Origin: Halomonas alkaliantarctica
GTDB taxonomy: Bacteria > Pseudomonadota > Gammaproteobacteria > Pseudomonadales > Halomonadaceae
Length of the DNA stretch: 64,000 bases
Assembly: GCF_029854215.1 (NCBI RefSeq)
Contig: NZ_CP122961.1
Location: 2,356,001 to 2,420,000 of the forward strand
Direction of reading: 5' to 3'
In this document: positions 1 through 64,000 of the stretch, in pieces
Layout: each line of letters starts with the position of its first letter
How positions within the stretch are numbered: the first letter of the stretch is position 1
The notes under the pieces: generated by a model
What the model was told of the DNA's origin: nothing
The model's input: the letters and a program-made list of their open reading frames with translations, nothing else
Database searches by the model: none
Position numbers and translations under genes: made by a program

Positions 1-1074
<1,074 letters not shown>

Positions 1075-1099
1075 TTAGGTGGCCAAATTCACTATGCCA

Positions 1100-1537
1100 C
1101 TACATATCCACCGACCGTGAGAGCGCAGATTTATACCGGACCAGATCCTCTTTCAGCATAAGGGGAAGCTCTAAGCCCAGCAAATTGACTGTTTTATAGC
1201 GAGAGAAATCTATATTGAGCGGAACCCACGTCTCGCTGCCCGCATCAAAGATTCGCGGACCGTCAGCGCTACCTACCTCCACTTTAATGCCTGCATACTT
1301 GAACTGGACGTAGGTTAGGTCCCAGCCTTCCTCCTGACGGTGAGCGGCCGCCTTTAATACAAATTCCTGACCATCCTGAACCACTGACGAAAAGTGTTTG
1401 CCAGGGACGAAAAGGTCGAGGTCATTCAGGTTACCCTCAGAGCCATATCCCTTAGCAGCGAGTCCCCCACAGATCAGAAAAGGGATATTCCTATCTCTCA
1501 GTAACCCCACAATCCATTGGGCTGCTAAATGATGCAC
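1100..1537 (-). pseudogene. Nucleotidyltransferase-like cassette gene, 3' end replaced by the IS
   Basis: This is the third cassette from intI. The remaining 145 aa contain a nucleotidyltransferase signature, ICGGLAAKGYGSEGNLNDLD, near residues 21-40: a GG helix start followed by a D-x-D-like LNDLDLFV. Such small proteins resemble the nucleotidyltransferase half of AbiEii/MNT-type proteins, but the reaction cannot be assigned. The start is a GTG at 1537 preceded by a strong AAAGGAGG; the longer ATG frame begins inside attC. The protein stops abruptly after SRSVDM exactly where the IS3 element begins, so the natural C-terminus and this cassette's own attC are lost. Whether the shortened protein is active is unknown. 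Confidence 0.7.
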
Positions 1538-1552
1538 GCCTCCTCCTTTTGC

Positions 1553-1677
1553 GCATAACCCCCAATTAAGTAGTGAGCAACGCAAAAGCTAAGCCACTGC
1601 ATAGAACCTTAAACACTAAACTCACTGCAAACCCAGAGCGTCAAGCGTTGCGAATCTGCTTAAATTTTTTGTTAGCT
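1553..1677 (-). other. attC recombination site of the second cassette (VCR-like length, 125 bp)
   Basis: Read on the - strand, it runs from R'' AGCTAAC (1677-1671) to R' GTTATGC (1559-1553). TAAC pairs with GTTA at the ends. AATT[T]AAG pairs with CTTAATT leaving one unpaired T, and GCAACGC pairs with GCGTTGC further in. Nested stems with an extrahelical base in L'' are the hallmark of folded attC sites recognised by integron integrases. The length is like Vibrio cholerae repeats. It begins 7 bp after the stop of the SnoaL-like gene, the normal place. Confidence 0.82.
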
Positions 1678-1684
1678 GCGCGTT

Positions 1685-2065
1685 TTAATCTTGTACGATA
1701 TTTACCCACTTGGCTCGCCACTCTTGTGCTTCCATTGGATCTGGCCAAAACTCCTTTTGCTTACTAATTAATCCATTTTCAACGGTATGAAATGTAATAG
1801 CGCGTGCTTTTTGCACACTATCTGTAACTGAAACATCAGTGACAACCGTTGCGCCGTCACAAACTACCGAATGAATTTCAAACTCCCAAACAGCGTGGAC
1901 AGGGTAATGAGAATTGATAGAAGTAAAGTTGTCTCTGCCAATAATGAGCTCACCTGATTGAGGCCAGAAACCTTCAAAATCAGGACTAAGCCACTCACTC
2001 GCTTTGACAAAATCATTGGTTTTCATCGCATCCCAAAAAGCTAGGACGACTTCCTTTGAATCCAT
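1685..2065 (-). CDS. SnoaL/NTF2-like fold cassette protein
   Basis: A 126-aa protein, second cassette of the integron. The pattern is that of NTF2/SnoaL-like small proteins: an N-terminal helix pair (VVLAFWDAMKTNDFVKASEW), a PDFEGFWP segment, then curved beta strands rich in V/T and ending near KQKEFWPDP. Members of this fold range from isomerases and dehydratases to binding or stress proteins, so no reaction can be named. I start at ATG 2065 (MDSKEVV) because the upstream ATG in frame lies within the attC of the preceding cassette. No good Shine-Dalgarno is visible. It is expressed, if at all, from the integron promoter or by read-through from cassette 1. Confidence 0.72.
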   Translation of the reverse strand: MDSKEVVLAFWDAMKTNDFVKASEWLSPDFEGFWPQSGELIIGRDNFTSINSHYPVHAVWEFEIHSVVCDGATVVTDVSVTDSVQKARAITFHTVENGLISKQKEFWPDPMEAQEWRAKWVNIVQD

Positions 2066-2077
2066 TGTTTTCTCTGC

Positions 2078-2149
2078 CCCTAACGCCCGCATTTGCGGCT
2101 GGTTTGGAGCGCAGCGGAAAACCAGTCCGACAACATGCGTTTGTTATGT
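2078..2149 (-). other. attC recombination site of the first cassette (72 bp)
   Basis: On the - strand it runs from R'' ACATAAC (2149-2143) to R' GTTAGGG (2084-2078). The ends pair TAAC/GTTA. The L boxes pair as CGCAT[G]TTG with CAAATGCG, leaving one unpaired G. A central stem CTGGTTT/AAACCAG closes a 13-nt loop. This is a textbook attC architecture. It begins 3 bp after the stop of the first cassette gene, and the GTTAGGG end marks the junction with the second cassette. Confidence 0.92.
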
Positions 2150-2152
2150 GTT

Positions 2153-3097
2153 TTACGCGTGCTCAATTTCTTTCTTAAATTGTGATTTGTTAAAAACAGA
2201 CACATTAAATCCCCTAAAGATTGATGACTTATCTTTTACCTTATTGGACCAAGCATTGCCTACTACCAATAACGTATCTCCAGGCGAGATGATTTCTGAA
2301 AATTTCTCTTTGGCGAGTTGTAGTTTCGGGATAAATATAGTTTTTTCGTTATTGGAATCAAGTGATTGACTGTAGCATTGAAAACTCCACGGAAAGTATT
2401 TTGCATCTTTGTAGAAATTAACCTCTCCTTTAACAGTAAGGTTTACCGCAACTGGATGTGAAACACTTTCTTTGAGCAAACGATTGAAAAGTATTTGATA
2501 TCTTGTTTCGTCATAATAGAAATCATTCCAAGAAACGAAACCATTTTTGTATTGTATTTTTACAAGTTCTTTCAGCTCTTCGACATCTGCTGACTCTTGG
2601 ATTAAGGCTCTTAACTTGGCAATTCCTGCTGCAGACCGAAAATAGGAGGCTAATTGTTGCTCGGAACTAATGTAGTTCCTGCGTGTTGATAAATGCTTGC
2701 TCGTTTCGAAGTCACCGCCAGTCTCAACTAAATCCTGAGCCACCTTTTGTGCATCCATTAGAATATTCATTCTAAACAGATAGCTTCCATCATTTTGTCT
2801 CTCAAATATAGGGTTGGTATCTTCTACTGAGCTGGACTCTGCGACTAAAAGGTCAACAGCTCCTTTTACTGTGTAACTGCATTCATTACTATGTTCAGCC
2901 TCCTGCCACAACTTTAAGTACGCAGCCACAGTTCTACTAGAAGATTTTCGGGTATAGGAGGATACATACTGAACATCAGTTCCACAGTATTTGCAATTGA
3001 GGTTTCCATTGTCTGACTTACTTAATTTGGAAATATGAAAGATCCTATCTCCGCAGTCATTTTTTTTTGCGGAATCCATTTTAATGCCTTTCCCCAA
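2153..3097 (-). CDS. Integron cassette protein with Cys/His zinc-binding-like N-terminus, function unknown
   Basis: A 314-aa protein, the cassette next to attI and so the one best placed for expression. Residues about 29-78 carry CKYCG and later AEHSNEC, a CxxC...HxxxxC pattern like a small zinc-binding module; a similar arrangement is found in CoiA-like N-termini, which is only an analogy. The middle is helical and charged. The last 100 residues look beta-rich (GEVNFYKD, GDTLLVVGNAW), perhaps an OB-like fold, which is inference. The start is a TTG at 3097 with AAGGAG 7 nt upstream; an ATG at 3079 with AAAGG upstream is an alternative. Base composition is clearly more AT-rich than the housekeeping genes downstream, as expected of a captured cassette. 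I do not recognise the family. Confidence 0.75.
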   Translation of the reverse strand: MGKGIKMDSAKKNDCGDRIFHISKLSKSDNGNLNCKYCGTDVQYVSSYTRKSSSRTVAAYLKLWQEAEHSNECSYTVKGAVDLLVAESSSVEDTNPIFERQNDGSYLFRMNILMDAQKVAQDLVETGGDFETSKHLSTRRNYISSEQQLASYFRSAAGIAKLRALIQESADVEELKELVKIQYKNGFVSWNDFYYDETRYQILFNRLLKESVSHPVAVNLTVKGEVNFYKDAKYFPWSFQCYSQSLDSNNEKTIFIPKLQLAKEKFSEIISPGDTLLVVGNAWSNKVKDKSSIFRGFNVSVFNKSQFKKEIEHA

Positions 3098-3122
3098 TTG
3101 GTATCTCCTTACTTATTTAGAC

Positions 3123-3190
3123 ACATAACAGTTTATTAGTGCGCATGCGCGTTTTTCTGGAAGGCTCAATCCTGCCAAAAACTGCCAACC
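3123..3190 (-). other. Putative attI site and first cassette junction
   Basis: On the - strand GTTATGT (3129-3123) is the crossover-type heptamer just ahead of the first cassette gene's ribosome binding site, as expected where a cassette joins attI. The limits of attI are approximate. No experimentally defined attI resembles this closely enough for me to mark integrase-binding sites with confidence. Confidence 0.55.
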
Positions 3191-3393
3191 AGTTGATTAA
3201 ACTGGAAAATAATCAATACCCATACAAAACTCGCTAGAAAAATGCGCATGCGCGTAATCACTTTAAGTCATCTTTACAAATTGCACATAAACATACAATT
3301 TAATTTATCAACTTATTGTTATTTAAAGGCTTTATTAAGACACAGCTGCAAATTTGAGCGCTTACTCCGCTAACGATATAGAAAAACGCGCAT
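3145..3393. repeat. Three copies of a 14-bp motif AGAAAAAYGCGCAT between the cassettes and intI
   Basis: Copies occur at 3145-3158 (- strand, Y=C), 3236-3249 (+ strand, Y=T) and 3380-3393 (+ strand, Y=C). The first two continue into GCGC, giving the palindrome GCGCATGCGC, and face each other as an inverted pair about 100 bp apart. The surrounding 3130-3455 stretch is otherwise AT-rich and has no gene. It should contain attI, the cassette promoter Pc and the intI promoter, but I could not place a convincing Pc. Confidence 0.7.
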
Positions 3394-3416
3394 TGCAGAT
3401 TAAGAATACCTGATTA

Positions 3417-3436
3417 TACTGGCTTTATATACAGCA
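3417..3436 (+). promoter_or_regulatory. LexA-box-like site ahead of intI
   Basis: TACTGGCTTTATATACAGCA matches the gammaproteobacterial LexA operator TACTG-N10-CAGTA in both half-sites except at the CTGT position (CTGG here) and the outer T near the 3' end. It ends 19 bp before the intI ATG. LexA control of integron integrases, linking cassette shuffling to the SOS response, is established for several integrons, and the position fits. Confidence 0.7.
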
Positions 3437-3455
3437 ATTGAGAGGACTTCCCCAA

Positions 3456-4417
3456 ATGGCCAGTAGCCCTTTCCTAAATGAGGTTCGCACATCTATTCGC
3501 GTCCGTGGCATGAGCATTCGGACTGAGAAAACATACATTTACTGGATTCGCTTTTTTATTCGATACAACCATTGCCGTCATCCAACTGAAATGGGGGCAG
3601 CCGAAGTTGTGGGCTTCCTCGGTCACCTGGCCACTGAACGCAATGTCGCTGTCAACACCCAACGTATAGCGTTGAACGCGCTGGCATATTTGTATAACCA
3701 ATTCCTGAAACAGCCATTGGGTGATCTTGAATTCAAGCATGCCTCCAAGCCACAACGGTTGCCTGAAGTGCTCATGGCGGCTGAAGTCGCTAGTATCCTC
3801 AAGGAGATGAGCGGTAGAGATAAACTAATTTTTTCGCTTCTTACGGTTCTGGCCTTCGAATTACTGAGTGTCTGCGCTTAAGGGTAAAAGACATTGATTA
3901 CTCCCGTGGATCAATAACGGTGAGAGATGGTAAAGGTGCAAAAGACAGAGTGACCATCTTTAGCCCGTCCCTTTATGAAAGCACGCGCGATATCATCAGC
4001 AATGCGTTAGCACTACAAGAACGAGACAACCAGGACAGTATTGGTCCTTCTATTCCAGGTGTTTTGGCAAAAAAATACCCTTCTGCTTACCGGCAGCATG
4101 CATGGATGTATTTGTTTCCATCTAGCAGCATTTCTCGCCATCCCGTTACTGGCGTGATGTGTCGCCACCATTTGCATGATTCTGTACCCAGGAAGGCGTT
4201 AAAAAAAGCCGTGGCGGCTGCAAAATTGACTAATAAGCGGATCTCTTGCCATACATTTCGTCATAGCTTTGCTACCGAGCTACTTAGAAACGGTAGGGAT
4301 ATTCGAACGGTTCAAGAGTTACTTGGGCATTCTGATGTATCTACCACACAGATTTATACCCATGTGCTTGGACAACATTTTGCGGGCTTAACAAGCCCTC
4401 TGGATGCTATAACTTAG
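3456..4417 (+). pseudogene. intI: Integron integrase IntI (tyrosine recombinase), broken by a one-base deletion
   Basis: Restoring one base gives a protein of about 320 aa, normal for IntI. The N-terminal SAM-like core-binding domain starts MASSPFLNEVRTSIRVRGMS. The catalytic domain has the box II signature [12 protein letters not shown] and [16 protein letters not shown] with the nucleophilic Tyr. Between them lies the IntI-specific extra helix ([17 protein letters not shown]), which separates integron integrases from other Xer-like enzymes. Near 3852 the frame slips: one extra G would give [16 protein letters not shown], which includes the first catalytic Arg. Instead the frame runs to a stop at 3881, and the C-terminal part is open again to 4417. 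ATG 3456 has GAGAGGA upstream. The cassettes lie divergently on the other side, as in chromosomal integrons. Confidence 0.93.
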
Positions 4418-4814
4418 TTACTAAGCATTTACTCTAACCACGCTACCGCCACGGCGCACCTGGGTTACGTTAAAACGCTCCAATCGCAACCGTGTTTGAC
4501 TCATTAACATACCTTATTGATAAATTTAGCTTAGGTCCCGTGTCGGTGCGAAAAGTGAGTTGTCTTTTAGTTGAATAGCAACATTAGTGGCGCTGCGAGA
4601 TGTTTTCGCGGGTGCCTCATCGCTCGTTCCTCGCATATTCGTTACCACGCGATAGAAGGTTGCTTTCTTACATTTCAGTAACACCGCCAGCATTGCGGCT
4701 TAATCTTCGCGCGATGGAGCGCCCTCCCACAAGGTTGACGGTCTGATGCTCTGTTGCCACTGGCCTTCCTCCGCAAATCCGATTAGCCTGCTAATTCACT
4801 ATTAAGGGTTTGGC
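4418..4814. other. Gene-poor gap after intI
   Basis: About 400 bp between the integrase and the next intact gene. It contains no attC-like structure or terminator that I can see. On the - strand there is a 27-codon frame at 4421-4504 (starting MSQTRLRLERF, with AAGG upstream) and the degenerate frame listed separately. It is probably the scarred outer edge of the integron. Confidence 0.5.
4526..4790 (-). pseudogene. Possible remnant of a small unknown gene
   Basis: On the - strand an open stretch of nearly 90 codons is interrupted by a single TAA about one third of the way in. The part after the stop could start at ATG 4693 (MLAVLLKCKKATFYRVV) and would give 55 aa. The part before it reads sensibly (EEGQWQQSIRPSTLWEGAP). 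The composition looks protein-like, but I recognise no family, and an open frame of this size could arise by chance. Confidence 0.3.
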
Positions 4815-6128
4815 ATGCAAGAGACAACTCCTCGGCAACGCCTGGCGGGCGTGCTGATTCTGCTTGGATTGATCGCACAGATTATTGGCTTTACCGGCTG
4901 GTTGAGCACCGCGCATGCGGTGAGCTATTTGCTGTGGGCGGCGGTTGTATTGCTGTGGCGAGATATTCCTAAACGTTCGCGTATTCAGGCGGGCGTCCTC
5001 ATTGCGCTAGGCGTTGGCATGCTGCTAGTAGCGCGGTTTGTATATGACGCTGAGGTGGATTGGCCCGCGATGTTGCAGGGCAATTCGTTTGTGGCGGCCA
5101 TGCTGGTGGGCGTTAGCTTTATTTCGCTGATTGGTAAGCAAGGTAACAAGGGTGCGACGGGAAGCCGAGTGACTGGGGCTGGTGGTGTACTGCGCACCTG
5201 GTTGGGAGTGCACTTCCTGGGTACGATTTTGAATCTGTCTACCGTATTTATGGTGGGCGATAAGCTGGCTCGGCGGGGGCCGCTGACGACGCCACAACTG
5301 TTAGCGCTCAACCGAGGGCTTTCCAGCGCGGCGCTGTGGTCGCCGTTTTTTGCTTCCATGGGCGTTGTGATCGCACTGGTGCCGGAGGTTGAGTATGCTC
5401 AAATTGCCGTGGTGGGCTTTCCCATGGCGATGCTGTCGGGGCTGTTAACCACGCTGGAACTTAGGCGCCGATTTGACCTCAGCGAAGTGGATGGCTATTC
5501 ACTGGCGCCACGCAGCCTGTTTATGCCGGTGGGTATGGCAGCGTTGGTGATGCTGTTTCACTTTGTGCTCACCCCTGCCCTTACGATTGTCAGCATTATC
5601 ACTTTTCTACTGCCCAGCGTGGCGGTATTGAGCAACCTAACCCATGGGCCCCGCTTTACTATGCACCGCCTTCGCCAGCACACCACCACGCGGCTGCCCG
5701 CAATGCGTGGGGAGGTTTCGCTGTTTTTAGCGGCAGGGCTATTAACGATTGGCCTTTCGACGCTGGTCACGGCAGCGGCTGGCAGCGACTGGACGCTGTT
5801 CACCCGTTTTGGCGCGCCCCAGGCAATGCTTAGCTTTGCGGCCATTACGTTGAGCGCACTGGCAGGTTTGCATCCAATTATTGGCGTGTCGGTGCTAGCG
5901 TCAATACTTAACTTGCAGAACGGCGAGCAGACCGTGTTTGCATTTGTGGCATTAACGTCGTGGGCAGTGGGCACCAGTGTGGGCCCACTTTCAGGAATCA
6001 ACCTCTCGCTGCAGGGGCGCTACGGGGTAAGCGGTTACCGCATGATGAAAAACAACCTGTTCTATGCAGCGATAATGAGCCTGCTTTCGCTGGGGGCGAT
6101 CGCAGGCGTCAGTTATCTGGCAGGTTAA
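4815..6128 (+). CDS. Multi-pass inner-membrane protein, unknown transporter-like family
   Basis: A 437-aa, very hydrophobic protein with roughly a dozen membrane segments and short loops. Notable charged or polar loops are GDKLARRGPLTTPQLLALN near residue 150 and a Gly/Ser-rich stretch SWAVGTSVGPLSGINLSLQG near residue 385. Two inverted halves separated by a cytoplasmic HRLRQHTTTRLPAMRGE loop suggest an ion-transporter-like (IT superfamily) architecture, which is inference. ATG 4815 has AAGGG at a good distance. It is the first intact gene after the integron and is convergent with the DUF1451 gene, so probably a single transcription unit. Substrate unknown. Confidence 0.7.
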   Translation: MQETTPRQRLAGVLILLGLIAQIIGFTGWLSTAHAVSYLLWAAVVLLWRDIPKRSRIQAGVLIALGVGMLLVARFVYDAEVDWPAMLQGNSFVAAMLVGVSFISLIGKQGNKGATGSRVTGAGGVLRTWLGVHFLGTILNLSTVFMVGDKLARRGPLTTPQLLALNRGLSSAALWSPFFASMGVVIALVPEVEYAQIAVVGFPMAMLSGLLTTLELRRRFDLSEVDGYSLAPRSLFMPVGMAALVMLFHFVLTPALTIVSIITFLLPSVAVLSNLTHGPRFTMHRLRQHTTTRLPAMRGEVSLFLAAGLLTIGLSTLVTAAAGSDWTLFTRFGAPQAMLSFAAITLSALAGLHPIIGVSVLASILNLQNGEQTVFAFVALTSWAVGTSVGPLSGINLSLQGRYGVSGYRMMKNNLFYAAIMSLLSLGAIAGVSYLAG

Positions 6129-6155
6129 ACCGCCTGGGCAGTACTCTGGTTAGGC

Positions 6156-6677
6156 TCAGGTCTCGACAATCTTGTTGGGGAACCGGTAGAAGTAACGATG
6201 GCCACACTGATGGCAAGGTTCCAAGCGCGCAACGTTAGGCAGCATTACCTGGGCATCGCAGTGAGTGCACGCCATCAGCCCCGGCGCAGCCATCTCGCCT
6301 TCACAGTAGTCGGCGCGAGCTGCTTCTAAATCTTCGTCAAAACGTTCGCGGTCGACCACGCTGCGGTCGGCAATCGAAAGCAGCGACTCCGCCACACGCC
6401 GGGAAAGGCCGTCAATATCGATGCCCAGCCAGCTGGCCACCTGCTTGCCGGTATCTGCCATGTAGTAGCGCATGTCCTTCAGGTCACGCTCGACCCAGGC
6501 GCGCAGCAGGGCTAGCTCGTCTTTGGTGTACTCCTCTAGCTCCGATTCAAACTCGACCGCGTCGTCCAAATCCTTCTGCAAATTTTCCCAGGTGAGCTCG
6601 TTGGCGCCCCCCTGCATCCGCTCTAGCAAGCGCTCGTAGCCTTCGCGTAGGCGATTGTCATTCTGCTGTTCACTCAT
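6156..6677 (-). CDS. ybeL: DUF1451 (YbeL-like) zinc-ribbon protein
   Basis: A 173-aa cytosolic protein. The first 120 residues are acidic and predicted helical (LREGYERLLERM, LEEYTKDELALLRAWVERDL). The last 40 form a zinc ribbon with two CxxC knuckles, CTHCD and CHQCG. This matches E. coli YbeL in size and layout. The divergent placement beside leuS is the same as in E. coli and supports the call. Its function is not known. ATG 6677 has a GAGAAGC sequence upstream. The 160 bp shared with leuS should hold both promoters. Confidence 0.87.
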   Translation of the reverse strand: MSEQQNDNRLREGYERLLERMQGGANELTWENLQKDLDDAVEFESELEEYTKDELALLRAWVERDLKDMRYYMADTGKQVASWLGIDIDGLSRRVAESLLSIADRSVVDRERFDEDLEAARADYCEGEMAAPGLMACTHCDAQVMLPNVARLEPCHQCGHRYFYRFPNKIVET

Positions 6678-6748
6678 GGTGCTTCTCCTTTTGTCGACGC
6701 GTGCAGTTACCTATCATCGGCTTACCGTTCAAGGATACACCTGCATAG

Positions 6749-9911
<3,163 letters not shown>

Positions 9912-9915
<4 letters not shown>

Positions 9916-10979
9916 AGGTATTTGCTGATCAGCTACCCGCTGCGTTGGCAAAAAAGCTTCCCCGCGTGGTGATTGTAGCCGGTGATGAACCCTTACAGCA
10001 TCGCGACGCCTGCGATGCGGTAAGAGCCGCAGCTCGCCAGGCGGGTGTTGAAGAGCGCGAAGTACTCGATGTCGAGCCCAACTTTGCTTGGGGTCGATTG
10101 ATGGAAATGTCGAGTAACCTCTCGCTGTTTGCGACCAGCAAGCTAATGGAGTTGCGCTTAGGCAATCACAAGCTAGGCCAAGAAGGCAGTAAAGCGTTAG
10201 CGCAGTATGCCGAAACCCTGGATAACAGCGATGATGTTCTGCTCATTGGCATGGGCAAGCTAGATGCCAAGCAGCAAAAAAGCGCCTGGTTTAAAACACT
10301 GGATAAGCACGGCTTGTTTGTACCGGTTTGGCCGGTGGATGCCTCCCGCTTAGGTTATTGGCTGCGTGACCGCGCCTCGCTGCACGGCTTACAAATTGAC
10401 TTGGAAGCCGCTCGCCTGCTGGGTGAGCGCACCGAAGGCAATTTACTGGCCGCTGACCAAGAGTTGCAAAAGCTGGCATTAATCCACCCCCAAGGCACCC
10501 GCCTGAACGTTGAGAGCATTGCCCAAGGGGTTGAAGACAGCACACGCTTTGATGTTTTCAATTTGGCCGATGCCTGCTTGAAAGGCGAGCCCAGCCGCGC
10601 TTCGCGCATTGTTAATGGCCTACGCAGCGAAGGCGTTGAGGCGCCTATTGTGCTATGGGCGCTTAGCCGAGAGCTACGCACCCTACTCTCGTTACATCAG
10701 CACCTGGATCAAGGGCAGAGCTTTGAGCATGCCTGCAAAACCCAAAAGCCGATGATTTTTGATAAGCGCCGCCCTGCTTACCAGAAAGCGATTGGTCGCC
10801 TTCCCATGAAGCGGCTGCATAAACTGCTGTTAATGGCCCAACGTCTGGATTTAGCCGTTAAGGGCGCGGCGGCAGTACCACTATGGCCAGGACTACACGA
10901 TTTAGCCATGACCATGGCCGGTGGCCGAGGATTGCTCTCTGAATCGGCCTGGACCTATCGCATTAGTGCAAATAATTAG
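9912..10979 (+). CDS. holA: DNA polymerase III delta subunit
   Basis: A 355-aa clamp-loader subunit that opens the beta sliding clamp. The N-terminal AAA+-like domain has the degenerate nucleotide-binding start RVVIVAGDEPLQHRDACDAV near residue 19. The sequence FDVFNLADACLKG near 214 and the C-terminal collar-domain helices are typical of HolA. The start is the GTG at 9912, which overlaps the lptE stop; no upstream alternative is available without a larger overlap. In E. coli nadD follows here, but in this genome nadD lies about 36 kb further on. Confidence 0.96.
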
Positions 10980-11083
10980 CACTTTGCACATTACCCTTAA
11001 AAAATGTTCCGTTTGTTTCTATACTATTGATTCAAGCTAAAAAAAGCTTGTGCCAACCCGACTAGTCTATAAGGAAGAAGACG

Positions 11084-11488
11084 ATGAAAACATTGCGTGC
11101 TTACCTCTCCACCCTGCTAATTGCGGCGCTCGTAATTACCAGCCTACCGGTTGCAGCGGCCCCTACCACTCCCCAATCAATGGATTTAGTCTCTACCCAA
11201 TCTGTTTTATCAGCTGATCGTGCTGGCGCTGACCGTGAGCGTATTAATGAGATTCTGGCGCGCGCCGACGTGCAAGATCAGCTGCTAAAACAGGGTGTTG
11301 ACCTGGACGAAGTAGATGCCCGCGTTGCTGCCTTAAGTGATTCTGAAGCACAGCAAATGGCTGAACAGCTTGAGATGATGCCTGCCGGCGCCGGTGGTGG
11401 CGTTATCGGTGCGCTTTTTGCCGTCTTTATCATTCTGTTGATTACCGATATCCTCGGCCTGACCGACGTTTACCCGTTTACGCGTTGA
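11084..11488 (+). CDS. PA2779-family small membrane protein
   Basis: A 134-aa protein with an N-terminal signal or membrane segment (about residues 5-26, ending VAAAP), a helical charged middle (ADRERINEILARADVQDQLL and QGVDLDEVDARVAALSD), and a C-terminal membrane segment after a Gly patch (AGAGGGVIGALFAVFIILL). This is the layout of the PA2779 family, which is found beside PA2778-family peptidases as here. Function unknown. A good AAGGAAGAAG precedes ATG 11084. The gap from holA is about 100 bp and includes a CAAGCT/AGCTTG inverted repeat at 11033-11050. Confidence 0.8.
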   Translation: MKTLRAYLSTLLIAALVITSLPVAAAPTTPQSMDLVSTQSVLSADRAGADRERINEILARADVQDQLLKQGVDLDEVDARVAALSDSEAQQMAEQLEMMPAGAGGGVIGALFAVFIILLITDILGLTDVYPFTR

Positions 11489-11498
11489 TAGGCATCTC

Positions 11499-12467
11499 AT
11501 GACCACTAAGTTTTTGAATAGCATGTCTTTGAATAACATGCTTTCTAACGCCCGCATTGCGGGCGTTTTTATTTTACTGGTACTGCTTAGCGGCTGCGCT
11601 CGAAATCCGGTACTGCTACAAAGTACCTATCAAGCCCTACCCGCCCATGCAGAAATCACCAGCGTACCATTTTATGCCCAAACGGAGTTTCAGTGCGGTC
11701 CTGCCACGCTGGCGATGGTTCTCAATTATCAGGATGTCGATACCGACGTTGAGCAACTGATCCCACAAGTGTTCTTGCCTGAGCGGGATGGCAGCGTACA
11801 GCCAGAAATGCTAGCGACTGTTCGGCGTTATGATCAGCTCGCTTATCCCGTTCGAGGCACTATGGATGCACTGTTAGGTCATTTGGCAGCAGGTGATCCG
11901 GTGGTAGTGATGCAGAATTTATCGCTCCCCATTTACCCAATGTGGCACTACGCCGTGGCCATTGGCTATGATCTGCCCAATGAAACGCTTATTCTGCGCA
12001 GTGGCGAAATTGAACGCCATACGATGTCGTTTAGTCGTTTCGACGCCACCTGGGCACGCACTGAGCGCTGGGGCTTTGTGGTGGCCGAACCGGGTACGCT
12101 ACCCGCGGGTATTACTGCCCGTAACGCGCTTGAAGCCATTAGTGCCTACGAAGAATCACACGGTCCCAGCGCTGCATTATCAAGCTGGCAGACGTTTAAC
12201 GAGCACCATCCTGCCAATGCTATTGGGCAATTTGCGCTAGGCAACGCACTGTATGCTAACCAACAACCAGAGGAAGCTCGCAACGCCTTTGAACGCGCAA
12301 CGGAGCTTGATGTAAAAATGGGCGCTGCCTGGCTAAATCTAGGCCTTTTACGGCTTCAACAAGAAGACCCCATCGCCGCACGGGAAGCATTAGAGCAGGC
12401 CGCCTCGCTGGCGGGCAGCTGGCAGGAAAAAGCTCGTTTAGCCTTAGAAGCTTTAAATAACGATTAA
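11499..12467 (+). CDS. PA2778-family C39-like cysteine peptidase lipoprotein with TPR tail
   Basis: A 322-aa lipoprotein with lipobox LLSGC (Cys 33). A papain-like C39 domain follows: EFQCGPATLAM places the catalytic Cys at residue 66, and MWHYAVAIGYD near 148 provides the His. Residues about 205-320 form TPR-like helices (AIGQFALGNALYANQQPEEA and following). Such pairs with PA2779-family proteins are common in pseudomonads, but the substrate is unknown. The start at 11499 lies 11 bp after the previous gene. Unusually, a perfect terminator-like hairpin (listed separately) is embedded in the codons of the signal peptide. Confidence 0.85.
   Translation: MTTKFLNSMSLNNMLSNARIAGVFILLVLLSGCARNPVLLQSTYQALPAHAEITSVPFYAQTEFQCGPATLAMVLNYQDVDTDVEQLIPQVFLPERDGSVQPEMLATVRRYDQLAYPVRGTMDALLGHLAAGDPVVVMQNLSLPIYPMWHYAVAIGYDLPNETLILRSGEIERHTMSFSRFDATWARTERWGFVVAEPGTLPAGITARNALEAISAYEESHGPSAALSSWQTFNEHHPANAIGQFALGNALYANQQPEEARNAFERATELDVKMGAAWLNLGLLRLQQEDPIAAREALEQAASLAGSWQEKARLALEALNND
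11547..11575 (+). terminator. Intrinsic-terminator-like hairpin inside the start of the C39 peptidase gene
   Basis: AACGCCCGC, a 3-nt loop ATT, then GCGGGCGTT: a perfect 9-bp stem followed by TTTTTATTTT. It has all the marks of a Rho-independent terminator but lies about 50 bases inside the reading frame, encoding NARIAGVF of the signal peptide. It could cut transcription of the downstream gene relative to the PA2779-family gene. Confidence 0.7.
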
Positions 12468-12631
12468 ATATCGGTTTTTAACCGTCATATTAATAATAAC
12501 GAGCACAAGTATGATCCTGCAATTAGTAAAGTTGTGGGATGGCAGACATAGCCAGTGAGTGCTTAAGTTGCATAAGGACGATGTCTTTAACCTGTTCATT
12601 GGACTACCTAACCATTTACGGGAGAGGATCC

Positions 12632-12760
12632 ATGCTGAACTGCCTTTTGCAACGTAAGCTCTCTTTTGATGATTGCGTTTCTTCGCACAACGTCCCTACG
12701 CCTACTCTGCAGCACGCTGAGAGGGGCGATATCATTACCAGCTTGCTGGTTGCCTCGTGA
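12632..12760 (+). CDS. Small reading frame translationally coupled to the diguanylate cyclase
   Basis: A 42-aa frame (starting MLNCLLQRKLSFDD) with a strong Shine-Dalgarno GGGAGAGG just before ATG 12632. Its TGA overlaps the GTG start of the GGDEF gene (GTGA). The cyclase gene itself has no clear ribosome binding site, so this frame may serve as a leader whose translation delivers ribosomes to the next start. No family is recognised. Confidence 0.5.
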   Translation: MLNCLLQRKLSFDDCVSSHNVPTPTLQHAERGDIITSLLVAS

Positions 12761-13962
12761 TCATGCGTCGCTTTCTTCATCAGCCCGGCGGACGCTTGGC
12801 GTCCATTTTTGCCGCTCTCTTTTTCGTGTTGTCGGCAGTAATCGGCAGCTATGTATACAGTGCGTGTCAAAAAGCCAGTGCCGACTACACCACGTTGATT
12901 AGTGACATTGTATTGGCCCAGCAAGCCACACCTCAGTTAAGGGACGCTCTAGAGGAAGGCAGCCGCTTGCCTAGTAGCGAACAGGTTGAATACATTGATT
13001 ATTTTATTTCACGTTCCAAACAGCACTTAAATAACATAAAGGGCAGTATTGAACGCCATCGATACCTCCTATCAGATGTTGAATATCTCAATCATCATTT
13101 CAGCGAGCTTAATAATCGCCTTTCAGATCTACATCAGCAGGCACAAAAAGCTCAACAGCGGCCAGAACTTATTGATCCATTACAGCGCGCTGCAATGGAA
13201 ATCGGTGGCGCTCAATCTTGGCTGTATAATCAACTGCTAGATGATGTTCGCGCTATTTCCATACAACAACGCTTGATCATGCAGCGGCTCTCGATCGCCG
13301 TGAGTGTGCTACTGGTGCTGATGGTCAGCGCGGCGATCACGCTCTGCTTAGCGGTTATTTACTTACACCGTCAGCGCAACGTCATGCATCAATTAATGCT
13401 AACCGATGAGCTGACGGGGCTTTATAACCGGCGCCATTTGGTCAATATAGCATCAGCGGCGCTCACCCAAGCACAACGTGATCATGGATCGCTTAGCCTA
13501 ATGCTGTTAGATCTTGATCACTTTAAGAATATAAATGACACCTATGGGCATCCTACCGGCGATGAGGTACTTCGCCAGGTCAGTAAACAGCTTCGCAAAT
13601 TAAGCCGTCCATCCGATACATTAGCGAGAATTGGTGGTGAGGAATTTTGTTTATTAATGCCCAACACAAATACCCATGATGCCCTCCAGGTAGCCGACCG
13701 GCTGCGCCGAGAAATTGAAGCTAATACGCTGAGCGGTATAGACCTGCTCGCCAACCCGACCATTAGCATTGGCGTTACTACATGCCATGGCGGCTCACTG
13801 ACGTTTGAACAGCTTTATTCGTTTGCCGACAAAGCGCTTTATCAAGCCAAAGCGTTGGGACGCAACCGTGCTGAAAGCCTGCTGCCGCCCGCCGAACCCA
13901 CACCCTATAAAGGCCCGCATACTTATGCTCACACCTTTATAGGTGAACCCATGGACTCTTGA
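12757..13962 (+). CDS. Membrane-anchored diguanylate cyclase
   Basis: A 401-aa protein (399 if started at ATG 12763) that should make cyclic di-GMP from GTP. The N-terminal membrane segment lies near residues 15-35, followed by a helical periplasmic sensor region to about 165, a second membrane segment (about 175-200), then a GGDEF domain. The domain starts at LMLTDELTGLYNRRHL, and the active site is RIGGEEF. An allosteric inhibition site RxxD (RPSD) sits five residues before GGEEF, so product inhibition is likely. No EAL or other output domain follows. The signal sensed cannot be told. It is convergent with sthA. Confidence 0.93.
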   Translation: MIMRRFLHQPGGRLASIFAALFFVLSAVIGSYVYSACQKASADYTTLISDIVLAQQATPQLRDALEEGSRLPSSEQVEYIDYFISRSKQHLNNIKGSIERHRYLLSDVEYLNHHFSELNNRLSDLHQQAQKAQQRPELIDPLQRAAMEIGGAQSWLYNQLLDDVRAISIQQRLIMQRLSIAVSVLLVLMVSAAITLCLAVIYLHRQRNVMHQLMLTDELTGLYNRRHLVNIASAALTQAQRDHGSLSLMLLDLDHFKNINDTYGHPTGDEVLRQVSKQLRKLSRPSDTLARIGGEEFCLLMPNTNTHDALQVADRLRREIEANTLSGIDLLANPTISIGVTTCHGGSLTFEQLYSFADKALYQAKALGRNRAESLLPPAEPTPYKGPHTYAHTFIGEPMDS

Positions 13963-14008
13963 AAGACGATAAGACAAGGTGAATCGCCCCAGGTTATAAA
14001 AGCCCTTG

Positions 14009-15400
14009 TTAGAAAACCCGATTTAAGCCGTTCTGCGCAGCTACCCGGTAGGCTTCTGCCATCGTAGGATAGTTAAACGTCGTATTCACAAAGTAATTAA
14101 GTGTATTGGCCTCACCTTCTTGCTGCATGATCGCTTGGCCGATATGCAAAATCTCAGACGCTTGGTCACCAAAACAGTGAATGCCGAGTATTTCCAATGT
14201 GTCCTGATGGAAAAGGATTTTGAGCATACCCACTGTGTCACCGGTAATCTGCGCCCTGGCGGTATCTTTGAAAAAGGCTTTACCTACTTCGTAGGGCACT
14301 TTGGCTTGCGTAAGCTCACGTTCATTCGGGCCAAACGAACTGATTTCGGGGATGGTATAAATACCGGTGGGTACATCCCTAACAAAACGATACTCTTTAT
14401 CGAGCAGCTCATTACACGAATTCAAGCCTTGGTCGTAAGCCGCGCTCGCCAAACTCGGCCAGCCAATTACATCGCCCGCCGCATAGATATGGGACACCGA
14501 GGTGCGATAGTGCTCATCGACGCTTAGCTGCCCGCGCCCATTGGCGGTTAAGCCAATGTTCTCAAGGCCTAAGCTGTCGGTATTACCAGTGCGGCCATTG
14601 GCCCACAAAAATGCATCAGCACGAATCCTTTTGCCTGACTTGAGACGCACCACTACGCCCGATTCATCGCCCTCAACACTCTCATACTCTTCATTATGAC
14701 GGACCAACACGCCGTGCTTACGTAAATGGTAAGAGAGCGCATCGCTAATCTCGTCGTCCAAAAATGACAGCAGACTGTCACGGTTATTAATGAGATCAAC
14801 TTTGACGCCCAGGCCAGAAAAGATCGATGCGTATTCGCAGCCAATCACCCCTGCCCCAAAAATCACCAACGTGCGTGGAGTGTGCGAAAGGCTCAAGATG
14901 GTATCGGAACAGTAGATACGCGGATGGCGGAAGTTAATATCCGCCGGACGATAGGGACGCGAACCGGTGGCAATGACGATTTTCTCGGCCACCAACTCTT
15001 CCATGCCTTCCTGGCGGTCACGCACCAATAATGTGTGTTCATCTTTAAACCGGGCGACACCATGGAACAGGTCGATGCGGTTACGCGCATAGAAGGTGGT
15101 GCGCATTTCTACCTGTTTATCGATAGTGCCTCGTGAGCGCTCCATCACTTTGGGAAAGGAGAACCAGCGCGGTTCACCAATATCGCGGAACATACGGTTA
15201 GTGTTGAACGCCATGATCTGTTTGACCTGATGGCGCAATGCTTTCGAAGGAATGGTACCCCAGTGAGTGCAGTTGCCGCCTACCTGCGCCTGCTTCTCAA
15301 TGATGGCTACGCGTTTACCATGCTTTGCAGCGTTGATGGCAGCGCTTTCCCCTGCAGGCCCTGTACCGATAACCACAATATCGTAATTGTGAACCGCCAT
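14009..15400 (-). CDS. sthA: Soluble pyridine nucleotide transhydrogenase
   Basis: A 463-aa flavoprotein that moves reducing equivalents between NADPH and NAD+. The N-terminal FAD fold starts [14 protein letters not shown]. The redox-loop region is [17 protein letters not shown]: only one of the two cysteines of the dihydrolipoamide-dehydrogenase family is present, which is the SthA hallmark. The NAD(P) fold is [18 protein letters not shown] near residue 180, and the C-terminal dimerisation domain carries [17 protein letters not shown]. Length matches E. coli SthA (466). The gene sits downstream of the nqr operon on the same strand, as in pseudomonads, which links it to NADH balance. Confidence 0.97.
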
Positions 15401-15460
15401 GCTCTCTGCGTCCCTTTGCTATTTTGCTCAACCGTTCCCGTTGCATACACCGCAGTCTTG

Positions 15461-15715
15461 TTAGCGACGTGTAGCGTCATAGCCCAAATCTGCACCACGG
15501 CTCTCGTCGCTGCGGCGACGAACGCCACCACGCTTGCGGTTCTCTTCTTCACACACCTCATCTTTGCCGCCGCAGATATCGCAACCATCTTTCATACCGA
15601 TTTGATTCAAACCACCGCATGAACCGGCGATCGGCTTGCGGCCCATGATGACCCCCACGGCCATCGCACCCATAATCAGTGCCATGAAACCGAATACCAG
15701 TAGCCAAATAGTCAT
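15461..15715 (-). CDS. nqrM: Na+-NQR maturation protein NqrM
   Basis: An 84-aa protein with an N-terminal membrane segment (TIWLLVFGFMALIMGAMAVGV) and a four-Cys motif SCGG...GCDICGG followed by an acidic/Arg-rich tail. This is the NqrM family (formerly DUF539), required to assemble the iron site of Na+-NQR. I start at ATG 15715 (MTIWLL), preceded by GGGAGA; the longer frame adds seven unlikely residues. It lies 233 bp from nqrF with a terminator in between, so it probably has its own promoter. The flavin transferase gene apbE, usually between nqrF and nqrM, is absent here. Confidence 0.92.
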   Translation of the reverse strand: MTIWLLVFGFMALIMGAMAVGVIMGRKPIAGSCGGLNQIGMKDGCDICGGKDEVCEEENRKRGGVRRRSDESRGADLGYDATRR

Positions 15716-15882
15716 ATCAATCTCCCAGCATTGCATTGCCTAGCTTTAAATTATTGGCCTTACCTGACGACAATAGTTGCAGTGATAAGTGCCTCACGGT
15801 CATTCATCGTTAAACCGATTATACCTTAGCCGAGCCCCTGTTATCAGCGCGGCGCTAAGTCATTCCTTTTCACAAAGGTTTA

Positions 15883-15917
15883 TAAACAAACGGGGCCAGC
15901 CCAAAAGGCCAGCCCCG
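15883..15917 (-). terminator. Terminator at the end of the nqr operon
   Basis: On the - strand GGGGCTGGCC, a short loop, then GGCTGGCCCC, followed by GTTTGTTTA. The stem is fully paired in RNA if two G-U wobbles are allowed, and only in this direction. It lies 32 bp after the nqrF stop. Confidence 0.85.
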
Positions 15918-15948
15918 CTTAACGCTACTAACAACTTACGCCGACTGT

Positions 15949-17181
15949 TTAGCCACCGAAGTCATCCAACAGGATATTTTCCGGCTCGACGCCCATATCA
16001 AGCAACAACTTGATAACAGAGGCGTTCATCATAGGAGGCCCGCACATGTAGTACTCGCAATCTTCAGGTGCTGGGTGGTCCTTCAGATAGTTTTCGTACA
16101 GCACGTTATGGATAAAGCCTGTCGGCCCTTCCCAGTTATCTTCTGGCTGTGGATCAGAAAGCGCCAAGTGCCACTCGAAGTTCGGGAACTCTTCGGCTAA
16201 CTGATCATACTCTTCGTTGTAGAAGGTTTCACGCCAGGAGCGCGCACCGTACCAGAAGGTGATCTTGCGTTCAGACTTCAAGCGCTTCAGCTGATCGAAG
16301 ATATGACTGCGCATCGGCGCCATACCCGCACCACCACCGATAAAGATCATTTCAGCGTCAGTATCACGGGCAAAGAACTCGCCAAACGGCCCCATTACAG
16401 TGACCTTATCACCCTCTTTAAGGCTGAAGACGTAAGTCGACATCAAACCTGGCGGATGGTCAGTGCCGGGAGGCGGCGTGGCAATACGGATGTTGAACTT
16501 GAGGATACCCTTTTCATCCGGGTAGTTCGCCATGGAGTAGGCGCGAATCACCTCCTCATTGTTCTTGTGGGAAATTTTGAACATATCAAATTTTTCCCAA
16601 TCACCCCGGTACTCCTCTTCAATATCAAAATCCGAGAATTTGACATCATAGGGAGGAGCAACGAGCTGGACGTAGCCACCGGCGCGGAAGGCAACTTCTT
16701 CGCCTTCAGGCAGTTTCAGGTTCAGCTCTTTGATAAAGGTGGCAACGTTGGGGTTGGCAATAACCTCACATTCCCACTTCTTCACCCCAAACACTTCTTC
16801 AGGCACTTCGACTTTCATGTCCTGCTTCACAGGTACCTGACAAGAGAGGCGCCAGCCCTCTTTCTTCTCACGCATGGTGAAGTGCGACTCTTCGGTCGGC
16901 AGAATAGAGCCGCCGCCCTCTTCTACCCGGCACTTACACTGGGCACAAGAACCGCCGCCACCGCAGGCGGAAGAGAGGAAAATGCCGTTAGCCGCAAGCG
17001 TATTTAGCAGCTTACCACCGGCTTGGGTCTTCAAAGTGTGTTCAGGGTCGCCGTTGACCTCAATGGTCACGTCCCCGCTACTCACAAGCTTGCTGCGCGC
17101 TGCCAGAATGATCGCCGTTAAGCTAATAACGATGACCGTGAACATGACAACACCGAGCAAGATGACTGTTGTATCAACCAT
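15949..17181 (-). CDS. nqrF: Na+-translocating NADH:quinone reductase subunit F
   Basis: A 410-aa subunit and the NADH entry point of Na+-NQR. One N-terminal membrane helix (residues 5-28) is followed by a [2Fe-2S] ferredoxin domain with Cys 73, 79, 82 and 114 ([15 protein letters not shown]). A ferredoxin-reductase-like FAD domain has RAYSMANYP, and the NADH domain has [14 protein letters not shown] and YMCGPPMM. It is the last gene of nqrABCDEF, 72 bp after nqrE, and is followed by a terminator. Full length and intact. Confidence 0.98.
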
Positions 17182-17253
17182 GTCGGTTTCCTATTGCTGG
17201 AGGTTTTCTATTACCCGGCGATGATTGACACCGCCGGGAAAAACCGGCTCCGA

Positions 17254-17871
17254 TTAAAGCTGAATGCCCGAGAAGGACATAAAGCCCAACGACATCAGCC
17301 CCACGGTGATGAAAGTAATGCCCAGCCCTTGAAGGCCACCCGGCACATCGCTGTACTTCAGCTTTTCACGGATACCCGCCAGGGCGGCAATTGCCAGCGC
17401 CCAACCGGTGCCCGCACCAAAGCCATAGACCACAGCTTCGCCAAAGTTGTAGCTACGCTCGACCATGAACAGTACGCCACCAAGAATAGCGCAGTTAACG
17501 GTAATCAGCGGCAGGAATACCCCTAGCGCGTTGTAGAGCGACGGTACGTACTTATCAAGGAACATTTCCATGATCTGTACCAACGCCGCAATGACACCGA
17601 TGTAAGAGAGCAACCCAAGGAATGAGAGGTCAATGTTTTCAGCACCGCTAATCCCGGTCCAGGTCAACGCACCCTCCTGTAGCAAGAAGGTATAGACAAG
17701 GTTGTTAACCGGCACGGTGACGGTCAATACCACAATAACCGCAATGCCCAGGCCAATCGCCGAGGAGACTTTTTTGGACACGGCCAAGAAAGTACACATC
17801 CCCAGGAAGAAGGCCAGTGCCATGTTTTCAACAAATACCGAGGCAACAAAAAGACTCAGATAATGTTCCAT
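17254..17871 (-). CDS. nqrE: Na+-translocating NADH:quinone reductase subunit E
   Basis: A 205-aa membrane subunit with six helices, of the NqrE/RnfA type. Recognisable segments are [20 protein letters not shown] near the N-terminus and [20 protein letters not shown] in the second half, each holding a conserved Cys that in this family ligates the intramembrane iron centre together with NqrD. One base separates it from nqrD. It is about three residues longer than the usual NqrE. Confidence 0.97.
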
Positions 17872-17872
17872 G

Positions 17873-18541
17873 TTACACGGCCTCCTTGGGCTTGGTGTTT
17901 TCCTTCATTTTGAACTCATTATCTTCTACTTGCTCAGGGTTAACGGAACGCATTACCCAAATCAGTAGACCGATAATAAAGAACGCTGAAGGCGGCAGTA
18001 ATAGCAAGCCATTAGGCACGTACCAGCCACCGTTTTGCACGGTCTGGAGGATGGTAATGCCAAATACGCTGCCTGAACCCAGCAGTTCGCGGAAGAACCC
18101 CACCACCATAAGAACAAAGCCGTAGCCGAGGCCGTTACCAACACCGTCTAAAAACGACATGCCCGGTGTATTGGACATTGCAAAGCCTTCAGCACGCCCC
18201 ATGACGATACAGTTAGTAATGATCAAACCCACAAATACCGATAGCTGCTTAGACATCTCATAGGCATACGCCTTGAGAATCTGATCAACCACGATAACCA
18301 GCGAGGCAATAATGGTCATCTGTACGATAATGCGAATCGAAGAGGGAATATGATTCCTGATCAACGATACGAACAGGTTTGAAAATGCCGTTACGAAAAT
18401 AACCGCCAGCGCCATAACGAGCGATACGCTCATGCTGGTGGTTACCGCCAGCGCAGAACAGATACCCAGAATTTGCAATGCAATAGGGTTGTTCTGGAAA
18501 ATCGGCGCCGTTAATACGCCTTTTGCATTTACGTCCGCCAT
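17873..18541 (-). CDS. nqrD: Na+-translocating NADH:quinone reductase subunit D
   Basis: A 222-aa membrane subunit, pseudosymmetric partner of NqrE. Typical segments are [20 protein letters not shown] (first helix with its Cys) and [20 protein letters not shown] (second conserved Cys). It builds the iron site and part of the Na+ path. The gene lies two bases after nqrC and one base before nqrE, so it is translated as part of a tight operon. Confidence 0.97.
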
Positions 18542-18543
18542 GA

Positions 18544-19365
18544 TCAGGCCCCCTCAACGTCTTCGAAGTTGGTATCGGTATCTTCGGCGTCTTCCGGCTC
18601 AGTGCCACTGCGGAATCTTGCCAAATAGGGACCGAAAGCTTCTTCGCTTAACCAGAATTGCAGCATGTTAGTCACGCCGTTACTGGTCAGCGTAGCGCCA
18701 GACAGCGCATCGACTTCGTATTCGTCACTGGCGCCGCCTTTGGTCAGGTGAATTTCCGGTGAGAGATCTCCCTCTTCATCGTAAATTTTCTTACCTTCCC
18801 ACTGAGCTTGCCAGCGCGGGTTGTTAACTTCAGCGCCCAGGCCTGGCGTTTCACTGTGCTCGTAATAGGTGATACTGACGATAGTATTACCGTCACCCTC
18901 TACGGCCAGGAAGCCACGCATTAAGCCCCAAAGCCCCTGACCACGAATCGGCAGCACGATCTGTTCAGGGTCATCTTCACCACCAATGAGGTAGACCGTG
19001 GCGTAGTTTTCAACGCGTGATAGCCCCGCGATGTCTTGGTCGCCGGAAAGCGTGCGCCCCGAAGCGGGGTCACGGGCTGCCTCAAAACTATCGTAGGTAT
19101 CGGGGTCAAACTCATCGGAGTACTCACCCGTATCCAGATCAACCACCCGAGCAGTAATCTCGTCGCTAAACACCTCTTCAACGTCCATACCAGGCTCGTA
19201 GAGCTTGGCAACGTTCAAAATGTTGGTTTTACGGTCGAGTTCCTGGTTAAGTTGCTGCATTGGCCGCAAGGCGACCGCCGCGGTCGAGACAATGACGGAG
19301 CACACGATACACAGTGCAAACGCCACAATCAGGACTTTCTTGATGGAGTTGTTACCTTGTGCCAT
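18544..19365 (-). CDS. nqrC: Na+-translocating NADH:quinone reductase subunit C
   Basis: A 273-aa subunit with one N-terminal helix and a periplasmic domain that carries covalent FMN. The flavinylation motif is SGAT in [13 protein letters not shown], with the attachment Thr at residue 225. The FMN is attached by ApbE, whose gene is not in this window. The C-terminus ends in an acidic tail ([16 protein letters not shown]). The start overlaps the nqrB stop by one base. Confidence 0.97.
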
Positions 19366-20591
19366 TAGGCAGTCTCCTCGGCCGGTACGCTGGTTCGCTT
19401 AACGCGACGCTTAATGTTGGCCTGGACGAAGAAATGGTCAATCAGCGGTGCAAACAGGTTAGCGAACAGAATCGCCAGCATGATGCCTTCCGGGAAAGCC
19501 GGATTCACAACGCGAATCAAAACGGTCATCACACCAATCAGCGCACCAAACAGCAGGCGACCTTGGTTCGTCATCGAGGCTGATACGGGGTCGGTTGCCA
19601 TGAACACCATACCGAAGGCGAAACCGCCGATCACCAAGTGCCAGTACCACTGCATGGCAAACATCGGGTTGGAATCAGAACCGATCAGGTTAAACAGCGT
19701 GCTGGTTGCCACCATACCCAGGAACACACCCAGCATGATTCGCCAGGAGGCAATTCCTGTCCACAGCAATACGGCTGCGCCGATAAAGATCGCTAACGTC
19801 GAGACCTCACCCACCGAGCCGGGAATAAAGCCAAGGAAAGCATCCCACCAGCTGAAGGTGTCGGTTAGAGCAGACATGCCGTCCTGGAACGCCATGGAGA
19901 GTGCCGTCGCACCCGTATAACCATCGGCAGCCACCCATACAGAGTCACCTGAGATTTGCGCTGGGTAGGCAAAGTAAAGAAATGCACGGCCAGTTAGCGC
20001 GGGGTTCAAAAAATTCTTGCCCGTACCACCGAAGATCTCCTTACCGATCACAACACCAAAGGTGATCCCTAGCGCAACCTGCCAAAGCGGAATAGTCGCT
20101 GGCAGAATCAGTGCAAACAGCACAGAAGTGACGAAGAAGCCTTCGTTGACTTCGTGGCCGCGCTTTATCGCAAACAACACTTCCCAGAAGCCACCAACAA
20201 CAAAAGTGACCAGATAGATAGGCAAGAAGTAGGTGGCGCCTAAAACAAAGTTAGCCCAGAAGCTGCTTGGGTCATGTCCACCTGCCAACGTCATCAAAAT
20301 CGCTTCGCGCCAGCCACCCATAGAGGCGTAGCCCGCGTCAATGGCGGTGTTAGCCTGCCAGCCTGCGTTCCACATACCGAACAGCATTGCTGGGAAGGTA
20401 CACATCCATACGGTAATCATGATGCGTTTAAGATCGATACCGTCACGCACGTGAGCCGTGGTTTTAGCCACGCTCGGCGGTGTGTAGAAAATCGTATCTA
20501 CCGCTTCAAATAGCGGATAGAACTTTTCGTACTTTCCGCCTTTGTGGAAATGCGGCTCGATATTTTGGAGTGTCTGTTGAATACCCATCAT
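19365..20591 (-). CDS. nqrB: Na+-translocating NADH:quinone reductase subunit B
   Basis: A 408-aa membrane subunit with about ten helices, homologous to RnfD. It binds riboflavin and a covalent FMN at Thr 229 in [10 protein letters not shown], and forms the main Na+ channel and quinone region. Other landmarks are [24 protein letters not shown] and the C-terminal [21 protein letters not shown]. The start (MMGIQQTL) overlaps the nqrA stop by one base; the second Met could also be used. Confidence 0.98.
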
Positions 20592-21940
20592 CAGGCCTCT
20601 TTCTCGATCATGGAGAGATTGTCACGCAGGATGGGGCCATATTCGTATTTGCCGGGGCAAACATACGTGCACAGAGCCAGATCCTCTTCGTCCAGCTCCA
20701 AACACCCAAGCTGCATGGCAACCTCAATGTCTCCCACGATCAGCGAACGCAGTAGCTGAGTTGGCATTATATCCAGCGGCATCACCGTCTCATATGCACC
20801 TACGGGCACCATAGCACGCTCGGAGCCATTGGTAGAGGTGGTCGGCGCATAGTTACTCAGGCCCTTAATCTTAGAGATGTAGATGCCCAAGACAGAGTGG
20901 CGATTAGCACCGGGCGACAGCCACCCCATAAACGTGCGCTTATTGCCCTCTTCCAGCAAGCTTACTTGGTTACTGAAGCGGCCAAGGTAGGTCAACTTAC
21001 CTTCAGCGGCAAAGCCAGAGAAAACAGAGCCGGAGATTACGCGAGTGTCCTCGGGTTTGATGACTTCTCCTGCCAAGAGTTCATCCGTACTCGCGCCAAC
21101 ACGCGTACGTATCAAGCGAGGATTTTCAGCGCGCGGGCCACCAATGGCGACCACACGGCTCATATCCAGCTTCCCTTCTACAAAGAACTTACCGAACGCA
21201 ATAACGTCCTGATAGCCGATGTGCCACACTTTTTTATGCAGTGCAACCGGAGAAAGGTAATGAATATGAGTGCCGACAAGCCCGGCAGGATGGGGACCAG
21301 CAAAGCTTTCAGTTTTTACACCGTCAACATCGCCGCCTGGAATTGAGGCATTTTCACCCGTACATAGGAAGACGTTGCCCTCGGTCAGGCGCGCTAACAC
21401 CTTGAGGCCATCCTCGAATGCCTGCGCCTGTTCATTAATGATCAGGGCTGGGTCAGGGCTAAGAGGGTGAGTATCCACGGCGGTTACAAAAATATCGGCC
21501 GGGGTGCTATCAATCGCAGGAGTGCGCGAGAAAGGACGGGTGCGTAATGCAGTCCAGAGCCCTGACTCTACAAGCTGGTCGACAACGACCTGACGTTCAA
21601 GCTGCGCTATGGCATTACGATCGTGAGCAGCGAATTCAACCGCTTCCTCAGTTTCGTCAACCTTGATTACGACAGACAGTAAACGACGTTTTTCGCCACG
21701 GTTTATTGCAAGCACTTCGCCGGCAGCGGGCGCTGTATAGCGCACACCATCAATTTTCTTATCGGTGAAGAGCAATTGGCCTAGTTTGACCTTATCCCCT
21801 TCCTGGACTTCCATTGTTGGCTTCATGCCAACGTAGTCGGTACCCAGGATTGCCACATGGCGCACAGGACGCGCATCTTCAATACGCTGCTCGGGCGCTC
21901 CCGTGATGGGGAGATCCAGGCCTTTTTTGACTTCGATCAT
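20591..21940 (-). CDS. nqrA: Na+-translocating NADH:quinone reductase subunit A
   Basis: A 449-aa peripheral subunit that contributes to the quinone site. The N-terminus ([16 protein letters not shown]) and a barrel-sandwich segment ([19 protein letters not shown]) are typical of NqrA/RnfC. The C-terminal part has [15 protein letters not shown] text in the form [13 protein letters not shown], and [12 protein letters not shown] at the very end. It is the first gene of the operon; the probable leader upstream carries a tandem repeat. The operon exports Na+ with NADH oxidation, suiting a salt-loving host. Confidence 0.98.
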
Positions 21941-21984
21941 AGTCTCGCCCAGTTGTTGGATCGGATATACGAAGGTAAGGGGTT

Positions 21985-22028
21985 CGAATGCTTATTTTCT
22001 GTTCAGTGAATTGTTATTTTCTGCTCAG
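21985..22028 (-). repeat. 22-bp tandem direct repeat in the probable nqrA leader
   Basis: On the - strand the core CTGARCAGAAAATAA occurs twice with a 22-bp period, followed by related ATTC-containing spacers. The repeats end 45 bp before the nqrA ATG and lie downstream of the likely -10, so they would be in the transcript. Confidence 0.85.
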
Positions 22029-22082
22029 ATAGTTACCAGTCCGGCCCAAGCAGCACTTGAACCACCCCGAAAAATCCATCGT

Positions 22083-22088
22083 ATTATA
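22083..22088 (-). promoter_or_regulatory. Candidate -10 hexamer of the nqr operon
   Basis: A perfect TATAAT on the - strand, 143 bp upstream of nqrA. The -35 region at the right distance is poor (near GTCATT), so either the promoter is activator dependent or this is a chance match. Confidence 0.4.
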
Positions 22089-22167
22089 AAGATAAGCGCG
22101 TCCAATGACCACATCCCTGATGGTCGCCAAAAGTGCTATATGGACTAAAAAAAGGCTTTATTGAAGC

Positions 22168-22195
22168 AAAAAAAACGCCACCCTTAGGTGGCGTT
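22168..22195 (-). terminator. Terminator of gap
   Basis: On the - strand AACGCCACC, loop TAAG, GGTGGCGTT, with the stem running into a run of eight T. The hairpin is perfect. It isolates gap from the nqr operon. Confidence 0.92.
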
Positions 22196-22249
22196 GATCG
22201 TTTTATAAGCGACAGAGCCCAGCATACGGGCTTCCCTGCGTTTAAATGG

Positions 22250-23716
22250 TTAGCGCGGCAGCTTTAAGAACCGCACATTAGACATTTGCTGCAAAATACG
22301 TACGACTTGGCAGCTATAACCAAACTCGTTGTCGTACCACACATAGATGACCGCATGGTGACCATTGGCAATAGTGGCCTTGGCATCGACAATACCCGCA
22401 TGGCGGTTGCCTACAAAGTCCGACGACACCACTTCTGCAGAATCGACAAAGTCAATTTGCTTCTGGTAGGCAGACTCAATCGACATGCGACGCAAGTAAT
22501 CATTTAGCGCCGCGGAGTCAGTCGTTTTATCCAGGGTTAGATTGAGAATGGCCATGGAGACATTAGGAATCGGTACGCGAATGGCGTTGCCGGTCAGCTT
22601 ACCCTCGAGCTCAGGCAGCGCTTTGGATGCGGCCTTGGCAGCACCTGTCTCGGTCAATACCATATTCAGCGCCGCGCTGCGGCCACGACGGTCACCTTTA
22701 TGGTAATTGTCGATCAGGTTCTGGTCATTGGTGTAAGCATGCACGGTTTCCACATGGCCATTCACCACGCCATACTCATCGTTAAGCACCTTCAATACCG
22801 GGACGATCGCATTGGTGGTACACGACGCGGCAGAGACGATGAGATCGCTGTCGCCAATAGATTCGTGGTTAATGCCATAAACGATATTTTTGATATCGCC
22901 TTTACCCGGTGCCGTTAGCAGCGCTTTGGCAGCGCCTTTACACTTCAGGTGCTGGCCCAGGCCCTCTTCATCGCGCCAGATACCGGTATTATCAACGATT
23001 ACCGCATTGTCGATATCATATTCGTTGTAGTCGATATCGCTGGGCGAATCGGCGTAAATCACCTGAATAACATTGCCGTTGACCGTCAGCGTACGGGCCT
23101 CTGCATCAACCACGATGGCGCCGTCAAAAGGCCCATGTACAGAGTCACGACGCAGCAGACTAGCGCGTTTCTCAAGATCTTTGGCAACATCCCCACGGCC
23201 ACGCACCACAATAGCCCGCAAACGCAGCAGGTTACCGCCACCGGCTTTCTCAATCATCACCCGTGCCAGCAAACGACCAATGCGACCAAAGCCGTAGAGC
23301 ACCACATCTTGTGGCTCTCCGGTGCTGGCACCCGGCTGATAGCCATCAATAATTTCGTGCAACTCTTTGCGCAGGAAGGCTTCGACATCACCACCACCCT
23401 GATTCTTGAACATCACCGCCAGCTTGCCTACATCTACATGAGCGGGGCCAAGGTTCAAAGCGACCATGCCCTTCACGATAGGATAGGTATCCTCAACGGA
23501 GAGCTCAGTCCCTTCCAGTTTGCGCACGTAGCGGTGATCTTTAAGAATGCGGATGACCGACCGTTTGATCAGCGAACGTCCGAACATGGTGGCAACGACG
23601 TTATTCTGACGATAGAGCTGCCCAACTAATGGGATCATCTGCTCCGCCAAGGCTTCGTTGCCTTGCCATTCTTGAAAAACGTTTTCGAGCGCTTGCTGAC
23701 TCACGTGCGGCCTCAT
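22250..23716 (-). CDS. gap: Glyceraldehyde-3-phosphate dehydrogenase, long form
   Basis: A 488-aa protein that interconverts glyceraldehyde-3-phosphate and 1,3-bisphosphoglycerate. The NAD(P)-binding start VVLYGFGRIGRLLARVM appears only near residue 128, so there is an N-terminal extension of about 125 aa not found in the 330-aa classical enzyme. The catalytic Cys is in SAASCTTNAIVPVL near 300. IRVPIPNVSMA and WYDNEFGYSCQVVR complete the catalytic domain. Similar long enzymes occur in pseudomonads, also divergent from mfd. Whether it serves glycolysis or gluconeogenesis cannot be told from sequence. Confidence 0.95.
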   Translation of the reverse strand: MRPHVSQQALENVFQEWQGNEALAEQMIPLVGQLYRQNNVVATMFGRSLIKRSVIRILKDHRYVRKLEGTELSVEDTYPIVKGMVALNLGPAHVDVGKLAVMFKNQGGGDVEAFLRKELHEIIDGYQPGASTGEPQDVVLYGFGRIGRLLARVMIEKAGGGNLLRLRAIVVRGRGDVAKDLEKRASLLRRDSVHGPFDGAIVVDAEARTLTVNGNVIQVIYADSPSDIDYNEYDIDNAVIVDNTGIWRDEEGLGQHLKCKGAAKALLTAPGKGDIKNIVYGINHESIGDSDLIVSAASCTTNAIVPVLKVLNDEYGVVNGHVETVHAYTNDQNLIDNYHKGDRRGRSAALNMVLTETGAAKAASKALPELEGKLTGNAIRVPIPNVSMAILNLTLDKTTDSAALNDYLRRMSIESAYQKQIDFVDSAEVVSSDFVGNRHAGIVDAKATIANGHHAVIYVWYDNEFGYSCQVVRILQQMSNVRFLKLPR

Positions 23717-23936
23717 CAGGTAGTGGAAACAGAGAATGCATTATCCGGGGCAAGCGCAGTGGTCGCAATGAATGGATAGTCGCACAGCATGTAGGGGTAT
23801 TACAGAAATAGCGATCTCACTACAAAACAGCCCCACAAAAACGATTCAGTCGCCAGCATACGTCGCGGCACTCTAATTGAAACGGGTGATCGTGTATGAT
23901 CTCTCTTCCGTTTCAGCGCAAAACGATATCTTGCTT

Positions 23937-26900
23937 ATGCCGACATTCTCTCTGCTCGAACCGCCCCAGCCCCAAGGGACTCGCGATACGCTTTACTGGA
24001 CATCGCCGCCGGGCAGCGCGACTGCGCTGGCACTCTCCCGCGTTGCCACCAAAGGCCCGCTATTGGTAATCACCCCCAATACGGCCAGCGCGCAGCGCCT
24101 TGAACAAGATCTCTACTTCTATAGCGACGTCCCGGTGCTGCCTTTCCCTGACTGGGAAACGCTACCCTACGACAGCTTTTCACCCCATCAGGATATTGTT
24201 TCGGCCCGGCTGCGTACCTTACGCCAGTTGCAAGATGGCGTACGCGGCATCGTCCTGGTGCCGATTAATACCCTGATGCAGCGATTACCCCCCGTTGAGT
24301 ACATCGCCGGGCGTGTAATGACGCTTAAAAGCGGTGAAAGACTGAATCGAGAGGCGTTCCGTGAGTCGCTCTCCCGAGCCGGTTATCGCGCCGTCGAAAC
24401 CGTGTATGAGCCCGGCGAATACGCCATGCGCGGCGCGCTGATTGACCTTTTTGCGATGGGCATGGATGAGCCGATCCGTATTGATCTGTTTGACGATGAG
24501 ATCGATTCGCTGCGCCACTTTGACCCCGGCAGCCAGCGCTCGACTGATAAGCTTGACTCGCTAGAATTGCTCCCTGCCCACGAATACTCGCTAAGCCGTA
24601 GTGCTATCGCCTGTTTTCGCGAGCAGTTTGAAACCTTGTTTGACGTCGATCCACGGCAATGCCCACTTTATAACGATGCATTGAAAGGCATTCCTTCACC
24701 GGGGCTTGAGCACTACCTGCCACTGTTTTTTGAACACACAGCTTCGCTGTTTGACCACCTGACCGACGATACCCGAGTAGCAATGCTGCCAGGGGTTTTT
24801 GAGGCGGCCGAGCAGCACTGGCAGTCAATCGATGCCCGCTACGTAAATTTGGGCGTTGACCCGACCCGTCCGCTACTCCCTCCCCATCGGGCGTTTTTTC
24901 CGGTCAACGACGTATTTTCGGCAATCAAAGCCCGCCCGCGCATAGAGCTAACTGAGGATAGCGAGCAACGCCATGCGCAGCAGCCTGAAGCTGCTCCGCT
25001 CCCCACGCTCTCTATCAATGCCCGCGCCAAGCAGCCATTGGCGGAGATATCAGCCTTCTTACACGCCCACGCCCAAACCCGCGTGTTGTTCGTGGCGGAG
25101 TCGCGAGGTCGTCGGGAAGCGCTGGAAGAGATCCTATCGCCACTTAAGCTCGCCCTTCCGCATACCGACAGCTTCCACGACTTTCTAGCTAGCGATCAGA
25201 CCTATGCGATTACCGAAGGCTTAGTCGACAGTGGCTTATGGCTAAATAATCCAAGCATTGCGGTGATTAGTGAAACCGAGTTGTTTGGTGACGTGGTTCG
25301 TCAAAGCCGCCGGCGCGAAAAAGCCACCGATGACAACGAGCTTGCCGTACGCCACCTGTCGGAGCTTCGCGAGGGTGCGCCAGTGGTTCACCAGGCCCAT
25401 GGCGTAGGCCGCTATTTAGGGCTGGAAACCTTAGAAGCCGGCGGCCAGGCAAATGAGTTCCTGGCACTCTCTTATGCCAATGGCGCCAAGCTTTATGTGC
25501 CCGTCGACAGCCTGCATATGATCTCCCGTTACAGCGGGGCCAGTGATGAACTGGCCCCGTTGCACAAATTAGGCTCGGATCAGTGGGAAAAAGCCCGCCG
25601 TAAAGCCGCCGAGAAGATTCGTGATACCGCCGCAGAACTGCTGGATGTCTACGCCCGCCGGGAAGCCCAGCAAGGCGTGGTCTATGAAGCGCCAGGCGAG
25701 GAGTATCTGCGCTTTGCAGGTAACTTCCCGTTTGAAGAGACCGCCGATCAGCATGCTGCCATTGAAGCGGTCATCAGCGACATGACCTCACCACAACCGA
25801 TGGATCGCGTGGTCTGCGGTGACGTCGGTTTCGGCAAAACCGAAGTGGCCATGCGCGCGGCGTTTCTGGCCGTACAGTCTGGCCGCCAAGTGGTGGTATT
25901 GGTGCCCACTACGCTGCTGGCGCGCCAACACTTCGAGAATTTCCGCGATCGATTTGCCGACACAGCCGTGAATATTGGCTTGATATCCCGCTTCACTAGC
26001 GGCAAAGAGGTCACCCAGACGTTAGAGAGTATTAAGAGCGGCCAAACGGATATCGTCATCGGCACCCACAAGCTGCTCGCCAAAAGCGTTGAGCTGCCCA
26101 AAATGGGCCTACTGATCATCGATGAGGAGCACCGATTCGGGGTCGCACAAAAAGAGAAGCTCAAAACGCTACGTGCCGAAGTCGATATTTTGACGCTGAC
26201 CGCGACCCCAATTCCGCGCACGCTCAATATGGCCATGAGCGGCATCCGTGATCTATCGATTATTGCCACGCCGCCCGCGCGCCGTCTTTCGGTCAAAACC
26301 TTTGTTCAGCAGCACGATACCAGTATCATTAAGGAGGCCCTTCTACGTGAGATACTGCGTGGCGGGCAGGTCTATGTACTGCATAACGAAGTCAAAACCA
26401 TTGAGAACAGCGCCGAAAAAATCCGTGAACTGATCCCCGAAGCGCGGGTAGCGGTCGCCCACGGCCAGCTTCCCGAGCGCAGTCTGGAACGCATAATGTC
26501 AGACTTCTACCACCGCCGCTTTAACGTGCTGGTGTGTTCGACCATTATTGAAACTGGCATTGATGTGCCCAGCGCCAACACTATTATTATCGAACGTGCC
26601 GATAAATTTGGCCTGGCACAGCTGCACCAACTGCGGGGTCGTGTCGGGCGTAGCCACCATCAGGCGTACGCCTACCTATTAACGCCACCGCCTAAAGCGA
26701 TGACCCGTGATGCCATCAAGCGTCTGGAAGCGATTAGCGCTTCGGATGATCTAGGCGCAGGCTTTACCCTGGCCAGCCACGATATGGAAATCCGTGGCGC
26801 GGGTGAACTGCTGGGGGATGAACAGAGCGGCCAGATGGAAACCATCGGCTATACACTCTATATGGAAATGCTGGATCGAGCGGTAAAAGCCATTCGTGCA

Positions 26901-27386
26901 GGCAAAACACCCAATATCGATGCGCCCTTCAATACCGGCGTGGAAATCAACTTCAACCTGCCAGCGCTGATTCCGAGTGATTATATTCACGATGTGCAGC
27001 AGCGTCTGGTCATGTATAAGCGGATTGCCAACACGCAAAGTGATAACGAACTCAAAGAGCTGCAGGTGGAGTTAATTGATCGTTATGGCCTGCTACCCAA
27101 TCCGCTGAAGAACCTTATTCGCCAGACCAAGCTGCGTCACCGTGCAGAGCAGCTGGGCATCAGCAAGATCGAGGCTGGCGAGAGCCGTGGCAGAGTGCTG
27201 TTTGATAGCAGCACCCAGGTGGATCCCTTAACTCTGGTGACGCTCATTCAAACGTCACCAAAACACTACCGTTTAGACGGTTCTGACACCTTACGGTTTG
27301 AATTACCAATGGAAAGTGTCGACAAGCGCTTCGAGCAGCTTGAAAACCTGCTTAGCACCCTTAATCAAAAAGTAGCGGCGGCGTGA
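23937..27386 (+). CDS. mfd: Transcription-repair coupling factor Mfd
   Basis: A 1149-aa translocase that removes RNA polymerase stalled at lesions and recruits UvrA. The N-terminal UvrB-like region (LPDWETLPYDSFSPHQDIVS-type text near 60) is followed by the RNA-polymerase-interacting domain (VVHQAHGVGRYLGLETLEAG). The helicase motor has Walker A GDVGFGKTEVAMRAAF, Walker B IIDEEHRFGV, TATPIPRTL, and motif VI QLRGRVGRS. A C-terminal TRCF domain ends the protein. I start at ATG 23937 (MPTFSLLEPP) instead of the TTG 60 bases upstream because family members begin near there. Divergent from gap, with a 220-bp shared upstream region. Confidence 0.97.
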   Translation: MPTFSLLEPPQPQGTRDTLYWTSPPGSATALALSRVATKGPLLVITPNTASAQRLEQDLYFYSDVPVLPFPDWETLPYDSFSPHQDIVSARLRTLRQLQDGVRGIVLVPINTLMQRLPPVEYIAGRVMTLKSGERLNREAFRESLSRAGYRAVETVYEPGEYAMRGALIDLFAMGMDEPIRIDLFDDEIDSLRHFDPGSQRSTDKLDSLELLPAHEYSLSRSAIACFREQFETLFDVDPRQCPLYNDALKGIPSPGLEHYLPLFFEHTASLFDHLTDDTRVAMLPGVFEAAEQHWQSIDARYVNLGVDPTRPLLPPHRAFFPVNDVFSAIKARPRIELTEDSEQRHAQQPEAAPLPTLSINARAKQPLAEISAFLHAHAQTRVLFVAESRGRREALEEILSPLKLALPHTDSFHDFLASDQTYAITEGLVDSGLWLNNPSIAVISETELFGDVVRQSRRREKATDDNELAVRHLSELREGAPVVHQAHGVGRYLGLETLEAGGQANEFLALSYANGAKLYVPVDSLHMISRYSGASDELAPLHKLGSDQWEKARRKAAEKIRDTAAELLDVYARREAQQGVVYEAPGEEYLRFAGNFPFEETADQHAAIEAVISDMTSPQPMDRVVCGDVGFGKTEVAMRAAFLAVQSGRQVVVLVPTTLLARQHFENFRDRFADTAVNIGLISRFTSGKEVTQTLESIKSGQTDIVIGTHKLLAKSVELPKMGLLIIDEEHRFGVAQKEKLKTLRAEVDILTLTATPIPRTLNMAMSGIRDLSIIATPPARRLSVKTFVQQHDTSIIKEALLREILRGGQVYVLHNEVKTIENSAEKIRELIPEARVAVAHGQLPERSLERIMSDFYHRRFNVLVCSTIIETGIDVPSANTIIIERADKFGLAQLHQLRGRVGRSHHQAYAYLLTPPPKAMTRDAIKRLEAISASDDLGAGFTLASHDMEIRGAGELLGDEQSGQMETIGYTLYMEMLDRAVKAIRAGKTPNIDAPFNTGVEINFNLPALIPSDYIHDVQQRLVMYKRIANTQSDNELKELQVELIDRYGLLPNPLKNLIRQTKLRHRAEQLGISKIEAGESRGRVLFDSSTQVDPLTLVTLIQTSPKHYRLDGSDTLRFELPMESVDKRFEQLENLLSTLNQKVAAA

Positions 27387-27497
27387 AGCTTGGGGCAAAC
27401 TTGTCAGTAGCCATGACCCAGTTGACCAACAGTCGTTGATTGACCTTAATGGCCCAGCAACGCGCATCAGCAGTGAATCAACATATTAGGAACGACC

Positions 27498-28673
27498 ATG
27501 AACATTCGCGATACCCTTACCCACTGGGGCCCTACCAGTTTGGCCGTGCTACTCGCCGCTAGTCTGGTGAGCCCAGCTTTTGCGCAACCGGCTGAAGAGC
27601 AAACAGACACCCCAGCCCAAGAGCAGGTGCAAGAACAGCAGGCGCAAGAACAGGTAGAAGAGCCGACCCAAGAGCAAGCACAGGAAATCAGCATCGATGC
27701 TATTGACAGCTCCGCTCAGGTTGCTGACCAGGACGAGCTGCCCCGCGGTCACTTCCGCCTTCCTGAAAATGGCGATGTCATTGGGGAGCGCTATACCGTT
27801 GTTGTCGAAGACCCCAAGCAGACGTTGATCGATATCGCCCGGCGCCACAACATTGGCTATGAAGAGATCCGCATGGCCAACCCGGATGTCAGTCTCTGGG
27901 TACCCGGTGTAGGTACCGAGGTGGTGATACCCGCCCAGTACATTCTGCCCGCTGCGCCGCGGGAAGGCGTTATCGTTAACCTGTCGGAGCTTCGCCTCTA
28001 CTACTACCCCGCAGACAAGCCCGGTATTGTCGAAACCTATCCGGTCAGCGTGGGGCGTGAAGAGTTCGCTACCCCAGTAGGCATCACACGCACAACGGTT
28101 AAGGTGAAAGACCCCGCCTGGGCTCCACCGGCATCCATGCGTCGCGAAGCAGCCGCACGTGGCGAGCCAGCCCCCTCCGTGGTTCCTGCAGGCCCCAACA
28201 ACCCTTTGGGCGAGCACGCGATCCTGCTGGCCATGCCGAGCTACCTGATTCACGGCACTAACCGTCCTGATGGTGTGGGCATGCGCGTTAGCCGCGGCTG
28301 TATCCGCATGTACCCGGAAGATATCAAATCGCTCTACGAGCGCTTGCCTAGCGGCACTCAGGTCAACCTGATGGATGCCCCATTCAAAGCAGGCTTTGCA
28401 ACCGACGGCACGCTGTTCGTACAGTCGTTTCCACAACTTGAAGAGAACGTGGAAGGCTTTGAACCGCTGCTAAACGCCCTGGAGCGGGTCACCGAGCTAA
28501 CTGACAAAGATGTTGAAATAGATGCTGAACGGATTCAGCGCGCCGTCGAAGCCCCTGACGGCCAATTTATCGCCCTCTTTGGTCCTCAGGCACCTCAACC
28601 AGAACCAGAGCCTGTCGAGCTGATTGAAGAGCTCAAGCTCAGCGCCAGCACTGAAAGCGATAAAGACGCTTAA
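27498..28673 (+). CDS. LysM and YkuD L,D-transpeptidase (ErfK/YbiS type)
   Basis: A 391-aa periplasmic enzyme with a Sec signal peptide ending SPAFAQ near residue 30. A low-complexity Gln/Glu tract (repeated QEQ and AQEQ, residues 31-70) acts as a spacer. A LysM peptidoglycan-binding domain follows (YTVVVEDPKQTLIDIARRHN, near 103). The YkuD catalytic domain has HGTNRPDGVGMRVSRGCIRM with the nucleophilic Cys. A C-terminal domain of about 100 residues follows as in the ErfK/YbiS/YcfS group, which attach Lpp to peptidoglycan. The lpp gene is next door, which supports that role here. Confidence 0.93.
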   Translation: MNIRDTLTHWGPTSLAVLLAASLVSPAFAQPAEEQTDTPAQEQVQEQQAQEQVEEPTQEQAQEISIDAIDSSAQVADQDELPRGHFRLPENGDVIGERYTVVVEDPKQTLIDIARRHNIGYEEIRMANPDVSLWVPGVGTEVVIPAQYILPAAPREGVIVNLSELRLYYYPADKPGIVETYPVSVGREEFATPVGITRTTVKVKDPAWAPPASMRREAAARGEPAPSVVPAGPNNPLGEHAILLAMPSYLIHGTNRPDGVGMRVSRGCIRMYPEDIKSLYERLPSGTQVNLMDAPFKAGFATDGTLFVQSFPQLEENVEGFEPLLNALERVTELTDKDVEIDAERIQRAVEAPDGQFIALFGPQAPQPEPEPVELIEELKLSASTESDKDA

Positions 28674-28690
28674 CCGAACATCTGGCAACA

Positions 28691-28716
28691 AAAAACCCCG
28701 CCTTGGCGGGGTTTTT
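28691..28716. terminator. Bidirectional terminator between the L,D-transpeptidase and lpp
   Basis: AAAAACCCCGCC, loop TT, GGCGGGGTTTTTT: a perfect stem flanked by A on one side and T on the other, so it can work for both strands. It lies 18 bp after the transpeptidase stop. Confidence 0.93.
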
Positions 28717-28852
28717 TGCGTAGCTAGTATCAAAACCTTCTGGTCTGACGCCTTAACTTACGGCGTCTTGCTTTCAATGTCTTAACTAACTACAGCTTTC
28801 TTCCAACAGCTGCTGAGAGAGTCAGTTGACGCCCTCAGCAGCCCAAGCAGAA

Positions 28853-29116
28853 TTACTTCTGCATGGAACGCTGGAACATACGGTTCATTTCTTCACGGTT
28901 CTGCTCAGACATCTGCAGAGCAGCCTGCGCGTCGCGCTGGGCTTGGTTTGCAGTGTTCATCGCTTGTGAAGCCATGCTACGTGCTTCTGCAGCGTCAGCC
29001 TGTGCAGATTCTGCAGTCATGCGAACTTCTTCCAGCGCGCCGGTAGAAGCACAACCAGCAAGAATTGCCAGAGAAGCGGCAGCAGCAGTCATCTTCAGAG
29101 TAGTTTTCAGAGTCAT
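28853..29116 (-). CDS. lpp: Lpp/OprI-family alanine-zipper murein lipoprotein
   Basis: An 87-aa lipoprotein with signal peptide and lipobox LAGC (Cys 22). The 66-residue mature part is one long helix with heptad-spaced Ala (AQADAAEARSMASQAMNTAN), the trimeric alanine zipper of OprI. The last residue is Lys, the residue joined to peptidoglycan in Lpp. It tethers the outer membrane to the wall. A strong AAGGAG precedes ATG 29116. The gene ends some 130 bp before the transpeptidase terminator. A GCTGCTGAG/CTCAGCAGC inverted repeat between them (about 28808-28841) may be its own weak terminator. Confidence 0.93.
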   Translation of the reverse strand: MTLKTTLKMTAAAASLAILAGCASTGALEEVRMTAESAQADAAEARSMASQAMNTANQAQRDAQAALQMSEQNREEMNRMFQRSMQK

Positions 29117-29346
29117 AATGTTCTCCTTGAGTCGTCCTTGGGTACTACGTTAAGGGTATGACAAAAATAATACTAGTCACTTAAATTAGAATAAGTTCTT
29201 AGCTTAAATTTGTCTACCTGCGGTGCAGGTTCTTTTCACTGACTTGTGCTGCAAAGCACGCAAGTCAAACGCTGTTTTATAATAGACCACAGCGGTTGTC
29301 TATAGCCACTTATTTAAAACCTCGAACTTCCATCAACGGCGATAGC

Positions 29347-29976
29347 TTAACGGATCACTACTCGAGTGCCAACACCCACTAGCGCTACGAGGCGATCAAT
29401 TTGCTCGTTGGTAACGGCAACACACCCCTGGGTCCAGTGATAACGCCCATGAATATCGGGATCTGCGCTTCCAAGGCCATGAATTCCAATCGCCCCGCCC
29501 AGTGCAGTGTTTTGCGGTGGTTTGCCGTAAAGTCGATAGTAGTCGAAGTAATCGTCATAATCAGCTTGGGAATAAATCCCTTTTTCCAGCGCCATTCTAG
29601 CGTGCACTGGGGTAGGGTAATCAATGCCAATAAAAGTACGCCACTGGCTTTCGTAATTGAAACGGTTGATATGAAACTCACCCATGGGGGTCACATTATC
29701 GCCGCGAACCCGTTGGGTTTTAGCCCCAGCTCGGCCAAGTGATATGGGTGCAAACCGCTCCACCAGCGCGTTACCACGAAACACGCTGAGTGTGGCTTCC
29801 TTGTCGTCCACAAGCACCCATAGTTCGTTACTATGACGCGGCACATGGGCGCGACTCAGCATCGTTTCTACGAGATCGGTGGAGCTGCCCTGGCTGGGCG
29901 CAGTGACAGCGGCACTGGCCACGGCTGGTAAGCTCAACACCATGGCTAAAAATCGGCGGCGATTAACTAAAAACAT
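29347..29976 (-). CDS. Second L,D-transpeptidase-family protein (YkuD domain)
   Basis: A 209-aa exported protein with an N-terminal RRRFLAMVLSLPAVASA signal, which has a twin-arginine flavour (RRRFL) though a Sec signal is equally possible. The YkuD core occupies residues 45-209: GDNVTPMGEFHINRFN, IGIHGLGSADPDIHGRYHWT with the active-site His, and TQGCVAVTN with the Cys. Compact YkuD proteins of this kind can crosslink peptidoglycan or modify side groups; the exact role is not evident. It has no LysM. It lies 230 bp upstream of lpp on the same strand. The region between carries no gene. Confidence 0.87.
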   Translation of the reverse strand: MFLVNRRRFLAMVLSLPAVASAAVTAPSQGSSTDLVETMLSRAHVPRHSNELWVLVDDKEATLSVFRGNALVERFAPISLGRAGAKTQRVRGDNVTPMGEFHINRFNYESQWRTFIGIDYPTPVHARMALEKGIYSQADYDDYFDYYRLYGKPPQNTALGGAIGIHGLGSADPDIHGRYHWTQGCVAVTNEQIDRLVALVGVGTRVVIR

Positions 29977-30130
29977 GACAGCTCTCGAAACAAGTTAACC
30001 CGTGGTTGAACGACTAGACACATCTGGTGGCTGTTATACCTTATTCCCAGATTCGCCGTTAGTAATTTCGTCATGTACACGTCTGACGTCTTGAAGAGGA
30101 GTAACCGATAATCCACAAATTGAAGCCCCA

Positions 30131-30598
30131 TCAAACGCCCTGCAACTCTTCGATGCTCGCCATTATATGGCGTATCTCGGCATTATGACCTTGAGCCAGG
30201 GCGTCGAAAAACGCCTCCTCAGGCTCAATTTTCGCTCGCGCAGCGCGATGCTCATAGAGCGCTTGAAGACGCTGATGCGCCGACGTGGCAGTTCTCATCG
30301 CATCTTCTATCGAGCCAGCAATCGTTTGTTCCGCCAAGCGATCCAATTCAGGTGGCTGGGGGAAATCGCTCGAATCATCGAACCATAACTCCAGTACTTC
30401 TGAATGATCAGCGCCATCGTGAGAGAGGCCTTCAAGGCCCGTTTTCATTTTCAGCTCGCGGCTGGCCAAGTAATTAAACGCCATCTCCAGGCGCTCATTG
30501 TCAGCTTTGTCGGCGGCTTCACTGTACTGCTGAGCCATACGGGCATGAAACCCCGTCGCCCATTCGATTAAATCTTTCACCTGGTTATAGCGCATCAT
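30131..30598 (-). CDS. Unknown all-helical small protein
   Basis: A 155-aa cytosolic protein predicted to be a bundle of helices, with no signal peptide. It starts MMRYNQVKDLIEWATGFHAR and ends near GHNAEIRHIMASIEELQGV. The E-x-x-H in the last helix and acidic residues in earlier ones recall ferritin-like or rubrerythrin-like bundles, but not enough ligands are visible to claim metal binding. ATG 30598 (or the next codon) is preceded by GAGGAGATT. It lies 49 bp after the DUF6586 gene and may be transcribed with it and topA. Confidence 0.6.
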   Translation of the reverse strand: MMRYNQVKDLIEWATGFHARMAQQYSEAADKADNERLEMAFNYLASRELKMKTGLEGLSHDGADHSEVLELWFDDSSDFPQPPELDRLAEQTIAGSIEDAMRTATSAHQRLQALYEHRAARAKIEPEEAFFDALAQGHNAEIRHIMASIEELQGV

Positions 30599-30647
30599 AA
30601 TCTCCTCACATGACTGACGACTTGAGCGATGTATAGCAATAAAAACA

Positions 30648-31109
30648 CTACCACTCCAGGCTGGTTTCGCGCAGCGCGCCTATTTCACGCTTGGCCGCCT
30701 GAAGATTATCCAGCAACTGCTGGCGCAAACCGGCTTGATTACCCACGGCAATCATAGCGGGGTTGTGCGTGGTGCGCCGCGCAGCACCGTCATCACTATG
30801 CAGACGCTCAAGTTGAAACTCCAACCAATTCAGCCAGCTTTCAGGCTGGGCTTTTAAGTCGCGCAGACGCTGCAGCTCGGCCAGGGCCGGACCATCTTGG
30901 CTCAGCAAGACAGTCCAGCGGTGCTCCGATAGACGAGCATGCTCTGTCACTTCGCGCAGCAACGACTCAAGAGCCAGTTCAAACAGCGCTAGCGCACTCT
31001 CCTCCAGCGCCATCTGCCGCGCCGTGGCATGCTCATCATCGCCTGAGGGTAAGGTGACTAACAGCTCCGCTTGGTAGAGCAGTTGGTTGGTTCGTGACCG
31101 TGCATTCAC
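30648..31109 (-). CDS. DUF6586-family protein
   Basis: A 153-aa, mostly helical cytosolic protein of the small family found downstream of topA in pseudomonads and relatives. It begins [18 protein letters not shown] and ends [13 protein letters not shown]. Its ATG overlaps the topA stop by four bases (coupled translation), which matches the pseudomonad gene order. Function unknown. Confidence 0.78.
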
Positions 31110-33733
31110 TTACGCTTGTCCTCCACATGCCATTTACCGGCATCAAACATTGCCTTCCAGCCGGTGGCCTTGCCCTCTTCGTCGGTCATCACGTACTGCT
31201 CTTTACTCTTACGCGAGTAGCGGATTTGGGCCGGACGACCATCCGGATCTTCACTCGGCGCTTTAAGAATGAAGTGATACTTCTCGGGCAGCTCATCGGC
31301 ATGCGCTTTTAGCTCTTTCACTAGCGGCGGCCGTGTTTCGCGATTTTTAGGGAACTTGCTAGCGGCCAAAAACAGTCCGCTTGCTCCGTCACGCAGCACG
31401 TAATGGTCGTCAACTTTTTGACAGGCCAGTTCCGGCATCGGAATGGGATCCATTTTTGGCGGCGCCACTTCGCCACTTTTCAATAGTTTACGCGTATTTT
31501 TACACTCGCTATTGGTACAGCCAAAATACTTGCCAAAGCGGCCTGATTTCAGTTGCATCTCAGAGCCGCACTTGTCGCACTCGATGATCGGCCCGTCGTA
31601 GCCCTTGATCTTGAATTTGCCACTTTCTACTTCGTGGCCGTCACAGTCGGGGCTGTTGCCACAGATGTGCAGCTTACGCGTTTCATCGATCAGGTAGTTG
31701 TCCATCGCCGTGCCACACTTGGGGCAGCGGCGCTTGGCACGCAGTGCATTGGTTTCAGCCTCATCGCCCGCGTCTTCGGCCACCGCCTCTTCACCGGGAA
31801 TCAGATCAATGGTGGTTTTGCAGCGCTCTTTAGGCGGTAAATTGTAGCCACTACAGCCCAGAAAAACCCCGGTGGAAGCGGTGCGAATCTGCATATGACG
31901 GCCACAGCTTGGGCAATCGATATCCGTCGGTACTGGCTGATTGGGGCGCATGCCATCTTCACTCTCCGCCTTGGCCAGCTCTTCACGGAACTCGCCATAG
32001 AAGGCATCCAGCAGCGCCTGCCAGTTGCGTTCGCCTTCAGCGACTTCATCCAGGCTATCTTCCATGCGTGCGGTGAACGAGAAGTCCATCAAATCAGGGA
32101 AGGACTCTTTCAACCGCTCGGTGACGATATCGCCTAGTTTTTCAGCGTAGAAGCGGCGGTTTTCCAATTTCACATAGCCGCGATCCTGGATCGTCGAGAT
32201 GATTGAAGCGTAGGTGGACGGTCGGCCAATCCCCTGCTTCTCAAGCTCTTTAACCAAGCTTGCTTCCGTGTAGCGTGGCGCGGGCTTGGTAAAGTGCTGC
32301 TGAGGATCAAGCGCCTCCAACGCCATCGGCGTGCCTTTTGGCAAGTCAGGCAAGGTCTGATCTTCATTTTTACCACTAGGCTTCATCACCCGAGTATAAC
32401 CATCAAACTTCAGCACACGCCCTTTTGCACGTAGCTCGTAGCCATCGACTTCCACATTTAGGGTGCTTGAAAGGTACTCTGCGGGGGTCATTTGGCAGGC
32501 CACAAACTGACGCCAGATCAGCTCATATAGGCGCTCGGCATCCCGTTCCATACCGGCCAAGTCGGACGCCTTGCGCTCGACGCTGGAGGGGCGAATCGCT
32601 TCGTGGGCCTCTTGGGCACTCTCTTTGCTGCTGTAACGATTGGGTGCTTCTGGCAGGTAGCGTTCTCCGAACTCTTCACCGATATAGCTACGTACGCTCT
32701 CAACCGCATCTTTCGACAAGTTGGTGGAGTCGGTACGCATATAGGTGATGTAACCCGCCTCATAAAGGCGCTGGGCCATGGTCATGGTTTTCTTAACAGA
32801 AAAACCTAACCGGCCACTCGCCGCTTGCTGCAGCGTAGAGGTAATAAAGGGTGCCGTGGGCTTTGAACTGGTGGGCTTATCTTCCCGAGAGGTAATCGCG
32901 AGATTGGCTTTTCTAAGCTGTTCAATGCGCGCCAGGGTATCTTTTTCAGACGTGGGCCTAAAGGCTTTGCCATCCTGACGGACCAGGGCAAAACGCACCA
33001 ATTCGCCCTCGGGAGAGGCTAAATCCGCATGCACATCCCAGAACTCTTCAGGAATAAAAGCGCGTATTTCACGCTCGCGTTCGACAATCAGGCGTACAGC
33101 GACTGACTGCACGCGACCAGCCGACAGCCCTCGGGCCACTTTCGCCCACAGTAGAGGGGAAAGCATAAAGCCCACAACGCGATCTAGGAATCGCCTTGCC
33201 TGCTGCGCTTCTACTCGCGGGATATTCAGCGCGCCAGGCGCCTTGAAGGCGTCCTGAATCGCGTTTTTGGTAATTTCGTTGAACACCACGCGTTTGTAGC
33301 GGCTGTCATCACCACCAATGGTCTCGCGCAGGTGCCACGCAATGGCTTCCCCTTCGCGGTCCAAATCCGTTGCGAGATACACAGCGTCAGCTTTCTCAGC
33401 CAGCTTCTTTAGTTCAGCAACGACTTTCTCTTTTCCAGGTAGCACCTCATAGCGGGCTTCCCAGCCGTTATTGGGGTCAATCCCCATCCGCCGAATTAGC
33501 TGATCTTGGCTTTTACGCTTTTTATACTCCACCTTCTCTTCCGCCGACATCTTGCGTGTCGCTGCGGCCTGGCGCGCGCGCTCCTTGGGGTCGGAGGCTG
33601 CCTTACCTGAGCCGCTGGTCGGCAGGTCACGAATGTGACCCACGCTCGACTTCACGATGAAATCGTTGCCGAGATATTTGTTAATCGTCTTCGCTTTAGC
33701 TGGCGACTCGACGATGACCAGTGACTTGCCCAT
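31106..33733 (-). CDS. topA: DNA topoisomerase I
   Basis: An 875-aa type IA enzyme that relaxes negative supercoils. The Toprim domain is at the N-terminus ([20 protein letters not shown]; acidic DxDxD in [19 protein letters not shown]). The active-site Tyr lies in [15 protein letters not shown] near residue 330. At the C-terminus are three zinc-ribbon modules with CxxC pairs (CPSCG...CSGYN, CPKCG...CGNSPDC, CDKCG...CTNSEC), then a C-terminal tail. The length is close to E. coli TopA (865). The upstream 310 bp hold its promoter and the terminator of the next gene. Confidence 0.98.
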
Positions 33734-34046
33734 AGTGCTCCACTTTCCTAATGCACGGGCTGTCCAGCGCGTGCTCTGAATTCGGTGCCGTATCGACGGG
33801 ATGAAACCGCCCGATAAAAAGATACGGATGAAAAAATGCGCCTACCCTACCCCAGCCCTTAGCTAAGCGCCAGTGGCAACCAAGTCGTAGGATGAATCCG
33901 TAGATTTCAGACAACCAAGGTTATATTTCAGATAAATAGTAGCTAGACACTAGACTGCCACCAGCATTACAGCAACCCAAAAGGCATTAAGACAAACAAA
34001 ACGCCCCCACCAAATAGGCGGGGGCGCGGTCAGCTAAGGTACTGTT
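33734..34046. other. Intergenic region between topA and the DUF3141 gene
   Basis: About 310 bp with no convincing gene. It must hold the topA promoter (- strand) and it contains the DUF3141 terminator (33994-34026). Small frames here lack ribosome binding sites and protein-like composition. Confidence 0.6.
33994..34026 (-). terminator. Terminator of the DUF3141 gene
   Basis: On the - strand CGCCCCCGCC, loop TATTT, GGTGGGGGCG, followed by TTTTGTTTG. One base pair in the stem is a C-T mismatch or slip; otherwise it is GC-rich and well formed. Confidence 0.88.
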
Positions 34047-36677
34047 CTAGCGTTTAGGCGGCGTCTTTTTGCCCTTCGAAGTGCTAGCGGGTTTAGCCGC
34101 TGGCTCACTGACCGGTTCGTTAGTCGCAGCCGATTTTGGCGCCGACTCCTCGGCCACGGGCTTATCCTCGAGCACGGGCTTACCCTCGGCCAAAGGCTTA
34201 TCCTTGGCCACTGGTGCAGCCTTAGCAGCTTGCGTCGCGGGCGGCTTAGCCGTATCAGATGCTGGTGCAGGACTAGCTTTTTCAGCGGCCTTGGCTTGAG
34301 CAGGCACTGCTTCAACGCTTGACGCCGATGTCTTCGCAGCAGCGGGCCTAGCCTTCGCAACCGATTTTCTGGCTGCGGGTTTGTTCGCTGCCGGCTTGCT
34401 CTCTACAGGCTTGCTGGGCCTTGCCTTATCAAACAGCGCTTTAACCTGATTAAAGCGATCAGCAGTATGCTCTGACAGATCGCCACTAGCAGCAAACACG
34501 TGCTCAAGGTGGCTTATATAGCCATCAATATCTTCATTGCTGCTACCTGTGAGCAAATCAGGCAATGAGTTCAACGCCAGTTCGCGATCCAGCTTTAAGA
34601 TAAAGAACTGCTCGCGCACCAGACGTTTAAATTCACTGAGTTTAATGCCGGGTTCAAGCTCCGCGCGTGATGCGCGTAGCCGCTTAAAGTTACGCTCATC
34701 CGTGGCTGGGGCACCACCTAGCACGTAGATCAGCGAACGCATAACCGCTTCATGGGCACCACCTTGAGCAATTTTCTTGAGCAGCTCTTCCTGGCGCTGT
34801 TCAATAAAGCGGCGGTGCTCGGGCTCTGCCCCTGGGCGGCGGCGATGAACATGGGCGTCCCCATACAGGCCAACCGCGGCTTGTAACAGTGGCTGCCCGT
34901 AGATATCCATGAACATTTTTTCTGTACTGCTATCGCGTAAATCGCGCATCGCGTTGAGACTCGCCACCAGTTGATCCGACCCCATCGTTTCAAACGCTTT
35001 AAACAGGTTGTCGTGTGACACTGGGTGACGATCTTTACGCACCGCTTCCGCCATCACTGGGAGCGGCACTGAAAGCGGGTTGCGGTCAGAAAGCAGTTTG
35101 TAGCCCAATCGGATCGGGTGCATACGCCGAATAAAGCGGGCAGACTCTGGGGTCATGATGGCTTTTATCCAGGGCTGCATAAAGAGCCTGTACAAACCCA
35201 AATTGATTTCCGAGATCCGTGCCACTGTGGCAAAGCGACGATCGTCTTCAGGCTTGTGCATCACAGCCTGATCTAACTCTTCAAAGTTACGCGGCATAAA
35301 TTCGAGCAGGTAGTCACGCTCAAATAGATCAGCATCTTCGCCTTTTTCGGCCGGGGATATGGCGGTTTCATAAAGCCCTGGCGGTAGTACGTCGATGTAA
35401 TCCATATTGGCTGTGAATTCGGTATGCTCTTTTCGCGACACGCTGCCAGAAACAAAAATACCTAGGTGGCCGGTAGTATCGTGCTGGCAATAAACGATAG
35501 TTTGCTCGTTCGCGATAATATCATCGGTGTTTTCATATAAATCACGTATCCAGCCCAATGCTTGGGGCGGCGGCGTAATATCGTCGCCACGCGAGCAGAA
35601 AACGACTATTGGCGAGCGCACATTGCGCAGGTCGATTCGGCGCCCATCATGGGTGACCAACTGCGCGGTAGAGAGTCGATTGCCAACAAACAGGTTATCG
35701 ACAATATACTGAATCTCTTCACCGCCCAATACGACGTGCCCTCCCCACCAGCGTTCAAAATCGAGGTATCGGCCGGCTTCCGTATCGATGTTGTCGTAAA
35801 GGTGATACTGCTTTTTCCAGTAGGTATTAGCCGGATTGAGGCGCTCAAAGTTCTGTACCAACCACGCTCCGTCAAACAAGCCATCGCCAATATCGCTAGT
35901 GAGCGCCGTAATCCAACTGCCACCCACCATACCGCCGGTGTAACGCATCGGGGCTTTGCCGTGCTCACCTGCCCAGTAAGAGAGCGGCGCACCGGCAATC
36001 AGGATTGGCCCAAAAACATCCGGCTCTAAGGCTGCCGCCATCATGATTTGCCAGCCCGCCTGACAATTGCCTACGACCATCGGCTTTTCGGTGGTTTCGG
36101 GATGAAGTTCAATCACATGACGAAGGAACGCAACTTCCGACTCAACCACATCCTCGACGGTTTGACCCGGCTCAGGAAACGGCAAAAAACCAATAAAATA
36201 GCAGGGGTGCCCCGCTTTAAGCGCTACGCCCAACTCACTGTCCGGCTTAAAGCCACCAATCCCTGGCCCATGCCCGGCACGCGGGTCTACCACTACAAAA
36301 GGGCGCATTTCTGGATCAGTTGCCGTCCCTTCGTGGGGCAGCACGCGCAGCAACTCATAGTTGGTTGGCCGCGGTAGCGACCGCCCATCCATCAGCACTT
36401 CGGTATCAAAACCCAATACGCTGGGCTTTGTTTTCTCCATATGCTCAAGGTACTGATTGCCACGTTCACGCATAACGTCAAGATAAAGAACGCTGCGTTC
36501 AACGCTATCGCGCCAGTAATCAAAGGCGGCACGCCCAAACCCGAACGGGTCGATAAAAGACGTGATCGCCTCGCTGCCTGGCACGTTTGTGGAACCATTT
36601 TGTTGCTTTAGCCATGCGCCGACAAAAGCGTTGGCAGGAAACAAAGGATTGGCGAGTGGGTTGGCAAGAAAGTTCAT
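34047..36677 (-). CDS. DUF3141 PHA-synthase-like alpha/beta hydrolase with basic Ala/Pro/Lys tail
   Basis: An 876-aa protein. Residues about 90-420 form an alpha/beta-hydrolase core: PFVVVDPRAGHGPGIGGF, then MVVGNCQAGWQIMMAA with a G-x-C-x-G elbow as in PHA synthases (Cys in place of Ser), an Asp in SRGDDITPPPQALG, and a His in CQHDTTGHLGIF. A helical region to about 720 follows. The last ~150 residues are low complexity (AAKPA, KPAANK, KPVAE repeats), like the histone-H1-like tails of phasin-type proteins. This matches DUF3141 proteins, whose reaction is not firmly established. I start at ATG 36677 (MNFLANP), preceded by GGGAGA. The gene stands alone between topA and lipA. Confidence 0.88.
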   Translation of the reverse strand: MNFLANPLANPLFPANAFVGAWLKQQNGSTNVPGSEAITSFIDPFGFGRAAFDYWRDSVERSVLYLDVMRERGNQYLEHMEKTKPSVLGFDTEVLMDGRSLPRPTNYELLRVLPHEGTATDPEMRPFVVVDPRAGHGPGIGGFKPDSELGVALKAGHPCYFIGFLPFPEPGQTVEDVVESEVAFLRHVIELHPETTEKPMVVGNCQAGWQIMMAAALEPDVFGPILIAGAPLSYWAGEHGKAPMRYTGGMVGGSWITALTSDIGDGLFDGAWLVQNFERLNPANTYWKKQYHLYDNIDTEAGRYLDFERWWGGHVVLGGEEIQYIVDNLFVGNRLSTAQLVTHDGRRIDLRNVRSPIVVFCSRGDDITPPPQALGWIRDLYENTDDIIANEQTIVYCQHDTTGHLGIFVSGSVSRKEHTEFTANMDYIDVLPPGLYETAISPAEKGEDADLFERDYLLEFMPRNFEELDQAVMHKPEDDRRFATVARISEINLGLYRLFMQPWIKAIMTPESARFIRRMHPIRLGYKLLSDRNPLSVPLPVMAEAVRKDRHPVSHDNLFKAFETMGSDQLVASLNAMRDLRDSSTEKMFMDIYGQPLLQAAVGLYGDAHVHRRRPGAEPEHRRFIEQRQEELLKKIAQGGAHEAVMRSLIYVLGGAPATDERNFKRLRASRAELEPGIKLSEFKRLVREQFFILKLDRELALNSLPDLLTGSSNEDIDGYISHLEHVFAASGDLSEHTADRFNQVKALFDKARPSKPVESKPAANKPAARKSVAKARPAAAKTSASSVEAVPAQAKAAEKASPAPASDTAKPPATQAAKAAPVAKDKPLAEGKPVLEDKPVAEESAPKSAATNEPVSEPAAKPASTSKGKKTPPKR

Positions 36678-37197
36678 AGGGTCTCCCATAGGGTTGGTGC
36701 ATCGGCACCAGACCCGACAACAAAGATGCTGCAATGCAATATAGTTTAGGCCACTACGTCCGCGGCGTCGATCTTTAACCCTGATAATTACGCCTTATGC
36801 GACTAATTACCTCCTGTTTAGGCAGTGTCGAAGATTCAGTGTTAGCATGCTTTGTCCTGGCGATGAAGCCTGATTTTGGTATTAACCCTTACGGTACAAG
36901 GGTGTCCACTGCGAGGTTGCTATGTCGTCCCCTAATCTGCTCCATCGCCGCCATTTTCAAGCCTCCTCCAGCCCCTTGACCAGCCACGGTGTAGCCTGTT
37001 TACCGATACTTTCACCCTGAAGGCGAGTAGTGGCTTACGGTGTCTTGTTAATAGCGAGATATGTTACATTAGTGGTAACTAGCACGATAAAATGTCGTGC
37101 ATACTTCGTATTAATTAGCTTTCAATTGGCAGGCTTTGAACGGGGTTAAACCCTTTTATACCTTCGGCCTACCGCACAGAAGAGAGGCTCTGTCCCT
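36678..37197. other. Divergent regulatory region between the DUF3141 gene and lipA
   Basis: About 520 bp with no persuasive gene. Two adjacent inverted repeats lie at 37063-37079 (GTTAC/GTAAC) and 37082-37100 (GCACGA/TCGTGC). A possible lipA promoter, TTGAAC then TATACC about 15 bp later, lies at about 37135-37161. A 31-codon frame with GAGG upstream begins near 36921 but has no recognisable content. Confidence 0.5.
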
Positions 37198-38262
37198 ATG
37201 AGCAATAACCCCTCGCAGCGCGTGTCCAGCGGTGAAAAATACCGTAACGAGCATGGCATGTCGGTGATCAAGGATGGCATGAAGCAGCGCAAAGCGCAGC
37301 CAGAGGCCCCTTCTGTTGAGCTTGAGCGAAAACCCAAGTGGTTACGGGCACAAATCCCCGGCGGTGAGCGTTTTGAGGCGGTCAAGAAAAACGTCGCCAC
37401 CCATCGACTAAGCACCGTTTGTGCCGAATCCCACTGCCCCAATATGGGCGAGTGCTGGAGCAACGGTACAGCCACTATCATGCTAATGGGCTCGGTATGC
37501 ACCCGCGCCTGTCGATTCTGCGCGGTAGACACCGGCAACCCCCAAGGCTGGCTAGACCACGAAGAGCCCGAAAACACAGCCAAATCCGTAGAGCTTATGG
37601 GTCTGCGTTATATCGTACTGACGTCAGTCGACCGTGACGACCTTGACGATGGCGGCGCAACTCACTACGCCAACTGCATTCGCGCGATCAAAGCACGCAC
37701 CCCCGAAGTAGTAGTGGAAGCTTTGACGCCAGACTTCGATGGTGAGCTTGCCGCTATCGAACGCGTCGTCGACTCTGGTCTGCAAGTATTTGCCCAGAAC
37801 GTGGAAACCGTGGAGCGGCTGACAGGCCGCGTGCGAGACCGTCGGGCAGGTTATCGTAAAACCCTTGATGTCCTCGCCCATGCCAAGCGCTACCGCCCAG
37901 ATATCATCACCAAAACCAGCCTGATGCTGGGCTTGGGTGAAACCGATGAAGAGATTTTGCAAACGTTTGACGATCTGCGTGAGATTGGTGTCGATATTGT
38001 CACGCTAGGCCAATACCTACGCCCCACCAAAAATCACCTGTCGGTGGAGCGCTGGGTAACGCCTGAAGAGTTTGATCGCTACCGCGTGATTGGACTGGAA
38101 AAAGGCTTTATGGAAGTGCCTTCTGGACCGCTGGTGCGTTCGAGTTACCGCGCCGATCGCGTGTTTGAGAAAAACAATCTGGGGCTCGCCTCACCTGCCG
38201 CGGTTCCCGGCCAGGAACAGGAAGCAAACCCCAATATTATTCCAGCGTTCAACGTCGGATAA
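37198..38262 (+). CDS. lipA: Lipoyl synthase
   Basis: A 354-aa radical SAM enzyme that inserts two sulfurs into the octanoyl group bound to lipoate-dependent enzymes. The auxiliary cluster Cys are 75, 80 and 86 ([15 protein letters not shown]), and the radical SAM cluster Cys are 101, 105 and 108 (CTRACRFC). The C-terminal RSSYRAD holds the conserved Ser ligand of the auxiliary cluster. The N-terminal 45 residues are charged and variable. AGAGAGG precedes the ATG. It is convergent with lipB, its pathway partner. Confidence 0.98.
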
Positions 38263-38281
38263 GCCTGAATCAAGCGCTATA

Positions 38282-38325
38282 CGGGGCTTACTGCTACTGA
38301 GTTGGCTTTAAGCCCCGCTTTATGA
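38282..38325 (+). terminator. Possible lipA terminator
   Basis: CGGGGCTTA pairs with TAAGCCCCG across a loop of about 18 bases, followed by CTTTATG. The long loop and short T run make it a weak candidate. A second short palindrome, AAACCGGTTTTTT, follows at about 38333-38347 and may contribute. Confidence 0.4.
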
Positions 38326-38365
38326 GCCCCGTTTAAACCGGTTTTTTAAAACAATGGCCCAGTTT

Positions 38366-39034
38366 TCATAGCGGCGATTGATCAACACTAACCAATTCGC
38401 GATTTAGCCGTTTGGCCAGCGCTTCGGCCAACTGCTCACCTACCCGATGATCGCTTGGCAACGTCACCAATTCAGCCAACTTCACCATAGGCATACCCGC
38501 ATAGCCGCAGGGGTTAATGCGCAAAAAAGGCGCTAAGTCACCATCTACATTTAACGCCACGCCGTGAAAGCTTGCCCCGCGCCGAATACGTAGGCCGAGT
38601 GAAGCAATCTTCGCCTCACCCGTTTCTGTCATCACATAAACACCGGGGGCATCGGGCCGAGCTCGGGCACTTACACCGTAGCTATTCAAAACGTCAATCA
38701 CGGCATTTTCCAGCGCAGTAACTAAATCGCGCACGCCAATTTTGCTCCGCCGCACATCCAGCAGCGGGTACAGCACGACCTGCCCCGGCCCGTGATAAGT
38801 GACCTGGCCTCCCCGATCAACGTGCACCACAGGGATATCACCGGGCAGTAACAAATGCTCAGGTTTGCCAGCCTGCCCTTGGGTAAACACCGGATCATGC
38901 TCGACCAACCAAAACTGATCTGGGGTTTGTGCATCCCGTGTATCGGTCAGGGCGCGCATAGCCTCCCAAACCGGCAGGTAGGCTTGATGTCCCAAATCGT
39001 GCAACTCAATCGGCACGGCATTATCCACGTTCAC
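38366..39034 (-). CDS. lipB: Octanoyl-ACP:protein N-octanoyltransferase
   Basis: A 222-aa enzyme that transfers octanoate from acyl carrier protein to lipoyl domains, the step before LipA. Hallmarks are [20 protein letters not shown] near residue 75, the catalytic Lys in [10 protein letters not shown], and the catalytic Cys in [10 protein letters not shown]. It overlaps ybeD by four bases, so the two are coupled. Confidence 0.97.
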
Positions 39035-39342
39035 ACCACCATATGCACACGGCCGGTGGCCTTGAGCTCCTCAAACAGCTCTTTAATATGCTGCTCTCCG
39101 GACGCCCTAATTACCACACGCACCGATTGAAAACGACCGTTGCGGCTGTCAACCACCTGCATGGTCGTCGCATCAAAATCAGGGGCATGGCGCACAATCA
39201 CCTGACATACACAGGCAGGAAAGTCCTCGGCGGCATCACCGACGACTTTTAACGAGTAATCACAAGGAAAAGTGATTTTAGGCGGCTCTTGCACCGCCGG
39301 TTGGCGTAAATCACGCAACCCTTGAGGAGCACCTTTTTTCAT
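39031..39342 (-). CDS. ybeD: YbeD-like DUF493 protein
   Basis: A 103-aa cytosolic protein of the DUF493 family, which has an ACT-like alpha/beta fold. Landmarks are [19 protein letters not shown] and [21 protein letters not shown]. It lies between dacA and lipB as in E. coli. Function is not settled, though regulation of lipoate metabolism has been proposed. I start at ATG 39342 (MKKGAPQG) over a TTG six codons upstream. Confidence 0.9.
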
Positions 39343-39454
39343 AACAAACCTATTTCGCAAAGACTGTATTTTAACAAAGACTGATTTTCACAAAGACTAG
39401 GCTCATTACAGATATACGCTAGAGCCAATCAACCTACCGGTCGTAAGGCTATAA

Positions 39455-40669
39455 TTAATCCGTAAAATTACTAATCAGATTACTAAAGAAGCGCTGCACT
39501 TGATCGAACAAGCGTTTAAAGAGTCCACCCTCTTCGATGTTTTCCAGCGCCACTAGGCGGCGTTCACCGACCACTTCGTCACCCAAATGAACTTCCAGCG
39601 TCCCGACCTCATCGCCAATGGCAATCGGAGCCTGAAGGTCTGTGTCGAGGTTTAGCCGTGCGCGCAGCTCTTCGTTGCGGTTGCGCGGCAGCGTCATAAA
39701 GACCTCTTCATCAACACCGACGCGTAGCTCATTGATATCGCCACCCCAAACCCGCGGCGTTGCCAGCACGGCACCACGCTCATAGAGCTTCATGGTCTCA
39801 AAGAAGCGGAAACCGTAGCTAAGTAGCTTTTGGGTTTCCTGCGCGCGTGCTTCGTCAGAATTGGTGCCCATCACCACTGAAATCAAGCGCATATCTTCAC
39901 GCTTTGCCGATGACACTAGGCAGAAGCCTGCTTCTGTTGTCCAGCCAGTTTTCAGACCATCTACTGACGGGTCGCGCCACAACAAACGGTTACGGTTGGG
40001 CTGATCAATACCGCCATAAGAGAAAGTGCGCTGGGAGTAGATTTCGTAGTGGTCGGGGTAATCATTAATAATATGCCGGGATAACCGCGCAAGATCATGG
40101 GCCGTTGAGTAGTGATTTTCAGCCGGCAGCCCAGTAGCGTTCTGGAAATTGGTGTTATCCATGCCCAACCGCGTGGCATGCTGGTTCATCAGGTCGGCAA
40201 AGGGGGCCTCGCCACCCGCCAAATGCTCTGCCATGGCGACACTGGCATCGTTACCCGACACAATAATGATTCCATGAAGCAGGTTATCAACTGAAACCTG
40301 ATCACCTACCTCAATAAACATTTTCGAGCCGCCGGTACGCCAAGCGTTCTCACTAATATTAACCATATCAGTGAGCTTGATGGTGCCACGATTTAGCTCA
40401 CGCTCGACCAAGTAGGCGGTCATTAGTTTTGTCAAACTCGCCGGAGGCAGACGTTCATCGGAATTATGCTCGGCCAAGATACGGCCACTATTAGCATCCA
40501 ACAGAATCCACGAACTTGCCGCTAACTGAGGGGCTGAAGGAATAATGGTCTGCGGCTGCGGAACTGCTGGTTGCGGAACTGATTGGGCACTGGCAGGTAC
40601 GGCAACTGTGACCATGGCAGCAAAAAGGCACAGCCGTGCAGAACGACCAATGGATGTAAACACGTTCAT
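39455..40669 (-). CDS. dacA: D-alanyl-D-alanine carboxypeptidase (PBP5/6)
   Basis: A 404-aa periplasmic penicillin-binding protein that trims the terminal D-Ala of pentapeptides. It has a signal peptide to about residue 29 (VPASAQS), the active-site Ser 78 in PPASLTKLM (SxxK), SGNDASVAMAEH (SxN), and LKTGWTTEAG (KTG). A PBP5 C-terminal beta domain follows, then an amphipathic tail (KRLFDQVQRFFSNLISNF) that holds it to the inner membrane. It is followed by ybeD-lipB on the same strand with a 112-bp gap. Confidence 0.97.
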   Translation of the reverse strand: MNVFTSIGRSARLCLFAAMVTVAVPASAQSVPQPAVPQPQTIIPSAPQLAASSWILLDANSGRILAEHNSDERLPPASLTKLMTAYLVERELNRGTIKLTDMVNISENAWRTGGSKMFIEVGDQVSVDNLLHGIIIVSGNDASVAMAEHLAGGEAPFADLMNQHATRLGMDNTNFQNATGLPAENHYSTAHDLARLSRHIINDYPDHYEIYSQRTFSYGGIDQPNRNRLLWRDPSVDGLKTGWTTEAGFCLVSSAKREDMRLISVVMGTNSDEARAQETQKLLSYGFRFFETMKLYERGAVLATPRVWGGDINELRVGVDEEVFMTLPRNRNEELRARLNLDTDLQAPIAIGDEVGTLEVHLGDEVVGERRLVALENIEEGGLFKRLFDQVQRFFSNLISNFTD

Positions 40670-40764
40670 ACGATTGTCTCACTTAACTTGAAAGCTTACC
40701 TGCAAAGCTTGCTTGTAAAAACGGCGGCGCGTAAGACGCGCCACAAGGAATAATAGGGGGTGAA

Positions 40765-41754
40765 TTATCGCACAACAAAGACCTGGGGGAACCCTGCTTG
40801 GCGCAGTGTTTCTCGCGCCTGAGTCTCTTGCCCCGGCGTAATGGGCCCCACTTGGACACGATAAACGTCGGCGTCGCTCGTAATACGCACCGCATGGGGC
40901 TGTTCATGTTGTAAGCGCTGCTGTAACTGCTGAGCCCCTTCAGGATTACCTAGCGCCGCGATCTGTAGATACACTGCGTCACCTGTCTCACTCTGACTAG
41001 ACGGTGACTGCGAACCTGGCGATGCGGAAGCTGGTGCTGATGTTGATGCTACAGACACCTCTGGCGCAGTCGCTGCCTCCGCCCCCCTTGCCTGCGTGGA
41101 AATGTTACCGCCTCTGCCGCGCTCGGCGAGCCACTGCTCAGGATTGATCGCTTCAACTTTAACTGACCCGGTACCGTTCTCAAGAAAGCCCAAGCGTGAG
41201 GCTGCAGCGTAGGAGAGATCAATCTCCCGGTCGCTATGGAAGGGACCACGGTCATTTACCCTGACAATTACCGACTGCCCGTTATCTACATTGGTGACTC
41301 GCGCAAATGTGGGCAGAGGCAACGAACGGTGCGCCGCTGACATTTTATACATGTCGTAGATTTCACCGTTAGACGTCGCATAGCCATGAAATTTTTCGCC
41401 ATACCAGGAGGCCGTGCCACGTTTTTCATAGCCTGATGCATCAGGCAGTACGTGGTAGGTTTTACCCCATACTTCATAGCTAGAACGGTTTCCAGCACGG
41501 GACGGCTGCTCAATCCGAGGCTCGGCATCAGGCACCTTGGTAACGTCCGGCGGCTCAAGCGGATAGGCATCACCACTCATGGCATAGCGACCACCGCCGG
41601 TATTGGCTGACATCGAATCAGGGGCCGTCGTTGGCTGACTGGGGCTGGCGGGCGCGTCTACCCGTTGAGTGCCATTACTGGCACAGCCGCTGACCAGCAC
41701 TAACAAGGCGATTACGCCACTCGCTCGCCGGGTCATCGTCAGTTTTCTATTCAT
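40765..41754 (-). CDS. rlpA: Septal ring lytic transglycosylase RlpA
   Basis: A 329-aa outer-membrane lipoprotein with lipobox LVSGC (Cys 24). The double-psi beta-barrel domain, KRGTASWYGEKFHGYATSNG with RVNDRGPFHSDREIDLS, cuts naked glycan strands in pseudomonads. A C-terminal SPOR domain (VYLQIAALGNPEGAQQLQQR) targets septal peptidoglycan. A Ser/Ala/Thr-rich linker joins the two. Its start overlaps the mltB stop by four bases. Confidence 0.95.
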   Translation of the reverse strand: MNRKLTMTRRASGVIALLVLVSGCASNGTQRVDAPASPSQPTTAPDSMSANTGGGRYAMSGDAYPLEPPDVTKVPDAEPRIEQPSRAGNRSSYEVWGKTYHVLPDASGYEKRGTASWYGEKFHGYATSNGEIYDMYKMSAAHRSLPLPTFARVTNVDNGQSVIVRVNDRGPFHSDREIDLSYAAASRLGFLENGTGSVKVEAINPEQWLAERGRGGNISTQARGAEAATAPEVSVASTSAPASASPGSQSPSSQSETGDAVYLQIAALGNPEGAQQLQQRLQHEQPHAVRITSDADVYRVQVGPITPGQETQARETLRQAGFPQVFVVR

Positions 41755-42812
41755 GCCTCATCCTCATGCAGTTCAGCAATCGCTTCTGCCAACTCGGCTA
41801 CGGCCATGGCATAGAGGTGGCTATGGTTGTAGCGAGTGATCACATAAAAATTATACTCGCCTAATCGATAACGGGTTTCCCCATCGGCAAATTCAAGCGC
41901 CAGCGGTACAACCAATAAATCACCATCTAACGGTTCGCTGGGTTCAAGCCCATTCGAGGCCAGCTGAGCAATGCTCACCATGGGAGGTGACGTTTGATTA
42001 AATGAGAGTTCCTGCAGTAGATCTACCGGCAGTACGTCGGGTCCACTGGCCTGATGGTAAATATCAGCTCCCGGCTGCCAATTATGTTCTGCAAAGTAGT
42101 TAGCGACGCTGCCAATCGCATCGACCGGATTTTCCCAAAGATCACGACGCCCGTCGTCATCAAAATCCACGGCATAGGCTTGATAACTGGTGGGTATAAA
42201 CTGCGGATAACCCATGGCTCCCGCATAGGAGCCACGTAGTTCGGCAGGATCGACCTGTTGCTCGTAGGCGATCCGTAAAAAGGCCGCTAGTTCACCGCGA
42301 AAGAAGTCGCCCCTTGTCGGGTGGTGAAACGCCAGCGTAGCCAGTGAATCCAGAACGCGGTGCTGGCCTTTATGGCGACCATAATAGGTTTCAACGCCAA
42401 TAATGGCGGCAATAACCTCGGCGGGTACGCCGTATGTGCTTTCAGCTCGTGCTAAAGCGTCGGCATGGGCGTCGATAAATTCCGCGCCCTCTTTAATACG
42501 CTGCGGGGTCAGAAAAATAGCCCGGTACTCATGCCACTTAAGGCGTCGTTCTGCGGCTCCTTTCATCGCGTCTAACACGCTCTGGGTGTAATCCGCCTGC
42601 CCTAGCGCTTCTTCCAGCCATACTTGGGGCAGCCCTTGTTCCACCAGTTCTTCCATTAGCGCTTGGGTGTCTGCATTCTGCTGAGGCGCAAAGTGCTGAG
42701 GAACAGCGGCTTGAGATTCCGGTGAAGGCTGATCGGCAAACACCACAGGCGCTGCACAGCAAATCAGCGCGGCCAACACATAGCTGCTCGTCTTCCCTTG
42801 AACCTTGTTCAT
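41751..42812 (-). CDS. mltB: Membrane-bound lytic murein transglycosylase B
   Basis: A 353-aa periplasmic lytic transglycosylase of the SltB/MltB type. The signal peptide ends near residue 26 (PVVFADQ); no lipobox is present, so this copy looks soluble. The catalytic Glu is in IAAIIGVETYYGRHKGQHRV. GAMGYPQFIPTSYQAYAVDF is the typical substrate-groove motif. It sits between rodA and rlpA, all wall-elongation or wall-remodelling genes. mltB at this place is usual in pseudomonads but not in E. coli. Confidence 0.94.
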   Translation of the reverse strand: MNKVQGKTSSYVLAALICCAAPVVFADQPSPESQAAVPQHFAPQQNADTQALMEELVEQGLPQVWLEEALGQADYTQSVLDAMKGAAERRLKWHEYRAIFLTPQRIKEGAEFIDAHADALARAESTYGVPAEVIAAIIGVETYYGRHKGQHRVLDSLATLAFHHPTRGDFFRGELAAFLRIAYEQQVDPAELRGSYAGAMGYPQFIPTSYQAYAVDFDDDGRRDLWENPVDAIGSVANYFAEHNWQPGADIYHQASGPDVLPVDLLQELSFNQTSPPMVSIAQLASNGLEPSEPLDGDLLVVPLALEFADGETRYRLGEYNFYVITRYNHSHLYAMAVAELAEAIAELHEDEA

Positions 42813-42913
42813 TGGCTCTCCACTCTTGAGCTATTCATTCCAGAATCATCCATGCCTGAGTTTTCCATTGCCGAGCAACATAAATATCGAACAACAAGGC
42901 GTCTGAACCAGGG

Positions 42914-44074
42914 CTAGCGCGACAGCAACCGGCGGTGAGCATGTATCGACATGAGAATACCGAAACCCGCTAACAAGGTCACGCTTGAGGTGCCACCAAA
43001 ACTGACCAACGGCAGCGGCACACCCACCACGGGTAGAATGCCGCTCACCATCCCCATATTGACAAACACGTAGATAAAAAACGTTAAAATAATGCTGCCC
43101 GCGACCAAGCGACCAAAGGTGTCTTGTGCTGCGCTTGCCATCCACAAACCGCGGCTCACAATCAATAAATACAGACACAGCAACACTAACATACCGACCA
43201 ACCCAAACTCTTCGCCAAGAACGGCAATAATGAAATCCGTATGCCGCTCCGGCAAAAACTCGAGCTGTGACTGAGTGCCTTGCAACCAGCCCTTACCCCA
43301 TAACCCGCCACTGCCAATGGCCGTGGTCGATTGGATTATGTTCCATCCAGCTCCCAATGGGTCGCTTTCAGGGTTAAGAAACGTCAATACCCGTTGGCGC
43401 TGGTAGTTATGCATATTCATCCAGAGCAGGGGCACCCCCGCGGCTCCAAGCGCTGCAATAAATCCGATCAAACGCCACGACAAGCCTGCCAGCAGCACCA
43501 CAATCAGGGCTGCACTGGACACCAGCAGTGAGGTTCCTAAATCTGGCTGGATCGCTGTTAGCACGACAGGCACGCCAATAATGACCGCACACACAACAAT
43601 ATCACGCAGCCGAGGCGGCAGTTCGCAACGATTAAGATAGGCAGCCACCATTAACGGAGCAGCGAGCTTCATCATTTCCGAAGGTTGAAAACGAATCACC
43701 CCAGGAATCACTAGCCAACGCTTAGCCCCCATCCCCACATCGCCCACCACATCAACGGCAACTAGCATGGCGACACCGACGCCGTAGGCGAGCGGCGCCC
43801 AGCGTAAAAAAGTAGACGGCGAAAATTGGGCAATAATCACCATTCCTACCAGCGCAATAGCAAAGCGCACGCCCTGGGAAATCACCACATCAATGGATTG
43901 CCCGGAAGCGCTGTAAAGAACGATTAAACCACTCCCCATCAGCAGTAACAGCAAGCCAAGCAGCCAGGGGTCGATATGAATCCGCTCCCAAATACTTTTG
44001 CGCCTGGCGATGCCACTTTCGGGCGGACGCACGGGGTGGCCACGCATCGAACGGGCTATATAATGCAAGGGCAT
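42914..44074 (-). CDS. rodA: Rod-shape-determining peptidoglycan polymerase RodA
   Basis: A 386-aa SEDS-family membrane glycosyltransferase that polymerises glycan strands during elongation together with PBP2. It has about ten helices. Landmarks are LIVLYSASGQS, FQPSEMMKLAAPL, TAIQPDLGTSLLV, the loop FLPERHTDFIIAVLGEEFGL, and GVPLPLVSFGGTS. It follows mrdA by three bases. The N-terminus may begin at an internal Met (residue 9). Confidence 0.97.
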   Translation of the reverse strand: MPLHYIARSMRGHPVRPPESGIARRKSIWERIHIDPWLLGLLLLLMGSGLIVLYSASGQSIDVVISQGVRFAIALVGMVIIAQFSPSTFLRWAPLAYGVGVAMLVAVDVVGDVGMGAKRWLVIPGVIRFQPSEMMKLAAPLMVAAYLNRCELPPRLRDIVVCAVIIGVPVVLTAIQPDLGTSLLVSSAALIVVLLAGLSWRLIGFIAALGAAGVPLLWMNMHNYQRQRVLTFLNPESDPLGAGWNIIQSTTAIGSGGLWGKGWLQGTQSQLEFLPERHTDFIIAVLGEEFGLVGMLVLLCLYLLIVSRGLWMASAAQDTFGRLVAGSIILTFFIYVFVNMGMVSGILPVVGVPLPLVSFGGTSSVTLLAGFGILMSIHAHRRLLSR

Positions 44075-44077
44075 GGC

Positions 44078-45985
44078 TTAGTTACCCTCCACATTGGCAT
44101 TATCTTCTTCTAACACTTCGCGCACTTCATCTACGTCCGGGGCATCATCCTCAAGTAACCAGGCATCGGTCATGGCGCGTGCTAAGTGAGCCGCATGGGT
44201 ACTGCCACCGCCAGCATTTTCAACAATCACAGACACGGCAATCTGGGGGTCCTCCAACGGCGCAAAAGCCATAAACAGCGCGTGATCACGTAGCCGCTCG
44301 GCCAGCTCATCGGCGTTGTAGCGCTGATCCTGCCCTAGCGAGAATACTTGTGCCGTGCCTGATTTACCGCCCATACGGTACTCAAGGCCCACACCGGTTC
44401 GGCGGGCGGTGCCTTCACGGCCACTAATCACTTTTTCCATACCGCTGAACACGCGATCCCACCAGCTATCGTTGTCGAGTTGAATATCATCTAACGTATC
44501 TGGTAGATCCCTTGGGACAGGGGTATCGCCAATCTGGCGGGCCAACCTTGGCTTTACCCAGTGACCGCGATTGGCCAACGTTGCCGTAGCGCTGGCAAGC
44601 TGAAGAGGCGTCACCTGCCAATAGCCTTGCCCGATCCCCACCGAAAGCGTTTCACCGGGGTACCAGGGCTGGTTAAAGCGGCCGCGCTTCCAATCTCGCG
44701 AAGGCATCAAGGCAGTGCTTTCCCCTTGTACGTCGTGAGCAACGCGCTGACCAAAGCCAAAATTACTCATTTGCTCATGCAAATTATCGATACCCAGGTC
44801 GTGGGCCAAGGTGTAGTAATAAGTGTTATTAGAGACCGCAATGGAGCGCTCCATATCGACACGGCCATGCCCCCAACGCAGCCAGTTACGGTAGCGACGG
44901 GAATCATTGGGTAACTGAAAGTAACCGGGATCATTAATAGTGCTGTCTGGAGTGATCACGCCCTCCACCAAGCCCGCCAGGGCAAGAAAAGGCTTGATCG
45001 TAGAGCCTGGTGGATAGTGTCCGCGAATAGCGCGATTAAACAGCGGTAGGTCAAGGTCTTCCTGCAAGCCGCGGTAAGAAGCAACATCAATCCCAGTGAC
45101 AAACTGGTTACTGTCAAACCCTGGGGTCGACACCATTGCAAGTATCTCGCCTGTTGCCGGGGCGATGGCCACGATAGAGCCGCGACGTCCATCCAGCAGT
45201 TCATAGGCCAGCATCTGCATGGACTTGTCTAACGTTAACGTCAGATTCGCCCCCGGCACCGGATCAGTGCGGCCAAGCTCCCGCAATACCCGCCCACGGG
45301 CGTTCGTTTCTACTTTGCGCAAGCCTGCTTGGCCGTGCAATTCCTCTTCGTAAAAACGCTCAATACCAGTTTTACCGATAAAATGAGTCCCCGCGTAACG
45401 GCCCGCATCCAGCGTTTCCATCTCTTCAGCGTTAATACGACCCACATACCCCAAGGCGTGCGCCATTATTTCAGCATCGGGGTAGTAACGCAGTGGCTGG
45501 GCCTCTATCTCAACGCCAGGCAGGCGGTGACGATTAACCGCTAGGCGGGCAATTTGCTCTTCACTTAGATCACTGGTGAGTAGCGCGGGCTGGAAGGGCC
45601 GCTGTCGTTGGCGCGAGCGCACATTGAACGCCTCAATTTCTTCTTCAGGCAGTTCAAGCAGGTCGACCAATAGCGCCAGGGTTTCATCTAGATTATCGAC
45701 ACGCTCGCGAACCAGCGTCAGGTTGTAAGTGGGACGGTTTTCAGCCAGCAGCACCCCGTTACGGTCATAGATCAAACCGCGGTTCGGCGGCAGCGGCTCG
45801 ACACGCACGCGGTTGTTTTCGGAGCGCGTACTGTACATATCATGCTGGACGATCTGTAAATAAACCAAGCGACTCGTTAGCAAGCCTGCAAGTGTAAAAA
45901 CGACTAACACCGCGAGTAACGCTCTAACACGAAAAATACGCAGTTCTTGCTCGGAGTTTTTTAGCGTGTTGGGGCGCTTGAGCAT
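44078..45985 (-). CDS. mrdA: Penicillin-binding protein 2
   Basis: A 635-aa monofunctional transpeptidase of the elongasome, partner of RodA. An N-terminal membrane anchor (RALLAVLVVFTLAGLLTSRL) is followed by the pedestal domain (PPNRGLIYDRNGVLLAENRP) and the catalytic domain: PPGSTIKPFLA (SxxK), AVSNNTYYY (SxN), and GGKSGTAQV (KSG). I start at ATG 45985 (MLKRPNTLKN); a TTG nine codons earlier is open but less typical. It is in an operon-like run rlmH-mrdA-rodA-mltB-rlpA. Confidence 0.97.
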   Translation of the reverse strand: MLKRPNTLKNSEQELRIFRVRALLAVLVVFTLAGLLTSRLVYLQIVQHDMYSTRSENNRVRVEPLPPNRGLIYDRNGVLLAENRPTYNLTLVRERVDNLDETLALLVDLLELPEEEIEAFNVRSRQRQRPFQPALLTSDLSEEQIARLAVNRHRLPGVEIEAQPLRYYPDAEIMAHALGYVGRINAEEMETLDAGRYAGTHFIGKTGIERFYEEELHGQAGLRKVETNARGRVLRELGRTDPVPGANLTLTLDKSMQMLAYELLDGRRGSIVAIAPATGEILAMVSTPGFDSNQFVTGIDVASYRGLQEDLDLPLFNRAIRGHYPPGSTIKPFLALAGLVEGVITPDSTINDPGYFQLPNDSRRYRNWLRWGHGRVDMERSIAVSNNTYYYTLAHDLGIDNLHEQMSNFGFGQRVAHDVQGESTALMPSRDWKRGRFNQPWYPGETLSVGIGQGYWQVTPLQLASATATLANRGHWVKPRLARQIGDTPVPRDLPDTLDDIQLDNDSWWDRVFSGMEKVISGREGTARRTGVGLEYRMGGKSGTAQVFSLGQDQRYNADELAERLRDHALFMAFAPLEDPQIAVSVIVENAGGGSTHAAHLARAMTDAWLLEDDAPDVDEVREVLEEDNANVEGN

Positions 45986-46072
45986 GGCAACGATGACTCT
46001 CAAATCAAACAATCAAATCAAACAAAGGCACAGCAAGCCATAACAGTGATCGCTCACAATCTCAGTCAGCCG

Positions 46073-46540
46073 TTAGCGGTGATAAGGGTGACCTATCAAC
46101 AATGTCCAGGCACGGTAGAGCTGCTCGGCCAGCATAATCCGCACCAGCGGGTGAGGTAGCGTCAGCGGGGAGATTGACCACTTTTTATCTGCCATTGCAG
46201 ATAGCGAGGGCTCAAGGCCATCTGGCCCACCCACAAGCAAGACAATATCGCGCCCGGCCATGCGCCAAGCGTCGGCTTCTTGTGCCAGCTGTTCGGTGGT
46301 CCAAGGCTTACCTTTGACTTCCAGTGCTACCACGTATTCATCGCCACGCAGCTTGTCGCGGATTCGCTGCGCCTCCTGGGCGCGCGCTTTGCCAATATCC
46401 GCGTTTTTTCCACGCTGACCGAGGGCAATTTCCTCTATCTCGAGATTAAAATCTCTCGGTAGCCGCTTGCGGTAAGTGTCAACGCCCTCTTCTACCCATC
46501 CAGGCATTTTGCTTCCCACCGCCAACAGCCGGATCCTCAT
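46073..46540 (-). CDS. rlmH: 23S rRNA pseudouridine-1915 N3-methyltransferase
   Basis: A 155-aa SPOUT methyltransferase that modifies helix 69 of 23S rRNA. It has the SAM-binding knot LLVGGPDGLEPSLSAMADKK and the C-terminal PHPLVRIMLAEQLYRAWTLL...PYHR, which is nearly invariant in the family. Length matches E. coli. The start overlaps rsfS by four bases. Confidence 0.98.
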   Translation of the reverse strand: MRIRLLAVGSKMPGWVEEGVDTYRKRLPRDFNLEIEEIALGQRGKNADIGKARAQEAQRIRDKLRGDEYVVALEVKGKPWTTEQLAQEADAWRMAGRDIVLLVGGPDGLEPSLSAMADKKWSISPLTLPHPLVRIMLAEQLYRAWTLLIGHPYHR

Positions 46541-46923
46541 GACATGCCGGCTCGCTCTTGGAAGCGCTCAAGGGACTCGCCAATAGCCCCCGAATCACTT
46601 GGCAGATCGGCCCACAGTCGCTCTAAGTCATAAAGGATACGTGCCTCTGGCATCATTACATGGACAACAACATCACCCAGGTCGACCAGCACCCAGTCTG
46701 CGTTATCGCCACCTTCAACGCCCAACGGCCCAAGCCCTGCTGCCTTGGCTTTTTCCACGACGTTTTGCGCCAGCGCAGCCACATGGCGTGTCGAAGTGCC
46801 ACTGGCAATTAGCATGAGGTCGGTAACCTCGGTTAGTTTGGCAACATCCAACTGCGTAATGTCACGTGCTTTCAGTTCTTCTAGCGCGTCAACCGCTAGA
46901 TTTTTCAATGTATCGATGTGCAT
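46537..46923 (-). CDS. rsfS: Ribosomal silencing factor RsfS
   Basis: A 128-aa protein (133 from an upstream TTG) that binds L14 and blocks subunit joining when nutrients are short. It has the typical stretch VTDLMLIASGTSTRHVAALA, followed by EGGDNADWVLVDLGDVVVHVM and the ending ILYDLERLWAD. I start at ATG 46923 (MHIDTLKNL); an AGGAG lies very close to it, so the precise start is uncertain. It is between nadD and rlmH as in E. coli. Confidence 0.94.
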   Translation of the reverse strand: MHIDTLKNLAVDALEELKARDITQLDVAKLTEVTDLMLIASGTSTRHVAALAQNVVEKAKAAGLGPLGVEGGDNADWVLVDLGDVVVHVMMPEARILYDLERLWADLPSDSGAIGESLERFQERAGMS

Positions 46924-47001
46924 GACTCCTAAAGACAACCTTATTGGTTAATCGGTCAATAAAGCCCGCCATTGTAACGGCTTCTTTGATGACTGCCAGC
47001 G

Positions 47002-47661
47002 CTATTCGCGCTGTCGATAAAGACCGCCCTGCTCAATGGCTCGTTCAACAGGGTCTGGCAGCAAATAGCGTACGCTTTTCCCTGCTTCCAAGCGCTCGCG
47101 TATATACGTCGCTGAGATAGCCATTAGCGATGGCAATTCCAGCGGCAGATAGCCACCACAGGGGAACTGCATCAATGCTTCTACGCTATCGACTCTGCGA
47201 TGTTCCACCAGTTCCATTAATGATGCCGGGAGCTGATAGCTATAGCCTGGCCTGGCAATCACCACCAGGTGAGCAAGCTCAAACAATCGCTCTGGCTGGT
47301 GCCACTGGGTGAGCCGTAGAAAAGCATCAAAACCAATCGCCATCACCAAACGTGCCTGGTCACCAACCTCGGCGCGCAGCTCGGCCAGCGTGTCGGCGCT
47401 GAAGGAGGGGCCACCACGCCGCAGCTCGCGGTCATCGGCGACCAGTCCCGGGGTGTCACCGATACCCGCGGCTAATAGCGCCAACCTCTGTTTTGCCGAG
47501 ACTTGAGGGCGCCCACGTAGCGGCGGCTGTTGAGCGGGGATCATGTGTAGCCGATCCAGCGACAGCGCCTCATGCAACTCTACTGCGCTGCGCAAGTGAC
47601 CCAAATGAACAGGATCAAAGGTGCCGCCCAACATGCCGATACGTTGCTCCGTATGACTCAT
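47002..47661 (-). CDS. nadD: Nicotinate-nucleotide adenylyltransferase
   Basis: A 219-aa enzyme that adenylates nicotinate mononucleotide in NAD synthesis. It has the nucleotide-binding start GMLGGTFDPVHLGHLRSA and the C-terminal ISATYIRERLEAGKSVRYLL. It lies nine bases after proA and before rsfS, a common order outside enterobacteria, where holA precedes it instead. Confidence 0.97.
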   Translation of the reverse strand: MSHTEQRIGMLGGTFDPVHLGHLRSAVELHEALSLDRLHMIPAQQPPLRGRPQVSAKQRLALLAAGIGDTPGLVADDRELRRGGPSFSADTLAELRAEVGDQARLVMAIGFDAFLRLTQWHQPERLFELAHLVVIARPGYSYQLPASLMELVEHRRVDSVEALMQFPCGGYLPLELPSLMAISATYIRERLEAGKSVRYLLPDPVERAIEQGGLYRQRE

Positions 47662-47670
47662 GCCACCACC

Positions 47671-48978
47671 CTATTGACGCACCTGGCCGTCACCGAACAC
47701 CACGTATTTCTGGGTGGTTAGGCCCTCTAACCCAACCGGCCCACGGGCATGAAGTTTATCGGTGGAAATCCCAATCTCGGCGCCCAACCCGTACTCAAAT
47801 CCATCTGCAAAGCGGGTAGAGGCATTCACAATCACCGAGCTGGAATCGACTTCCGCCATAAAGCGGCGGGCGAGTGAGTAATCCTGGGTGACAATCGCAT
47901 CAGTATGGTGAGAGCCGTAGTGCTCAATGTGAGCAATCGCCTCATCAATACCATCGACTACCTTGATGGCCAGCACGGGGGCCAAGTACTCGGCATACCA
48001 ATCTGCTTCTTCGGCTGCTGCGGCCTGGGGCAACAGTGCCTGTGTGCGCTGACAACCACGCAGTTCGACCTCGTATTCGGCATAAGCGCGAGCCAACTCC
48101 GGCAGTAGCAGGTCAGCAATCGGCGCATCTACCAGCAACGTTTCCATGGTATTACAGGTGCCGTAGCGATGGGTTTTCGCATTAACGGCTATGGCTAACG
48201 CTTTGGCGGGGTCTGCGGTGGTATCGATGTACACATGGCAAACGCCGTCTAAGTGCTTGATGACCGGTACGCGTGCATCACGACTGATACGCTCAATCAG
48301 CGACTTGCCACCGCGCGGTATAATCACATCAACATATTCCGGCATGCTGATCATTGCTCCCACCGCCGCACGATCAGTGGTTGCGACCACCTGTACGCTT
48401 CCAGCTGGTAGCCCCACATCAGCTAATCCTGCTTGAATACAGGCGCTAATGGCGGCATTTGATTGACTGGCTTCCGACCCGCCACGCAAAATACAGGCGT
48501 TGCCCGATTTCAAACAGAGGCTTGCGGCTTCCAGTGTCACATTCGGTCTTGACTCGTAAATAATCCCAATAACGCCCAGCGGCACGCGCATTTTGCCCAC
48601 TTGGATACCGCTAGGCCGATAGCGCATATCGCTAACTTCGCCCACCGGGTCGGGCAAGCCCGCTACCTGATGCAGCCCTTCAATCATGGCGTCGATACGT
48701 GCATCATTTAGGGCTAAACGGTCTAGCAGCGCGCTCTCCAGACCATTCTGACGGCCACGCTGTAAATCCTCAGCATTGGCATCTAGTATCTGACCACGCG
48801 CTTCTGCCAACCGGTACGCCATGGCCATCAGAGCACGGTTTTTCAACCCTGAATCCGCCCGGCGCAGTTCGCAGGCCGCACGCCGCGCCGCCTGCCCCAA
48901 GGCCTGCATATAGGCTGGCACATTCCCAGCAGATAAGTGCTGATCGGCCTCGTCTCGGAACAGTGTTGAAGCGCTCAT
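47671..48978 (-). CDS. proA: Gamma-glutamyl phosphate reductase
   Basis: A 435-aa enzyme of proline synthesis that reduces gamma-glutamyl phosphate to glutamate-5-semialdehyde. It has an aldehyde-dehydrogenase-like fold with [31 protein letters not shown], and the catalytic Cys in [14 protein letters not shown]. The C-terminus reads [20 protein letters not shown], typical of ProA. It is first in the run toward lipB. Proline is also an osmoprotectant, though no osmotic regulatory site is seen. proB is not in the window. Confidence 0.97.
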
Positions 48979-49178
48979 AGTGTCTCCGTACGGAAGGGGG
49001 TTTTCATTTTTTTAACAAGTCGAGTGTAGCCGTTTTACACGCTTTGCTTATATTACGGCATTTCACCGTTATACTAAGGACGTTTAAGGCACTAATGTGT
49101 GTCGTACTCGCTTCTTATCCTACAATTACTTCACTTGATGAGATACATCTGGTTATTCAGGACAAATAGTAAGTCACC

Positions 49179-50033
49179 ATGCAAAGTAAGTACAAAATCC
49201 GCCTGCTACGTGCCAACCTTTTAGCCGCTGCAGTTGCCTTGGCATTATGGACACCGGCTACCCCCCCCGCTGCGGCCCTAGTGCTGTGGCTATCAGTCGG
49301 CTGGCTGTTCATCACCGCGCTAATACTTGATTTTAGCCACCGCCACTCGCGGGGATTGCCGTGGCAAATTGTGCCTGGCTCGCTGCTGCTGGGTTTAATT
49401 GCCTCAGCGCCAGAGCGACACAGCATTTTAATCTGGGCGTGGGCCGCGATGCTGATGCTGCCACAAAATAATTGGGTAGCCGCTTTCACTCTCAGCGCTG
49501 CGCTGGTGAGCGCTGTGATGGTAGCGCCTCTAATGGACGCGCCGGCGTTTATTCTGCTGATTTGTTCACTGCTGGTACTGGGCCTGCTTGCCTTATCAAG
49601 AGCCCAGCAACTTATTGATATGAACGGCTCCATTCGCCAGCGCCTGCGGTTAATTCCGGGCCTTAACCTATGGGCCGGTGAACAACTACTGCGGGACATC
49701 AGCCGAGAACAAACTCGCTGTGAGCGCGAAGGTGTTCATGCGGAACTATTTATTCTTCACGTAAAACGCCACCAGCTGTGGCCCACGGCTCAAAAACTGT
49801 GTGAGCTAACCTATGATTTTGAGAACGTTTACCGCTTAAGTAGCACAACGCTGGTGACATTGATTCTCGCTCGCTCACCTAAAGAAGCCTCGCAACGACG
49901 CAGCCAACTGCTCGCCGATCTACCCGACAATATCACCAGTGAGCACCTTGAACTAATTGATATCGAACCGGCAACGCTTTCGGTGTTTGAGATCAGCAAA
50001 CTACCGGCTGAACGAGTGCGGGAGACGATATGA
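49179..50033 (+). CDS. Membrane protein with degenerate GGDEF-like C-terminus
   Basis: A 284-aa protein with about six hydrophobic segments in residues 1-150 (ANLLAAAVALALWT, VLWLSVGWLFITALIL and following). A cytosolic domain follows with the length and spacing of a GGDEF domain (LLRDISREQTRCEREGVHAE is the start-like helix). Where GGDEF should stand there is VYRLSSTTLVTLIL, so the active-site residues are gone and diguanylate cyclase activity is not expected. The next gene has the same layout and overlaps it by four bases. The 200 bp upstream, shared with proA, should hold the promoter. Family assignment is inference from fold pattern. Confidence 0.65.
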   Translation: MQSKYKIRLLRANLLAAAVALALWTPATPPAAALVLWLSVGWLFITALILDFSHRHSRGLPWQIVPGSLLLGLIASAPERHSILIWAWAAMLMLPQNNWVAAFTLSAALVSAVMVAPLMDAPAFILLICSLLVLGLLALSRAQQLIDMNGSIRQRLRLIPGLNLWAGEQLLRDISREQTRCEREGVHAELFILHVKRHQLWPTAQKLCELTYDFENVYRLSSTTLVTLILARSPKEASQRRSQLLADLPDNITSEHLELIDIEPATLSVFEISKLPAERVRETI

Positions 50034-50962
50034 TTGAGCACCACATTCCCAAGCGGCTGATGACGCTCGCCTATACCGCCAGCGTCGCGCTGATGGCGGG
50101 CTACGCGATGTGGCTTTACGCCATGGGAGATTACCGCGACCTGTTAATCCCCACCTTTATGACCATGCTGCTTACGTCAGCTCTACTAATGCATATCGGG
50201 CAAGGGGTTAAAAGCTACCTACCGCGCATTATTCTACTGTGCGGCACTTACTCTGTAGTGTTGGGCGCTTTCTACTATCAGCCTCAGGTATCGCCTATTT
50301 GGCTAGGCCTGCCCATTACCGCGGCTTTTGTACTGCTACCGCTATGGGCCGCATTACTGATCAATATCGTCGTTGGGCCATTGTGGTGGCTGCTCCCCTC
50401 GGTCGCCTCTGCGCCACCGGCCATTATCGTGGGCTATGCTGCCCTAACGCTGTTGCTAGCACTGCCCCGCTGGGAACACGCCCGTCGCCAGGCGCTCCTG
50501 CGTGCCACTGACCCAAATGACAGCGACTGCAATGCATACCATATTGATACGCTAAAAGAGCGCTTACACAGCGAGTTCCAACGTGCTGCCATGCTCAATC
50601 AGCAACTGGCTGTGCTGGTTTTGCATTTGCCGCAGCTGGATATGGCAGAAGAGCAGTTTGGACATCGTGCGCAATCGGCAATGCTGGGGGCGCTGTGCGG
50701 TGAGGTGAATAGCCGTTGTCGCGATCATGACGTGCTTGGCCGCGCGGACAGCGCCACTTTTTGGCTTGTTCTACCTGACACTAGTGAAAGCGGCGCTCTG
50801 TTAGTGCGCGAGCGCTTGCAAAGAGCACTCTCACAGCGCGTATTAGTAGAAACCGGCCAATTAGAAGCGCGAATAGCGGCCTGCTTACCCTGCCAAACAG
50901 AGTCCTTTGAACATTACATCAAGCGCCTGGAAACACGCGGCGCGGCCCTCGCCAACGTCTAG
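50030..50962 (+). CDS. Second membrane protein with degenerate GGDEF-like domain
   Basis: A 310-aa protein with about five or six membrane segments (residues 10-150), then a cytosolic domain. The domain resembles GGDEF more closely than its neighbour's: LKERLHSEFQRAAMLNQQLAVLVLHL, then HDVLGRADSATFWLVLPDTS where HDVLARxGGDEFxxLLP is usual. The G-G-D/E-E-F signature is replaced by R-A-D-S-A-T, and no RxxD inhibition site is evident. It is likely a non-catalytic partner or GTP/c-di-GMP sensor acting with the preceding protein. Confidence 0.68.
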   Translation: MIEHHIPKRLMTLAYTASVALMAGYAMWLYAMGDYRDLLIPTFMTMLLTSALLMHIGQGVKSYLPRIILLCGTYSVVLGAFYYQPQVSPIWLGLPITAAFVLLPLWAALLINIVVGPLWWLLPSVASAPPAIIVGYAALTLLLALPRWEHARRQALLRATDPNDSDCNAYHIDTLKERLHSEFQRAAMLNQQLAVLVLHLPQLDMAEEQFGHRAQSAMLGALCGEVNSRCRDHDVLGRADSATFWLVLPDTSESGALLVRERLQRALSQRVLVETGQLEARIAACLPCQTESFEHYIKRLETRGAALANV

Positions 50963-51005
50963 CCTACCCTTTTTCAATGCCTCCTAACTGACGCTGGAGT
51001 ACGCT

Positions 51006-52403
51006 GTGCCGATAGCCGATATGCTCCAATCATTAACGCCATCGCCGCCGCTAATCATCTGCGTGGTGTTAGTGATTGCATTAGTAGAATCACTTGCCCT
51101 AGTGGGGTTACTGGTACCCGGAGTGGTTTTAATCACTACCGCTGCTTCCCTTGCGGGGCACCAGGATATTGACCTGGCTTGGCTAATTGGTGCCGCTTTT
51201 ATAGGCGCTGTTTTAGGTGATGGGATCAGTTACTCCCTGGGCTTTAAGCATCGAGAGCAGGTTACACACAGATGGCCCCTGTCCCAGCACCCTGAATGGT
51301 TAGGTCGCGGGGCACGATTCTTTGAGCGCTATGGGATATGGTCGGTGTTTATCGGTCGGTTTGTTGGCCCAGTGCGGCCCATTATTCCGCTGGTAGCAGG
51401 CATGATGCGGATGCCACCGCGAACTTTTATTTGGGCCAACGTAACCTCTGCGGCGCTGTGGGCACCTACCTATATACTGCCAGGCTACTTGCTGGGGCGC
51501 ACCTGGCAGCACCATTTGGATATACCGCCGGGATTAGAGAATGCCTTACTCATACTCGCGGCGATTATTGTCGTGCTCGCCGTGATTTTCTCGTGGGGTC
51601 GGCACCAGGCGACAAGGCATGGCCGACTTTACCGGGCAATTGCCGGAAGCATTCGCCGCGTGCCGCTACTACGTAGGCCGTGGCTAGCGATGAGCCAAAC
51701 CGGAGATGTTCCATTGGCTTCACTACTGCTGCTGGTAATAGCGCTGGGGAGTCTGTCTGGCTGGACATTGCTGGTTATCACCCACCATGGCCCGCTGGAA
51801 ATGGATCTATTCATTCAGCAACTGTCCTCCCAGTTGCAAAGTGATCTTTCTTACCTCATGGGTAATATTTTTGCGCGAATCGGCGACACCCTGGGCATTA
51901 TCGCTTTAACACTGCCTTGGGCGGCGTGGATGTTGGTGAGTAAGAGATGGGAGGCTTTGCTGCACTGGTGTGGTGCCTTTACTGGCGTTGCCTTGCTAAA
52001 CATTGTGGGCAAAGGAGTATTTGGGCGCGCTCGTCCAGATACACCTGATTACCTGACTGGCTCGTTTTCCTACCCCAGTGCCCATACGTCAACGGCCGTG
52101 GTACTCGTGGGCCTTACAGCGGCGTTCCTTGCGGCCGAAATGCCCCGCCAAAAACGCTTTTGGCTGTACTGGATAGCATTAGCGCTTGCGTTGCCCATGG
52201 CGCTATCAAGACTGGTGGTGGGTGTACACTGGTTCAGTGATCTGGTGGGAGGTGCGCTACTCGGCTTGGTCGTCTGCGCCCTCACGCTGCTGCACTGGCA
52301 GCAGCAGCCCCGCGCTCCTATGCGCCCCTGCCCGTGGCTTCTACTCAGTGTGGCATCGCTGGTGCTTATCAGCGCCCGCGTCGGCTTCTTGCCGCCGGTT
52401 TAG
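51006..52403 (+). CDS. DedA-PAP2 fusion membrane protein
   Basis: A 465-aa two-domain membrane protein. Residues 1-205 are a DedA (SNARE-associated/VTT) domain with LVGLLVPGVVL, GAVLGDGISYSLGF and FIGRFVGPVRPIIPLVAGM. Residues about 240-440 are a PAP2 lipid phosphatase with the three motifs KGVFGRARP, PSAHTSTA and SRLVVGVHWFSD. DedA proteins flip undecaprenyl phosphate or other lipids, and PAP2 enzymes dephosphorylate undecaprenyl pyrophosphate, so the fusion may recycle the lipid carrier; that is inference. It starts at GTG 51006 with CTGGAG upstream and is convergent with the LysE gene. Confidence 0.9.
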   Translation: MPIADMLQSLTPSPPLIICVVLVIALVESLALVGLLVPGVVLITTAASLAGHQDIDLAWLIGAAFIGAVLGDGISYSLGFKHREQVTHRWPLSQHPEWLGRGARFFERYGIWSVFIGRFVGPVRPIIPLVAGMMRMPPRTFIWANVTSAALWAPTYILPGYLLGRTWQHHLDIPPGLENALLILAAIIVVLAVIFSWGRHQATRHGRLYRAIAGSIRRVPLLRRPWLAMSQTGDVPLASLLLLVIALGSLSGWTLLVITHHGPLEMDLFIQQLSSQLQSDLSYLMGNIFARIGDTLGIIALTLPWAAWMLVSKRWEALLHWCGAFTGVALLNIVGKGVFGRARPDTPDYLTGSFSYPSAHTSTAVVLVGLTAAFLAAEMPRQKRFWLYWIALALALPMALSRLVVGVHWFSDLVGGALLGLVVCALTLLHWQQQPRAPMRPCPWLLLSVASLVLISARVGFLPPV

Positions 52404-52421
52404 CTTTAAATCGATACCGCT

Positions 52422-53045
52422 TTAACCAAGGGCGAGCCACAGGCCGACCCCAATCATCAGTGTTCCGGCGATGCGGTTAAGCAATCGCACATTGCCGCTT
52501 TTACCAAGCACATTGCGTAGCGTTTTGCCGCCAGTGGCGTAAACCAGCATGCTGGCAAACTCAATGGTCAAAATTACCGCGATCAGCAGGCTGAGCTGCC
52601 CCGGCAATGGACGGCTACTATCCAAAAAGGGCGGCAGTAACACCATAAAAAACGCCCACCCCTTGGGATTTGCCACTGCGGTAACAAAGCCTTGCATAGC
52701 TAACTGTAGGCGGCTTGCAGGCGGACCCGCATCTAGCTCACTGGGGATCGCCATGCGCCCACGTGAGCGCCACATCATGATGCCCAAATAACCCAGGTAA
52801 GCGCCACCCACCCACTTAAACAGCACAAACAGATCTGGCTGACGCAGCATCAATGCAGCCACACCCGCGCCTGCGGCGGCAGCCACAAAGCCAACGCCCA
52901 GCAGCTCGCCTATCATCATCCACAGCGTACGTTTAACGCCTTGGGTCATCCCCAGTACCATGGCGAGGGTCATGCACATACCGGGGGTCAGCGAAACAAA
53001 CAGAAACGTTGGTACAAAAACCGACAGCGTGGCCCACGACATCAT
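52422..53045 (-). CDS. LysE/RhtB-family amino acid exporter
   Basis: A 207-aa, six-helix transporter. The N-terminus (FVPTFLFVSLTPGMCMTLAM) carries the TPGP-like motif of the RhtB family, here TPGM. The middle loop, NPKGWAFFMVLLPPFLD, is also typical. The substrate is likely an amino acid such as homoserine, threonine or leucine but cannot be named. It lies four bases after the ubiX start on the same strand, so ubiX and this gene may share a transcript. The first Met is doubled. Confidence 0.9.
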   Translation of the reverse strand: MMSWATLSVFVPTFLFVSLTPGMCMTLAMVLGMTQGVKRTLWMMIGELLGVGFVAAAAGAGVAALMLRQPDLFVLFKWVGGAYLGYLGIMMWRSRGRMAIPSELDAGPPASRLQLAMQGFVTAVANPKGWAFFMVLLPPFLDSSRPLPGQLSLLIAVILTIEFASMLVYATGGKTLRNVLGKSGNVRLLNRIAGTLMIGVGLWLALG

Positions 53046-53048
53046 AGT

Positions 53049-53693
53049 TCAGTCATCCTTATCTCCGACCTCACCCCAACGAGGCACCAGCGCATGCTCG
53101 ATACCTAACTGGTTGAGGATACGCGCCACAATAAAATCAATCAGATCATCAATGCTTTGCGGGCAGTGATAAAAACCTGGGGCTGCCGGTAAGATGACCA
53201 CGCCCAAGCGGCTCAATGCCAGCATGTGCTCCAAGTGAATCGGTGAAAACGGGCTTTCCCGCGGCACCAACACCAGCGTTCTGCGCTCTTTAATCGCCAC
53301 ATCCGCCGCCCGCTCAATCAGGTTATTGCTCGCGCCCGTTGCAACGGCTGAAAGCGTCCCGGTTGAACACGGGCACACCACCATGGCAGACGGCGCACCT
53401 GAGCCTGACGCCACCGGCGCCATCCAGTCTTCGCGGCCAAAGCAGCGAATCTGTCCGGGCCGCGCCCCGCTGCGCTCACTCAGCGCCTCGACTAAGCGCT
53501 GTGGCTGGGCGGGCAACTCAATATCGGTTTCCGTGGCAATCACCATGTGCGCGGCTTTCGAAATCATGACCCATACTTCATGACCTGCGGCGACTAAAAC
53601 ATCGATCAAGCGCAAGCCGTATTGAGCCCCCGATGCGCCGGTGAGCGCCACGGTAATCGGCCTTTTGAACGCTGCGTCAGCTCTATCCGTCAC
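53049..53693 (-). CDS. ubiX: Flavin prenyltransferase UbiX
   Basis: A 214-aa enzyme that makes prenylated FMN, the cofactor of the decarboxylase UbiD in ubiquinone synthesis. It has the flavodoxin-like start [19 protein letters not shown], then [20 protein letters not shown], and [19 protein letters not shown]. Its start overlaps the mpl stop by four bases. ubiD is not in the window. Confidence 0.96.
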
Positions 53694-55099
53694 GCTTTAC
53701 CCTCCTTGGCAGCGGCTAACGCGGCGAGCAGGCGTTCATGCACGCCCTCAAAGCCACCGTTGGACATCACCACAATACGGTCTAGTGGTGACGCTTGTGT
53801 AACCACCGCTGCCACCAACGTATCGATATCGCTAAATAGCTGGGCATGCGCCCCTTGCGTGGCGACCAGTTCTTCCATCGACCAGTCGAGCCCAGCGGGC
53901 TGGAACCAAAATACGCCATCAGCGTCAGCCACGCTCTCGATTAACCGCTCGCGCAGGGCGCCTAAACGCATGGTGTTCGAGCGCGGTTCGATGACCACCA
54001 GCAGGCGTCCTTTAATGGTGGCCGCACGTAGCCCTTTGAGCGTCGCGGCAATCGCCGTGGGATGGTGGGCGAAATCATCGATCACCTGGATGCCATTGAT
54101 TTCACCGCGCACTTCCTGGCGCCTTCTGGGTGTTTCAAAGCGCGCCAGCGCCGCACAGCCACGGGCTAAATCAACCCCACACAAATGCGCCGCCGACAGC
54201 GCTGCCAGCGCATTGCGGGCGTTATGCTCGCCGGTCAGCGCCCACTCGACGACCCCGTCCTCATCTTGGCCATTTGTATCCTGACCGGGCTCCCCACCGC
54301 GATAAATCACCTGGAAGCGACTGGCGTCGTCGCGCTCTAATTTCAGCTGCCACTCGCTCTTATCCTGATCACCAAAGTGCGCTACCGGTGTCCAAGCACC
54401 CTGGCTCAGCACGCGCTCAAGGGCGGGCTGCTCATCGGCAACTAATAAGTGGCCTTGGCTTGGCACGGTACGCACCAGGTGATGGAACTGGCGCTCAATG
54501 GCGGCCAAGTCGGGGAAGATATCGGCGTGGTCATACTCAAGGTTGTTGAGTATGGCGATATGCGGACGGTAGTGAACAAACTTGGAACGTTTATCGAAGA
54601 ACGCCGTGTCGTACTCGTCAGCTTCCACCACAAACGGCGCTTGCGGATCTCCCAAGCGCGCCGACACGCCAAAATTGCGCGGCACGCCGCCAATTAAAAA
54701 CCCCGGTGCTAAGCCACCACTCTCTAACAGCCAAGCTAATACGCTTGCGGTAGTGGTTTTTCCGTGAGTACCCGCCACGGCAATGACGCGTCGCCCAGGC
54801 AGCACGTGCTCAGCCAACCACTGCGCCCCCGAGGTATACGGCAGGCCGCTATTGAGTAGCGCCTCAACCTCTTCATTGCCCCGTGACAAGGCGTTGCCCA
54901 CAACGACAATATCCGGCGCTGGCGACAGATGCTCGGCGTGATAGCCCTCCATTAAGGTGATGCCCGCATCAACCAACTGGGTGCTCATGGGTGGGTAAAC
55001 ATTCTGATCGGAGCCACTCACTTGGTGCCCCATTTCACGCGCCAGCAGTGCCAGGCTACCCATAAAGGTGCCGCAAATACCCATAATATGCAGATGCAT
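53690..55099 (-). CDS. mpl: UDP-MurNAc:L-Ala-D-Glu-meso-DAP ligase (murein tripeptide recycling)
   Basis: A 469-aa Mur-ligase-family enzyme that joins the recycled murein tripeptide to UDP-MurNAc. The N-terminus [20 protein letters not shown] is the MurC/Mpl nucleotide-sugar fold with the Mpl-typical ICGTFMG. The ATP-binding loop is [18 protein letters not shown], and the central motif is HNARNALAA. The set of peptidoglycan genes elsewhere in the window fits active wall turnover. The 275-bp upstream region toward the glutaredoxin gene is AT-rich and has no other gene. Confidence 0.96.
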
Positions 55100-55374
55100 G
55101 GCTTTCGCCCCGTTAATCGCCAGTAAACTAATTTACTAAAAGCCAAAAAAATGGCGTAAAAATAACTAAACAGTTTAAAAATAGCTAAGCAGCCTAGCAT
55201 GTTGACTCTATTTGCTCATCTACTCATCGCCATAAACGGTGACCAAGTGCCCCCTCAAGTGACAAATCCCTTTAGTTGTTGCAGGATGCGGCCACTGTTT
55301 ATTAACAATGACTATCTCTTTCTTTCCACTCGCCACGCTGATGTAAGCCAACACATCAGCATAGGAGCCTATCG

Positions 55375-55761
55375 ATGCGCATTTTAATTCGCTATTTTTT
55401 CCGCGGCCTTCGCTTGGTGCTCGCCCCGGTCATGCTGATTTCCGAGAAGCTCTCCACACCGAAGTCAGTAGAGCGAACGCCTGAAGAGCAAGCCAAGGTG
55501 GATCAAGCGTGCCAGAACCTCGCGCTGTACCAATTTCGCACCTGCCCCTTTTGCATCAAGGTGCGCAAAGAGATCGCGCGACTGGGTTTAAACATTGAGG
55601 TACGTGATGCTCAGCTTGACCCTGCGCATAAGCAGGCACTCTTAGAAGGGGGCGGCAAAGTCAAAGTGCCCTGCTTGAGAATCACCCACGACGATGGGCG
55701 TGAGGAGTGGATGTACGAATCTGACACTATCAATGCCTGGCTGCACCAGCAGTTTGGTTAA
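55375..55761 (+). CDS. Membrane-associated glutaredoxin-like protein
   Basis: A 128-aa protein. Residues 1-30 are a basic/hydrophobic stretch (RILIRYFFRGLRLVLAPVML) that may anchor it to the inner membrane. Residues 50-128 are a glutaredoxin fold with the CPFC active site in YQFRTCPFCIKVRKEI. A cis-Pro is seen in KVKVPCLRI, and YESDTINAWLHQQF is the C-terminal helix typical of GST/Grx-like proteins. It likely handles thiol reduction or glutathionylation; the partner is unknown. It is convergent with the next gene across a perfect inverted repeat. Confidence 0.9.
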   Translation: MRILIRYFFRGLRLVLAPVMLISEKLSTPKSVERTPEEQAKVDQACQNLALYQFRTCPFCIKVRKEIARLGLNIEVRDAQLDPAHKQALLEGGGKVKVPCLRITHDDGREEWMYESDTINAWLHQQFG

Positions 55762-55801
55762 ATGCTTTTAATGGACATGGATAGCCACTTAGGACTTTTC
55801 A

Positions 55802-55825
55802 CCAGGTCGGCAAACGTCGACCTGG
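55802..55825. repeat. Perfect 8-bp inverted repeat between convergent genes
   Basis: CCAGGTCG, an 8-nt loop, CGACCTGG. It lies between the stops of the glutaredoxin gene and the small secreted-protein gene. It has no T run on either side, so it is at best a weak terminator. Confidence 0.6.
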
Positions 55826-55829
55826 AGGA

Positions 55830-56351
55830 TTAGAACTCGACTTTTTGCGCCTCGACATCGAACGCCACGTCGATCTCAATGCCTTCTTCCGGGCTTGGCG
55901 TTTCGCCTAGTTCGACTTGCAACGCCATCACTCCCTCTATCTTTCCAGCGACATGAACCGTTTGGCTGGAGCGTTCATAGTGCGTTAGCGTTACTGTCAC
56001 TTCTCCGCCGTCAGAGGTGAATAACGGCGGGGAAATAGACGCCCCCCCAATCGAGTAAAGCACGACTGAATTGATCAACTGCTCTTCGTTCAAGGTCAGG
56101 CTAATCGAAAGCGCCTCTTCGCCTTCCCACACCTCATCGTCAACTGAGCCCGTGATATCGATATTGATATCGTCGCCTAACTCTACGAATGAAGCATTTG
56201 AGTCCCTGCCATGACTTAAAATAAACCACTCGCGTTGCTCACCATCCAACGACCCCACTATTTCCGGGGTGGGTTGGTCTGCGTGCTCAGTGGCATTACT
56301 ACTGACAGGTAGCCAAAAAGCGATCAGCATTATTCCAATTTGTTTCCTCAT
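55830..56351 (-). CDS. Small secreted protein, unknown
   Basis: A 173-aa protein with a Sec signal peptide (MRKQIGIMLIAFWLPVSSNA). The mature part is acidic and beta-rich (VELGDDINIDITGSVDDEVW; GEVTVTLTHYERSSQ; EEGIEIDVAFDVEAQ), which suggests an immunoglobulin-like or jelly-roll fold. The open frame extends 65 codons further upstream, but ATG 56351, with AGGAAG upstream and an obvious signal peptide, is the natural start. I do not recognise the family. It is divergent from the peptide-binding-protein gene. Confidence 0.7.
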   Translation of the reverse strand: MRKQIGIMLIAFWLPVSSNATEHADQPTPEIVGSLDGEQREWFILSHGRDSNASFVELGDDINIDITGSVDDEVWEGEEALSISLTLNEEQLINSVVLYSIGGASISPPLFTSDGGEVTVTLTHYERSSQTVHVAGKIEGVMALQVELGETPSPEEGIEIDVAFDVEAQKVEF

Positions 56352-56649
56352 AAGACTTTTTCTTCCTGTTAGGTTTATCTTTTTACTTGCGACTTTCGTC
56401 TTAAAGAACGCCCTCAGCGTGCCGCTATTAGCCCCATCATTCAGTAGACGAATGATGCCTGTCATTATTTCGATTGTATGACGCGATAGGCACTCTCTAT
56501 GTTGTAAGCCTAGGTTGTGCGCTTGTGTTGTAAATAGGCTTACCAACTGACCGTGTCTGTTTTACTGACGCTTTCCTGACGGGAAGGCTGCTTCTAGCCA
56601 AGAAAGCGGCGGTAAAACGAACAATAAACAATGACCTAAGGGAACGATA

Positions 56650-58230
56650 ATGACGCTCAAGAAAACCTTACTGGCTTCCGTTATTGGTGTAGTGTTTGCG
56701 GGTACAACGTTACTGCCGATGGCCGCAAGCGCTGAAACGCTACGCATTGGCTACGCTGCCGACCCTGAAACCCTCGATATCCATGAGCAGCTTTCTGGCG
56801 GCATGCTGCGCTTCTCTCACTTAGCATTTGACCCGTTGGTACGCTGGACAAAAGATTTTGAGTTTGAACCGCGCTTAGCCACCGAGTGGGAACAGGTCGA
56901 CGAAACCACCATGCGCATGACCTTGCGCGAAGGCGTTACCTTCCACTCCGGCAACGAATTCACCGCCGAAGATGTGGTTTGGACCATTGAGCGTCTGAAA
57001 GAGAGCCCTGACTATCGTGCTATTTTTGAGCCAGTGGCCAGCGCCGAAGCCGTTGACGACTACACCGTTGAGATCGTCACCAGCGAACCTTACCCACTGC
57101 TACTCAACCTAGCTACCTACATCTTCCCGCTGGATAGCAAATTCTATAGCGGCGAAACCGACGATGGCAGCGACAAAGCTGAAATCATCAAGGCCGGTAA
57201 CTCCTATGCTTCGCGCAATGTTTCCGGTACCGGCCCGTTTATCGTCACCGACCGTCGCCAAGGGGTCCGCGTTGACTTCAAACGCTTTGAAGATTACTGG
57301 GATACTGAAAGCGAAGGCAACGTTACCGACATCGTGCTGACGCCCATCGCTGAAAACGCATCACGAGTAGCTGCTCTGCTCTCCGGCGGCGTCGACTTTA
57401 TTGATGCCGTACCGCCCAATGACTTGGATCGCGTAAGCGAAGCAGATGGTGTCAATCTCATTGAGATTGACGGCACGCGTATCATTGGCTTCCAGATGAA
57501 CGAAGAGCGCGTTGAAGCCTTCCAGGATGCCCGCGTCCGCCAAGCGGTTGATTTGGCAATTAATCAGGAAGCCATTGCCGACCGTTTAATGCGTGGATTT
57601 GCTAACCCAGCGGGTCAATTCTCACCTGAGGGTTACTCAGGCCATAACCCAGACTTAACGCCGCGCTACGACATTGAGCGCGCCAAAGAGCTAATGGCCG
57701 AAGCGGGCTACGAAGACGGCTTTAGCGTTGAAATGATTGCACCTAATAACCGCTACGTTAACGATGCCCAGATTGCCCAGGCGGTCGCCAACATGCTGGC
57801 GCAAATCAATATTGACGTTGACCTGCGTACCATGCCGCTGGCCCAGTACTGGCCTGAGTACGATACCCGCCAGTCAGATATGGCGATGATCGGCTGGCAC
57901 GCGGATACCGAAGATACCGCTAACTTCTTCCAGTATCTAACCTTCTGCTTTGATGAAGAGACGGGTGCTGGCCAGTACAACTACGGTGGCTACTGCAACG
58001 AAGAGATTGACGCACTGGTAACTGAAGCGGATAGCGAAACCGACCTAGAAAAACGCAATGAAATGCTGCGTGAAGCCGAAGCGATGCTCTATGAAGACAC
58101 TGGTTTCATCATGTTGCATTGGCAGAACCTGGCTTATGCCGCGGCTGACGGCGTTGAAGCAGAGCCCGTTGTCAACGCTATCGACTTCCCCTACCTGGGT
58201 GACTTGGTGATTAATCGCAGCGATGACTAA
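56650..58230 (+). CDS. Dipeptide/oligopeptide ABC transporter substrate-binding protein
   Basis: A 526-aa periplasmic family-5 binding protein (DppA/OppA type). It has a Sec signal peptide ending MAASAE near residue 27; no lipobox is present. It starts ETLRIGYAADPETLDIHEQL and has the family-typical segments WTIERLKESPDYRAIF and DARVRQAVDLAINQEAIADR, with GYEDGFSVEMIAPN later on. It is the first gene of a five-gene importer operon and is separated from the permeases by 190 bp with a hairpin, the usual way to make more binding protein than permease. Peptides are the likely substrate given the prolidase gene downstream; nickel or other solutes are possible. Confidence 0.93.
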   Translation: MTLKKTLLASVIGVVFAGTTLLPMAASAETLRIGYAADPETLDIHEQLSGGMLRFSHLAFDPLVRWTKDFEFEPRLATEWEQVDETTMRMTLREGVTFHSGNEFTAEDVVWTIERLKESPDYRAIFEPVASAEAVDDYTVEIVTSEPYPLLLNLATYIFPLDSKFYSGETDDGSDKAEIIKAGNSYASRNVSGTGPFIVTDRRQGVRVDFKRFEDYWDTESEGNVTDIVLTPIAENASRVAALLSGGVDFIDAVPPNDLDRVSEADGVNLIEIDGTRIIGFQMNEERVEAFQDARVRQAVDLAINQEAIADRLMRGFANPAGQFSPEGYSGHNPDLTPRYDIERAKELMAEAGYEDGFSVEMIAPNNRYVNDAQIAQAVANMLAQINIDVDLRTMPLAQYWPEYDTRQSDMAMIGWHADTEDTANFFQYLTFCFDEETGAGQYNYGGYCNEEIDALVTEADSETDLEKRNEMLREAEAMLYEDTGFIMLHWQNLAYAAADGVEAEPVVNAIDFPYLGDLVINRSDD

Positions 58231-58299
58231 GCATTAACACCGCTGATTAAGTGCCTTGCATTAAATCAAAAGAGTCACTTACGCATTAACCGCAAGGAT

Positions 58300-58337
58300 G
58301 CTTCGCTCCCTAAGCGTTTAGGGGGCGAAGCCTTTTG
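58300..58337 (+). terminator. Hairpin between binding protein and permease genes
   Basis: GCTTCGCTCCCTAA, a three-base loop, TTAGGGGGCGAAGC, followed by CTTTTGT. The 14-bp stem has one mismatch. It probably causes partial termination or protects the upstream mRNA, raising the amount of binding protein. Confidence 0.75.
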
Positions 58338-58419
58338 TATGGCGGTTCTAGGCTGAGAGAACTCTGCATAACATGCCCCTACTTCCTTTGATGAACCCTT
58401 CACATAGGTGGCGTACGCC

Positions 58420-59469
58420 ATGATTGCCTTTTTAATCAAGCGGCTGATGCACGCAATTTTGGTGATGTTTGTCATCAGCGTGCTGGCCTTCGCCATTCAG
58501 GATAACCTGGGTGACCCCGTACAGCAGATGGTTGGCCAGTCGGTGCCGGAAAGCGAGCGTGAAGCAATTCGCGAGCGTTTAGGCCTCAATGACCCCTTCC
58601 TGGTGCAGTACGTTCGTTTTGCTAAAAACGCCGTGCAAGGTGATTTTGGCTACTCGTACTTCTATCGCGAACCGGCGTTAGAAGTTATCGCTCGCCACTT
58701 ACCCGCCACCCTGGAGCTGGTATTTGCTGCGACGTTGATTATTGTGCTGTTTTCAGTCCCTATAGGTGTGTACAGCGCTATCAAACCGCGCTCACCGATT
58801 TCACGCCTTTTTATGGGTGTGTCGATTGTCGGCATTTCGATTCCGGTGTTCTTGACCGCGATCGTACTAATTCAAATCTTCGCCATTGGCGTCACCGTCA
58901 CGCTGTTCCCAGAAAGTACCGGCTGGGGCGCATGGCTAAACGACTTCTTCTCCACCGAAGGCAATATGCCTTCCTTCGGCCGTGGCTATGACCTCGTTAA
59001 CGTGGTGGGTAACTGGGATACCAACCTAGCCACCTGGAACGGTTTGCAGCATCTCGTATTACCGGCGGTCTCATTGGCCTCGATTATGCTACCGCTGTTT
59101 ATCCGCCTGATTCGTGCCGAAATGATGGAAGTCATGCAGTCGGAGTACGTGAAGTATGCCCGCGCGAAAGGGATCTCTATGCGCCGGGTTTATTTCGTTC
59201 ACGCGCTCAAAAACACCATGCTGCCCGTTATTACCGTGGGGGGCGTGCAGATCGGCACCATGGTGGCCTACACCATTTTGACCGAGACCGTTTTCCAATG
59301 GCCTGGCATGGGCTTGATGTTTTTGGATGCTATAAACCGCGCCGATATTCCGCTGATTGTGACCTACCTGATGATTGTCGGCGTTATTTTTGTGGTCACC
59401 AATACGATTGTGGATCTGATCTACGGTCTGGTGAACCCCACCGTTAAACTGACTGGGAAGCCCGCATGA
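58420..59469 (+). CDS. Peptide ABC transporter permease (DppB type)
   Basis: A 349-aa inner-membrane permease with six helices and the family start FLIKRLMHAILVMFVISVLA. It has the large periplasmic loop DNLGDPVQQMVGQSVPESER and the cytoplasmic EAA-like loop EYVKYARAKGISMRRVYFVH, which couples to the ATPase. I start at ATG 58420, seven bases after AGGTGG; a GTG four codons upstream is the alternative. The stop overlaps the next permease by four bases. Confidence 0.95.
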   Translation: MIAFLIKRLMHAILVMFVISVLAFAIQDNLGDPVQQMVGQSVPESEREAIRERLGLNDPFLVQYVRFAKNAVQGDFGYSYFYREPALEVIARHLPATLELVFAATLIIVLFSVPIGVYSAIKPRSPISRLFMGVSIVGISIPVFLTAIVLIQIFAIGVTVTLFPESTGWGAWLNDFFSTEGNMPSFGRGYDLVNVVGNWDTNLATWNGLQHLVLPAVSLASIMLPLFIRLIRAEMMEVMQSEYVKYARAKGISMRRVYFVHALKNTMLPVITVGGVQIGTMVAYTILTETVFQWPGMGLMFLDAINRADIPLIVTYLMIVGVIFVVTNTIVDLIYGLVNPTVKLTGKPA

Positions 59470-60422
59470 GCACCACAAACAATTCCTCCCAAGCGAGCGT
59501 TTCACCCAGCCGCTGGGAACGTCTGCGCGACTCCTACATGTGGTACAGCTTCAAACGCGATTATACCGCCCAGCTCTGCTTGGCCGTGTTTATTTGCATG
59601 GTCATCGCTGCCTTTGCCTCACCGCTGCTGGCGCCCACGAACCCTTACGACCTCTCTCAAATCGACATTATGTCATCTGAACTGCCGCCCTTCTGGATTG
59701 ATGGCGCCGATGACCGTTACGCCTTGGGCACCGACGCCCAGGGGCGCGATTTGTGGTCAGTTGTGCTATATGGCACCCGTGTCTCGCTGCTGATTGGTTT
59801 CGGTGCGGTTATTTTGCAGGCGCTCATAGGGGTCACCTTTGGCCTAATGGCGGGCTACCTGGGCGGTCGTGTCGATACGATATTGATGCGCCTGGCAGAC
59901 ATTCAGCTCTCCTTCTCGACGCTGATGGTCGCTATCGTGGTGGGCGCTTTGGTCAAAGCGACCATGGGCAGCGCCTTCTATAGCCAGTACGCGGTGATGA
60001 TGCTGATCCTGATTATCGGCCTGGCCGAATGGCCCCAGTATGCCCGCACCGTGCGCGCCTCAGTGCTGGCAGAGAAAAACAAAGAGTATGTTGACGCCGC
60101 CCGCGTGATGGGTTTGCGCAGCAAACGGATTATGTTCCGCCACGTGCTGCCCAACACCATGTCACCAATCTTTGTTATCTCCACCGTACAGATCGCCAAC
60201 GCGATTATCTCTGAAGCGGCGCTGTCGTTTCTGGGACTGGGGATGCCAGAGACCCACCCCTCGCTTGGCTCACTGATCAAATCGGGCTTTGACTACATCC
60301 AGTCCGGCTCCTGGTGGATCACCTTGATCCCGGGCGCAGTTCTGGTGGTGCTTGTGCTGTCGATCAATCTACTTGGCGATTGGCTGCGTGATGTCATGAA
60401 CCCACGACTCTATAAAGGCTGA
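59466..60422 (+). CDS. Peptide ABC transporter permease (DppC type)
   Basis: A 318-aa permease, partner of the DppB-type gene it overlaps. The cytosolic N-terminus is about 45 residues, then the first helix. It has the typical LGTDAQGRDLWSVVLYGTRV in the first periplasmic loop and the EAA-like loop EYVDAARVMGLRSKRIMFRH. SFLGLGMPETHPSLGSLI is a strong family marker. The stop is seven bases before the first ATPase gene. Confidence 0.96.
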   Translation: MSTTNNSSQASVSPSRWERLRDSYMWYSFKRDYTAQLCLAVFICMVIAAFASPLLAPTNPYDLSQIDIMSSELPPFWIDGADDRYALGTDAQGRDLWSVVLYGTRVSLLIGFGAVILQALIGVTFGLMAGYLGGRVDTILMRLADIQLSFSTLMVAIVVGALVKATMGSAFYSQYAVMMLILIIGLAEWPQYARTVRASVLAEKNKEYVDAARVMGLRSKRIMFRHVLPNTMSPIFVISTVQIANAIISEAALSFLGLGMPETHPSLGSLIKSGFDYIQSGSWWITLIPGAVLVVLVLSINLLGDWLRDVMNPRLYKG

Positions 60423-60429
60423 GGACACC

Positions 60430-61446
60430 ATGGCACTACTTGAAGTCAACAACCTCGATGTCCGTTTTGCGCTGCGCCAGGGAGAAGTACACGCCCTGCG
60501 CGATATCTGTTTCAGCCTTGAGCGCGGTGAGCGCCTGGGTATTGTCGGTGAGTCCGGCGCAGGCAAATCGGTTGCCGCGTTTTCACTGCTCAACTTGATC
60601 GCCAAGCCGGGCTTTATCGCTGGCGGTACTGTGACGTTTGACGGTCAGGTGCTTAACCGCATGTCTGAACGTGGCCTGCGTAAAGTGCGCGGCAACCGTG
60701 TTTCGATGATCTTTCAAGACCCAATGATGACGCTGAACCCGGTGCTCTCCATTGGTGAGCAAATGGTTGAGTGCTTAAAAGCGCACCGGCGCATTTCCTC
60801 TAAGGAAGCTCGCGCGATTGCCCTGGACAAACTGCAGCAGGTGCAAATCCCTTCGCCGGAAACGCGTCTGGATCAATATCCTCATGAGCTTTCAGGCGGT
60901 ATGCGCCAGCGGATTATTATCGCCATCGCCCTACTGCTTGACCCGGACATTATCATTGCCGATGAGCCCACCACGGCGCTCGACGTGACCATTCAAGCCG
61001 AGATTATGGCGCTACTGCTTGATCTCTGCGAGCAGCACAATGTGGGGCTTATCCTGATCACCCACGACCTGGGTGTGGTCAGCCAGGTCACCCAGCGCAT
61101 GTTGGTCATGTACGCGGGACGAGTCATTGAGCAGGGCCCGACGCGGGAGATTATCAACGATCCGCAGCACCCTTACACCCAGGGGTTAATCAACGCTCTG
61201 CCCCAGATGGCAACGCCGGGTGAAAAGCTCAATCAGATTCGTGGCAGCATGCCGTCGCTCTCTAATCTGCCCAGCGGTTGCGCGTTTCATCCGCGCTGCG
61301 ATTTTATCAATCGTGCCGATGGTCAGCCCCGCCCCGCTTGCACGCAGCAGGTGCCTGAATTCGTCGAATCCGGCAACTGCCGTGTAGCGTGTCATATGGT
61401 GGCTGAAATGCTTGAAGATCGCCGTTTGAAGGAGGAAACCTCATGA
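60430..61446 (+). CDS. Peptide ABC transporter ATPase (DppD type)
   Basis: A 338-aa ATP-binding subunit. It has Walker [15 protein letters not shown] near residue 38, the Q-loop [17 protein letters not shown], the signature LSGGMRQR, Walker [13 protein letters not shown], and the H-loop [11 protein letters not shown]. The C-terminal oligopeptide-transporter extension has a Cys-rich stretch (SGCAFHPRC...CTQQVPEF...CRVACH) common in this subfamily. The stop overlaps the next gene by four bases. Confidence 0.96.
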
Positions 61447-62516
61447 GTGCGCACGCTGAGGCTATAACGGGCAGCTATAATCCTACCCCCCGACAGAACG
61501 AAGAGAGCGCAGATTCACTGCTGCAGATCCGCGATCTGAAGAAGCGCTTCTCCCTCTCTGGGGATTTCCTTGATCAGTTGCGTTTTAAGGGCGGCAAGCT
61601 GGTTCGCCACCAAGAGCACGTTCATGCCATTAATGGCGTGAATCTGGATATCAAACGCGGCGAAGCGCTGTGCGTGGTTGGTGAGTCGGGCTGCGGTAAA
61701 TCCACCGTGGCACGAACCGTTATGGGGCTGCTGACCCCAACAGAGGGAGAGATACGCTACGACGGCAACCGCATCGATAATTTGAGTTCGCGTCAACTGC
61801 TGCCGTATCGCAAGCGGATGCAGATGATCTTCCAAAACCCTTATGCGTCGCTCAACCCGCGTATGACCATTCAGCAGACCTTGGAAGAGCCGCTGCGCCT
61901 GCACCACCCAGATTGGAAACGGCCGCAGATTCTCGACAAGGTAGAAGAAGTGATGCGCTCGGTAGGCATCGACCCGGATTGGGGCAAGCGCTTTGGCCAC
62001 GAATTCTCCGGCGGCCAGCGTCAGCGTATTGCCATTGCCCGTGCCCTGGCCGTTGACCCTGAATTCATCGTTGCCGATGAGCCTATTTCTGCGCTTGACG
62101 TCTCGATTCAAGCCCAGGTGCTCAACCTGTTGATGGAAGCCCAGCAAGAGCGCAATCTGACCTATCTGTTCATTACTCACGACCTGGCCGTCGTAGAGCA
62201 CTTTGGCACCCGCGTGGCGGTGATGTACTTAGGCACGGTATGTGAAATTGCCACCACGGCGACGCTGTTCGATAAGCCACGCCACCCCTATACCCAAGCG
62301 CTGCTCTCGGCGATTCCACGTTTGAAGGACGACCGTCCGCAGCATATTCGTCTCACCGGCGAGGTGCCGACCCCTGTTAACCTGCCTAGCGGCTGCGTTT
62401 TCCATGGCCGCTGCCCGCATGCCAATGCACGCTGTAAGCAGGAGATTCCCGCGCTGCAAACACAGGATGACGGAACCCGAGTGGCGTGCCACGCTGTTGA
62501 GGAGGGGCGCCTATGA
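61443..62516 (+). CDS. Peptide ABC transporter ATPase (DppF type)
   Basis: A 357-aa ATP-binding subunit, the second half of the ATPase pair. It has Walker A GESGCGKSTVARTVMG near residue 84, FQNPYASLNPRMTIQQTL, the signature FSGGQRQR, Walker B FIVADEPISALD, and the H-loop LFITHDLAVVEHFG. It has the same C-terminal extension (SGCVFHGRCPHANARC). An insertion near residue 40 (QLRFKGGKLVRHQEHVHAIN) between the first strands is usual for DppF/OppF. Confidence 0.96.
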   Translation: MSAHAEAITGSYNPTPRQNEESADSLLQIRDLKKRFSLSGDFLDQLRFKGGKLVRHQEHVHAINGVNLDIKRGEALCVVGESGCGKSTVARTVMGLLTPTEGEIRYDGNRIDNLSSRQLLPYRKRMQMIFQNPYASLNPRMTIQQTLEEPLRLHHPDWKRPQILDKVEEVMRSVGIDPDWGKRFGHEFSGGQRQRIAIARALAVDPEFIVADEPISALDVSIQAQVLNLLMEAQQERNLTYLFITHDLAVVEHFGTRVAVMYLGTVCEIATTATLFDKPRHPYTQALLSAIPRLKDDRPQHIRLTGEVPTPVNLPSGCVFHGRCPHANARCKQEIPALQTQDDGTRVACHAVEEGRL

Positions 62517-62565
62517 AGCGGGTGTCATATTCGACACAGCGAACCCAGGCGCTGAGAGGTAGAGC

Positions 62566-63477
62566 ATGGAAATTCGCTGGCTAGAAGATTTTATTGCCCT
62601 GGCCAGAACACGGCACTTCTCACGCGCAGCAGATGATCAAAACGTTACGCAGCCTACCTTCTCCCGACGGATTAAACTGCTTGAGGAGGAGATGGGTGTA
62701 ACGCTGATTAATCGTCAAACGCTACCGCTTTCGCTCACCCCGGCGGGGGAGGAGTTTTTGACCCTGTGCGAACAGGTGACCGAACGAGTGCGTCTGACCC
62801 GTGACCGTGTGCGCGAAATTAACGCCGGCCAGCAGAGGCGCATTATGGTCGCAGCGCCGCAAAGTTTGCTGCCTCAATTTTTACCTGAATGGCTGGCGTC
62901 TACAGGGTGGCAAGATCGCGTACAGCCGTATTTACGGGCAACCGGCTGGGTGGCCAACGACTACTTTCAAGCCTTAGCACGTGCCGAGTGCGACCTGGCT
63001 ATCTGCTACTGGCCGATTGGGCGCTGCGATCTGGATATCGACACCAGTGCCTGCAACTATCGTGTGATTGGTCATGAAAGACTGATTCCAGTGACTGGTT
63101 TAAGCCCAGAGGGAGAGCCGCGCGCACTGCTGCCAGGGTCGCGCCCTCGGCCATTGCCTTGGCTTGCCTACCCAAAGCGTGGACTGTTGGGGTCTGCGGT
63201 TAAAGCACACTTGGCCAGACTCTCCCAAACTACCTATTTAACCGCGCAGAGTGAAAACCTTTACGCGGCGGGTATTAAAGAGCTGGTGCTACTTGGGTAC
63301 GGCATGAGCTGGCTGCCCGAGCGCAACGTCGCGGCAGAACTTGCCCAAGGCACGTTGGTAAGAGCGGGCGATAGTCGCTGGGATGTGCCCATGGAACTAC
63401 GCCTATACCGCCATCAAAATCATCGTCATGCGGAGCTGGATAGCCTCTGGAGCGAACTGGCGCCGCCCCGTGCATGA
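62566..63477 (+). CDS. LysR-family transcriptional regulator
   Basis: A 303-aa regulator with an N-terminal winged helix-turn-helix (WLEDFIALARTRHFSRAADD then QPTFSRRIKLLEEEMG) and a periplasmic-binding-protein-like effector domain from about residue 90. It lies 49 bp after the importer operon on the same strand and 45 bp before pepQ, with GAGAGG upstream. It most likely controls the peptide importer or pepQ in response to a peptide or amino acid; this is inferred from position only. Confidence 0.92.
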   Translation: MEIRWLEDFIALARTRHFSRAADDQNVTQPTFSRRIKLLEEEMGVTLINRQTLPLSLTPAGEEFLTLCEQVTERVRLTRDRVREINAGQQRRIMVAAPQSLLPQFLPEWLASTGWQDRVQPYLRATGWVANDYFQALARAECDLAICYWPIGRCDLDIDTSACNYRVIGHERLIPVTGLSPEGEPRALLPGSRPRPLPWLAYPKRGLLGSAVKAHLARLSQTTYLTAQSENLYAAGIKELVLLGYGMSWLPERNVAAELAQGTLVRAGDSRWDVPMELRLYRHQNHRHAELDSLWSELAPPRA

Positions 63478-63522
63478 ACCCGCATTTGATAAATGCTTAC
63501 TTAAGAGAGGGCACAGTTTTGT

Positions 63523-64000
63523 ATGTCAACCACCCTATTTAACCTGCAACGCGATCACATAGCGCACCTTCAGCGTGCTTATTCGGGTATTTTAACCGAC
63601 CACGGGTTTGATAGTCTGGCAATTTACAGTGGTCATACCAGCGTACATTTTGCTGATGACCACGCCCCCCCTTTTCAAACCTACGGGCATTTTATGCACT
63701 GGGTAGGTTTAGCCGATGTGCAGCATAGCTGGTTGATTATTCAGCCAGAAAAGCGCCCACAGCTGTACTTGTATGCGCCCGCCGATTTTTGGCACTTGCC
63801 TACCCACCTACCCGAAGAGCCATGGGTAGAAGCGTTTGATATCCATTTATGCAGCGAGAAAATCTCCCCACCGCTTTCGGGAAAGGCTGCCGTTATTGGC
63901 GACATTGAGCGTCTTGCCTCCAACATCCAGCAGGCGCTAAAAGCAGAGCATCATCCTGAGCGAATAGTCCATGCTCTTGATGAACTACGGCTGTTTAAAA
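63523..64000 (+). CDS. pepQ: Xaa-Pro dipeptidase PepQ, 5' part (cut by window edge)
   Basis: An open frame from ATG 63523 to the window end, 159 codons. The N-terminal domain matches PepQ in pattern: FNLQRDHIAHLQRAY start, then a segment with VHFADDHAPPFQTYGHFMHW, and YLYAPADFWHLPTHLP. These correspond to the N-terminal creatinase-like domain of E. coli PepQ, which splits dipeptides with C-terminal proline. The catalytic pita-bread domain is beyond the window. AGAGAGG lies 12 bases upstream. It sits beside the dipeptide-type importer, so imported proline dipeptides could be cut here, perhaps also yielding proline as an osmolyte. Confidence 0.85.
   Translation, partial: MSTTLFNLQRDHIAHLQRAYSGILTDHGFDSLAIYSGHTSVHFADDHAPPFQTYGHFMHWVGLADVQHSWLIIQPEKRPQLYLYAPADFWHLPTHLPEEPWVEAFDIHLCSEKISPPLSGKAAVIGDIERLASNIQQALKAEHHPERIVHALDELRLFK

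Follow-up and report, generated by a model that had tools for sequence, protein, structure and literature searches.

The window analysed here, 64,000 nucleotides of the Halomonas alkaliantarctica genome (contig NZ_CP122961.1; G000 in our genome set), very probably holds a sedentary chromosomal integron without a working integrase, in which an attI-intI module of the type that we call B most likely took the place of an earlier one, and which was then broken by a frameshift in intI and cut by an IS3-family element. In this study, we have described the parts of this integron, the locus in which it lies, the alternation of two integrase types there, the broken frame and the boundaries of the cassettes. 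As read from its sequence, the stretch 1100-4417 is an integron remnant, and the evidence reaches that far and not to an active integron. The decaying chromosomal integron proposed in the initial annotation is borne out by the two halves of intI, the frameshift near 3850, the attC models and the IS cut.

The integrase gene

The gene is divided between two frames and is preceded by a LexA-like box:

3438..3881, plus strand: first open frame of intI; N-terminal SAM-like domain; TIGR02249 114 bits, PF13495 94 bits, structure 2A3V E 2e-19
3824..4417, plus strand: second open frame of intI; TIGR02249 199 bits over 3920-4417; 2A3V E 9e-39, the alignment spanning the IntI-specific extra region
3419..3434, plus strand: LexA-like box CTGG-N8-ACAG, 5' of intI, with one mismatch in a half site

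Integron integrases are marked by a region between boxes 1 and 2, and alignment to 2A3V, the structure of the V. cholerae IntI with which both halves were compared, places this region in the intI of the window. The N- and C-terminal parts match PF13495 and PF00589 of Pfam, respectively. The cut-off of 265 for TIGR02249 (integron integrase) applies to the whole protein, and the halves were scored separately. The frame is broken near 3850, immediately 5' of box 1, with the second frame opening at 3824; the box 1 arginine, the extra region, HxxR, H and Y are contained in this second frame. The gene belongs to the integron integrase family, extra region included, but with its two frames it is not an intact, expressible integrase, and no intact type-B integrase was found elsewhere in this genome. 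In the integrase tree, type B groups with the integrases of Advenella faeciporci and Shewanella mangrovi (support 99/95); the tree was rooted by two Xer-type outgroup rows with very long branches, and its rooting says little.

A CTGT-N8-ACAG box precedes intI in G042, G050, G056, G080, G086 and Shewanella mangrovi, and in the present genome and G263 CTGG takes the place of CTGT; before intI of G028, G039 and G067 no CTG-N10-CAG was found. SOS control of intI may be predicted from this LexA-like box. As for the cassette promoter Pc, no sigma-70-like promoter stands out at 3000-4850 (none found vs 3.2 in shuffles).

The attI element

At the junction with the first cassette lies an attI with a paired palindrome:

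3127..3265, plus strand: attI of type B, with the crossover in AAC 3127-3129 (GTT on the cassette-sense strand)
3141..3150, unstranded: attI palindrome 1, GCGCATGCGC, 11 bases from AAC
3244..3253, unstranded: attI palindrome 2, GCGCATGCGC, with inverted flank, 103 bp from palindrome 1

The pair, spaced 103-106 bp and with inverted flanks, is found in seven of the eight Vreelandella type-B loci, in G263 and in S. mangrovi; one copy in G080 carries a single mismatch, and G056 and G086 show one exact copy beside intI. A search of 390 genomes of the order for exact pairs at a spacing of 85-105 bases found them in 10, and its reversed control matched nothing. The element is also matched by R3, a sequence model of the type-B attI, of whose 23 sites the window's own is one.

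The attC sites and the cassette array

Two well-formed attC sites separate the cassettes of the window:

2077..2149, minus strand: attC of cassette 1, of a type common in the genus; model R1 89.2 bits, E 1.3e-22
1552..1676, minus strand: attC of cassette 2, Vibrio-like; model R2 94.2 bits, E 1e-22

Both models were built with the window's own sites left out: R1 is a covariance model of 73 positions from 53 attC sites of other genomes, with 22 base pairs, 18 of which show compensatory changes, and R2 comes from 21 sites of other genomes (17 of the 21 from two Vibrio loci) and has 24 base pairs. They were run, as the initial annotation had proposed, on the window and its left flank (20 kb, 84 kb in all), where both sites matched with the scores given, at E of about 1e-22 and at the places it had assigned to them. 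R1 gave three matches at E<=5 in these 84 kb, every one within this array and on the minus strand; R2 found the site at 1552-1676 and one weak match at 55099-55182 (E 0.82). No Rfam family matched the array itself. The sites of the window thus combine conserved folding with a single orientation, and sites resembling that at 1552-1676 are also present in a few other Vreelandella loci.

These results bear on the reading of the recombinase as Xer-like and of the attC sites as chance palindromes, which is so improbable that we regard it as refuted. XerC/D models do match the gene, with lower scores than TIGR02249; in neither half are they the best match, both halves matching TIGR02249 and 2A3V, and the extra region is present in the gene, in agreement with the family to which the gene had been assigned. 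The alignment of the IntI-specific region to 2A3V, the covariation of the attC sites and their E-values in models built without them all speak against an Xer recombinase.

The array is made of the following parts, negative positions lying to the left of base 1:

2153..3097, minus strand: cassette 1 ORF, 314 aa, of a family of 308-314 aa; N-terminus Cys/His-rich, C-terminal part with a predicted OB-like fold
1685..2092, minus strand: cassette 2 ORF, SnoaL-like; ATG at 2092 or 2065; PF12680 37.7 bits
1100..1540, minus strand: cassette 3 ORF, nucleotidyltransferase-like; weak DUF2204, PF09970 E 0.03 (below cut-off); IS sequence in place of its 3' end
about -155..1102 (in-window part 1..1102), unstranded: IS3-family element; NF033516 IS3 transposase, 53 bits over 721-1032, minus strand
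-459..-407 (by eye; R1 match -438..-414), minus strand: half attC, 14.9 bits, E 0.25
-1514..-1447, minus strand: degenerate attC, R1 19.6 bits, E 0.011

The cassette 1 protein has no Pfam match and belongs to a family of 59 proteins, counting that of the window, which includes records named Pseudomonas, Halomonas faecis, Alloalcanivorax, Methylobacter and Aeromonas. The cassette 2 protein is 84% identical to that of a gene in a Vibrio array (L075:4431-4808); with one attC of the type common in the genus and the other Vibrio-like, this agrees with the different sources proposed for the two sites. Cassette 3 ends in the IS element, the end of which supplies its stop codon, and its homologue in Halomonas sp. 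PA16-9 extends 7 residues beyond the version in the window; the interruption of the array by an IS3 element is confirmed. The transposase match falls below the NF033516 cut-off of 160, which is that of the whole protein. No second copy of the in-window part of the IS was found in this genome. An apparent fragment of a second IS was seen by eye to the left of the first, and the mobile-element sequence noticed here consists only of IS sequence, inside the array.

To the left of base 1 the array extends for about 1.5 kb, and the further cassettes that had been suspected there take the form of a half attC, a fourth cassette with divergent genes for a MarR and a hydrophobic protein, and a degenerate attC, the two sites being weak taken singly (E 0.25 and E 0.011). 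Read from right to left, the order is attI, cassettes 1-3, IS, half attC, cassette 4 and degenerate attC, spread over about 4.6 kb and including four cassettes or more; of the three cassettes announced by the initial annotation, three do lie in the window, but the array as a whole holds more. Beyond the degenerate attC follow a GH10 gene and then an rlmF-like gene, which lie on the same side of the locus in some relatives too.

IntI recombines folded single-stranded attC sites with double-stranded attI. A working IntI would have put the cassettes at attI 3127-3129, all in one orientation and reading away from intI; in this lineage the attI-intI module would most likely have been replaced in place by the type-B module, which has relatives in Saccharospirillaceae and Shewanella. 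The frameshift of intI would have come after this replacement, and the IS3 element would have cut cassette 3 and its attC. With intI frameshifted and the IS3 cut in place, the array appears to be frozen in cis, and any mobility left to the cassettes would need an integrase acting in trans.

A fixed locus in Vreelandella

To the right of intI, a conserved motif and a flanking gene mark the locus:

4439..4495, unstranded: conserved motif of about 55 bp after the intI stop, common to loci with either integrase type
4815..6128, plus strand: permease-like gene by which the locus is recognised; DUF1451 and leuS come next

The name permease comes from the hydrophobic sequence of the gene, for which no Pfam match was found. 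Of 82 genomes of the genus Vreelandella (Halomonadaceae), 80 have it, and DUF1451 and leuS follow it in all five of the relatives' stretches that reach far enough (L122, L124, L127, L138 and L140). In Vreelandella, the integron locus next to the permease-leuS genes is an old one. We read 79 loci for up to 19 kb before the permease-like gene, five of which had fewer than 800 bases upstream. An integrase or its remnants is found at 25 of the 79, with type A1 at 17, type B at seven and one distant remnant in G010 (the remnant of G006 being visible in one of two remnant searches only). Sites of the attC kind at E<=0.01 occur in 36 of 74 loci, five flank-gene contigs shorter than 2.3 kb having been left out of this search, and in all 36 they are oriented away from the permease gene; at 16 of these 36 loci, the searches used gave no trace of an integrase. 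The locus of the window thus combines a fixed position in the taxon, as in sedentary integrons, with attC sites that in effect have no functional integrase nearby, as in CALINs.

Only six of the 25 integrases are in a single frame (A1 in G021, G044, G055, G058 and G069; B in G050), the other 19 being broken or fragmentary. A real lesion in intI is therefore what would be expected, and this weighs on the possibility, which we consider unlikely, that the frameshift arose in sequencing or assembly and the integron is still active. Such an error would fit with the single lesion visible in the gene, with the conserved motifs spread over both of its frames, and with a genome that is in one contig and has 99.98% completeness; it would leave the cut of the array by the IS as a separate lesion.

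Probable exchange of the attI-intI module

Types A1 and B, about 50% identical, alternate at this same locus, where the attI-intI module has been exchanged repeatedly between two integrase types. On the tree of the permease gene (56 rows, 24 of them labelled by integrase type; a single gene, which may itself recombine), the integrase type needs four changes of state, forced by well-supported branches; none of the bootstrap trees (0%) allows a single change, and one clade for type B is rejected (AU p 4.8e-5). In the shuffle control the type was clustered on this tree (16 and 22 of 500 shuffles as low), so that vertical descent may account for a large part of its history. The sister of the present genome on the tree, G046, carries an A1 remnant.

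Type-B homology starts at the attI AAC and runs to the right in eight Vreelandella loci, seven of which have unrelated left sides, the contig of the eighth (G056) ending at the AAC itself. A common start is also seen in 14 of 16 A1-like loci (all but L157 and L191), where it falls at the A1-like attI and the sequences to its left are unrelated. At the other end, both types stop short of the 55-bp motif by about 10-75 bases; next to the third integrase group of the genus, no such motif was found. Given these shared starts and ends, attI and intI change together, and the exchange ends near the stop codon of intI. Relatives of type B are found outside the genus, at 87% identity in G086, from another family of the order, at 88% in a record named Salinispirillum marinum (Saccharospirillaceae), and also in Shewanella mangrovi and Advenella faeciporci. 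From these patterns we infer homologous recombination as the mechanism, as well as the donor and the direction of the swap.

An ancestral tandem of A1 and B with differential loss, and hence no swap, would be an improbable account of the same data. Some genomes (G050, G080) do have, besides a type-B integrase, a piece of a different type elsewhere in the genome. However, A1 and B are found side by side in none of the 79 loci, they share the end before the common motif and begin at equivalent attI sites, and type B has its 87% relative in another family. With exchange as the preferred reading, the locus represents a natural experiment, in which integrase modules are exchanged at one place and the neighbouring genes stay.

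Dispersed attI sites

At E<=0.01, model R3 is matched in 42 of 82 genomes of the genus, in 80 of 390 genomes of the order and in 39 of 142 sampled genera, Vreelandella included; the counts for genus and order scored only 38 or 8 candidates per genome, and their site numbers are floors. The 80 include all 19 genomes of the order with an integrase at least 60% identical to type B. As a control, R3 was run on 13 further integron loci, that of Advenella and 12 whose integrases belong to other clades, and gave one weak match, of 17.8 bits, in L135.

We then consider 19 single-contig genomes, chosen mostly for having matches and in which 150 candidates were scored; 17 of these genomes (not G017 and G069) hold 83 distinct attI-type sites at E<=0.001, with 14 in G205, 12 in G374, nine in G256, eight in G146 and six in G317. 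The 83 are what is left of 121 matches once 38 had been discarded manually as echoes of the palindromic element, on the opposite strand or overlapping, and some of them belong to the 23-site alignment of R3 itself. About nine of the 83 adjoin an integrase of this type, in some cases a broken one; integrase homology of any kind is found at 17 of 85 site loci (several of the 85 being the same site), and many exact GCGCATGCGC pairs have no integrase beside them. The genome of the window has three attI-type sites, one of them with intI; a second, at 3.27 Mb and outside the R3 alignment, heads an AbiGI-like gene and an attC.

As a test of whether these sites are attI, the attC matches around them were examined; their side and strand are those expected of cassettes in 52 of 52, 46 of 47 and 51 of 52 cases, in three sets that overlap and that leave out the weakest of the 83 sites. 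The first set covers 16 loci (L249 and L257 without an attC match), the second 49 loci with 1.5-kb flanks (15 of the 49 with none on the cassette side) and the third 20 loci (L310 without a match); the off-side matches are L274:2775-2843 (E 0.026) and L319:6917-6973 (E 8e-10).

It is an even question whether the integrase-less sites are separate integrons, each of which lost its intI, with no common function. Scraps of intI kept at L247, L261, L265, L288, L301 and L324 agree with such losses, as do the many-site genomes G146, G177 and G369, which have no integrase of this type at E<=1e-80, the threshold of the search across the order, at which distant or fragmentary integrases go uncounted. 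Against separate losses, most of the alignable orphans keep about 140-370 bases (one of them 500) and stop near or before the intI start codon. In G425, four orphans are homologous to the integrase-bearing copy from the crossover to 24-107 bases before the start of intI; in G146, this start and a few codons of intI are still present in copies a, c, d and e, up to one common junction, and the LexA-type box is perfect in copies a, c and e. Shared junctions and boundaries of this kind favour the dispersal of a module already without intI over many separate deletions, with the reservation that the tails of the orphans are rich in short repeats, which leave the boundary of homology ambiguous.

A distributed integron may be considered more tentatively. 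Integrase-less attI-promoter modules across the chromosomes of many gammaproteobacteria of the order would serve as landing pads at which a single integrase, from the type-B clade, works in trans, the integrase being gained, swapped and lost while pads and cassettes stay. The repeat-rich tails, together with the many-site genomes that lack such an integrase, keep our estimate for this in-trans reading low. Cassette arrays that lack an integrase are common, which raises the question of how they originate; as many arrays in the order start at a recognisable attI, it can now be tested whether they are remnants of complete integrons or pads supplied in trans by one enzyme. In the literature on attI, on CALINs and on integrons of Halomonas and Vreelandella, we found no account of attI sites dispersed across genomes at a genome-wide scale, an absence that was weakly tested.

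Relation to known systems

Loss of the integrase is already known, and an attI-headed array without one is in print for a single prophage, according to the sections of the reports available. In Xanthomonas, integrons at ilvD occupy one ancestral locus, with widespread inactivation of intI and arrays without integrase (PMC12444791), much as described here for the permease-DUF1451-leuS block that is the neighbour in Vreelandella. The same report, in the part available, contains one case, in X. arboricola, in which ilvD matches and the adjacent intI is foreign (97.1% vs 68.2% identity), whereas the Vreelandella alternatives are about 50% identical, require four changes on the tree of a flanking gene and change together with attI (PMC12444791). 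Surveys across bacteria give about one third to 46% of intI genes as inactivated and describe LexA boxes preceding intI, where the window has a LexA-like box; the word Halomonas is absent from both main texts (PMC2426708, PMC3108266).

The prophage case is M16-3, in which, in the available portion of the report, a Shewanella-type attI heads both a complete integron and a CALIN, and the printed attI has GCGCATGCGC next to the crossover, as does that of the window (PMC9892861). What is there one prophage is here a paired element (about 104 bp) with matches in 39 of 142 sampled genera of the order, with up to 14 sites per genome. No report on Vreelandella and integrons was found in the literature as far as it was accessible, and for Halomonas, attC and integron together only PMC10295459, where the CALIN of Halomonas sulfidaeris, also an attC cluster without integrase, is one table row with no locus, attI or integrase history in the entry. 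Finally, the site at 1552-1676 and the SnoaL cassette resemble sites and genes of the Vibrio superintegrons, from which the present array differs in being short, in mixing attC types and in having an integrase of a different clade.

Further attI sites

Beyond the copy in the window, the source genome (G000) holds a second attI site of the same type, a type marked by two palindromes about 104 bp apart:

G000:C1:3274057-3274197 (about 10057-10197 of the extracted stretch L219), second attI, degenerate, without intI

Downstream of this site lies an AbiGI-like gene, which scores 63.5 bits, below the cut-off of 300, and the two are followed by an attC (L219:10971-11045, 24.1 bits). A third match to this attI type, at 3946389-3946518 of the same genome, is weak. 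In another genome, G205 (stretch L312), four attI elements are arranged in tandem and in one orientation (at 385, 2592, 6164 and 8416), all within 8.2 kb, with attC matches following two of the four.

Cassettes and neighbouring elements

The protein of cassette 1 (window 2153-3097, minus strand), whose family occurs in several genera, is rich in Cys/His at its N-terminus and is predicted to adopt an OB-like fold in its C-terminal part. Cassette 4 (L009:18560-19546, left of the window) carries a divergent gene pair, encoding a MarR regulator and a hydrophobic protein, which is an unusual composition for a cassette.

In the congeneric genome G058, the intact type-A1 intI is adjoined, in divergent orientation, by a second tyrosine recombinase (2804-3604 of stretch L015; the site is also represented by L163), with about 30% identity to the integrase pieces. 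The Rfam isrC model matches window 914-1036 (41.1 bits, cut-off 39); as this segment lies wholly within the IS3-family element, the match is probably IS sequence rather than an sRNA gene. The gap between intI and the permease-like gene contains an interspersed repeat element (GCGGGTGCCTC..CGTTACCACGCG, window 4600-4735), and many relatives likewise carry it 5' of this gene, some genomes having several copies.
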